The notes beneath the pieces were generated by a model. That model did no database searches. It was given only the letters and a program-made list of their open reading frames with translations, and had not been told where the DNA came from. The translations under genes were made by a program, and so were the position numbers. 36,426 nucleotides of DNA, taken from positions 1 to 36,426 of the forward strand of contig SVUG01000017.1 of assembly GCA_015063385.1 (NCBI GenBank). Direction: 5' to 3'. Shown in pieces: positions 1 to 36,426 of the stretch (position 1 is its first letter; every line of letters starts with the position of its first letter). This stretch comes from Oscillospiraceae bacterium. Lineage in GTDB: Bacteria; Bacillota; Clostridia; Oscillospirales; CAG-272.

Positions 1-120
1 TTTATGGGTGGTAAGTAACGATTGCATGGCTGGCAGGCCAATCTGAAACGCACTTGTGCGTCGCCAGTAGCGGTTAGGGCTATGCCCGAAAATGAAATAC
101 CCCCCGTTTTACGGGGGGAT
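1..120 (+). mobile_element. 3' end of an IS200/IS605-like element (last codons of tnpA plus right end)
   Basis: The first codons read Phe-Met-Gly-Gly-Lys-stop (1-18), which resembles the usual C-terminus of IS200-type TnpA transposases (a D-P-F-x-G-x-K ending). The following ~80 bases, containing GGGCTATGCCCGAAAATGAA, resemble the conserved 3' non-coding end of such elements, and a strong GC hairpin (100-118) follows, as expected for the structured right end. The frame after the tnpA stop stays open into this hairpin, but that is a known kind of spurious ORF. The call rests on family memory and the match with a left end at the other end of the window; only the last five codons are visible. 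Confidence 0.5.
100..118 (-). terminator. Hairpin downstream of the carboxylesterase; also candidate IS right-end hairpin
   Basis: Inverted repeat CCCCCCGT/ACGGGGGG with a 3-nt loop. On the minus strand it lies 17 nt past the esterase stop and is followed by a T-rich stretch, so it can act as a terminator. It may equally be the subterminal hairpin recognised by the IS200 transposase. Confidence 0.55.
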
Positions 121-134
121 ATTTATTAGTAAAA

Positions 135-1475
135 TTATTCGCCGGGTGCCTTGTTGGTGAACATAGTCCACCACATTTTAGCAGCACACGGTTTTTTATG
201 CTTGGTTTCCTTGTTGCCAAAGATAAGCGGTGATTTTCCACCAGAGAGCCATTCGGTATATCCCTCGTAGTTTGGATTACCGTTTCGCACGAAGGCGCAA
301 AGTCGCTCGCTCATTTCCTCTGAAAGAGCATGGTCCTTTTCGGTAAATGGACGCCAGCTGTTTTCCAGAGTGCCAAACCAATACCAAAGGTCGGCCGAAT
401 GCCATGCACCGTGCTTGTCACCGGGTAGGCTTCTCTCAAAGTACCAAAGGTAAGAGGGAGTATCCTGCTTTTCGCACCACTCTCTTGACATAGAGAAGAG
501 CAACGGAGGCATCATATCCTCGCTCGTAGTACCGAGCATATAAGGTATTTTATGCTGCTTACCCTCTGCCAGAAGCTCGTATCCCTTGCCTACGACAAGC
601 TCGCCGTCAATGCATGGGGCGCAGCCGCCACCCATCGCCATCTTTTTGTTTTCCTGCCAAACGCTGAAAAGCTTTTCCACGGGTACACGGCGGAATTCCT
701 CGAGATTATTTGCACCGCACTTTTCCATGATTGAATGCCAAAATTCAAAGCTCTTTTCAGATTCGGATGCGGTAAGAGCTTTGATAACTCCGCCGCCGCT
801 TGACATCACTGCCTTGTGGAAGAGCCCCTCTGAAAGAGGGGAAAGGCAGTGCTGCTGTACGCTCATTGCGCCCGCGCTCTGTCCCATAATAGTTATGTTG
901 TTGGGGTCTCCTCCAAAAGCAGAAATGTTGTGCTTAACCCATTTTATTGCAGTAAGCTGGTCGTAAAGACCGTAATTTCCGCATTTTCCAGCCTCGCTTT
1001 TAAGCTCATCGAGAACTGCAAAGCCAAGAGGTCCGAGTCTGTAATTTAGAGTGACGCCGATAACGCCTTTTTTAGGCCATACTGGCTCGTCGAAATGCTT
1101 TTCATGTCCGCAACCGCCGGTGAATCCACCACCGTGAATGTAAATCAGAACGGGAAGCCCCTCGCCATTTACCTCCGGAGCAAAAATGTTAAGAAACAGA
1201 CAATCCTCACTGTATTCGTAGCTTTCGCCCTTGCGGAATTCGTTGTAGTAAAAAATCTTTTTTGGCATATCCTCTTCGTTGTAGAATGCTCTGGGCTGAT
1301 ATGCACACGCGCCGTATTTAGTCGCGTCGTATACACCCTCCCATGCAGTCACCTCGCTTGGATATTCAAATCTGCCTGCCGTGGCGTATCTTATGCCCTT
1401 GTAAGCAACTACGCCATTGTGCTTTGATGCAACACCGCGGATTTTTCCGCACGGAGTATTGGTAATATATTCCAT
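135..1475 (-). CDS. Type B carboxylesterase family protein (alpha/beta hydrolase)
   Basis: Predicted serine esterase of the carboxylesterase/lipase family (446 aa), probably cytoplasmic because no signal peptide is visible. Seen: the family signature EDCLFLNIF, the oxyanion-hole motif HGGGF, the nucleophile elbow GQSAGA and a C-terminal region with a candidate catalytic His (GAWHSADLWYWFG). The start at 1475 (MEYITNTP) is preferred over an upstream Met at 1505 because AGGA lies 8 nt before it and the upstream Met has no ribosome binding site. It is downstream of the GPH transporter on the same strand (gap 82 nt). Inference: it removes acyl groups from an imported glycan or glycoside taken up by the neighbouring transporter; the substrate cannot be read from sequence. 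Confidence 0.85.
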   Translation of the reverse strand: MEYITNTPCGKIRGVASKHNGVVAYKGIRYATAGRFEYPSEVTAWEGVYDATKYGACAYQPRAFYNEEDMPKKIFYYNEFRKGESYEYSEDCLFLNIFAPEVNGEGLPVLIYIHGGGFTGGCGHEKHFDEPVWPKKGVIGVTLNYRLGPLGFAVLDELKSEAGKCGNYGLYDQLTAIKWVKHNISAFGGDPNNITIMGQSAGAMSVQQHCLSPLSEGLFHKAVMSSGGGVIKALTASESEKSFEFWHSIMEKCGANNLEEFRRVPVEKLFSVWQENKKMAMGGGCAPCIDGELVVGKGYELLAEGKQHKIPYMLGTTSEDMMPPLLFSMSREWCEKQDTPSYLWYFERSLPGDKHGAWHSADLWYWFGTLENSWRPFTEKDHALSEEMSERLCAFVRNGNPNYEGYTEWLSGGKSPLIFGNKETKHKKPCAAKMWWTMFTNKAPGE

Positions 1476-1498
1476 ATTTTCAATCCTATAAAAGAACA

Positions 1499-1518
1499 TT
1501 GACAACTTAACTTGTCAA
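1499..1518. promoter_or_regulatory. Palindrome TTGACAA-N6-TTGTCAA upstream of the esterase
   Basis: Perfect 7-bp arms separated by 6 bp, 24 nt upstream of the chosen esterase start. Could be an operator or part of a secondary promoter (it contains TTGACA on the minus strand, but no good -10 follows at 17 bp). Confidence 0.3.
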
Positions 1519-1527
1519 ATTGTGGGT

Positions 1528-1553
1528 ATAAGGCGGCGATAATACCGCCTTAT
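1528..1553 (-). terminator. Hairpin just after the GPH transporter stop
   Basis: 9-bp perfect stem ATAAGGCGG/CCGCCTTAT with an 8-nt loop, 5 nt after the transporter stop codon. There is no U tract, so it is more likely a partial terminator or a 3'-end stabiliser that sets esterase expression relative to the transporter. Confidence 0.4.
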
Positions 1554-1557
1554 GCAT

Positions 1558-2988
1558 TTAGTTTTTAGTTTCCTGCGCTTCTATTTCTTCTGCCGCGTTA
1601 TCCGTTATATCGGACTTTTTTGCAGCCATTTTGGCGCGAATCTCGGGAGTAATGTTCCATACGAATTTGAACGCCGCCCAAGAGCCGAGAATGAAGAGCG
1701 CAGGTGTGAGAACGCAAAGAATCTTGAAGCCGAAGATTGTTCCATCGCCCTGAACGTCAAGCTTGGGGTTATAACCAATCCAGTCAAGAGCGAAGAAACT
1801 GAAGCCGAGACCAACCGTCTGACCTATACGTCTTGCAAGATTGAACGTGCCGTATATTGAACCCTCGGTACGTTTACCTATTAGATACTCGTTGTAATCA
1901 ATAGCCTCACCAACAAGACCCCACTGCATCTGAATGGATACCATAGCAAGGCCGGTTCCGATGCCTAGTATAACACCGTGAACGAGAGGGTTAACCTCCA
2001 TAAAGAGATGCATTACGAAGAGTAATCCGCATATAGCGCCGCCTGCAAGCAGGGTGTAGCGAATAATTTTCTCAAGTCCGAGCTTCTTGCAGAGGAAGGG
2101 AACTGCAACCATAGAGCCGAGCATAAACGGCGCCGAAAGCACGGAGGCGATAGTCTTGTATGTAACGTCGTCGTATACCGCGGAGTACATGTACATACTG
2201 ATGTTTTCCGTCAGATACTGCATCGTGCAAATGCACACGCCGTGAATGCAAAGAGCTACGAAGGCGCGGTTTTTCTTAATAACCGCAAATATGTCTGTCA
2301 GCTTGATATCGTCGGCCTTGGTTTCCTCGTTAACTACGGTACGCTCTTCGGTCATAAAGTAATGAAGAAGACATACGACGAAGCCAACAATAGCACAAGC
2401 AACACCCGTGATCATATAACCGGTTGATTTTGTATCACCAAACATACCGATAACGACGGGGCCAATCATACCGGGAATCATATTACCAAACATCGAGCCA
2501 ACGCCACGCGCGGAAGAAAGCGATGCACGCTCCGCGTCATTTTTCGACATTGCGGAAAGAAGCGAGCCCATAGGTATATTGAACATCGTGTAGGATGCTT
2601 CGTAGAGAATCTTGAACGAGAAGAGCGCGATAAGAAGCGGAATTCCGTCAAGAAGAGTGGGTACCGTCCAGAGCGCGATAGCGGTAATCGCAAGAAGCGG
2701 TGTTGCACGAAGCAGCCAAGGACGGAATTTGCCGTTTTTATTTTGATTGCGCGCGAATACCTTGTCCATAATTGCGCCCATCATGGGGTCGTTAACGGCA
2801 TCCCAGATAGTCCAGATAATTGTGAGAACACCCATCAGCGTTGCGTTTACACCGAGCACGTTGGTGCAATAAATAGAGAACGTGCTTGCCATGAGTGCAA
2901 ACGTCATACAGCCACCGAAGTCACCGAACATATAACCGAGCCAGTGCTTGGTAGTAAGTCCGCCGTCAGCGAGTTTTTTCTTTGCCAT
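1558..2988 (-). CDS. GPH (glycoside-pentoside-hexuronide):cation symporter, MelB-like
   Basis: Secondary sugar transporter of the major facilitator superfamily, 476 aa with about 12 predicted membrane segments in the inner membrane. Family features seen: an N-terminal segment with DAVNDPMMGAIMDK (cation-binding D-x-x-N-D-P region) and the following basic loop GKFRPWLLRATP. The start at 2988 (MAKKKLADGG) is chosen because TGGAGGAAAATACAATG gives a strong ribosome binding site; an upstream Met at 3030 has none. Divergent from the AraC regulator at 3129 and followed by the esterase: an arrangement typical of small glycan-utilisation units. The sugar is unknown; GPH members take up melibiose, xylosides, glucuronides and similar compounds with Na+ or H+. 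Confidence 0.9.
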   Translation of the reverse strand: MAKKKLADGGLTTKHWLGYMFGDFGGCMTFALMASTFSIYCTNVLGVNATLMGVLTIIWTIWDAVNDPMMGAIMDKVFARNQNKNGKFRPWLLRATPLLAITAIALWTVPTLLDGIPLLIALFSFKILYEASYTMFNIPMGSLLSAMSKNDAERASLSSARGVGSMFGNMIPGMIGPVVIGMFGDTKSTGYMITGVACAIVGFVVCLLHYFMTEERTVVNEETKADDIKLTDIFAVIKKNRAFVALCIHGVCICTMQYLTENISMYMYSAVYDDVTYKTIASVLSAPFMLGSMVAVPFLCKKLGLEKIIRYTLLAGGAICGLLFVMHLFMEVNPLVHGVILGIGTGLAMVSIQMQWGLVGEAIDYNEYLIGKRTEGSIYGTFNLARRIGQTVGLGFSFFALDWIGYNPKLDVQGDGTIFGFKILCVLTPALFILGSWAAFKFVWNITPEIRAKMAAKKSDITDNAAEEIEAQETKN

Positions 2989-3128
2989 TGTATTTTCCTC
3001 CAAAATATTTTTACGTATATATTTTATCATATTGATTTTTGAAATAAAATTGCATTTTTCTCAATAAATATTGCAAATCGGACAAAAATATGTTAAAATA
3101 GACAATATTAATTTCTTTTAGGTGAAAA
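2989..3128. promoter_or_regulatory. Divergent control region between GPH transporter and AraC regulator
   Basis: 140 bp, very AT-rich. On the plus strand TTGCAA-N17-TAAAAT (3071-3099) is a good promoter for the regulator. On the minus strand only a weak TATGAT (3026-3031) with a poor -35 (TGCAAT) is visible for the transporter, which fits an activator-dependent promoter. ATATTG and CAATAT arms around the plus promoter could be regulator contacts but this is weak. Confidence 0.5.
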
Positions 3129-4070
3129 ATGAAAATATCAATACAAAAAGAATTAAAATCACGCTTTAAAAGGCCTAAAACCGAAGAGGAATATAAAGAA
3201 ATAATAAACTATCTGTCCGAAAAGGGAGTAGCGGTAGGCAATTTATATCAAGAGCTTGAAATGTCATCGAGTCTGGTAAATTTTCACCGCGACACTACCT
3301 TTGTCAAGCAGAACATTTCTATTCATTCTCACTCGTTTTTTGAGATAATGTACTGTCGCTCGTCCGATAGGGTGGAATATCTGGTTGGCTCGCGAAGATA
3401 CAGGCTCTCTGCGGGAGATCTGATCATCGTTGCTCCGGGAGTCAGCCACCGACCGATTTTCCCCGACGATATGCAATATCCGTATGAGCGCGATATTCTT
3501 TGGGTTAGCCTTGATTTTATGAAAAAGGTATCACAGATTTTCCCCTCAACTAATATTAACTCTTCAGGCGGTGCGGCTTTTTTACGCACCAAGGGCACGA
3601 ATTACGGATATATCGCTGATTATTTCACAGGCGGTATACAGGAATCCGAATCCGAGCTCGTTGGCTCTGAGGAATCCACCGCAGCGATAGCCTTGCTCAT
3701 ACTTACGCATGCATACCGCGCTATGAATTCCTGTGACAGCGTGAGCTTCGGAGCAGAGAAGCCGACGCTCATAAATTCTCTTATAGAGTATATTGAGGGC
3801 AACCTCGACTCTCCTTTGACTCTCGGAGATACGGCGGCTCATTTTTACGTCAGTCGCGGTACGGTAAATAAGGCGTTTCGTGATACTATGGACACTACTT
3901 TCCATAAGTTTTTGACACAACGCCGTCTCATTTTAGCCAAGCTGCTTATAAAGGAGGGCGAGGGAATGGACAGAGTCGCGGAGAAATGCGGTTTTTCGGA
4001 TTATTCGGTTTTTTACAAGGCTTTCAAGAAGGAATACGGTCTCTCGCCGAGGGCATTCTATAAGCTATAA
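3129..4070 (+). CDS. AraC family transcriptional regulator (cupin sensor plus HTH)
   Basis: 313 aa. The N-terminal half looks like an AraC-type cupin sugar-binding domain (around residues 55-115: HSHSFFEIMY, then a conserved SAGDLIIVAPGVSHRP stretch). The C-terminal ~100 residues hold the two helix-turn-helix motifs of the family (YVSRGTVNKAFR and VAEKCGFSDYSVFYKAFKKEYG, ending LSPRAFYKL). Expected to bind a sugar and activate the divergent transporter-esterase unit. The start has only a weak ribosome binding site (TTTTAGGTGAAAA). It is followed 9 nt later by a GNAT gene with its own AGGAG, so the two are probably co-transcribed. Confidence 0.88.
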   Translation: MKISIQKELKSRFKRPKTEEEYKEIINYLSEKGVAVGNLYQELEMSSSLVNFHRDTTFVKQNISIHSHSFFEIMYCRSSDRVEYLVGSRRYRLSAGDLIIVAPGVSHRPIFPDDMQYPYERDILWVSLDFMKKVSQIFPSTNINSSGGAAFLRTKGTNYGYIADYFTGGIQESESELVGSEESTAAIALLILTHAYRAMNSCDSVSFGAEKPTLINSLIEYIEGNLDSPLTLGDTAAHFYVSRGTVNKAFRDTMDTTFHKFLTQRRLILAKLLIKEGEGMDRVAEKCGFSDYSVFYKAFKKEYGLSPRAFYKL

Positions 4071-4079
4071 GGAGAAAAA

Positions 4080-4610
4080 ATGATTTTTAGACAACCAAAA
4101 AATATAAAGGAATTTTCACAAATCAAAAGGCTTTACAAAAAAGCCTTTCCAAAGTGCGAGCGTAAGCCCTTTGCGCTCATTATGAAATGGTACAGGGCGG
4201 GCAAATCGGATATATGGTATTTCTATGACGAAGAGGGATTCCTCGGATTTTCCACGACTATAAACGGCGAGAGGGAAATACTTATCGACTATTTTACAGT
4301 TGATGAAAAGCGAAGGTGCGGTGGAAACGGAACTAAAATGATTAAGGCACTTTTGGAGCATTATTATCCCATTGGTGTATTTTTGGAAATTGAGATGCTT
4401 GACGAGAGGGCAGAAAATTATGACGACCGCGTCAGACGCCGTAAATTTTATATCGCGGCAGGGCTTGAATCACTCAATACTTATGCCAAGTTGTTTGGAA
4501 CTGATATGGAGATGCTGGGCGTAAGATGCAGTATGGATTATGAAAAATACCGTAATTTCTATCTTGAAAATTACGGGCGGTTCGCATACGATAATATAAA
4601 AAAAGTATAA
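4080..4610 (+). CDS. GNAT family N-acetyltransferase
   Basis: 176 aa. The central motif around residue 80 (DYFTVDEKRRCGGNGTKM) fits GNAT motif A, the R/Q-x-x-G-x-G/A acetyl-CoA pyrophosphate loop after a beta strand. Preceded by AAGGAGAAAAAATG directly after the AraC stop and followed by a strong terminator, so it is the last gene of a two-gene unit. The acceptor substrate is unknown; it may modify a small molecule or a protein N-terminus. The N-terminal YKKAFPKCERKPF is typical of the small Clostridial GNATs with this layout. Confidence 0.75.
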   Translation: MIFRQPKNIKEFSQIKRLYKKAFPKCERKPFALIMKWYRAGKSDIWYFYDEEGFLGFSTTINGEREILIDYFTVDEKRRCGGNGTKMIKALLEHYYPIGVFLEIEMLDERAENYDDRVRRRKFYIAAGLESLNTYAKLFGTDMEMLGVRCSMDYEKYRNFYLENYGRFAYDNIKKV

Positions 4611-4617
4611 AAGAGAA

Positions 4618-4642
4618 CCCCTCGGAATTCCGAGGGGCTTTT
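4618..4642. terminator. Bidirectional intrinsic terminator between GNAT and alkaline phosphatase
   Basis: Perfect palindrome CCCCTCGG-AATT-CCGAGGGG followed by CTTTT on the plus strand and flanked by AT-rich sequence on the other; lies between two convergent genes. Confidence 0.85.
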
Positions 4643-4645
4643 GAA

Positions 4646-6025
4646 TTATTTAAGATACGTGAATTCACTTTGGTCACCGAAATCATATACATCGGCAAAG
4701 CTTGCGATAGTATGTGCTATTTGAATATTTTCAATAGTCTGACCGCCAAAGAGCTCTGCACCGTCGCCCCAGGTGAAAATCGGAACGTTGGCGGAGGTGT
4801 GATCCTCGCTGGTGTAGGAAAGCTTTCCGTCATCGCCAAGAGTGAGTCCGCCGGTTTCGTGGTCTGCAGTTATCAGTACGAACGTGTCGGGATTATAGAA
4901 CGCATACTCCATAAACCTTGCGATAGCTTGGTTAAAGCGGACGAGTGCGCTAAACGTCTTGTCCATATTGTTGTTATGGCAGTGCTTGTCAATGTGTGCC
5001 TCCTCGTACATGATGAAGAAGCCGTCCTCGTCAGCGGAAATAGTTTCGAGGGTGTCGGAGATTTGCTCCTCTATTTCGCCAACCTTTTCCGAGGTGTAAT
5101 AATCGTATCCGCAGTTAATTATAGTACCGTACTGCTTCACAAGCGCGAGCTGGCTTGCCACAAGCTCGGAGGTGCTATTGCGGCTATCCGCGTGAGCAGA
5201 GAAGCTCGAGGGGGTTGCACCGCTTTTCGTTTCAGTGGACATAACCGCAGTTGCCTTGCCCATAGAGCCAAAAAGCTCGGTGAGAGAGGTAAGCGCCTCC
5301 TTGTTTTCGTCTATTCCGACGTATCCGTTAATCGTTTTATGACCCGTTGAAATTGCCGTTCCGCCCGCTGCGCTGTCGGTAGTTCCCGAGAGGGAGTCAG
5401 TGCGCGAATATCCCATATAGGGGAGCATATACCCGTAGAACTCATTCTCACCGTCACCATACTCAATATTGTTATCAAAATGGTCGAAAAGTAAAGTTTG
5501 GTTTACTCCCATGCCGTCTCCGATAAGAATAACAAAGCTTTTGGCATCCTTGACGATAGGGGAAAGTACTCTCGATTCCTTGGGAATTTCTGCCTCAAAG
5601 TCATTACTTGGAACGTAGGATTCAATGAAGTAGTAGGCAGCTGCAGCAATTACAAAGTAATTACCCTCCAGCGCAATGGCATTGTCCTCTGCGAGAATAG
5701 AGAACTCCACCCCATCGGTATTCTCGTCGAGCTTCTCGGAAATCGGGCGGTTAGTATTTCCCACGACGATTTCATACTTTGCTCGGGTCGGCTCGGTGTC
5801 GGACAGGAGCTTTAGGTCGATTCCCGTGCGCTCAAATATCTCGTCGTGTATGTATTCCGCCGCACGTTTCGAGTAATCAAGGTCGCTCTCAGAGTAAACT
5901 ATAGAGAATTTCCTAAGGCTCGTTCCGTTAATTCTTGATTTGGAAAACAGTCCTCCGATGCCCTCACAGCTCACCAGCGAGCAAATTATCGCTAATATAA
6001 TAAGTAATGAAGCAATTTTTTTCAT
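4646..6025 (-). CDS. Alkaline phosphatase, surface lipoprotein
   Basis: 459 aa phosphomonoesterase of the PhoA superfamily. The N-terminus is a lipoprotein signal (MKK, hydrophobic stretch, lipobox LVSC at residues 17-20), so it should sit on the outer face of the membrane. Family motifs in order: metal-binding IGDGMGVNQ, the catalytic serine region TDSAAGGTA (DSA; E. coli has DSAASATA), ETKSGATPSSFSAH, metal-binding EEAHIDKHCH, TADHETGG and the C-terminal HTSANVPIF with a zinc-ligand His. All ligand positions appear present, so it should be active. It releases phosphate from organic esters outside the cell. Divergent from sdpR; its promoter -35 directly abuts a candidate SdpR operator (6085-6108). 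Confidence 0.9.
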   Translation of the reverse strand: MKKIASLLIILAIICSLVSCEGIGGLFSKSRINGTSLRKFSIVYSESDLDYSKRAAEYIHDEIFERTGIDLKLLSDTEPTRAKYEIVVGNTNRPISEKLDENTDGVEFSILAEDNAIALEGNYFVIAAAAYYFIESYVPSNDFEAEIPKESRVLSPIVKDAKSFVILIGDGMGVNQTLLFDHFDNNIEYGDGENEFYGYMLPYMGYSRTDSLSGTTDSAAGGTAISTGHKTINGYVGIDENKEALTSLTELFGSMGKATAVMSTETKSGATPSSFSAHADSRNSTSELVASQLALVKQYGTIINCGYDYYTSEKVGEIEEQISDTLETISADEDGFFIMYEEAHIDKHCHNNNMDKTFSALVRFNQAIARFMEYAFYNPDTFVLITADHETGGLTLGDDGKLSYTSEDHTSANVPIFTWGDGAELFGGQTIENIQIAHTIASFADVYDFGDQSEFTYLK

Positions 6026-6055
6026 AATTCACCTCAAAATGTTTTATATAGAAAT

Positions 6056-6084
6056 ATTATACCATAAGTTGAAGAGCTTTTCAA
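6056..6084 (-). promoter_or_regulatory. Promoter of the alkaline phosphatase gene
   Basis: Minus-strand TTGAAA-N17-TATAAT. Its -35 is part of a palindrome AGTTGAA-N6-TTCAACT (6067-6086) and touches the upstream sdpR-type operator at 6085. Confidence 0.75.
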
Positions 6085-6108
6085 CTATTTAAAAATTTTT
6101 TTAAATAC
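6085..6108. promoter_or_regulatory. Candidate SdpR operator 1
   Basis: CTATTTAAA-N6-TTTAAATAC: the same palindrome and the same 6-bp spacer as operator 2, with one mismatch at the outer base. It lies 3 bp upstream of the sdpR promoter -35 and immediately next to the alkaline phosphatase -35. Confidence 0.6.
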
Positions 6109-6111
6109 CTC

Positions 6112-6140
6112 TTGACAATTTCATAAAAAGCGAGTATAAT
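6112..6140 (+). promoter_or_regulatory. Promoter of the sdpR-sdpI-CPBP cassette
   Basis: Perfect consensus TTGACA-N17-TATAAT. Such a strong promoter fits a gene set controlled mainly by repression. Confidence 0.88.
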
Positions 6141-6164
6141 CTATTTAAAGAAAATTTTAAATAG
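6141..6164. promoter_or_regulatory. Candidate SdpR operator 2
   Basis: Perfect palindrome CTATTTAAA-N6-TTTAAATAG that starts directly after the -10 box, covers the transcription start and touches the ribosome binding site. A repressor bound here would block initiation. Confidence 0.65.
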
Positions 6165-6173
6165 GAGAGGAAA

Positions 6174-6449
6174 ATGGCTAAAGCAAATGTTTTCAAGGTG
6201 CTCTCTGATAGTATCAGGCGCGACATACTAGAGATGCTGAAGAACGGTCGGATGAGTGCCGGAGAGATTGCCGAGCGGTTGGAGATAACGCCCGCTGCGC
6301 TTTCTTATCATTTGAAGCTACTCCGTGAGTCTGATATGGTCATGGAGTATAAGCAAAAGAATTTTATCTACTACGAAATCAATACCGGAGTTTTTGAGGA
6401 TATTATTTTGTGGATTGAGAGTCTTGGAGGAATAAAGAATGAAAAATAA
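6174..6449 (+). CDS. sdpR: ArsR family winged-helix repressor, SdpR-like autorepressor
   Basis: 91 aa, essentially a single winged-helix domain: VLSDSIRRDILEML (dimer and first helices), SAGEIAERLEITPAALSYHLKLL (recognition helix) and the wing YKQKNFIYYEI. No metal-binding ELCVC motif of metal-sensing ArsR proteins is present. Followed by an sdpI-type gene with an 11-nt overlap, the arrangement known from Bacillus subtilis sdpRI, where SdpI titrates SdpR at the membrane after sensing the SDP toxin. Preceded by GGAGAGGAAAATG. Inference: it represses its own strong promoter through the two palindromes at 6085-6108 and 6141-6164. Confidence 0.85.
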   Translation: MAKANVFKVLSDSIRRDILEMLKNGRMSAGEIAERLEITPAALSYHLKLLRESDMVMEYKQKNFIYYEINTGVFEDIILWIESLGGIKNEK

Positions 6450-7128
6450 AATAATCAATTACGTTCTTGACGCTATCGCGTTGATTTCAACTGCGATTGC
6501 GATGCCATACCTGCCGGAAAAGGTAGCTATGCACTTTGATGCCAGCGGAGCGGTTGACAGATACGGCTCGAAGTATGAGATGTTCATTTTACCGATAATA
6601 CTTATAATTTTCAACGTAGTTCTTGAGCTTAAGGTTGTTCGCAAGGCGCTTTACACCGATCCCGACACCAGAGAAGCGCAGAGCGCGAAAAATAATGCCA
6701 AGGTAGGCTCAATCACGGTGACTGCCGTTTCTCTCGTTTTCGTGATAATGAATTTTGGACTGCTTTACCTCGGATTTATCGGTGCTGATTCGGTGGATAT
6801 GATGCCCTTCGATTTTATTGGTCTTGTGTGCGTTGCCCTCGGATTTGCTATAATTGTTATGGGTAATTATATGCCTAAAACAAAGGAAAACTCGTTTATC
6901 GGCTTTCGCTGCGGGTGGACCAGATACAATGACGTCACCTGGCAGAAATCGAATCGCTTTATGGCGTACGCGATGATGATATCGGGCGCTGTCTCGATTC
7001 TCGGTGGACTTATTTTCGGAGGAATGACCTCGGCTATTATACTCTTTACCAGCCTTACGGCTTCACTCGCTGCATCACTGATTTACGCGTACGTTATTTA
7101 TAAAAAGGAGAAAAGCCGTGAGAATTAA
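6439..7128 (+). CDS. sdpI: SdpI family membrane protein (DUF1648 plus SdpI domain)
   Basis: 229 aa with about six membrane segments. The N-terminal part (PYLPEKVAMHFDASGAVDRYG) is the DUF1648 signature and the central NSFIGFRCGWTRYNDVTWQKSNR is the SdpI signature. SdpI of B. subtilis confers immunity to the SDP peptide toxin and signals to SdpR. No sdpC-like toxin or its maturation genes are in the window, so this may be an orphan immunity or sensor module. Starts inside the end of sdpR and ends within the start of the CPBP gene, so the three are translationally coupled. Confidence 0.85.
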   Translation: MKNKIINYVLDAIALISTAIAMPYLPEKVAMHFDASGAVDRYGSKYEMFILPIILIIFNVVLELKVVRKALYTDPDTREAQSAKNNAKVGSITVTAVSLVFVIMNFGLLYLGFIGADSVDMMPFDFIGLVCVALGFAIIVMGNYMPKTKENSFIGFRCGWTRYNDVTWQKSNRFMAYAMMISGAVSILGGLIFGGMTSAIILFTSLTASLAASLIYAYVIYKKEKSREN

Positions 7129-7873
7129 GGAATACCTGAAAAGAAACGTCGGGTTTATAATATTCCTTGCCGTTTTTGGAGTAATCGGCGGAATTTTCAC
7201 AAGCCTTTGGTCGCTTGAAACGATTTCTCCCGAGATGCTCGAGGAGTCGCTCGCCATGGTTGGCAGCGAGGGAGTGCTGATTTTTATCGGTGTCGTGCAG
7301 GTTCTTTTTTACTCACTCGTGCTTGGGATTGTTGGAAAGGCTATTGCCGAAAAGGTTGGACTCTGGCGTGAGTGAAGCTTTGATTCCAGGGGCGCGCTAG
7401 TGACGGGAATTGTGACGCTTATCGGTGGCGCGGCTCTAATTTTGCCCGACGTATTCATTTTCTCCCGCTTTAGCGAAGCCGTAGCCGATTCCTATTTGCA
7501 GAAGCCAAGCATAAATTATATCATTACCAGCCTCACGTACGGCGGAGTAGTAGAGGAGGTAATGATGCGACTGTTTCTTATGTCGCTCGTCGTGCTTATT
7601 ATATCGCGACTGCGTGCCGATAAGGAGGTGACGGGCGGTGTTGTTTTAGCATCAAATATTATCGTTGCACTCGTGTTTGCTGCAGGGCATCTTCCTTCGA
7701 CGGCTATGACCATGGGCATTACCGTTCCGATTCTAATTCGTTGCTTTCTTATGAACGGTGGCTTTGGTTTTGTATTCGGATACCTCTACCAAAAATACGG
7801 AATCTATTACGCAATGCTTGCCCATGCAGGAGTGCATTTGGTGTCAAAGCTTATATGGATTTTGTTTATATAA
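7118..7873 (+). pseudogene. CPBP family intramembrane protease, interrupted by one in-frame TGA
   Basis: One reading frame of 252 codons broken only by TGA at 7373-7375. It starts with GTG at 7118, 7 nt after AAGGAG and overlapping sdpI by 11 nt. The first part (85 aa) holds two membrane helices and ends GLWRE; the same frame continues SFDSRGALVTG and then carries all CPBP (Abi/CAAX protease-like) motifs: VVEEVMMR (EE-x-x-x-R), FAAGH and a final LAHAGVH. TGA is a normal stop elsewhere here (it ends the genes at 25885 and 28994), so a nonsense mutation or sequence error is likelier than recoding. The second half could be made alone from GTG at 7400 after a weak AGGGG. CPBP proteins are often bacteriocin-immunity factors, fitting the sdpRI context. 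Confidence 0.75.
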
Positions 7874-7875
7874 AA

Positions 7876-7910
7876 GAAAACGGTTGGAATTCCAACCGTT
7901 TTCTTCGTAA
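7876..7910 (+). terminator. Intrinsic terminator of the sdpR cassette
   Basis: Perfect palindrome GAAAACGGTTGGAA/TTCCAACCGTTTTC just after the CPBP stop; the 3' arm ends in TTTTC. Confidence 0.85.
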
Positions 7911-7916
7911 TTTTTC

Positions 7917-7945
7917 TTGACTTTGAATATTAAATGTGATACTAT
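7917..7945 (+). promoter_or_regulatory. Promoter of the amidohydrolase gene
   Basis: TTGACT-N17-TACTAT, giving a short leader before the ATG at 7978. Confidence 0.7.
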
Positions 7946-7977
7946 GTTTCTATGCATAACGCAAATTGGAGAAAACA

Positions 7978-8769
7978 ATGGAAATAATTGACGCACACGC
8001 ACATATATATCCCGAAAAAATAGCAGCAAAGGCTACCGATACTATAGGAGTCTTTTACGATATAAAAATGGAAATGCCCGCAGGCACAGCCGAGCAGCTC
8101 ATAAAGGACGGCAGCAAGGCAGGTGTCACCAGATATGTGGTTCATTCGGTAGCCACTACCGCGCATCAGGTACGCTCTATCAACGAGTTTATTCGCCGTG
8201 AGTGCGAAAGCCATCCCGAATTTATCGGCTTTATTACTCTGCACCAGGATTTGTCGGAGGAGGAAATCGCTGCTGAAATCGACTTCGCCCTGAAGAATAA
8301 TCTTAAGGGAATCAAGCTTCACCCCGATTTTCAGAAATTCAACATAGATGACGAGTCTGCCGAGCGCTTCTATCGCGCCGCCGAGGGCAAGCTGCCGATT
8401 CTTCTGCATATGGGAGATGACAGATACGAATTTTCTAAGCCTGCCCGCCTTGTGAAAATGGCGAAAAAATATCCGAATGTCAATTTCATAGCCGCGCACT
8501 TCGGTGGCTATCGCTGCTGGTCTGACGCCCCTCTTTACAAGGGACTTGACAACGTCTATTTTGATACCTGCTCATCGCTTCCGTTCATAAGCGCCGAGAA
8601 GGCTCGCGAGCTTATAGATATGTTCGGCGCGGACAAGTTCTTCTTCGGCACGGACTTTCCTATGTGGGACGCCGTAGGCGAGCTCGAGCGCTTCAATCAA
8701 ATCCCAATGACCGACGACGAGAGGGAAATGATTCTCGCAGGCAACATCAAAAAGCTATTAAATATTTAA
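7978..8769 (+). CDS. Amidohydrolase family metal-dependent hydrolase (TIM barrel)
   Basis: 263 aa, consistent with the Amidohydro_2 group. Metal-ligand motifs are visible in order: DAHAHIYP (H-x-H) at the N-terminus, LKGIKLHPDFQKF, LLHMGD, AAHFGGY and FFGTDFPMWD (catalytic Asp). The start is ATG 7978 because TTGGAGAAAACA puts GGAG 6 nt upstream; an in-frame TTG at 7966 overlaps that site. Members hydrolyse or decarboxylate ring or carboxylate substrates (for example the ACMS decarboxylase group), but the substrate cannot be assigned. Monocistronic, with its own promoter and terminator. Confidence 0.82.
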   Translation: MEIIDAHAHIYPEKIAAKATDTIGVFYDIKMEMPAGTAEQLIKDGSKAGVTRYVVHSVATTAHQVRSINEFIRRECESHPEFIGFITLHQDLSEEEIAAEIDFALKNNLKGIKLHPDFQKFNIDDESAERFYRAAEGKLPILLHMGDDRYEFSKPARLVKMAKKYPNVNFIAAHFGGYRCWSDAPLYKGLDNVYFDTCSSLPFISAEKARELIDMFGADKFFFGTDFPMWDAVGELERFNQIPMTDDEREMILAGNIKKLLNI

Positions 8770-8777
8770 AAACACAA

Positions 8778-8809
8778 AAATGCGACTCCATACGGAGCCG
8801 CATTTTTAT
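8778..8809 (+). terminator. Terminator of the amidohydrolase gene
   Basis: AAATGCG-x-CTCC / GGAG-x-CGCATTT stem with an ATAC loop followed by TTATAT. Confidence 0.75.
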
Positions 8810-8819
8810 ATATAACAAA

Positions 8820-8849
8820 AAGATGCGCCCCTAAGTGAGAGCGCATCTT
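8820..8849 (-). terminator. Terminator of ppdK
   Basis: AAGATGCGC/GCGCATCTT inverted repeat (9 bp) with a 12-nt loop, followed on the minus strand by TTTTTG. Lies 15 nt past the ppdK stop. Confidence 0.8.
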
Positions 8850-8864
8850 ACGTTATTTATTAAA

Positions 8865-11486
8865 TTACTTAAGAGCAGCCTGAGCAGCAGCAAGACGTGC
8901 GATCGGAACTCTGAAGGGAGAGCAGGATACGTAGTCAAGGCCGATCTGGTGGCAGAACTCTACGGATGTGGGGTCACCACCGTGCTCACCGCAGATACCT
9001 ACGTGGAGGTGCTCGTTTACGGGTCTGCCGAGGGAAACCGCCATGTTCATAAGCTTACCAACACCGGTGGTGTCGAGCTTAGCGAAGGGATCGTTCTCGA
9101 AGATCTTGGCGTCGTAGTAAGCGCCGAGGAACTTACCGGCGTCGTCACGGGAGAAGCCGTAGGTCATCTGAGTAAGGTCGTTAGTACCGAAGCAGAAGAA
9201 GTCTGCGTTCTTAGCGATCTCGTCAGCGGTGAGGCAAGCTCTGGGGATCTCGATCATAGTACCAACCTCGTACTTAAGGTCGGACTTAGCAGCTGCGATC
9301 TCTGCGTTAGCAGTATCAACAACTACACTCTTAACGTACTTAAGCTCCTTAACGTCGCCTACGAGAGGAATCATAATCTCGGGAACAACGTTCCAATCGG
9401 GGTGCTTAGCCTGTACGTTGATAGCAGCGCGGATAACTGCGCTGGTCTGCATCTTTGCAATCTCGGGATAGGTGACTGCAAGACGGCATCCACGGTGACC
9501 CATCATGGGGTTGAACTCGTGGAGAGAGGAAATGATAGACTTGATTTCCTCAACGCTCTTGTTCTGTGCCTTAGCGAGAAGAGCGATGTCCTCCTCGGTG
9601 GTAGGAACGAACTCGTGGAGAGGGGGATCAAGGAATCTGATACAAACGGGGTTGCCCTCAAGAGCCTCGTAGAGAGCCTCGAAGTCGGACTGCTGGTAGG
9701 GAAGAATCTTTGCAAGTGCAACTTCTCTTTCCTCAGCGGTGTCAGAGCAGATCATCTCACGGAATGCTGCAATTCTGTCAGCCTCGAAGAACATGTGCTC
9801 GGTACGGCAAAGACCGATACCCTCAGCGCCAAGCTCGCGAGCCTTCTTAGCGTCAGCAGGAGTGTCTGCGTTGGTTCTTACCTTAAGAGTTCTGAACTCG
9901 TCAGCCCAGCCCATAATGGTGCCAAAGTTGCCGGAGATTTCAGCATCAACGGTAGGAATGATACCGTCGTAGATATTACCGGTAGAACCGTCGATAGAAA
10001 TATAGTCGCCCTCAACGTAGGTCTTGCCGTTAAGAGTAAACTTCTTGTTTTCCTCGTCCATAGCGATGTCGCCGCATCCGGAAACGCAGCACTTACCCAT
10101 ACCACGAGCAACAACTGCTGCGTGAGAGGTCATACCGCCACGAACGGTAAGGATACCCTGAGCAGCCTTCATACCGGTGATATCCTCGGGAGAGGTCTCA
10201 AGTCTTACAAGAACAACCTTCTTGCCGGCTGCCTTCCAAGCCTCAGCATCCTCAGCAGAGAATACAACCTGACCGCAAGCAGCGCCGGGAGAAGCACCAA
10301 GTCCGCGACCCATAGGAGTAGCAGCCTTAAGAGTCTTAGCGTCGAACTGGGGGTGAAGAAGAGTATCAAGGTTTCTGGGGTCAATCATAAGAACTGCTTC
10401 TTCCTTGGTCTTGTGGCCCTCTGCAACGAGGTCAACAGCGATCTGAAGAGCAGCGGGAGCGGTTCTCTTACCGTTTCTGGTCTGGAGCATGTAGAGCTTC
10501 TCGTTCTCGATGGTGAACTCCATGTCCTGCATATCGTGGTAGTGGTTCTCAAGAATCTGGCAAACCTCAACGAACTGCTTGAAAGCAGCAGGGAACTTGT
10601 TAGCCATCTCAGCGATAGGCATGGGAGTACGAACGCCTGCAACAACGTCCTCGCCCTGTGCGTTGGTAAGGAACTCACCCATGAGCTTCTTCTCACCGGT
10701 AGCAGGGTCTCTGGTGAATGCAACACCGGTACCGCAGTTCTCGCCCATATTACCGAATGCCATTGCCTGTACGTTTACAGCAGTACCCCAGCTGTAAGGA
10801 ATGTCGTTGTCACGGCGGTAAACGTTAGCTCTGGGGTTGTCCCAAGAACGGAATACTGCCTTAACAGCGCCGATAAGCTGCTCCTTAGGATCGGTGGGGA
10901 AGTCCTGACCAATCTTGGATTTGTACTCAGCCTTGAACTGATTAGCAAGCTCCTTGAGGTCGTCAGCGGTAAGCTCAACGTCGAGCTTAACACCCTTTTC
11001 TTCCTTCATCTTGTCGATGAGCTCCTCAAAGTACTTCTTACCAACCTCCATAACGACGTCGGAGTACATCTGGATAAATCTACGGTAGCAGTCGTAAGCC
11101 CAACGAGCATTGCCGGACTTCTTAGCCATAACCTCAACAACCTCTTCGTTAAGACCGAGGTTAAGAATGGTATCCATCATACCGGGCATAGATGCACGAG
11201 CACCGGAACGAACGGAAACGAGAAGAGGATTTTCAAGGTCGCCGAACTTCTTGCCGGTGACACCCTCCATCTTTACAATGTATTCCATGATTTCAGCCAT
11301 AATCTCGTCATTGATCTGACGGCCGTCCTCATAGTACTGAGTGCAGGCTTCGGTAGAAATAGTGAAGCCCTGGGGAACAGGAAGACCAATGTTGGTCATT
11401 TCAGCAAGGTTAGCACCCTTACCGCCGAGGATCTCACGCATATTTGCGTTTCCCTCAGAGAACAGATAGCAATACTTCTTTGCCAT
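8865..11486 (-). CDS. ppdK: Pyruvate, phosphate dikinase
   Basis: 873 aa, the normal length. Reversibly converts pyruvate, ATP and phosphate to PEP, AMP and PPi in the cytoplasm; in anaerobic Clostridia it often works with PPi-dependent glycolysis. Domains in order: N-terminal ATP-grasp (KKYCYLFSEGNANMREILGG start, LVSVRSGARASMPGMMDTIL), the phosphohistidine swivel domain with GGMTSHAAVVARGMGK (catalytic His), and the C-terminal PEP/pyruvate TIM barrel ending in the active-site CGEHGGDP. The start at 11486 is fixed by GGAGGAAATTAAAAATG. The gene has no TTA, CTA or TCA codons, so a long antisense frame stays open; this points to strong codon selection and high expression. Single-gene unit with its own promoter and terminator. 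Confidence 0.97.
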   Translation of the reverse strand: MAKKYCYLFSEGNANMREILGGKGANLAEMTNIGLPVPQGFTISTEACTQYYEDGRQINDEIMAEIMEYIVKMEGVTGKKFGDLENPLLVSVRSGARASMPGMMDTILNLGLNEEVVEVMAKKSGNARWAYDCYRRFIQMYSDVVMEVGKKYFEELIDKMKEEKGVKLDVELTADDLKELANQFKAEYKSKIGQDFPTDPKEQLIGAVKAVFRSWDNPRANVYRRDNDIPYSWGTAVNVQAMAFGNMGENCGTGVAFTRDPATGEKKLMGEFLTNAQGEDVVAGVRTPMPIAEMANKFPAAFKQFVEVCQILENHYHDMQDMEFTIENEKLYMLQTRNGKRTAPAALQIAVDLVAEGHKTKEEAVLMIDPRNLDTLLHPQFDAKTLKAATPMGRGLGASPGAACGQVVFSAEDAEAWKAAGKKVVLVRLETSPEDITGMKAAQGILTVRGGMTSHAAVVARGMGKCCVSGCGDIAMDEENKKFTLNGKTYVEGDYISIDGSTGNIYDGIIPTVDAEISGNFGTIMGWADEFRTLKVRTNADTPADAKKARELGAEGIGLCRTEHMFFEADRIAAFREMICSDTAEEREVALAKILPYQQSDFEALYEALEGNPVCIRFLDPPLHEFVPTTEEDIALLAKAQNKSVEEIKSIISSLHEFNPMMGHRGCRLAVTYPEIAKMQTSAVIRAAINVQAKHPDWNVVPEIMIPLVGDVKELKYVKSVVVDTANAEIAAAKSDLKYEVGTMIEIPRACLTADEIAKNADFFCFGTNDLTQMTYGFSRDDAGKFLGAYYDAKIFENDPFAKLDTTGVGKLMNMAVSLGRPVNEHLHVGICGEHGGDPTSVEFCHQIGLDYVSCSPFRVPIARLAAAQAALK

Positions 11487-11567
11487 TTTTAATTTCCTCC
11501 GTGTATTAAATAATTTTTTGATAACAAAATAACAGAACAACGGCTTGTCCGCTGTCATAACCGCTAT

Positions 11568-11576
11568 ATTATAGCA
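11568..11576 (-). promoter_or_regulatory. Extended -10 promoter of ppdK
   Basis: Minus strand TG-C-TATAAT, an extended -10 element with no clear -35; gives a leader of roughly 75 nt. No riboswitch-like fold was recognised in the leader. Confidence 0.6.
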
Positions 11577-11686
11577 CATTAAAATTAAAATTTCTATATA
11601 TGCGCGCGGAAAATAATAAAATTTACAATTTGTTAACATTTTGTCAATCTGATCTTGAACAAATTTGCGCTAAAGTAAATAAAGTG

Positions 11687-11715
11687 TTGCATTTTGGCCA
11701 AATATAGTATATAAT
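11687..11715 (+). promoter_or_regulatory. Promoter of the APC permease gene
   Basis: TTGCAT-N17-TATAAT, 30 bp upstream of the ATG at 11746. The remainder of the 259-bp gap 11487-11745 is AT-rich and shows nothing else I can support. Confidence 0.75.
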
Positions 11716-11745
11716 GTTAGCGTCTTTAAAAGCGAAGGAGAAGCA

Positions 11746-13089
11746 ATGGAAACCTTAAAGAAAAAGTACGGTTTATTTACTGCTGTATGCATGGTTGTAG
11801 GCATAGTAATCGGATCGGGCATATTCTTCAAAGCCCCCGACGTTCTTGCCAACGCAGGCAGTGCGTTTAACAGCACTATGGCGTGGATGATAGCAGGATT
11901 TATAATGGTTATTATCGCCACCTCTTTTGGCGTTTTGGCTACTAAATACGAAAAGGTCAATGGCATCGTCGATTACGCTGAGGCTACCTGCGGAAAGAGA
12001 TACGCCTATTTCGTCGGCTGGTTTATGTCGCTTGTATATTACCCTGCGATGACTTCGGTTCTTGCATGGGTATCTGCAAGATACACTCTCGTAGCAGCGC
12101 TCGGAAACGACGATAAAATATTCTCAACCGAATGTATCACGCTCTCACTCTTTTATCTTGTACTTGCGTATTTTGTAAATACGATAGCTCCGCGTATAGC
12201 GGGTAAATTCCAGATTTCTTCTACTATAGTTAAGCTTGTTCCCATAGTAATTATCGCCGTAGTCGGAAGCGTTGTCGGACTCTTCAACGGCACGCTCGTT
12301 TCCAATTTCTCGGTGGAATACTCGGCGAGTATCGAGAACCCGGGACTATTTCCTGCAATATGCAGCACCATTTTCGCATACGAGGGCTGGATAGTTGCTA
12401 CTGCAATAAATTCGGAAATCAGGGATTCCAAGAGAAATCTCCCGATTGCCCTTTGTCTAGGTACGCTTATTATAGTAGCCGCATATACCCTTTATAACCT
12501 AGGTGTGCTTGGTCTTTCGGATATTAACTCATTGAGCGATGGCACGCACGTTGCCTTTAAATTCTTCGGTGACGCAGCCTCTGTGATTATCAATGTTCTG
12601 GTAGTAATATCCTGCCTCGGTACGCTCAACGGACTGATGCTTGGTTGCACACGCGGTATATACTCGCTCTCCGCAAGAGGCGAGGGAATATCTCCCGAAA
12701 CCTTCGTGCAGGTTGATAAGAAGACTAACGTACCTCATAACTCGTCTACCTTTGCGCTCCTTATGTGCGCTATATGGTTTGTTTACTTCATTTTCTCTGC
12801 CACGGGCGTCTTTGGCGAGTACGGATTCGACTCGTCCGAGCTTCCGATTATAACTATATATCCTCTCTACGTTCCGATTCTTATCGTCATGATGATAAAG
12901 GAAAGGGATGTTCATCCGTTCAAGCGCTTCGTTTTACCGATTCTTTCACTCGCAGGCATTGGCGTTATTATTTACGCCAGCATACGCAGTCACGGAATGG
13001 ATAACGTATGGTATCTTATAGTATTTGCCGTAATAATGCTCTTGGGCTTTGCGGTTATGGTCAATAACGAAAAGCAAACCAAAAAATAG
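11746..13089 (+). CDS. APC superfamily amino acid permease
   Basis: 447 aa inner-membrane protein with about 12 helices. The first helix carries the APC signature GIVIGSGIFFKAP (unwound substrate-binding G-S-G), and IFAYEGWIVATAINSEIRDSKRNLP is the conserved helix 6 region of the LAT/SteT-like branch, which often performs amino acid exchange. Ribosome binding site GAAGGAGAAGCAATG. It has its own promoter and a terminator shared with the convergent GNAT gene. Specificity cannot be deduced; the SteT-like branch includes serine/threonine exchangers. Confidence 0.88.
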   Translation: METLKKKYGLFTAVCMVVGIVIGSGIFFKAPDVLANAGSAFNSTMAWMIAGFIMVIIATSFGVLATKYEKVNGIVDYAEATCGKRYAYFVGWFMSLVYYPAMTSVLAWVSARYTLVAALGNDDKIFSTECITLSLFYLVLAYFVNTIAPRIAGKFQISSTIVKLVPIVIIAVVGSVVGLFNGTLVSNFSVEYSASIENPGLFPAICSTIFAYEGWIVATAINSEIRDSKRNLPIALCLGTLIIVAAYTLYNLGVLGLSDINSLSDGTHVAFKFFGDAASVIINVLVVISCLGTLNGLMLGCTRGIYSLSARGEGISPETFVQVDKKTNVPHNSSTFALLMCAIWFVYFIFSATGVFGEYGFDSSELPIITIYPLYVPILIVMMIKERDVHPFKRFVLPILSLAGIGVIIYASIRSHGMDNVWYLIVFAVIMLLGFAVMVNNEKQTKK

Positions 13090-13098
13090 TAAAAAAAT

Positions 13099-13124
13099 AA
13101 AACGGTCGGGAATCCGACCGTTTT
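13099..13124. terminator. Bidirectional terminator between permease and GNAT gene
   Basis: AAAACGGTCGG-GAAT-CCGACCGTTTT, an 11-bp stem with T tracts in both directions between convergent genes. Confidence 0.85.
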
Positions 13125-13125
13125 C

Positions 13126-13608
13126 TTAATGCTTTTGATACGCCAGCCTTTCTGAGCCGTCGGGAAGATAAACTATTCCGCAGTATTCAAATCCGGCACG
13201 CAAAAGGCACTTTTGCATAGGAATATTATCTCTGTGCGTGTCGATTTTCAGGTTAGGGAAGCGACGGAAGCATTCCGCAAAGCAAAAATCAACAATTCCT
13301 CTGCCGTGATACTTCACAGCTATTCTGTGAATTGCCGCATAGGGAGCGTTGTTTTTCCACTCTCCGTCTATTTTTTCATATACCGCATCGTGAGCATTTT
13401 CTTCAAAATGAAAGGTCGCGACAATCTCGCCGCTGTCCTCGCATACGTAGCTCACGCCGCTCTTTATTCCCTCCACTATATTATCGCGTGCAGGATAATT
13501 ACCGCCCCACTGGGTAGGGTTGCCGTTTTTCTTCATAAATGCGCGCGCTGATTCGTATATCTCGTATGCCGCCTCTACGTCAGCAAGCAAAGCAGGTCTT
13601 ATGGTCAT
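13126..13608 (-). CDS. GNAT family N-acetyltransferase
   Basis: 160 aa. The N-terminus TIRPALLADVEAAYEIYESA and QWGGNYPARDNI are typical of a GNAT subgroup common in Clostridia. The acetyl-CoA binding stretch AIHRIAVKYHGRGIVDFCF matches motif A (V-x-x-x-x-x-G-x-G/A with GRG), and THRDNIPMQKCLLRAGFEYCG matches motif B with the D-x-x-N-x-x-M-x-x-x-x-x-K/R-x-G-F pattern. Substrate unknown. Ends a few bases from the shared terminator. Confidence 0.8.
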   Translation of the reverse strand: MTIRPALLADVEAAYEIYESARAFMKKNGNPTQWGGNYPARDNIVEGIKSGVSYVCEDSGEIVATFHFEENAHDAVYEKIDGEWKNNAPYAAIHRIAVKYHGRGIVDFCFAECFRRFPNLKIDTHRDNIPMQKCLLRAGFEYCGIVYLPDGSERLAYQKH

Positions 13609-13649
13609 TTTTTCTCTCTTTTCTTTGTTTTGTTATAGAAAATGAATGG

Positions 13650-13678
13650 TTGAAAAAAGAACGTCTTTGTGTTATAAT
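13650..13678 (+). promoter_or_regulatory. Promoter of the radical SAM gene
   Basis: TTGAAA-N17-TATAAT, 28 bp upstream of the ATG at 13707. Confidence 0.75.
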
Positions 13679-13706
13679 AAGGTATCAGAGCTTTAGGGAG
13701 AAGAGT

Positions 13707-14546
13707 ATGACACCTAAAAAATATTCAAGAGTCTACGTTGAAATTACTAATATATGCAATAAAAATTGCTCGTTCTGTCACGGCACTGTCCGTGCGAAAA
13801 AAAGAATGAGTGAGGAAGAATTCCGCTACGTTATAAATGAAATTCGTCACCTGACCGACTACGTTTATTTTCACGTTATGGGCGAGCCGACTACTCACCC
13901 CGACTTGACCAAATTCATAAAATATGCGACGTCTCTGGGGCTCAAATGCGCGGTGACGACGAACGGCACACTGCTTTCGCGACTCGGAGACGATTTTCTA
14001 GATTCGGGTGTATACAAGGTCAATCTTTCGGTGCATAGCTTTGAGGATTCCGACGAGCAGGCGCATGAGAAATATCTAGCAGAGCTTGCCGACTTTGCAG
14101 ATAAAGCAACTGAGCGAGGAATATTAACCGTTCTACGTCTATGGAATAAAGGCCACGACGGCGGAAAGAACAATAAAACGCTTGAATTCTTCAAGTCAAG
14201 ACTCGACGGTGAATGGAAATGGGGTGCTCGCGGCGCGAGAATCAAACATAAATTGCATCTCGAATACGGTGAGCGATTCGAGTGGCCAGATATGAATGCC
14301 ACATGCTACGGTGATTCTGTTTTCTGCTACGGACTCGGCGACCACTTCGGAATTCTCTCCGACGGCAGCGTGATTCCTTGCTGCCTTGACAGCGAGGGAG
14401 CTATTACGCTCGGCAACCTGTTTGAGAAGCCGATAGACGATATACTCACCACTGAACGCGCTGTTGCGATGCGCGATGGTTTTAAGAATCGTGTCGCCAC
14501 GGAGGAGCTTTGCAAAAGATGCGGTTATGCCCGCAGATTTGGTTAA
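13707..14546 (+). CDS. Radical SAM protein with SPASM-like C-terminal cysteines
   Basis: 279 aa. The radical SAM cluster motif C-x3-C-x2-C is at the N-terminus (CNKNCSFC), followed by the glycine-rich SAM-binding MGEPTTHPDL. The C-terminal part has a cysteine-rich region (CYG...CYGLGD, GSVIPCCLD, LCKRCGYARRFG) that fits a SPASM or twitch domain holding an extra Fe-S cluster. The start at 13707 is set by AGGGAGAAGAGTATG; an upstream in-frame extension has no ribosome binding site and runs into the promoter. SPASM enzymes modify peptides or mature enzymes; no precursor peptide is visible next to it, so the function is open. Confidence 0.82.
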   Translation: MTPKKYSRVYVEITNICNKNCSFCHGTVRAKKRMSEEEFRYVINEIRHLTDYVYFHVMGEPTTHPDLTKFIKYATSLGLKCAVTTNGTLLSRLGDDFLDSGVYKVNLSVHSFEDSDEQAHEKYLAELADFADKATERGILTVLRLWNKGHDGGKNNKTLEFFKSRLDGEWKWGARGARIKHKLHLEYGERFEWPDMNATCYGDSVFCYGLGDHFGILSDGSVIPCCLDSEGAITLGNLFEKPIDDILTTERAVAMRDGFKNRVATEELCKRCGYARRFG

Positions 14547-14566
14547 AATGTAAACTAAAGCGTACT

Positions 14567-15565
14567 TTAATTGATGTTTCTGCTTGAATTAGTATCTATA
14601 TAATCCATATATGCGTTCCAATCTCTGCGACAGAGATACGGCACACCGTCTCTCAATCGATAGAAGATGCTATCACTTTTGACGTTGGCTTCTGATACGA
14701 TTGGCTCGTCATATTTTAGCCCATTCTTGCCGAACAGCTTGTATGCATCGTGCAGAGAGGCAAGCGCGGAAAGCTCGCTTTCTCGGTCGGACACCACGTC
14801 GTCGATAGCCGCACCGACTATAATAGTCCGCGGTACGCAAAGTGCGAGTGCCAATTCGTCAAAGCAACCGTCTGCGTTATCGGAGAATCCTTTCGCAAAA
14901 ATATTGGGATTCGTCAGATATTTTTCTCCGAACTCCAAGCTGTTTAATATGATGTATTTAAAGCGCTTGTCGTATCCACCTGCGACGAGCGCTGCTTTTG
15001 CGAGCAGACCGTGACCGATGACGGCGAGACTTTTCTCGTCAACATAGCTTTGATGTGTTGCGTAATCCGCGACGCGCATAATCAGCCATGCAAGCAGTGC
15101 AATTCTTCCGGGCGAGTCCTTTTTCCTTCTGCTTGGTGATAGCTTTTTTATAAGCTTTGTCTCTTTTTCTCCTTTAGGAAAAATGTCCTCGAGTGATAGG
15201 CAGAATACACCGTATCCTCGCTCAACTATCTCCTCAGCAGGTAAATATTTGTTTGGGACAGCACTATCCTCGCCTACGTAAATAAAGGTAGGATATTTTC
15301 CATTACCGTTTGGAACTGCCGACTTAAAGGGCAGTGTAAACACCTCGCCATCAAGCGTAATTTTGAGCCCAAAGCAGCGAAGTATACCTATTCCACCGCC
15401 AAAACCTCTGTCCTCGTAGATAATATCTGCCCCAAGGTGCTCGGGTAGCTCAGGAATCCTGCCGTAAACCGCTTCCGTAAGGAATTTCTTTATCTCTTCT
15501 TGCCTTTTATTAAATTTTTCCTTTGTATCGGCAATATTGCCTGATTTCATAGTAAAAATATCCAT
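14567..15565 (-). CDS. CE15/acetylxylan-esterase-like alpha/beta hydrolase lacking catalytic Ser and His
   Basis: 332 aa, no signal peptide. The layout matches glucuronoyl-esterase-type (CE15-like) hydrolases: GRIALLAWLIMRVADYATH, a strand into the nucleophile elbow, KAALVAGGYDKRFKYIILNS, and a C-terminal RLRDGVP...RRDWNAYMDYID. In active relatives the elbow is GHSR-x-GK; here it reads GHGLLAK (Gly at about residue 186), and the C-terminal G-x-H is G-V-P. Both catalytic residues are therefore absent and the protein is probably a pseudoenzyme or a binding protein. Start chosen by CTGGGAGATATAAAAATG. A weak hairpin (CTAAAG/CTTTAA, 14555-14570) overlaps its stop. Divergent from cca. Confidence 0.65.
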   Translation of the reverse strand: MDIFTMKSGNIADTKEKFNKRQEEIKKFLTEAVYGRIPELPEHLGADIIYEDRGFGGGIGILRCFGLKITLDGEVFTLPFKSAVPNGNGKYPTFIYVGEDSAVPNKYLPAEEIVERGYGVFCLSLEDIFPKGEKETKLIKKLSPSRRKKDSPGRIALLAWLIMRVADYATHQSYVDEKSLAVIGHGLLAKAALVAGGYDKRFKYIILNSLEFGEKYLTNPNIFAKGFSDNADGCFDELALALCVPRTIIVGAAIDDVVSDRESELSALASLHDAYKLFGKNGLKYDEPIVSEANVKSDSIFYRLRDGVPYLCRRDWNAYMDYIDTNSSRNIN

Positions 15566-15583
15566 TTTTATATCTCCCAGTAA

Positions 15584-15612
15584 ATTATATCCCAAAGGGA
15601 TAATTTTGTCAA
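15584..15612 (-). promoter_or_regulatory. Promoter of the CE15-like gene
   Basis: Perfect TTGACA-N17-TATAAT on the minus strand; back to back with the cca promoter, the -35 boxes being 5 bp apart. Confidence 0.8.
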
Positions 15613-15617
15613 TACGA

Positions 15618-15646
15618 TTGACAAAGACTCGCAGGGATGTTAAAAT
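15618..15646 (+). promoter_or_regulatory. Promoter of cca
   Basis: TTGACA-N17-TAAAAT. With the divergent -35 it forms the palindrome TTGTCAA-N5-TTGACAA (15606-15624). Confidence 0.78.
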
Positions 15647-15677
15647 GTAATCAATAAAGCAAGAAAGGAGCGCCAAC

Positions 15678-16880
15678 ATGAATATCACACTTCCGCGTGA
15701 GGTTGAATATATTATTTCCTCGCTTGAGGCGGCAGGATACCGTGCCGATATCGTCGGTGGCTCTGTGCGCGATTTTTTGCTTAACAAGGAGCCGGGGGAT
15801 TACGATATTACCACCTCGGCACTTCCAGACGAGGTAAAGAGCGTTTTTTCTTCAGAGCGCACGGTGGACACGGGCATAAAGCACGGTACGGTCACGCTGG
15901 TTCTTGACGGCAGACCTTATGAAATAACCACATATCGCTTTGACGGTGAATATAGTGATTCTCGTCATCCAAGCTCGGTCAGCTTTACCCGTAGGATAGA
16001 GGACGACCTTATGCGCCGTGACTTTACCGTTAACGCTATGGCGTATAGCACGCGCCACGGTCTTACCGACCTTTACGGAGGCAGGGAGGACCTTGCCGCT
16101 CGCCTTATCCGAGCAGTCGGTGACCCGGACGTGAGATTTTCGGAGGACGCACTCCGTATTCTTCGCGCGGTGCGATTTGCTGCAGTTTTAGGCTTTGGTA
16201 TTGAAGAGAATACCGCCGAGGCAATATTCAGAAATATGCATTTGCTCTCCAATGTATCTGCCGAGCGAATATATATAGAATGGCGCAAGCTGCTCTCAGG
16301 TGAGTTCTCGTACGGAATATTGCAAGATTTTTCAAGTCTTTTCGAGAAAATTATTCCCACCGTATCCCCCCTTACGCTTCCGGGCAAAGAGCGCTTCAAG
16401 TCGGCAGACTATATTACGCGAATGTTATCCCTGTTTGCGCTTTCCTCTGAAAATCCGTCAACGGCGTTTACCCTTGCTGCAGACAGACTGCGTATGGATA
16501 ATGCGACGCGCTCGCTTGGCTGCGCAGTCCTTTCTTCGATAGGAAAAATTGACCTTTCAAACGACAAGGGAATTACCTATGCATTGAAAAATATTGGAGA
16601 GACTGCGACGGCGGAGCTTATAAGGCTTGAAATTTTGCTTGCAAAAGCCGATGCTGAGGCTCTCGTGCACCTTGATTCGCTTCTTTCGCGCGGCGTAGTA
16701 TATAGAATTTCTGACCTGTCAATTGATGGCAACGACCTCTTGACAATCGGCGCAAGAGGAAAGGAAATCGGAGCTATTCTTGACTTTCTTCTGAATGAGG
16801 TTGTCGAGGGAAGAATAAAAAATGAGCACAGCTCGCTTTTATCAGCTGCACAGAAAATTCTGGTGACTAAAACTAAATAA
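15678..16880 (+). CDS. cca: CCA tRNA nucleotidyltransferase
   Basis: 400 aa class II enzyme that adds or repairs the 3' CCA of tRNAs. Motifs in the head domain: VGGSVRDFLL (GG-x-x-R-D), GDYDITTSA (catalytic D-x-D), the neck-side RRDFTVNAMAY, DLYGGREDL and EDALRILRAVRFAAVLGF. The C-terminal part is the helical body/tail; no HD phosphohydrolase motif is seen. AAAGGAGCGCCAACATG gives the start. Followed by the DapF-like gene and rqcH, a translation-related neighbourhood. Confidence 0.93.
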   Translation: MNITLPREVEYIISSLEAAGYRADIVGGSVRDFLLNKEPGDYDITTSALPDEVKSVFSSERTVDTGIKHGTVTLVLDGRPYEITTYRFDGEYSDSRHPSSVSFTRRIEDDLMRRDFTVNAMAYSTRHGLTDLYGGREDLAARLIRAVGDPDVRFSEDALRILRAVRFAAVLGFGIEENTAEAIFRNMHLLSNVSAERIYIEWRKLLSGEFSYGILQDFSSLFEKIIPTVSPLTLPGKERFKSADYITRMLSLFALSSENPSTAFTLAADRLRMDNATRSLGCAVLSSIGKIDLSNDKGITYALKNIGETATAELIRLEILLAKADAEALVHLDSLLSRGVVYRISDLSIDGNDLLTIGARGKEIGAILDFLLNEVVEGRIKNEHSSLLSAAQKILVTKTK

Positions 16881-16889
16881 AATCATAGG

Positions 16890-16939
16890 ATAATAACAGG
16901 TTAACTTTTAAGAAACGAGGTGGCCTGTTATTATTTTTT
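16890..16939 (+). promoter_or_regulatory. Hairpin with T tract spanning the ribosome binding site and ATT start of the DapF-like gene
   Basis: 11-bp perfect inverted repeat ATAATAACAGG (16890-16900) / CCTGTTATTAT (16924-16934) followed by T6 (16934-16939). The 23-nt loop contains AGGTGG, and the 3' arm contains the proposed ATT start codon (16930-16932). It could end cca transcription, control translation of the next gene, or do both. Confidence 0.55.
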
Positions 16940-17688
16940 CGAGAATTATTGCCCTTGGTGAAAAAATAGATGTTTTACCGGTACGTGAAATACCGCGCGA
17001 CCCGACGATTTACATAGACCGACGCGATGCGAGCGCAGACACCGTTTTTCTGATTGCAGACACCGATGCGGATATATTTGCCTTTTCGGCTCGTCAGGAT
17101 ATTTCTCGTCTTTCGGAGGCGAGCCTGGCTTATGCTGCGGCGCTTTTTCTTCTTTTAGTAAGAGGTGTTCCGCAGGGCGAGATTACGGTCAGAACACCTA
17201 AAGGTATTTACATGATTAAACGGCTGGGAAATGACGGGAAATACGGGATTTTGATGCCTGAATGTAAATTATTATATACAAAAACTGCAGTTTTCTCCGA
17301 CGGAACTGATTTAAATGTACAGACGGTTTCATATGAAAAAACACTATGTCAGGTTGTAAGATGCGCCGATGCACAGATGATGTCGAGCGAGGTGTTAAAA
17401 AGGCTTTTGCTTTCCTCTGATACACCTTGCGTCAGTGCTGCGGTGGCTGTATCTTCATTTAATGGCACTATTGATGCAAAGGCGGAGTTTCTCTACGATA
17501 AAGACCCGTCGCGCGCCATTTTTGCCGCATCCGTAGCTGCACTTCGCGCTACATCAGGATTTTCGGGAGAAGAAGTGTCCCTTAAAATTTCAGATAGCCG
17601 CTTTAACTTTTCACACGATGGAAAGAACTTATACGCATTCGAGCGTGAGCCGAATATTTTCACCTTTCATGCCCCGGATTTAGAATAG
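16930..17688 (+). CDS. DapF-fold (diaminopimelate epimerase-like) protein without catalytic cysteines; ATT start
   Basis: The frame is open from 16912 to the TAG at 17688 but has no ATG, GTG or TTG before the ATG at 17212. Starting at ATT 16930 gives 252 aa whose first residues MIFSRIIALG align with the canonical DapF start (M-x-F-x-K-M-H-G-L-G), and AGGTGG ends 6 nt upstream. More DapF-like layout follows: SADTVFLIADTDADIFAF, GEITVRTPKGIYMIKRL in the first half, and a matching second half ending in FHAPDLE. The two catalytic Cys loops (CGNG and ACGTG in DapF) are replaced by SEASL and AIFAAS, so epimerase activity is unlikely. A common alternative annotation would start at 17212 and lose the first third of the protein. 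Function unknown. Confidence 0.6.
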   Translation: MIFSRIIALGEKIDVLPVREIPRDPTIYIDRRDASADTVFLIADTDADIFAFSARQDISRLSEASLAYAAALFLLLVRGVPQGEITVRTPKGIYMIKRLGNDGKYGILMPECKLLYTKTAVFSDGTDLNVQTVSYEKTLCQVVRCADAQMMSSEVLKRLLLSSDTPCVSAAVAVSSFNGTIDAKAEFLYDKDPSRAIFAASVAALRATSGFSGEEVSLKISDSRFNFSHDGKNLYAFEREPNIFTFHAPDLE

Positions 17689-17693
17689 CGGTA

Positions 17694-17722
17694 TTGACTA
17701 TTTTTTTAACGTGTGATAGAAT
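17694..17722 (+). promoter_or_regulatory. Promoter of rqcH
   Basis: TTGACT-N17-TAGAAT, starting 5 bp after the stop of the DapF-like gene. Confidence 0.72.
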
Positions 17723-17754
17723 ATTTTCGTTAGAGAAGAAAAAAGGAGCTTTTT

Positions 17755-19506
17755 ATGGCTTTTGACGCTTGTATGATGCGCGCTGTGCTTACGGAGTTTC
17801 GGCGCGAGTTCCCCGAGGCGAAGATAGAAAAGGTGCTTCAGCCGAGGAATGACGAAATAGATATGATTATACATTACGGCAAGAAATCACGCCGTCTTGT
17901 CTTTAACGTTGGACCTAATGCACCAAGGCTTCAGCTCTCGGACAAGCCGAGGGAGAATCCCCTTAAAGCCCCGATGTTCTGTATGCTTCTGCGCAAGCAT
18001 TTTATCGGTGCGAGAATAACCACGGTAGAGCAGCCCGGCTTTGACAGAATTGCCGAGTTTTCGGTTGCCTGCTACGACGAGATGGGATATCCCACCGAGA
18101 AGAAAATCGTATGTGAGATAATGGGCAAGTACGCCAATCTTATTATTCTTGATAAGGACTCGAAAATCCTTTCAGCGCTTAAAATTATCGACTTTGCCGC
18201 CAGCACCGTGCGTCAGGTCTTGCCGGGCCTTAAATATCAGATACCGGCAAAGCCTGATAAGCTTTCACCTCTTGAAATCAACGAGGAGCTTTTCTTTGAG
18301 AGACTTTCAGCCTTTTCTCCCGAAAGAAGCGCAGAGAAGTTTATCACCTCGACCTATTCGGGAATTGCTACGCAGATTGCCCACGAGCTGACGTATCGCG
18401 CTGCGGGTGCGCTTGACGTTCCTCTTTGCAATATTGATAAAAAACGCTTTTACAGCATCTTCCGCGAGTGGCAAGAGCTGCTGATAAACGAAAATTATGC
18501 TCCAACCGTGGTCTTTGATAATGATGGCAAGCCGCTCGATTATTCATATATGGACATCACCTACTACGGTGACGGTATGAATAAGCGAAAATTTGACACT
18601 CTTTCAGAGATGCTTGATACCTATTTTGAAGAAAAGGACCGCCTTGAGCATATTCATCAGCGTGCGCGTGATATTATCACTTTGCTTTCAAATGCTGAGG
18701 CACGCACGGAGCGCAAGTTAGGTATTCAGCGTCAAGCGCTGCTTGATGCCGAGCGTGGCGAGGAGTACAAAAAATACGGTGACCTTATCACAGCCAACCT
18801 CTATCGCCTTGAGCGAGGTATGGAGAGCTTTATAGCGACCGATTATTATGACGAGAACTGCCCGGAAATCGAAATTAAGCTTGATTCGCGTCTTTCTCCC
18901 TCGCAAAACGCACAGAAGATGTACAAGCTTTATAATAAATGCAAGACTGCAAAGCAGGTGCTTTCGGAGCAGGTAGTGATATGGGAGCGTGAGCTTCGCT
19001 ATCTTGAGAGCGTGCGTGAATTTTTATCCAAGGCGGAATGTGAGCAGGACGTCCTTGAAATTCGTGACGAGCTTTACCGCTCGGGCTATGCCTCGAAGCT
19101 GCACGGCTATACGCCGCCCAAAAAACTAACCTCCACACCTCATAGATTCAGGACAAGCGGCGGATACGAGCTTCTCGTAGGCAGAAATAACTTGCAAAAC
19201 GATAGTCTCACCTTTAAGACAGCAAGCAAGGGTGACCTTTGGTTTCACACCAAGGATATCCCCGGCTCGCACGTAATAATGCTCTGCGACGGTGAAGAGC
19301 CGAGCGAGAGGGATTACACCGAGGCAGCAAAGATTGCCGCAAGATACTCCAAGGCGACGGCTGACCTAGTTGCCGTTGACTATACCAGAGTTAAAAACAT
19401 CAAGAAGCCCGGCGGCTCAAAGCCCGGATTTGTCACTTATAAAACTAATTATACGGCATTCGTGCACCCAGCCACCGATGCCGAAATAGAGGAAATGAAA
19501 AGATAA
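17755..19506 (+). CDS. rqcH: Rqc2 homolog RqcH (NFACT protein, fibronectin-binding-protein-like)
   Basis: 583 aa. Ribosome quality control factor that binds the 50S subunit with a stalled peptidyl-tRNA and directs C-terminal alanine tailing. The N-terminal NFACT-N domain carries the conserved GFDRIAEF (the D-R pair needed for tailing). A central helical/coiled-coil part (about residues 280-420) follows, then the NFACT-R domain with ASKGDLWFHTKDIPGSHVI near the C-terminus. Starts at ATG 17755 after AAAAAGGAGCTTTTT. The mnmM gene begins immediately after its stop codon (TAA-ATG), so the two are translationally coupled. Confidence 0.93.
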   Translation: MAFDACMMRAVLTEFRREFPEAKIEKVLQPRNDEIDMIIHYGKKSRRLVFNVGPNAPRLQLSDKPRENPLKAPMFCMLLRKHFIGARITTVEQPGFDRIAEFSVACYDEMGYPTEKKIVCEIMGKYANLIILDKDSKILSALKIIDFAASTVRQVLPGLKYQIPAKPDKLSPLEINEELFFERLSAFSPERSAEKFITSTYSGIATQIAHELTYRAAGALDVPLCNIDKKRFYSIFREWQELLINENYAPTVVFDNDGKPLDYSYMDITYYGDGMNKRKFDTLSEMLDTYFEEKDRLEHIHQRARDIITLLSNAEARTERKLGIQRQALLDAERGEEYKKYGDLITANLYRLERGMESFIATDYYDENCPEIEIKLDSRLSPSQNAQKMYKLYNKCKTAKQVLSEQVVIWERELRYLESVREFLSKAECEQDVLEIRDELYRSGYASKLHGYTPPKKLTSTPHRFRTSGGYELLVGRNNLQNDSLTFKTASKGDLWFHTKDIPGSHVIMLCDGEEPSERDYTEAAKIAARYSKATADLVAVDYTRVKNIKKPGGSKPGFVTYKTNYTAFVHPATDAEIEEMKR

Positions 19507-20076
19507 ATGGTAGATTTAGTAGGACTTCATAAGCATTTTATACTTGAGCATCTCGCAGAGGGGGACGTTGCCGTCGATTTTACTATGGGAAACGGCGGGG
19601 ATACGCTCTTCCTCTCAAAAACCGTTGGTGAGTCGGGCAGGGTATACGCCTTTGATATTCAGGAGGAGGCGCTTATCTCAACTCGAGAGCATCTTGAAGC
19701 AAACGGTGCGCCGCAAAATTACGAGCTTATCTGTGTCTCTCACCATAGAGTCAAGGAGTTTGTAAAAGAGCCTATCAAGGCAGGAATGTTTAATCTTGGG
19801 TATCTGCCAAGAAGCGGCAAAAAGAGCATAACCACAATGCGAGAAACCACTATGCCGGCTGTTGAAGCAGCAATAGAGCTGCTCGCACCCGATGGTGCTC
19901 TTATAGTAGCTATTTATCCGGGACACGAGGAGGGCGCGCTAGAGGGAGAAATGCTTCGCGAATATTTTAAAACGCTATCGCGGTTTCGGATTTGTGCATC
20001 TGAATTCCATATTCTCAACTCCCCCACCTCGCCATACTTTTTCCTGATTGAGAAAAGTCCACGCTGTAAAGAATAA
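19507..20076 (+). CDS. mnmM: Class I SAM methyltransferase, YtqB/MnmM-like tRNA methyltransferase
   Basis: 189 aa, the usual length for the YtqB family (rRNA_methylase Pfam group). SAM-binding motif I is VAVDFTMGNGGDTLFL, acidic motif II is VYAFDIQEEAL, and the family hallmark FNLGYLPRSGK is present, with IVAIYPGHEEG afterwards. B. subtilis YtqB (MnmM) methylates nm5(s2)U34 in tRNA to mnm5(s2)U34. Coupled to rqcH and near cca, all acting in tRNA or ribosome function. Ends before a strong terminator. Confidence 0.82.
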   Translation: MVDLVGLHKHFILEHLAEGDVAVDFTMGNGGDTLFLSKTVGESGRVYAFDIQEEALISTREHLEANGAPQNYELICVSHHRVKEFVKEPIKAGMFNLGYLPRSGKKSITTMRETTMPAVEAAIELLAPDGALIVAIYPGHEEGALEGEMLREYFKTLSRFRICASEFHILNSPTSPYFFLIEKSPRCKE

Positions 20077-20081
20077 AAAAG

Positions 20082-20126
20082 ACAACGGATTTTGTAAACA
20101 ATGATTAGCAAAATCCGTTGTTTTTT
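20082..20126. terminator. Bidirectional terminator between mnmM and the membrane protein gene
   Basis: ACAACGGATTTTG/CAAAATCCGTTGT, a 13-bp perfect stem followed by TTTTT on the plus strand and by T-rich sequence on the minus strand. Confidence 0.88.
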
Positions 20127-20136
20127 GTGACAACCT

Positions 20137-20928
20137 TTAATTTTCTTCGTTAGAAACTATTTTTTTAAATAAGTGGTATGAAATAATATGCACTGCAAGA
20201 AGCTCGATTACTAAGAACACGAAGCTTCCCGTTATGTAAATTATCTCTCCAAGTCTGTAATACCCGGCGTAATTAACAAGATACATAACCGTATCAACTG
20301 CCTCACGCATAAAGTTGATGATAAACTCGCCGAATGTAGCGACGAATATACCCAGCGTCAATGGCATGGAAAAATCAAATGCGCTTGTGAAATGGACGTC
20401 TGTGCAGAGCACTTTTTCTGCCTGAAGATTCAGTTTTTTCTTGAGGTCAACCGTCATGGATTTTTGCACCGCTGGCGGCAGGTCGGACGCGAGTGATTTG
20501 GCAGTAGACCTTATCGCCACCATTCTGATAATCAAAAATAGCACGGCAATATGCGCCCACATCAGTGCCGCACCAAAGACCGTCACCAGAGCCGAAAGAG
20601 AAATAGATTCTATTGAATCGTAGCCGTATGCGATGTGATAGAGGTAATAGTAGGGAAGAAGATATATTATCCTGGCAAGCGCGAAGAATATTGCACCGAT
20701 AAGAGCGCTCTTCACTCCATTGTCAAAATAAATTTTCATGAGCAGGCACGCAGCTATCGGGGGCAGAGCAAATTCCGTAAATTTGTTGAGGAAGAGCCTT
20801 ACGTACTCAAACCAGCCGATATCCCCCTCTATAACGTAGTTGGGAATGAAAAATATTAAAAATGCAGCAAGATTAGCGGCGCAAAAGCCGAGAATCCCCC
20901 ATAGATAAAGTCGTTTATTTTCTTTCAT
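20137..20928 (-). CDS. Multi-pass membrane protein of unknown function
   Basis: 263 aa with about six hydrophobic segments: near residues 10-30, 50-65, 75-95, 110-135, 190-210 and 230-255. A basic/polar cytoplasmic-type loop (residues about 140-180, TAKSLASDLPPAVQKSM then LKKKLNLQ) separates the two halves. No enzymatic motif or transporter signature was recognised. Monocistronic, with promoter TTGATT-N17-TATAAT and GAAAGGAATTCGCT before the ATG. It faces away from rpsB. Confidence 0.7.
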   Translation of the reverse strand: MKENKRLYLWGILGFCAANLAAFLIFFIPNYVIEGDIGWFEYVRLFLNKFTEFALPPIAACLLMKIYFDNGVKSALIGAIFFALARIIYLLPYYYLYHIAYGYDSIESISLSALVTVFGAALMWAHIAVLFLIIRMVAIRSTAKSLASDLPPAVQKSMTVDLKKKLNLQAEKVLCTDVHFTSAFDFSMPLTLGIFVATFGEFIINFMREAVDTVMYLVNYAGYYRLGEIIYITGSFVFLVIELLAVHIISYHLFKKIVSNEEN

Positions 20929-20957
20929 AGCGAATTCCTTTCATATAACCGATTACT

Positions 20958-20986
20958 ATTATAGCACGAAGATGGCATTAAATCAA
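20958..20986 (-). promoter_or_regulatory. Promoter of the membrane protein gene
   Basis: TTGATT-N17-TATAAT with an extended TG-C before the -10. Confidence 0.75.
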
Positions 20987-21049
20987 TAGTTAATTCAAAT
21001 ACTCTAATTATGAACTTTTTGTAAACTTTTGGGTTTCTTTATAAACCTA

Positions 21050-21078
21050 TTGATATTTTTAATTTAATATGTTATTAT
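21050..21078 (+). promoter_or_regulatory. Promoter of rpsB-tsf
   Basis: TTGATA-N17-TATTAT; transcription would begin near GG at 21084-21085, giving a leader of about 120 nt. Confidence 0.78.
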
Positions 21079-21084
21079 ATTAAG

Positions 21085-21205
21085 GCTGTCCGAGCAAATC
21101 CTCGGGCAGACATTATATCTCACATAGCGAGTAGGTTTACTGCCGGTGCTCCCTAGAGTCGCAGTATTATGTCGCTATGGCGGAAAAACCAAGGAGGAAC
21201 ATAAA
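21085..21205 (+). ncRNA. Structured 5' leader of rpsB, candidate S2 autoregulatory RNA
   Basis: Two helices are readable. The first is CTGTCCGAG (21086-21094) with CTCGGGCAG (21101-21109), 9 bp including one G-U, loop CAAATC. The second has outer stem CATAGCGA (21123-21130) / TCGCTATG (21172-21179), with an inner ACTGC (21139-21143) / GCAGT (21161-21165) nested inside. The ribosome binding site AAGGAGG follows 11 nt after the outer stem. Ribosomal-protein leaders commonly mediate feedback by the encoded protein; that S2 binds here is inference. Confidence 0.6.
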
Positions 21206-21949
21206 ATGTTCGAAATCACAATCAAGCAGTTGCTTGAAGCAGGCGTTCACTTCGGTCACCCTACCAAGAAGTGGAATCCGAAGATGGCAGAGTACATCTT
21301 CACCCAGAGAAACGGTATTCACATCGTAGACCTTCAGAAGACCGTTAAGAAGTTTGAGGAAGCGTACAACTACGTTTCCGAGCTCGCACAGGACGGCGGC
21401 ACCGTTCTTTTCGTTGGTACCAAGAAGCAGGCTGCTGACACCATTAAGGAAGAGGCACAGAGATGCGGTCAGTACTACGTAAACGTTCGTTGGCCCGGCG
21501 GTATGCTCACCAACTTCAACACCATCCGTAAGTCCATCAGACGTCTCAAGGAGCTTGAGAAGATGCAGGCAGACGGCACCTTCGATCTTCTTCCTAAGAA
21601 GGAAGTTGCTAAGAAGATGAAGGAAATTGAAGACCTTGAAAAGTCCTACGGCGGTATCAAGGATATGGAGAGACTTCCTTCCTGCGTATTCATCGTAGAT
21701 ACCCGCAAGGAGAAGAATGCGGTTCTTGAGGCTAAGAAGCTCGGTATTCCCGTAGTTGCTATCGTAGATACCAACTGTGATCCCGACGATGCAGATTGCA
21801 TCATCCCCGGTAATGACGACGCTATCCGCGCTATCAAGCTTATCGCTGGCGCACTTGCAAACGCAGTTATCGAGGCACACGGCGGCGTTCAGGAAGAGCC
21901 CGTAGCAGAGGTTGAGGTAGCTCCCGAGGCTGAAGAGGCAGCAGAGTAA
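21206..21949 (+). CDS. rpsB: 30S ribosomal protein S2
   Basis: 247 aa, full length. Recognised by [51 protein letters not shown] and [13 protein letters not shown]. The C-terminus carries an acidic tail ([18 protein letters not shown]). Start at 21206 from AAGGAGGAACATAAAATG; a longer in-frame extension upstream lies inside the structured leader and is not translated. Forms the usual rpsB-tsf pair. No TTA, CTA or TCA codons, as in other highly expressed genes here. Confidence 0.98.
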
Positions 21950-21985
21950 TTTCCTCATAAATTGAATTTAAAGGAGAAAAAGAAA

Positions 21986-22900
21986 ATGGCATTTACCGCT
22001 AAAGACGTTGCTGAACTCAGAAAGCAGACCGGTTGTGGTATGATGGATTGCAAGAAGGCTCTCGTTGAGTCCAACGGCGATTTTGAGGCAGCAGTTAAGT
22101 ACCTTCGTGAGAAGGGTATGGCAGCAACTGCAAAGAAGGCTGACCGTATCGCAGCAGAGGGTATCGTAGATATTATGACTATTGATAACGTGACCGCTAT
22201 CGTTGAGGTTAACTCCGAGACCGACTTCGTTGCAAAGAACGCAACCTTTAAGGAGTTCGTTAAGGATATTCTTAAGACCATCATCGCTAACAAGCCCGCT
22301 GACGTTGATGCACTTCTTGCATCTGAGTTCGTTTCCGGCGGCGCAGTTTCCGAGGCTCTCTCCGAGCAGATCTATAAGATTGGTGAGAAGCTTTCTATTC
22401 GTCGTTTCCAGATCGTTGAGGGTGTAGTTTCTTCTTACATTCACGGCATGGGTGCAACCGGTGTTATCGTTTCCTTCGATACCGACGTTGCTGATAAGGA
22501 CGGCTTTGCTGAGTGTGCAAAGAACGTTGCTCTCCAGACCGCTGCTATGGACGTTAAGTATCTTGATAAGGAGTCCGTTCCTGCTGCAGTTCTTGCAGAG
22601 GAGGAGGCTATTCTTATTAAGCAGATGAAGGAAGATCCCAAGATGGCGAACAAGCCTGACAATATCCTTGCAAACATCGTTAAGGGTAGACTTGGCAAGT
22701 TCTACGAGAACAACTGCCTTCTTGAGCAGGCATACGTAAAGGACGACTCTATGAGCGTTTCTAAGTATGTTGCATCTGTTGCTAAGGAGCTTGGTGGCAA
22801 CATTAAAGTGACCGGCTACGTTCGTTTCGATAAGGGCGAGGGCATTCAGAAGAGAGAAGAGGATTACGGCGCAGAGATCGCAAAGATGATCCAGGGCTAA
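21986..22900 (+). CDS. tsf: Elongation factor Ts
   Basis: 304 aa. Recharges EF-Tu by GDP/GTP exchange. Signatures: VAELRKQTGCGMMDCKKAL (N-terminal UBA-like domain), VEVNSETDFVAKNATF (the EF-Ts core signature) and a C-terminal dimerisation-type domain. Start chosen at 21986 after AAGGAGAAAAAGAAAATG. 36 nt after rpsB, co-transcribed, and ended by a strong terminator. Confidence 0.98.
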   Translation: MAFTAKDVAELRKQTGCGMMDCKKALVESNGDFEAAVKYLREKGMAATAKKADRIAAEGIVDIMTIDNVTAIVEVNSETDFVAKNATFKEFVKDILKTIIANKPADVDALLASEFVSGGAVSEALSEQIYKIGEKLSIRRFQIVEGVVSSYIHGMGATGVIVSFDTDVADKDGFAECAKNVALQTAAMDVKYLDKESVPAAVLAEEEAILIKQMKEDPKMANKPDNILANIVKGRLGKFYENNCLLEQAYVKDDSMSVSKYVASVAKELGGNIKVTGYVRFDKGEGIQKREEDYGAEIAKMIQG

Positions 22901-22921
22901 TTCTGACGGATTATAATCAAA

Positions 22922-22950
22922 ATGGGTGCAGAAAGCTGCACCCATTTTAT
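22922..22950 (+). terminator. Terminator of rpsB-tsf
   Basis: ATGGGTGCAG-AAAG-CTGCACCCAT followed by TTTAT. Confidence 0.9.
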
Positions 22951-22969
22951 ATTTGAAAACAGTTAAAAC

Positions 22970-22999
22970 AAAAAGCAGGGCATAACCCTGCTTTTTGTT
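22970..22999 (-). terminator. Terminator of the Glu/Ala-repeat protein gene
   Basis: AAAAAGCAGGG-CATAA-CCCTGCTTTTT; on the minus strand the stem is followed by a T-rich tract. It could also back up the tsf terminator. Confidence 0.82.
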
Positions 23000-23536
23000 T
23001 TACTTGGTCAAGAACCAATAGAATATGTATGCGAGGATAAGTACGGGAGCCGCCATGATAAGAATGAGCAGACCGGTGCTGACCTTATCCCAAACCTTTT
23101 TCCAATTAACCTTCTTTGCTTTCTTCATGAAACTTGCAAAGAAGCTGGCTTCCTTAATTTCTTCTTCGGTGACGGTAGCTTCGGGAGCAACTACAAGTGT
23201 TTCTTCCTCAGCAACAACCTCCTCGACAGGAGCTTCCTCTGCAACAGCCTCCTCAGCAGGAGCTTCCTCTGCAGCAGCCTCCTCAACAGGAGCTTCCTCT
23301 GCAGCAGCCTCCTCAGCAGGAGCTTCCTCTGCAGCAGCCTCCTCAGCAGGTGCTTCCTCTGCAACAGCCTCCTCGGCAGATGCTTCCTCTGCAACAGCCT
23401 CCTCGGCAGATGCTTCCTCTGCAACAGCCTCCTCAGCAGGTGCTTCTTCTGCAACAGCCTCAACAACTTCCTCTGCTACAGCCTCAGCCTCTTTATTTTC
23501 AATTTCTACGTTAGTTTCAAGCTCTTTGTTTTCCAT
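23000..23536 (-). CDS. Glu/Ala-repeat protein with one C-terminal membrane helix
   Basis: 178 aa. The first ~110 residues are almost only E, A, V, P and S, built from decapeptide repeats of the type AEEAPAEEAA. A short basic linker follows (MKKAKKVNWKKVWDKV), then a single hydrophobic helix (LLILIMAAPVLILAYIFYWF) with only LTK beyond it. There is no signal peptide, so the predicted topology is C-tail anchored with the highly acidic repeat domain in the cytoplasm. Good ribosome binding site (GGAGGATTATC). No family recognised; a spacer, scaffold or ribosome/protein-docking role is possible but unproven. The repeat DNA also leaves other frames open, but those are artefacts. Confidence 0.7.
   Translation of the reverse strand: MENKELETNVEIENKEAEAVAEEVVEAVAEEAPAEEAVAEEASAEEAVAEEASAEEAVAEEAPAEEAAAEEAPAEEAAAEEAPVEEAAAEEAPAEEAVAEEAPVEEVVAEEETLVVAPEATVTEEEIKEASFFASFMKKAKKVNWKKVWDKVSTGLLILIMAAPVLILAYIFYWFLTK
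23221..23460 (-). repeat. Eight tandem 30-bp coding repeats
   Basis: Eight in-phase copies of a 30-bp unit (coding-strand complement of CCTCAGCAGGAGCTTCCTCT plus GCAGCAGCCT), differing at a few positions such as AGCAGG/GGCAGA/AACAGG and GCAGCA/GCAACA. They encode the decapeptide repeats. Copy number is likely to vary between strains. Confidence 0.95.
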
Positions 23537-23593
23537 GATAATCCTCCGTGATGTGTAGGCAAATCTTTTTTATAGGGAAAACCTATCTTCATA

Positions 23594-23622
23594 ATTTTAG
23601 CACAAAATTTTACCCAAGTCAA
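23594..23622 (-). promoter_or_regulatory. Promoter of the Glu/Ala-repeat protein gene
   Basis: TTGACT-N17-TAAAAT with TGC before the -10; leader of about 50 nt. Confidence 0.72.
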
Positions 23623-23652
23623 TACAAAAAGTTAACAAAGTATAAAAACTGC

Positions 23653-23681
23653 TTGAAAAAACGCAAAAAATGTGTTAAAAT
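23653..23681 (+). promoter_or_regulatory. Promoter of the CYTH gene
   Basis: TTGAAA-N17-TAAAAT, 32 bp upstream of the ATG at 23714. Confidence 0.7.
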
Positions 23682-23713
23682 CAAGCTACAAACGTGAAAA
23701 AAGGATCGGGAAA

Positions 23714-24232
23714 ATGAGCGAAAAAAGTAAAATCGGCATCGAAATAGAGAAAAAATATATAATAAAAATGCCAAACCCGGCTCTCCTGCAAGCACAGGAG
23801 CGCTATGATGTGAGCAGAATTGTACAGATTTATCTGCCGTGTGCCACGGGCGAAACGCTAAGAATCAGAAGCCGAGAGCAAAACGGAATAACTACTTACA
23901 CAAAAACGCGAAAAATCCGAATAGATAAAATGTCCTCTACAGAGATTGAAAAAGAGATTTCAGCGGAGGAGTTCGACTCACTGTCGAGGCAAATTCTTTC
24001 CACAACTCGACCGATAATGAAAACTAGATATACGTTTATATATAAATCACAGCTTTTCGAGATTGACGTCTACCCCGAATGGACGCGTACGGCTATAATG
24101 GAAACCGAGCTTGATTCCCGCGAGCGCACGGTTGATTTTCCCGAATTTTTAAAAATAGTAAAAGACGTCACAGGCGACAAAAGCTACTCTAACAGGGGGA
24201 TGTCGCAAACGTTCCCGAAAGAGCAGCTTTAA
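23714..24232 (+). CDS. CYTH domain protein (triphosphate tunnel metalloenzyme)
   Basis: 172 aa. The N-terminus has the CYTH signature E-x-E-x-K (GIEIEKKYII), then RIRSRE and YTKTRKIR (basic phosphate-binding strands), TEIEKEIS and FEIDVYPEW. CYTH proteins form an eight-stranded tunnel that binds triphosphates; bacterial members hydrolyse inorganic triphosphate or thiamine triphosphate, or make cAMP. The start at 23714 is supported by AAGGATCGGGAAA; an upstream in-frame Met at 23672 overlaps the promoter. Convergent with rlmH, only 4 nt apart and with no clear terminator. Confidence 0.82.
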   Translation: MSEKSKIGIEIEKKYIIKMPNPALLQAQERYDVSRIVQIYLPCATGETLRIRSREQNGITTYTKTRKIRIDKMSSTEIEKEISAEEFDSLSRQILSTTRPIMKTRYTFIYKSQLFEIDVYPEWTRTAIMETELDSRERTVDFPEFLKIVKDVTGDKSYSNRGMSQTFPKEQL

Positions 24233-24236
24233 GTCT

Positions 24237-24716
24237 TTATTTATGATATTTTTTTCCTGCGAGTATGGTGAAAGAGCGATACAGTGCCTCAAGCAGCACT
24301 ACGCGCATCAGCTGATGAGGAAAAGTCAGATTGGAAACCGAAAGTCTGACGTCTGCCGCTCGTTTTACGTTTTCTGAAAGACCGTGTGATGAGCCGATTA
24401 TCAGCGTTATTTTACCACTATCGTCAGCCATTTTTCCAATAAGCGCGGCGAGTGAGGGCGAGTCGTACTGCTTTCCCTCAACGCACAGAGCGATTTTGCA
24501 CGAGCCACCAGGAATTGCAGAAAGAATTTTTTCGCCCTCTGATTCCAAGGCTCGCTTTATCTGCGAGGCGTCATCCTCGTTGGCAATTTTTTCTTCTTTA
24601 ATATTGATTTCCTCGACTCTTGCGTACTGCGAGAGCCTTTTTTTGTACTCCGAGACCGCATCTTTTAGATAATTCTCTTTAAGAGTTCCAACGCTTATGA
24701 TAGTTATATTAGCCAT
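24237..24716 (-). CDS. rlmH: 23S rRNA (pseudouridine1915-N3)-methyltransferase RlmH
   Basis: 159 aa SPOUT methyltransferase, the normal length. Conserved: NITIISVGTLKENYLKDAV at the N-terminus, the knot region ITLIIGSSHGLSENV, and the C-terminal LTFPHQLMRVVLLEALYRSF and KKYHK. Methylates pseudouridine 1915 in helix 69 of 23S rRNA. Its ATG overlaps the cysteine desulfurase stop (TAATG), so it is translationally coupled as the last gene of the murD operon. Confidence 0.96.
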   Translation of the reverse strand: MANITIISVGTLKENYLKDAVSEYKKRLSQYARVEEINIKEEKIANEDDASQIKRALESEGEKILSAIPGGSCKIALCVEGKQYDSPSLAALIGKMADDSGKITLIIGSSHGLSENVKRAADVRLSVSNLTFPHQLMRVVLLEALYRSFTILAGKKYHK

Positions 24717-25882
24717 TATCTTATCCTCGAGAGCTTTTTCAGTCCGCTAGCAAGTCCCTCTGCCAGCGCGTCTATTTCCTCTTTTGTGTTGTGATACGAA
24801 AGGCTGATTCTAATAGACGTATCCGCCTCGGCAGCGCTTCTTCCGTAAGCCGTTAGAGCCGACGAGCTGTGTGTCCCGTTTGACGAGCATGCAGAGCCGC
24901 TTGACACGTATATGCCGAGTGATGAAAGGTAGTGAAGCATCGTTTCACTTTTGATTTTTGGCAGCGTGATATTGAGTATATGCGGTGCCGAGAATTCGGG
25001 AAGAGTCAGGGAAATCTCGGCGAGCTCTTCTTGTTCAAATTTTCCAATAAGGTAATCGCGAAGCACTCGTGTTTTCTCATATCTTTCCTTGAGAGATTCA
25101 AAACCGATTTTCACAGCCTCCCCAAAGGCTGCAACGGCAGGCACGTTCTCCGTACCCGAGCGCATACCGCCCTCCTGACCACCACCGAGAATAATCGGGG
25201 CAAGACCACGAGCCTTAATAACCTCTTTTCCAACGACGAGTGCACCGACACCCTTCGGGCCTTCAATTTTATGAGAGGAAACGGTTATCATATCCGCCCC
25301 GAGCTTTGCTTTTGTAAAGGGGAGCTTAAGATAACTCTGTGTCGCATCAACGTGAAGAAACGCATCGGGGGAATTAGCCTTCATGATTTTTGAAACCGTG
25401 GCTATATCGTATAGTGCTCCCGTTTCGTTGTTGACCATCATCATTGTCACTAAAATGACGTCGCGTGTCATCTCGCGTTTTAGGATATCAAGATCGATTT
25501 TACCGTTTTTCGTGGGAATTCTCGCCACTTTAAATCCAAGTGAAACAAGAAAATCCAAAGGGGCATCAACCGAAGCGTGCTCGCCCTCGGTCGTTATAAT
25601 CTTTGCGCCGCTTTTGTATCTTTCCTTTGAAAGCGCACGTCCAATTATGGCAAGGTTGTTTGCCTCGCTACCGGATGCCGTAAAGATTACAGAGGCGTCC
25701 TTAGTACAGAGCGAGCGCAATATTTCAGCACGCGCACCGTCGAGTATTTTCTCCGCCTCAAAGCCCATTGCGTGCAGAGAGGAGGGGTTGCCGTAGTATT
25801 CCCTCGACACCTCGATATATTTTTCCAGTGCCCCCTCACTGATGCGAGTGGTAGCACTGTTGTCAAGATAAATTTTATTCAC
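24716..25882 (-). CDS. Cysteine desulfurase family aminotransferase (NifS/IscS-like)
   Basis: 388 aa class V aminotransferase. YLDNSATTRISE starts the fold; the PLP lysine is in VSSHKIEGPKGVGALVV; GGGQEGGMRSGTENVP and SGSACSSNGTHSSSA (catalytic Cys loop) are conserved. Transfers sulfur from cysteine for Fe-S clusters or tRNA thiolation. The start is GTG at 25882, after a modest AAGGT; it lies 2 nt past the TGA of the upstream lipoprotein gene. Being next to rlmH, tRNA thiolation is one option, but no mnmA/thiI is in the window. Confidence 0.9.
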   Translation of the reverse strand: MNKIYLDNSATTRISEGALEKYIEVSREYYGNPSSLHAMGFEAEKILDGARAEILRSLCTKDASVIFTASGSEANNLAIIGRALSKERYKSGAKIITTEGEHASVDAPLDFLVSLGFKVARIPTKNGKIDLDILKREMTRDVILVTMMMVNNETGALYDIATVSKIMKANSPDAFLHVDATQSYLKLPFTKAKLGADMITVSSHKIEGPKGVGALVVGKEVIKARGLAPIILGGGQEGGMRSGTENVPAVAAFGEAVKIGFESLKERYEKTRVLRDYLIGKFEQEELAEISLTLPEFSAPHILNITLPKIKSETMLHYLSSLGIYVSSGSACSSNGTHSSSALTAYGRSAAEADTSIRISLSYHNTKEEIDALAEGLASGLKKLSRIR

Positions 25883-25884
25883 AG

Positions 25885-26985
25885 TCAGAATCTTACCTTT
25901 TGAAGTATAGTCTTAATTTCGTCAATGTGCGCTGAGTACTCGTCCTCAAGGGCGGTGTAGGTGAAAACGTAGCCGTTCAGAGAATCCACACCCATAACCT
26001 GATATACGTGATAGGCTTGTCCGTTGAATACGTAGGTGTATTCGTAGGCTATGACGCCATCTGTCGAGAGGTCACCAAATACCAAAGCCGTATCGCAGGT
26101 GGGAAGGGCATCGAACTCCCAATTTTTCAAGGTTTCGCTATCCTCAGAAATTTCTTTTGTCAGAGTGATGCCAAGGTCGGTAAAATTGGTGGTGAATTTC
26201 TGCATATCGCTCTTTCTGAGCTTGAGATAATCCAGAATTCCAATGCCCGTTTGTGTAGCCTTGGAGAGGGAAATGTTCGCGTTGCTCGAAATTTTCGCCT
26301 TGACGTACGCGCTCGAATAAATTACGCTGTAATCTTCGGGTAAATATAAATCAAATCCTGCAAGCGCTCTGTCGGAAACGAGATTGTAGCCGTCGGCGTC
26401 CTTGGTATAGTCGGGGGCAGGAGCTGATGCTCTTTCTGTGAAGCGGAAGCTATCAATAGAGAGCTGAACTGCTTCAAGGTAAGAGTTGTAAGATGAAGAC
26501 GAATCCTCTACGTCGCCGTATGAGGTGTAGGTGAAGATGTAAAAGCGGTCGCTGTGCGTCAGGAGTATCTGCATACACGCAAAATCAAAGTTTTCGTATT
26601 TATATGTGTAAACGTATTTATACGCCTCGCCGTCCGCGTTTCCAAAGGTGCATTTTTGGTCACGAAGAGTAATCGTCATGGTTCCCTTGATTGATGCGGG
26701 AAATTCTGCAAGGCTTGCCTCAAAATACTCCGGGATACTACCTACAGGCATAGCCGCCTCGGTAAAGGTCATAGAGGTGTTATTTATCGGTGAAACCTTG
26801 GTTGCGGCAATCTCGTCGGTGCTTACGAGCGACCACCCCTCAGGGCCGTAGAATTTATAGCCGCCGTCCTCTGAAATTTTCACCACCTGCAGTCCTTCGG
26901 GCGCTTCCTCTGCTTTGCTATTGCAGGAAAAAAGCAGAGGTGCTCCAAGTGTAAGTATTAAGCAAAGAGCTAAGATTTTTTTCAT
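25885..26985 (-). CDS. Lipoprotein with two PsbP/DcrB-like repeats
   Basis: 366 aa. Lipoprotein signal with lipobox LLFSC near residue 21. After it come two similar halves: YKFYGPEGWSLVS ... FTYTSYGD ... LSIDSFRF (first) and FDLYLPEDYSVIYS ... FTYTALEDEYS ... IKTILQKVRF (second). This pattern (a polypeptide beginning with a P-x-x-W/Y strand and ending with an I-x-x-S-F-x-F strand) is that of PsbP/DcrB-like domains. Function unknown. Start chosen at MKKIL after TAGGAGTTTACAAA; the gene follows murD within about 20 nt and ends with TGA 2 nt before the desulfurase start. Confidence 0.7.
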   Translation of the reverse strand: MKKILALCLILTLGAPLLFSCNSKAEEAPEGLQVVKISEDGGYKFYGPEGWSLVSTDEIAATKVSPINNTSMTFTEAAMPVGSIPEYFEASLAEFPASIKGTMTITLRDQKCTFGNADGEAYKYVYTYKYENFDFACMQILLTHSDRFYIFTYTSYGDVEDSSSSYNSYLEAVQLSIDSFRFTERASAPAPDYTKDADGYNLVSDRALAGFDLYLPEDYSVIYSSAYVKAKISSNANISLSKATQTGIGILDYLKLRKSDMQKFTTNFTDLGITLTKEISEDSETLKNWEFDALPTCDTALVFGDLSTDGVIAYEYTYVFNGQAYHVYQVMGVDSLNGYVFTYTALEDEYSAHIDEIKTILQKVRF

Positions 26986-27006
26986 TTTGTAAACTCCTAT
27001 TTGCAT

Positions 27007-28347
27007 TTACGTCCTATTTATGCTGTTTAATATCATTTTTTTGAAATAATTTCCACGTTCCTCAAAGCTGGAAAAAGCATCGTAGCTCGTTGAGGCGGGA
27101 GAGAGAATGACGGCTTCGGCACTCATCGAAAGCTCTAGTGCGCGTTCTGCCGCCTCCTCAATATTGTCAAGCAACTCGCATTTTGTCGAGTTTTTAATTG
27201 CAGAGTAAATCTCCTCACGGCTTTCACCGAAAATCAATGCCCGCTCGGCATACTCCCTCACCGTATTGCAAAGCTCGCCGTAGTCTAATCCCTTGCTCCT
27301 GCCGCCAAGTAGCAGAATGACTCTCTTGTTAAGTGAGCGAAGCGTTGCCACCGTTCTTGCAGGAGAGGAGTCTATGGATGAATTTATGTACTCAATACCG
27401 TCTTTTTCAAGGAATTTTTCGCATCTGTGTGGGAGTCCTGAAAAGCTGCTTGCCACCTCGCATATCCGCTCCTCATTCGTGTGCCTGTCAGTCAGAGCGA
27501 TAGCCATCATAAGATTTTTAATATTGTGGGATTCCTTGCATCTTATATCCGAATACGGCACGAGCAACTCACCGTTTTCCAGAATTCCGCGCTCCGAGCG
27601 AGTCAATATTACTTTTGCCGTGTCCTTTAATTCGTCAAAGGTTTGTTTTTCGCTAACTATACCGAAAGCACCGTTTTTCTTTGCAAATTCTGCACAAATT
27701 TCGTCATCTGCATTGATAACGCATTCCTGCGCTGCCCTTAATAGAGATAGCTTTGCTTCTATGTATTCTTCAAACGAGCGATGCCAGTCGAGGTGATTTT
27801 TAGTAATATTGGTTATGCATGCGCGATGAGCGGGGACGTTTGTGTATTCCAGCATAAAGCTGGATATTTCTGCCACGTACGCGCTACACTCCTTGCCGAG
27901 GGAGGCGGTCATAGGTGTACCGATATTGCCGATAAGCAGGGAAGAGCCGAGCAAAAGATTTGCAAGTGTTGCCGTCGTGCTCTTACCGTCCGAGCCGCTG
28001 ACGGCGAACAGGGGTTTTTCATTTTTTTCTAAAAATAAATCGAGGTCGCAGGTGAAAATTACTCCGTGCTGCCTTGCCACCTCAAGCTGTGGGCGCTCGC
28101 GCCTTACAGACGGTGAAAAAACAAGAATATCCTCGTCGATTATATCGCACGCGTGGCTAGAGTCGAATATTCTCTCAATCCGTTCGTCCCTTGATATATT
28201 CTCTCGCCTTATCGGTTTATCCGAGCGCAGAGTAATTCTGCATCTATCGAGAGGAAGGTGAGAGAGCAGGGAAAGATTTGATTTTCCAAGTCCGAAAAAT
28301 CCGACTTTAGCTCCCTTTTCAATTCTGCGCAGCACCGACTCGCACAT
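27007..28347 (-). CDS. murD: UDP-N-acetylmuramoyl-L-alanine--D-glutamate ligase (MurD-like)
   Basis: 446 aa. Adds D-Glu to UDP-MurNAc-L-Ala in cytoplasmic peptidoglycan precursor synthesis. N-terminal Rossmann domain (KVGFFGLGKSNLSLL), central ATP-binding P-loop SGSDGKSTTATLANLL with the Mur motifs EISSFMLE and ITNITKNHLDWH, and a C-terminal domain with LLLGGRSKGLDY and the MurD-type FEERGNYFKKMI. In place of the usual D-S-K-x-T-N loop it has NSSIDSSPART, a variant I associate with Clostridial MurD-like proteins. The start at 28347 follows AAGGTGG; longer versions run into the promoter. First gene of a four-gene operon. Confidence 0.88.
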   Translation of the reverse strand: MCESVLRRIEKGAKVGFFGLGKSNLSLLSHLPLDRCRITLRSDKPIRRENISRDERIERIFDSSHACDIIDEDILVFSPSVRRERPQLEVARQHGVIFTCDLDLFLEKNEKPLFAVSGSDGKSTTATLANLLLGSSLLIGNIGTPMTASLGKECSAYVAEISSFMLEYTNVPAHRACITNITKNHLDWHRSFEEYIEAKLSLLRAAQECVINADDEICAEFAKKNGAFGIVSEKQTFDELKDTAKVILTRSERGILENGELLVPYSDIRCKESHNIKNLMMAIALTDRHTNEERICEVASSFSGLPHRCEKFLEKDGIEYINSSIDSSPARTVATLRSLNKRVILLLGGRSKGLDYGELCNTVREYAERALIFGESREEIYSAIKNSTKCELLDNIEEAAERALELSMSAEAVILSPASTSYDAFSSFEERGNYFKKMILNSINRT

Positions 28348-28362
28348 ATTATTCCACCTTAT

Positions 28363-28391
28363 ATTATAATAAAATTTATCAGTACAGTCAA
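28363..28391 (-). promoter_or_regulatory. Promoter of the murD operon
   Basis: TTGACT-N17-TATAAT, with the ribosome binding site almost directly downstream, implying a very short leader. Confidence 0.75.
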
Positions 28392-28411
28392 GCCGAATTT
28401 TAAAGATTTTA

Positions 28412-28457
28412 CAAAAAAATAAAGCCGACGCTTTCAATATATGAAAACGTCGACTTT
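28412..28457 (-). terminator. Terminator of rnpB
   Basis: On the minus strand AAAGTCGACG pairs with CGTCGGCTTT (10 bp, one G-U), with an inner TTTCA/TGAAA extension, followed by ATTTTTTT. Confidence 0.88.
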
Positions 28458-28471
28458 TCAGTTAAAATAAT

Positions 28472-28960
28472 GACCGAGCTTGTAAGCCGGGTTCTGTACA
28501 CTTGCGTGCAGCCGTCATCTATCTTCACTGCGAATTGCTCCGCAGTTCAAGCAAAAAGCTCTGCCACCATCAGCATAAAGGGCGGGCAGCCCATCGGCAA
28601 AAGCCGAAGCTAAAGGTGTTGCATCGGATAGGGTTTACAGCAAACCTATGTTGCCATAGGAGTGGGTGAGCTCTTACCTCGCCTTTCCATCCTTACCCGA
28701 GATGCTTTTGACGTCACGGAACACACGAACTATCGGTCGTGTTAATCGCTTTTTCCCACCTTGACATAGATAACTATGCCTGGCGGTGTGAAGAAACCGA
28801 TTTCCGCACTCGTCAAAAACACCTCGGGCGGTATATTTCTGTTGCACTTTCCCGGGAGTCGCCTCCGGCGGACGTTATCCGTTATCCTGCCCTGTGATGC
28901 CCGGACTTTCCTCGCCGTAATACCTTTCGGCAACATACGGCGCGACAGCCCCGCTCGGTC
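28472..28960 (-). ncRNA. rnpB: RNase P RNA, type A-like, with enlarged P12
   Basis: Catalytic RNA for tRNA 5' maturation. The ends pair as P1 (GACCGAGC/GCTCGGTC, 8 bp). The universally conserved P4 strand GAGGAAAGTCCGGGC is at 28899-28913 and its partner ACAGAACCCGGCTTA at 28483-28497. The specificity-domain core (GGTAAGGATGGAAAGG, GGTAAGAGCTCACC) is also present. At about 489 nt it is longer than the typical 350-410. The excess is a 129-nt segment at 28698-28826 in the position of P12, which is about 23 nt in E. coli. It has its own consensus promoter and terminator. Confidence 0.97.
28698..28826 (-). other. P12 extension of RNase P RNA
   Basis: The two ends form a 16-bp continuous helix (CGAGATGCTTTTGACG at 28698-28713 with CGTCAAAAACACCTCG at 28811-28826, two G-U pairs in RNA). 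Inside are a GCGGAA/TTCCGT continuation and at least two small hairpins (GCATAG/CTATGT and ACACGA/TCGTGT in the RNA strand). A paired, orderly extension suggests a genuine RNA domain rather than assembly noise. Confidence 0.8.
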
Positions 28961-28968
28961 AATAATGT

Positions 28969-28997
28969 ATTATACTAAAAAATGTTTCATTTGTCAA
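28969..28997 (-). promoter_or_regulatory. Promoter of rnpB
   Basis: Perfect consensus TTGACA-N17-TATAAT, placing the start at the first base of P1. The -35 hexamer overlaps the TGA stop codon of the upstream YhaN-like gene. Confidence 0.93.
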
Positions 28998-31369
28998 GCC
29001 TCGCGCGATGACGAGCACGTGAAATAAATTATCTGTCTTTCCTTTGCGAATCTCCTAAGAAGCTCGAGTGCTGCCCTTGTTTTTTTATCGTCAAGAGAGC
29101 AGAACGGGTCGTCAAGCACGATAAACGGCTTTTCGCCCTCGTAGAGCGAGTCGACCAGTGCCAGCCTTGCGGCGATGTTATAGAGGTCACGCGTGCCACG
29201 GCTATATGCGTCCTGTGGGTGAGCCTTGCCACCGTCAGTTATTGAAACACCAAAGTCGGTATCCATAAGGAATTCTTCACCGTTGACTCCGCTTATTGCC
29301 TCTGCGTATTTTTCAAAGGCTGATTTCGTCTTTCCGAGGTATTTTACGGTCATATTATCTCTTGCTGATTGCAGATATTTCTTTGTCAAGAGGATAACGT
29401 TATAATTTTCCTCGTTTTTTACAAGTCTTTCCTCGAGCTCCGCACGACGCATAATCAGCTCGTCGCGGGATTCAAGCTCGCTTTCATATCCCTTGCATAT
29501 TCTTTCGGTAAGTGCAATATCCCGAGAAATTGCTGCCGCCTCTTCCTCGAGTGATCGGCGTCTTTCATCGATTTCCTCAACGGATTTTTCTGCCTTGCGT
29601 TCTGTACCCTCGCCAAGAGAATGCAGGCTTGCAAGATGCTCAATTTCGCCTCTTTTTGAAAGAATTTTCGAGCTTAGCATATTGTACTCGGTAAGAATAC
29701 GACGCAGCTCGGTATAGGGGTCGTCGCTCACTGTAGGGAAGCGTGCAATAAATCCGTTTGCTTCTTTGAGAAGCATCTTGGCTCTTTCAATTTTTGCACT
29801 TCTATCGCCCTCAATATATTGCTCTGCTACAAGCAACGCTTTAAAGCGTTCGTATTTTGAGATAATAACGTCTGCGCTGTCGCCGCAGGGGAATCTTGAC
29901 TCAAGCTCTGAAATTGCCGCCCTATCGTCCTCGATTTTTTCGTCGTCAAGCAGTTTTCTTGCATCGTCAAGGAGTGCTCTCATCTCATATAGCACCGTAA
30001 GAGTATCGTTGCCGTCAGGCGCGGGCTTGTCCGAAAGGGAAGCGAAGAATTCGCACTCTCTTTTTCTATGCTCGTTGTGATATTTCGCAGAAACGCCAAC
30101 ACTAACGCCAATCAGAGCGGCAGCAGGCAGGATGAGAAGAAATGCGAGTGGCGTCATAACGCCTATGATAGCACCTACCGCCGCAAGAATTGCACCGAGA
30201 ATCGAAAGAAGAGGAGCTTTGCTTTTCTTTTTCTTCACACTAATTAGCTCGTCAATCTCGCTTTCGCTTGGAATGCGCTTTTTGAATATTGATTTCAGCC
30301 TGGTGTACTCGGGACTTGACTGTGCGTTTTTATGCTGACTGACGGTATCGATTGCCGTCTTAACCCTGGCGATTTCTTCGTCGCTAGTCGGTATGCTGAA
30401 ATATGCACGAAGCTCGGTGTATTCAGTGCTTTTGCTACTCGACTCGGCACCGTCAAGCAGGCTTTTTGCCTCTACGCTCTTATAATATGCGTCGTCTATA
30501 TCGTCAAAGCTCGGGGGATTTCCACCGAAAAATTCAACAAGCTCACCGTGACGCTTTAAGTCATCCTCAAGCGAGGCCTTCATTTCCCGATGCAGCTTTT
30601 CATATCCTGCCTCGGCCACGCGAAGCGTTGCAGACTCTCTTTCCTTTTCGAGTGCGCGGGTTTCTTTTCGTATCAAGTCGCCCTTGGCGCGAGCCTCAAT
30701 AAGCTTTTTTTCAGCTGCACTAAGCGAGTGCTCAATTTCCTCAAGCTCTTCAAGCTTTCTGGTAATTTCGCCGATTTTTCCCTTCGTCTCCGAGAGGTCG
30801 CCGGAGCCCCCCTTTTTGTAATAAAACTTTCTTGCTGACTCCAAAGCCTTGAGTGCTTCGTCCATATCACATATATCGCCGTCGCAGCCTACGAGGTCGG
30901 ATAGCTTTGCAGATATTGATTTATTATCGCTTTTTGGCGAAAGCGCTCGCTCCGAGAGAAATACCGTGCGTTCAAATCCGTCTGCATCAATTCCAAACAG
31001 CTCTTCTCCGAGCTTTTCGCTAAAATCCTCGGAAATTTTGCCCAGCGTGAGGTCGTAAAGCATGAAGCTGTCGTCAGCTGCCTTCAGCGCAAAGCTTCTC
31101 TCTACTCGATAAATCTTTTTGTTAGTTTCAAATGTTAGCGCACCGCCGCACGCACCGCCCGACCAGGGCATATAATGCTTGCGGTCGTTCTCCTCAAGGC
31201 TCGCCTTTTTGGTGTCGCTCATTCCGTAGAGCATAACCTTGATAAAGGTGGCCAAAGTGGTTTTTCCGCTTCCGTTTTCCTCGTTTATGCAGTTAAAGCC
31301 GGAGGAAAAGTCGTATTTTTTCTTTGAGAGCTTTCCAAAGCCCTCAATATAACATTCTATAAGTCTCAT
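28994..31369 (-). CDS. yhaN: YhaN/SbcC-like AAA ATPase with a membrane hairpin in place of the hinge
   Basis: 791 aa SMC/Rad50-type ATPase. The N-terminal head has RLIECYIEGFGKL and Walker A NEENGSGKTTL; the C-terminal head has the signature SRGTRDLYNIAARLAL and Walker B PFIVLDDPFCSLDD. The middle is coiled coil, interrupted near residues 375-430 by two adjacent hydrophobic segments (LLSILGAILAAVGAIIGVM and LAFLLILPAAALIGVSVGV) rather than a zinc hook; no C-x-x-C hook is seen. B. subtilis YhaN is built this way and pairs with the nuclease YhaO. Downstream of the YhaO-like gene by 9 nt with AAGGAGG, so it is in the same operon. Probably a membrane-tethered DNA repair or degradation machine. 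Confidence 0.85.
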   Translation of the reverse strand: MRLIECYIEGFGKLSKKKYDFSSGFNCINEENGSGKTTLATFIKVMLYGMSDTKKASLEENDRKHYMPWSGGACGGALTFETNKKIYRVERSFALKAADDSFMLYDLTLGKISEDFSEKLGEELFGIDADGFERTVFLSERALSPKSDNKSISAKLSDLVGCDGDICDMDEALKALESARKFYYKKGGSGDLSETKGKIGEITRKLEELEEIEHSLSAAEKKLIEARAKGDLIRKETRALEKERESATLRVAEAGYEKLHREMKASLEDDLKRHGELVEFFGGNPPSFDDIDDAYYKSVEAKSLLDGAESSSKSTEYTELRAYFSIPTSDEEIARVKTAIDTVSQHKNAQSSPEYTRLKSIFKKRIPSESEIDELISVKKKKSKAPLLSILGAILAAVGAIIGVMTPLAFLLILPAAALIGVSVGVSAKYHNEHRKRECEFFASLSDKPAPDGNDTLTVLYEMRALLDDARKLLDDEKIEDDRAAISELESRFPCGDSADVIISKYERFKALLVAEQYIEGDRSAKIERAKMLLKEANGFIARFPTVSDDPYTELRRILTEYNMLSSKILSKRGEIEHLASLHSLGEGTERKAEKSVEEIDERRRSLEEEAAAISRDIALTERICKGYESELESRDELIMRRAELEERLVKNEENYNVILLTKKYLQSARDNMTVKYLGKTKSAFEKYAEAISGVNGEEFLMDTDFGVSITDGGKAHPQDAYSRGTRDLYNIAARLALVDSLYEGEKPFIVLDDPFCSLDDKKTRAALELLRRFAKERQIIYFTCSSSREA

Positions 31370-31378
31370 TTTTCCTCC

Positions 31379-32452
31379 TTACTGATTAAACAAATCCTCG
31401 CCCATAAGCGCGTTTATGCCGCAGGCGATAACCTTTGCCTTAGTTGAATCGTCAAGCGAGTCGTCAAGACTTACGGTGCGTATAAATTCGCCCTTGAGAG
31501 TCTTGTCGTACTTATAATCGTCGGGATTTATTGCTATGCGTGAGGAATCCTTTACCTCAATATAGTAAAACCTGTCGGAAAATTCTTCAGCGAGCGCCTC
31601 AGTGTCCTTCCACAACTCAGGGGAGTAAGCCCCGACGAGCTGTATCCTTACGATATCCGACGCAGGAATATCCCTTACTGCCATAAACGCTCTGTCGGTT
31701 ATATCAGAGGTACGAAGGATACCGCTGATATCCACTTCTACAGTATGAAGCCGTCTTTTTGCAAATTTTCTGAATCCCGAATCTATGTGTTTTGGGTCGG
31801 TATCAATGATTACGTAGCCCTTGTCACCAACCTCGTCAAATCCTCTGCCTTCGGGAGTGCCTGAATAAACGGCGTATCCGCGCTCGTCTATCTCGGTGCG
31901 AGAGTAGCTATGATAATGACCGAGCGCCATATAATCAATTCCGCGTCCCGCCGCGTCCTTTATGCCTATTGACTCGGGAGATGACGTTCTCTCGCGAAGC
32001 TCACCGTGCAGTACGACGATATTCTTACTTTGCTCGGGCAGAGCAAGGCTATCAAACATTCCCTCCCTTATCTCGCTTCTGCCTGCAACTGTCACACCGC
32101 CAGCAGTGAAATAGGTCCATTCCTTGCCAAAGGTGACGAGATTTTTCGGCATTGTTCTTCCCGAAGCGACAAGTGCGTTGCCCTCGTGATTTCCCGTGAG
32201 ATAGAAGAACATAATGTTTGTGGCTTGCTCGATGACGTCAAGTGCCGTGTCTATTGCCTTTTTGGTGATTTTCTCAGAGTCAAAAAGGTCGCCCGCAATT
32301 ATTATTGTATCTGCCGAAATCAGCCTCGCCTCATCGACCAGACGCCCGAAATTTGAGAGCAGCTCGCGCCGTCTTTCTCTGACCTTGTCAGAGGGGAGTC
32401 TCGTTGTTAGTGGCGAATCAATATGTATATCCGAAGTATGAATGATTTTCAT
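31379..32452 (-). CDS. yhaO: YhaO/SbcD-like metallophosphoesterase (DNA exonuclease subunit)
   Basis: 357 aa. All calcineurin-type metal-binding motifs are present in order: TSDIHIDSP (D-x-H), IIAGDLFDSEK (GD), LTGNHEGN (GNHE), VLHGEL (H) and ALGHYHSYSR (G-H-x-H). The C-terminal ~120 residues form a capping domain that varies in this family. Partner of the downstream YhaN-like ATPase, forming an SbcCD/Mre11-Rad50-like complex acting on DNA ends. Starts right after the PocR/AraC gene (stop TAA, 1 nt, ATG) with its ribosome binding site inside that gene. Confidence 0.88.
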   Translation of the reverse strand: MKIIHTSDIHIDSPLTTRLPSDKVRERRRELLSNFGRLVDEARLISADTIIIAGDLFDSEKITKKAIDTALDVIEQATNIMFFYLTGNHEGNALVASGRTMPKNLVTFGKEWTYFTAGGVTVAGRSEIREGMFDSLALPEQSKNIVVLHGELRERTSSPESIGIKDAAGRGIDYMALGHYHSYSRTEIDERGYAVYSGTPEGRGFDEVGDKGYVIIDTDPKHIDSGFRKFAKRRLHTVEVDISGILRTSDITDRAFMAVRDIPASDIVRIQLVGAYSPELWKDTEALAEEFSDRFYYIEVKDSSRIAINPDDYKYDKTLKGEFIRTVSLDDSLDDSTKAKVIACGINALMGEDLFNQ

Positions 32453-32453
32453 T

Positions 32454-33272
32454 TTAATCTCCTTGTCTCATAGTTGCCTTGTATTCGCTCGGTGGCATAC
32501 CGTATTTTGCGGAGAACACCTTTGAAAAATAGGATTGGTCTGAAAAGCCCGTTTCCGCAGCAATCTCGTTTATGTTCATACTACCCTCAATAAGCAGATA
32601 TATCGCACGCTCAAGTCTTGCCTCGGTTATATAAGTATTAACGGTAATACCGTATTTTTTCTTAAAGGTGGTAAGCAGGGTAGATTTTGAGCATTGAAGC
32701 TCGTCACATATATCCTTGATTACGAACTTTTTTTGCAGATTCTCGCTGATATATGCACGTGCTAATTCCGCCACACTGGGCTTTGCAACCGGCACGGCGT
32801 TTGAGAGGGTTAGATATTGGGCACAAATGGTCATTATTTTAAGATAAGATTCGGTCATATCAGCACTGATTTTTGGAATTTTTTCAGCTATTCTGCTTTC
32901 CCTGCGTCCCAAAAGCGTGCTTAGTCTATCTTCGGCAAGTTGCGCCTGTTCCTCGGTTTCACATATTTGCCCCATCATAAGAAATCCTGTTAATGCACCG
33001 AAGTTGTAAAGCGGACTTACGGCCTCGGTGAGCCCAAATCGACATTTATAAATATGCGTTTTTTTGGCATCGAGCGCCGCCTTGCAGGCGAGCTTGTCAC
33101 ATTCTCGGCATTTTTTGTGCTCCTCCTCAATTCCGTTAACCTGCTTGCAAAACGGAAGTCGCTCCGCAGGATACGCTGCTATCTCCTCGTGACCTACACC
33201 GTGAAGCGAAACGCGAAAGCCGGTTATTTTGTGAAGCTCGCAGAGAACCTCTGTAATCTCCTGTTTATTCAT
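32454..33272 (-). CDS. PocR-domain AraC family regulator
   Basis: 272 aa. The N-terminal half resembles the PocR sensor domain, with cysteines and His in FCKQVNGIEEEHKKCRECD and the YKCRFGLTEAVSPLY signature, a region suited to ligand or metal binding. The C-terminal ~100 residues are an AraC HTH pair (CSKSTLLTTFKKKYGITVNTY; AAETGFSDQSYFSKVFSAKYG, ending PPSEYK). The start at 33272 follows CGGAGTTTTTT; a Met at 33302 lacks a site. It leads the yhaO-yhaN operon and is divergent from the ROK-NahK gene, with overlapping promoters. Likely target: the amino-sugar kinase operon. Confidence 0.85.
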   Translation of the reverse strand: MNKQEITEVLCELHKITGFRVSLHGVGHEEIAAYPAERLPFCKQVNGIEEEHKKCRECDKLACKAALDAKKTHIYKCRFGLTEAVSPLYNFGALTGFLMMGQICETEEQAQLAEDRLSTLLGRRESRIAEKIPKISADMTESYLKIMTICAQYLTLSNAVPVAKPSVAELARAYISENLQKKFVIKDICDELQCSKSTLLTTFKKKYGITVNTYITEARLERAIYLLIEGSMNINEIAAETGFSDQSYFSKVFSAKYGMPPSEYKATMRQGD

Positions 33273-33325
33273 AAAAAACTCCGAATTTGTAAAAACATTC
33301 AAAATATTGTGCTATTCTACAAAAT

Positions 33326-33354
33326 ATTATACTATTTTACCTTGAAATTGTCAA
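33326..33354 (-). promoter_or_regulatory. Promoter of the PocR/AraC-yhaO-yhaN operon
   Basis: Perfect TTGACA-N17-TATAAT on the minus strand. Its -35 lies in the spacer of the divergent promoter. Confidence 0.82.
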
Positions 33355-33370
33355 GATGTTAAAGTATAAT
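33342..33370 (+). promoter_or_regulatory. Promoter of the ROK-NahK-nagB operon
   Basis: TTGAAA-N17-TATAAT on the plus strand, interlocked with the divergent promoter so that both cannot be occupied by polymerase at once. Confidence 0.8.
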
Positions 33371-33406
33371 ATATTAAGGAAAATACTTTATTCTTATGGA
33401 GATGAA

Positions 33407-35470
33407 ATGAGCTACTGCATAGGCATTGATCTTGGCGGCACAAATATAGCCGCGGGAATAGTTGACCTTAAAGAAAAGAGAATAGTCAGAAAATCGCGTA
33501 TCAAAACTCGTGCACCCCGTCCGTGCGAGGAAATATCCGAGGATATCTTTGAGCTTTGCAAAAAGCTCGTATCTTTTGAGGGAATGTCACTTAAGGATAT
33601 GCAGTGGATTGGAATTGCCACACCCGGTATAGTCAAGGATGGCAAGGTTATTTACGCGAATAATCTTGGCTGGCAAAATGCGGAATTTGTGAAAATTATG
33701 CACGAGAAAACCGGTCTCCCGGTTATAATTGCTAACGATGCCAATACCGCAGCTTACGCAGAGGCAATATGGGGTGTCGGCGCTGAGTCGCGCACGCTCG
33801 TTGCCGTCACACTCGGCACGGGAGTCGGTGGTGGAATCGTTATTGACGGTAGAATCTGGGAGGGCATGAACGGATTTGCTGCCGAGCTTGGACACATCAC
33901 TCTCGACTCCGAGGGTAGAATTTGCAGCTGTGGAAAGCGCGGTTGCTTTGAGGCTTATTGCTCAGCTACTGCACTCGTCAGTGAGGCACGCCGAGTCATG
34001 CATCTCTATCCCAGTAGCGTTATGTGGGATATGTGCGGACGCGATGCTTCTAAAATGAACGGCTACATTCCCTTCAAGGCTTACGAGCAGGGGGATGAGG
34101 CGGCAACCGAGGTAATCGGGGACTTTATCAAATATCTTGCGATAGGTATTTCAAACATTATAAACATACTTCAGCCTGATGTGCTTTGCATCGGTGGAGG
34201 TATTTCAGCGGAGGGCGAGCTGCTTATGGCACCCCTGCGCAAGCAGATTGAGCGTATTTCCTTTGGAGTAAAAGAGGGCAGGACTAAGGTTGCTGCCGCA
34301 AAATTCTTGAATGATGCCGGCATTATAGGTGCGGCACTGCTGGGAAAGCAGGAGGAGATTACAAAGGTGAAAGAATATATTAAGACTATAATTGATAATT
34401 TTGATATAGACGGCGTGGTTATTGAATCTCATCCCTACGGTAACGGTCATATCAACGATACAAGATACATACTCGTAAAGAATGGCGGCGAGGATAAGGA
34501 GTACATTCTTCAGAAAATCAACAAGAACGTATTCAAATCCCCCCCTGCACTTATGGAGAACTATACCGGTGTCACCAAGTTCCTGCGCGATAAGATAATC
34601 AAGGCGGGCGGAGATCCTGACAGAGAAACCCTGAACGTCATTAAAACCAAAGCCGGTGAAAATTATTATCTTGACGAAAACGGTGATTATTGGCGTCTTA
34701 TCCTATTTGTGAAGGACAGCAAGAGCTACGACCTCGTCGAGCGCCCAGAGCAGTTCTACGATAGTGCGGTTGCTTTTGGTAATTTCCAGTATCTGCTCCG
34801 CGATTATCCTGCCGAAACGCTAAATGAGATTATCCCCAACTTCCACAACACTCCCGACCGTCTCAGGCTCTTCAAGGAGGCTGTTGCGGCAGACGTTTGT
34901 GCAAGACGCAGTGAGGTTGAAGCTGAGATTGCATTTGTTCTTGAACGCGAGGAGTTCGCACAAACTCTTGAGAGAGCGCACCGGGAGGGCAGACTTCCTC
35001 TAAAAGTCACTCACAACGACACCAAGCTTAACAATATTCTTTTTGATAAGTATACCGATGCGCCTCTTTGCGTCATAGACCTTGATACGATAATGCCCGG
35101 ATATTCGGTTAACGATTTTGGAGACTCTATCAGATTCGGTGCGACTACCGCACTTGAGGACGAGGTCGATCTTTCAAAGGTGAACTTTGATATTAACCTC
35201 TTTGAGCTCTATGTAAAGGGCTTTATCGAGGGCGCAAAGGGCGGTCTTTCCGAAGGCGAGCTCGAGATGCTTCCAATAGGTGCTATAATGATGACCTACG
35301 AGTGTGGCACCAGATTCCTCACCGACTATCTTCAGGGTGATACTTACTTCCGCACATCACGCAAAAATCACAATCTTGACCGTGCAAGAAATCAGTTCAA
35401 GCTTGTGCGCGATATGGAAGCAAATCTTCCTAAAATGCATGAAATTGTAAAGAAATATTCACATAATTAA
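33407..35470 (+). CDS. Fusion of a ROK sugar kinase and an N-acetylhexosamine 1-kinase (NahK)-like kinase
   Basis: 687 aa with two complete kinases. Residues ~1-315 are a ROK kinase: CIGIDLGGTNIAAGIVD, ANDANTAAYAEA (catalytic Asp ~111), TLGTGVGGGIVIDG and the zinc motif GHI...CSCGKRGCFE (~163-181), ending GIIGAALLGK. Only a short linker follows. Residues ~318-687 are a phosphotransferase-fold kinase resembling Bifidobacterium NahK: VVIESHPYGNGHINDTRYI, THNDTKLNNILFD (Brenner motif ~535) and CVIDLDTIMPGYSVNDFGDS (metal Asp). The frame is continuous. Followed 26 nt later by nagB. Inference: it phosphorylates amino sugars such as GlcNAc or GalNAc at O6 (ROK half) and at O1 (NahK half), feeding cell-wall or glycan salvage. 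The start at 33407 is set by ATGGAGATGAAATG. Confidence 0.88.
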   Translation: MSYCIGIDLGGTNIAAGIVDLKEKRIVRKSRIKTRAPRPCEEISEDIFELCKKLVSFEGMSLKDMQWIGIATPGIVKDGKVIYANNLGWQNAEFVKIMHEKTGLPVIIANDANTAAYAEAIWGVGAESRTLVAVTLGTGVGGGIVIDGRIWEGMNGFAAELGHITLDSEGRICSCGKRGCFEAYCSATALVSEARRVMHLYPSSVMWDMCGRDASKMNGYIPFKAYEQGDEAATEVIGDFIKYLAIGISNIINILQPDVLCIGGGISAEGELLMAPLRKQIERISFGVKEGRTKVAAAKFLNDAGIIGAALLGKQEEITKVKEYIKTIIDNFDIDGVVIESHPYGNGHINDTRYILVKNGGEDKEYILQKINKNVFKSPPALMENYTGVTKFLRDKIIKAGGDPDRETLNVIKTKAGENYYLDENGDYWRLILFVKDSKSYDLVERPEQFYDSAVAFGNFQYLLRDYPAETLNEIIPNFHNTPDRLRLFKEAVAADVCARRSEVEAEIAFVLEREEFAQTLERAHREGRLPLKVTHNDTKLNNILFDKYTDAPLCVIDLDTIMPGYSVNDFGDSIRFGATTALEDEVDLSKVNFDINLFELYVKGFIEGAKGGLSEGELEMLPIGAIMMTYECGTRFLTDYLQGDTYFRTSRKNHNLDRARNQFKLVRDMEANLPKMHEIVKKYSHN

Positions 35471-35496
35471 TTATTTTCGCAAGGAGAAATATAAAA

Positions 35497-36252
35497 ATGA
35501 TTAAATTTATTTGTGGAAAAACCAACGAGGAAGCAAGTGTTCTTGCTGCTAACGTTATGGCTGACGTAATTAAGGCAAAGCCCGATGCAGTGCTTGGCCT
35601 TGCAACCGGCTCCTCGCCCATCAATATGTACAAGGAGCTTATCAGAATGTGCTCCGCAGGCGAGATTTCCTTCAAGGCGGTAAAAAGCGTTAACCTTGAC
35701 GAGTACGTAGGACTCACTCCCGACCACGACCAGAGCTATGCTTACTTTATGAACGACAATCTTTTCGCTCATATAGATATTGACAAGGCGAACACAAATC
35801 TTCCCAGCGGACTCGCGGCAGACCCCGCCGCAGAGTGCAAGAGATACGACGCGGTTATCGAGTCTATGGGCGGCGTTGATATTCAGCTTCTCGGTATTGG
35901 AAACAACGGTCACATCGGCTTCAACGAGCCTGACACACATTTCCCTAAGACCACCAGCCTCGTTAATCTCACAGATTCTACTATTGATGCAAACTCTCGC
36001 TTCTTCGCTTCTCGTGACCTCGTACCCACCAAGGCGATTTCTATGGGTATCGGTCAGATTATGAATGCAAAAAAGGTTCTTCTCGTTGCATTTGGCACCG
36101 GCAAGGCAGAGATTCTTGAGAAGTCCTTCTTCGGCCCCGTCACCCCTGAGGTTCCTGCATCGATTTTGCAGTTCTTCAAGGGCGAGGTAGTAGTATGCGC
36201 TGACGAAGCAGCCCTTTCCGTAATCAAGGAAAAGCACCCCGAAGCACTTTAA
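35497..36252 (+). CDS. nagB: Glucosamine-6-phosphate deaminase
   Basis: 251 aa, typical length. Converts glucosamine-6-P to fructose-6-P and ammonia. Conserved: VLGLATGSSPINMYKEL, SVNLDEYVGL (catalytic Asp), LGIGNNGHIGFNEP (active-site His) and ISMGIGQIM. Preceded by AAGGAGAAATATAAAAATG. Pairs with the upstream kinase fusion; the deacetylase nagA that would link GlcNAc-6-P to this step is not in the window. No TTA, CTA or TCA codons, so it is likely highly expressed. Confidence 0.96.
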   Translation: MIKFICGKTNEEASVLAANVMADVIKAKPDAVLGLATGSSPINMYKELIRMCSAGEISFKAVKSVNLDEYVGLTPDHDQSYAYFMNDNLFAHIDIDKANTNLPSGLAADPAAECKRYDAVIESMGGVDIQLLGIGNNGHIGFNEPDTHFPKTTSLVNLTDSTIDANSRFFASRDLVPTKAISMGIGQIMNAKKVLLVAFGTGKAEILEKSFFGPVTPEVPASILQFFKGEVVVCADEAALSVIKEKHPEAL

Positions 36253-36272
36253 TTTTACTTAAAATAAAAACG

Positions 36273-36304
36273 AAAGCAGTCCGATTTTTTCGGACTGCTT
36301 TTGA
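36273..36304 (+). terminator. Terminator of the ROK-NahK-nagB operon
   Basis: AAAGCAGTCCG (36273-36283) / CGGACTGCTTT (36291-36301), an 11-bp stem with a 7-nt loop, followed by T. Confidence 0.88.
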
Positions 36305-36364
36305 TGTAAAAGAAATCCACGCGATAGTCGCGTGGTTCAGTGTAGGTTAACCGATGAAAAGAAT

Positions 36365-36426
36365 CCTCCGTTTGTGATATAATTAGAATTGACCTGCCAG
36401 TCGAAACTAAAAAACACAAACGGAGG
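36365..36426 (+). promoter_or_regulatory. Inverted repeat that would sequester the transposase ribosome binding site
   Basis: CCTCCGTTTGTG (36365-36376) is perfectly complementary to CACAAACGGAGG (36415-36426), so any RNA containing both arms hides GGAGG. Confidence 0.7.
36375..36383 (+). promoter_or_regulatory. Extended -10 promoter inside the inverted repeat
   Basis: TG-A-TATAAT with no clear -35. Transcription would begin near 36390, after the 5' arm of the inverted repeat, so the element's own RNA would lack that arm. Confidence 0.6.

Follow-up and report, generated by a model that had tools for sequence, protein, structure and literature searches.

A single open reading frame of 687 codons (33407-35470) from an Oscillospiraceae bacterium encodes, in this order, a complete ROK kinase, a link of a few residues and a complete NahK-type N-acetylhexosamine 1-kinase, without an internal stop codon. 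This conserved two-kinase fusion with its conserved internal start for the NahK half is real, and apparently it has not been described before. Among the literature matches listed, from a coverage that mostly lies outside subscription journals, no report of a ROK-NahK fusion was found, which agrees with the remark of a first-pass annotation that it knew of no described enzyme of this type. The enzymes are of known kinds; their combination appears to be new. The following features were located in the window, i.e. the whole stretch of 36,426 nucleotides that was analyzed:

32454-33302, minus strand: divergent gene of an AraC-type regulator with a PocR sensory domain (Pfam HTH_18 6.4e-24, PocR 1.1e-22)
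33342-33370, plus strand: predicted sigma70-like promoter directed towards the kinase gene, TTGAAA (33342-33347), 17 nt, TATAAT (33365-33370), 11 of 12 consensus bases
33407-34357, plus strand: ROK sugar-kinase domain, residues 1-317 (PF00480 1.6e-74; Foldseek TM 0.87 to the ROK glucokinase 3VGK)
34350-34369, plus strand: internal Shine-Dalgarno sequence AGGAGG (34350-34355), 11-nt spacer and GTG start (34367-34369, residue 321), with start codon and Shine-Dalgarno pairing kept in most fusions
34367-35470, plus strand: NahK-type N-acetylhexosamine 1-kinase domain, residues 321-687, 367 amino acids if made alone (phmmer 1.3e-87, Foldseek)
35497-36252, plus strand: nagB, glucosamine-6-phosphate deaminase (TIGR00502 277.5 bits, cut-off 236.9)
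36273-36301, no strand assigned: inverted repeat of 12 pairs 3' of nagB, a possible end of the operon transcript; weak, terminator-like on the minus strand only

The Met codon at 33407 is the likely start because it is preceded by GGAG (33398-33401), because homologues align from it, and because an earlier ATG at 33356, considered as an alternative, lies between the two hexamers of the promoter-like sequence TTGAAA-17-TATAAT. The first-pass annotation had proposed two kinases of unrelated folds with intact motifs and a short linker in one frame, adjoining nagB; Pfam, structure matches and an alignment confirmed this description. Furthermore, the frame proved to be continuous between the halves, with no stop codon at the joint in 14 of 69 genus genomes and in one genome of another genus. 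Fused homologues were 61-70% identical to the window's protein, and the motif residues of both halves were invariant in all 14 aligned fusions. An AlphaFold2 model built from 14 fused relatives had a mean pLDDT of 83.5 and a pTM of 0.55, and pLDDT dropped below 50 at two stretches, residues 153-157 and the joint at 316-322. In this model both domains are sound and their orientation to each other is undefined; hence, the structure prediction lent no support to the idea that the two active sites face each other. A fold search of the PDB revealed no chain covering both halves among the 50 best matches listed.

The N-terminal half is a full-length ROK domain: its residues 4-315 matched positions 1-293 of the 294 in the Pfam ROK profile with 251.5 bits (1.6e-74). 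In a sequence search the same residues matched glucokinase 2QM1 at 9e-54. The ROK glucokinase model TIGR00744 gave 227.8 bits, below its curated cut-off of 260.35, and the four NagK/NanK NCBIfam models listed gave 59-150 bits, all below their cut-offs of 283-551. A ROK paralogue in the same genome scored 237 bits, likewise under the NCBIfam glucokinase cut-off; the profile score gave no decision on the ROK substrate, both domains falling short. Residues D8, T12, N110, D111, E160, H163, C173, C175 and C180 are the same in each of the 14 aligned fusions, and C173, C175 and C180 are presumably the zinc cysteines. The sugar and phosphate residues were assigned by motif match, without structural superposition, to NagK residues named in the available text of PMC10031466. 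The ROK half would yield a sugar 6-phosphate, with GlcNAc, GlcN, ManNAc or glucose as candidate substrates. The narrower proposal that it phosphorylates N-acetylhexosamines at O6 found no support in this form, the best matches by both sequence and fold being glucokinases (2QM1, 3VGK).

The identity of the C-terminal half as NahK is strong. Residues 311-681 matched the solved NahK 4OCJ at 6.8e-88; phmmer aligned residues 6-361 of the 367-residue half with 4WH1 (1.3e-87), including a conserved HNDTKLNN motif; Foldseek returned TM values of 0.94-0.95 to 4WH1-3 at 41% identity, and Pfam APH matched residues 344-586 at 1.6e-11. The predicted activity is phosphorylation at O1, so that this half would produce HexNAc-1-phosphate.

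All but one of the 15 fusions have a start codon at the joint. Residue 321/322 is encoded by ATG in ten of them, by GTG in two, by TTG in two and by AAA in the remaining one, and ATG, GTG and TTG together account for 3.8% of all codons in the fused genes. GTG makes up 13% of the valine codons and TTG 2.2% of the leucine codons in these genes; both joint valines are encoded by GTG and both joint leucines, in two closely related rows, by TTG, which suggests that the codon is conserved and not the residue. The flanking linker residues are variable. Median Shine-Dalgarno pairing was -8.0 at the joint. For the 313 other start codons in frame it was -2.7 (Mann-Whitney p 2e-8), and for the main starts, two of which were misplaced, it was -6.5. 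Scored singly, 13 start-bearing fusions showed joint pairings from -5.1 to -11.7, and in 6 of 14 fusions scored the joint was the strongest-pairing in-frame start codon, unequalled by any other. Pairing was moderate in L032, L036 and L037 (-5.1 to -5.4), where 19-33% of their own other in-frame starts equalled it. Shine-Dalgarno-like sequences also precede start codons at the mid-ROK alignment columns 197, 198 and 274 and at column 678; at column 274 the pairing is nearly as strong as at the joint (mean -8.6 in 8 rows). The retained internal start predicts two products, and the cell probably makes the fused enzyme as well as NahK alone. The earlier reading had captured the fusion itself and had overlooked the retained start, the split relatives and the relatives without ROK.

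The fusion occurs in 14 of 69 genus genomes, including that of the window, and in one species (G565) of another genus of the same family, which came from a family draw of 395 genomes. A full-length match to the query was obtained in 16 genus genomes; two of them (G017, G074) carry TAA at the joint, leaving 14 fused. No further full-length fusion beyond the window's was found in sampled draws from the order (394 genomes, E cut-off 1e-110), the class (341, 1e-175) and the phylum (348, 1e-175). Mapping the range of the two-domain architecture, as proposed earlier, thus placed it in one genus with a single case elsewhere in the family and none in the wider sampled draws. According to named records, close relatives are metagenome-assembled Clostridia from deer, goat and sheep gut, one of them labelled Oscillospiraceae. 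Second copies of species already counted were dropped (L047, L048, L049, L111, L112), and L051 was treated as a duplicate of L041, with which it agrees in the sequence of the joint and in its contig coordinates. Genus loci were retrieved for the best 30 matches, and the weaker NahK-only genomes were checked in part for a ROK neighbour.

ROK and NahK are adjacent and separated by a stop codon in 8 of the 69 genus genomes, two of them in the same frame (G017, G074) and five in another frame (G030, G006, G059, G086, G062). In the eighth, G003, 75 nt lie between the ROK stop and the NahK start; it was counted as split since two stops were read at the joint, though an open-frame figure of 716 amino acids conflicts with this. 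In six of the eight split species the NahK Shine-Dalgarno sequence lies within the ROK tail codons (QEE, MEE, MED or QGG; DNA CAGGAGGAA etc.) and the NahK ATG follows 3-7 nt past the ROK stop, except in G059, where the two overlap; G086 and G003 have the Shine-Dalgarno sequence downstream of the ROK stop.

We favor, with moderate confidence, the reading that loss of a stop codon in a tight gene pair gave a bifunctional polypeptide plus free NahK from an internal start, both for N-acetylhexosamine use. The ancestral state would have been a tightly spaced ROK-nahK pair with the nahK ribosome-binding site inside the last ROK codons. Once the stop codon of ROK was lost, every ribosome starting at ROK would translate both kinases as one chain with a short flexible link, and the retained nahK start signal would allow internal initiation and thereby extra free NahK besides the fusion. 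NahK would supply HexNAc-1-phosphate and ROK a sugar 6-phosphate, of either an amino sugar or glucose; divergent AraC/PocR control and nagB would fit a locus serving N-acetylhexosamine use.

A NahK tree was calculated from 37 rows (15 fused, 8 split, 14 chosen NahK-only), with 10 of 34 inner branches unresolved and the NahK-only rows L018, L020 and L022 long-branched. Fused, split and ROK-less states were interspersed. Fused versus split required at least 5 changes, and the three states together required 12 as compared to a shuffled mean of 17. Fused versus all else required 9 changes, 3 of them forced by well-supported branches; the shuffled mean was 11.9 and a value as low was reached in 29 of 500 shuffles, so that the fused label is barely clustered. 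Such a pattern would be expected if both kinases worked, initiation at the start of NahK itself supplied the free enzyme and covalent joining as such served no function, with stop codons coming and going neutrally; we regard this as a possible explanation, though one of rather less than even probability. Against it stands the clade of L009, L035, L036 and L037 (100/98), which stays fused, has no split member within the rows of the tree and whose long branches suggest that the fusion is able to persist. Further all-fused clades are L006 with L031 and L005 with L033. Throughout these three clades the start codon persisted at the joint while neighbouring residues changed.

The divergent AraC/PocR gene is, from its position and domains, the likely regulator of the operon. 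A homologue is in place at 14 of the 15 fused loci and at 7 of the 8 split ones; of the 16 ROK-less genus loci examined, the 11 with closer NahK proteins (58-74% identical) have the upstream AraC/PocR gene and the five distant ones (47-52%) are without it. Besides the predicted promoter of the kinase gene, a site matching 12 of 12 sigma70 consensus bases on the minus strand (33354-33326) is directed at the regulator; the consensus scan of 33300-36426 found 12 sites as compared to 4.6 expected. The fusion stop and nagB are 26 nt apart. Within flanks of about 1.5 kb or less, nagB lies downstream at 11 of the 15 fused loci and at 6 of the 8 split ones, and it is also downstream in 5 of 16 ROK-less genus loci (L012, L014, L016, L046, L029); ROK-less L017 has nagB upstream on the other strand. 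Judging by the split and ROK-less relatives, NahK and the regulator, in many cases accompanied by nagB, look like the core, and ROK looks like an accessory. A plus-strand terminator 3' of nagB was discarded as a candidate: the scan gave the repeat on the minus strand only and found 3 sites where 3.0 were expected. Near the contig end, a short perfect hairpin CCACGCGA-TAG-TCGCGTGG (36317-36335) was observed, which the scan lists as well; it is possibly the end of a mobile element.

The genome of the window contains nagA above the curated cut-off, two GH20 matches and two phosphohexomutases, one of which is GlmM. A search for glmU gave partial matches and none above cut-off in this 88% complete genome. 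At another locus of the same genome (L138:3382-7090, G000:C26), nagA, a ROK-like kinase of 457 amino acids and phosphomannose isomerase are adjacent. The 457-residue protein, which is not the fused ROK, scored 23.6 bits against a Pfam ROK cut-off of 22.9 and is a candidate amino-sugar 6-kinase. In G034 (L139, G034:C218), which lacks a ROK gene at this locus, NahK, nagB, nagA and a GH20-type gene follow one another, which points to N-acetylhexosamines freed by hexosaminidase. GH112 matches were found in 0 of 69 genus genomes, the 14 control genomes being equally silent. Long frames in G008 and G010 considered as nagA fusions were dismissed: L136 shows a nagA-type ORF of 373 amino acids, and the long frame of G010 appears by eye to come from reading through a ROK gene in antisense.

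A 1-phosphate kinase amid 6-phosphate catabolic genes is a puzzle, since according to the available text of PMC9599254 (2022) no prokaryotic enzyme converting GlcNAc-1P to GlcNAc-6P has been described. The first-pass annotation had suggested a metabolic branch point in which ROK makes GlcNAc-6-phosphate and NahK makes GlcNAc-1-phosphate, the fusion setting catabolism against UDP-sugar salvage; as far as that source goes, GlcNAc-1P can reach UDP-GlcNAc through GlmU (PMC9599254). The adjoining nagB and the genomic nagA speak for this suggestion. However, the nearest solved relatives of the fused ROK are glucokinases, nagA has its own separate ROK-like neighbour, glmU did not exceed the cut-off, and the conservation of NahK with nagB in the five ROK-less loci suggests that NahK itself feeds catabolism. 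We consider the branch point, which has partial support, unlikely.

The order and family surveys revealed seven other one-frame NahK fusions: three with NagB, two with PglD and two with a ROK-like kinase. NagB-NahK occurs in three species of genus g46 (G398, G549 and G624, corresponding to L109 (1164-2966), L150 and L151); the partner was identified by Pfam on L109/G398 and assigned by matching frames for G549 and G624. PglD, a hexapeptide acyltransferase, is fused to NahK in two order genomes (G418, G376; L107:788-2671, L108:1270-2892). In G414 and G378 (L152, L153) NahK comes first, followed by a ROK-like kinase, apparently an independent two-kinase fusion of opposite order. This ROK-like part had no Pfam or NCBIfam match of its own and is 56% identical to the 457-residue protein adjoining nagA in the window's genome. 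A Shine-Dalgarno sequence with ATG was clearly kept at the joint in G549 (-8.7), the sole clear case among the seven. The PglD-NahK fusions have Shine-Dalgarno-like sites (-9.3) before GTG codons at least about 10 residues upstream of the aligned NahK starts, and in the NahK-first fusions a single moderate site (-6.4) lies within the end of NahK. With one clear case in seven and two unclear, retention of the start signal is not general to fused NahK genes; the strong PglD-NahK sites mean that the contrast between ROK-NahK and other fusions is not clean.

These joints bear on a simpler explanation, namely that one bifunctional protein is made and the internal start is a relic. The fusion product follows straight from the DNA, L008 has AAA and hence no start codon at its joint, and two of the three NagB-NahK fusions (L109/G398, L151/G624) lack the Shine-Dalgarno sequence and start codon at this place; the signal could be an undecayed relic if the fusions are recent and recurrent. 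However, a start-type codon kept in 14 of 15 ROK-NahK fusions, together with its Shine-Dalgarno pairing, renders this explanation improbable.

A HexNAc-1,6-bisphosphate is the priming cofactor of a phosphohexomutase, and it is conceivable, though very improbable, that the fused enzyme provides such a primer by adding phosphates at either end of a single amino sugar. The context cited for this idea is the pair of phosphohexomutases in the genome and the ROK-less relative with NahK, nagB and nagA; if it were true, the fusion and free NahK would constitute a built-in route from GlcNAc-1-phosphate via GlcNAc-6-phosphate to NagA and NagB. Finally, the idea that an assembly error or a frameshift merely makes two genes look joined can safely be dismissed, since the joint is uninterrupted in 15 species with invariant motif residues and relatives at the identities given above, even though the genome of the window and those of the named relatives are drafts or were assembled from metagenomes.

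Taken with its relatives, the fusion offers a natural series from two genes over overlapping genes to a fused gene whose second start signal is kept across deep divergence, and thus a tractable case for the question of whether bacterial gene fusions keep a dual output. In addition, the linkage of NahK to nagB, and in some relatives to nagA, makes the entry of GlcNAc-1-phosphate into catabolism directly testable.

The N-terminal half shares its fold and its zinc and catalytic motifs with the ROK glucokinases (2QM1, 3VGK) and with the ROK-type NagK and NanK. It differs from them in scoring below the cut-offs of TIGR00744 and of the listed NanK/NagK models and in bearing a second kinase. The ROK kinase of human GNE is C-terminal. 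According to the available text of PMC2742894, human GNE combines a UDP-GlcNAc 2-epimerase with a ROK ManNAc kinase, so that a ROK kinase likewise forms half of a bifunctional amino-sugar enzyme; its partner there is an epimerase, whereas it is NahK here. NagB-NahK of g46, from the same bacterial family, resembles the fusion in that NahK forms the C-terminal part behind another enzyme of amino-sugar metabolism, but its partner is a deaminase and the joint signal is missing in two of three species. NahK/LnpB of Bifidobacterium longum (4OCJ, 4WH1) matches the entire C-terminal half, the HNDTKLNN motif included. In B. longum, NahK is encoded by the standalone gene lnpB, which adjoins lnpA, the gene of 1,3-beta-galactosyl-N-acetylhexosamine phosphorylase, as stated in the available text of PMC9599254; here, in contrast, NahK is joined to ROK beside nagB.
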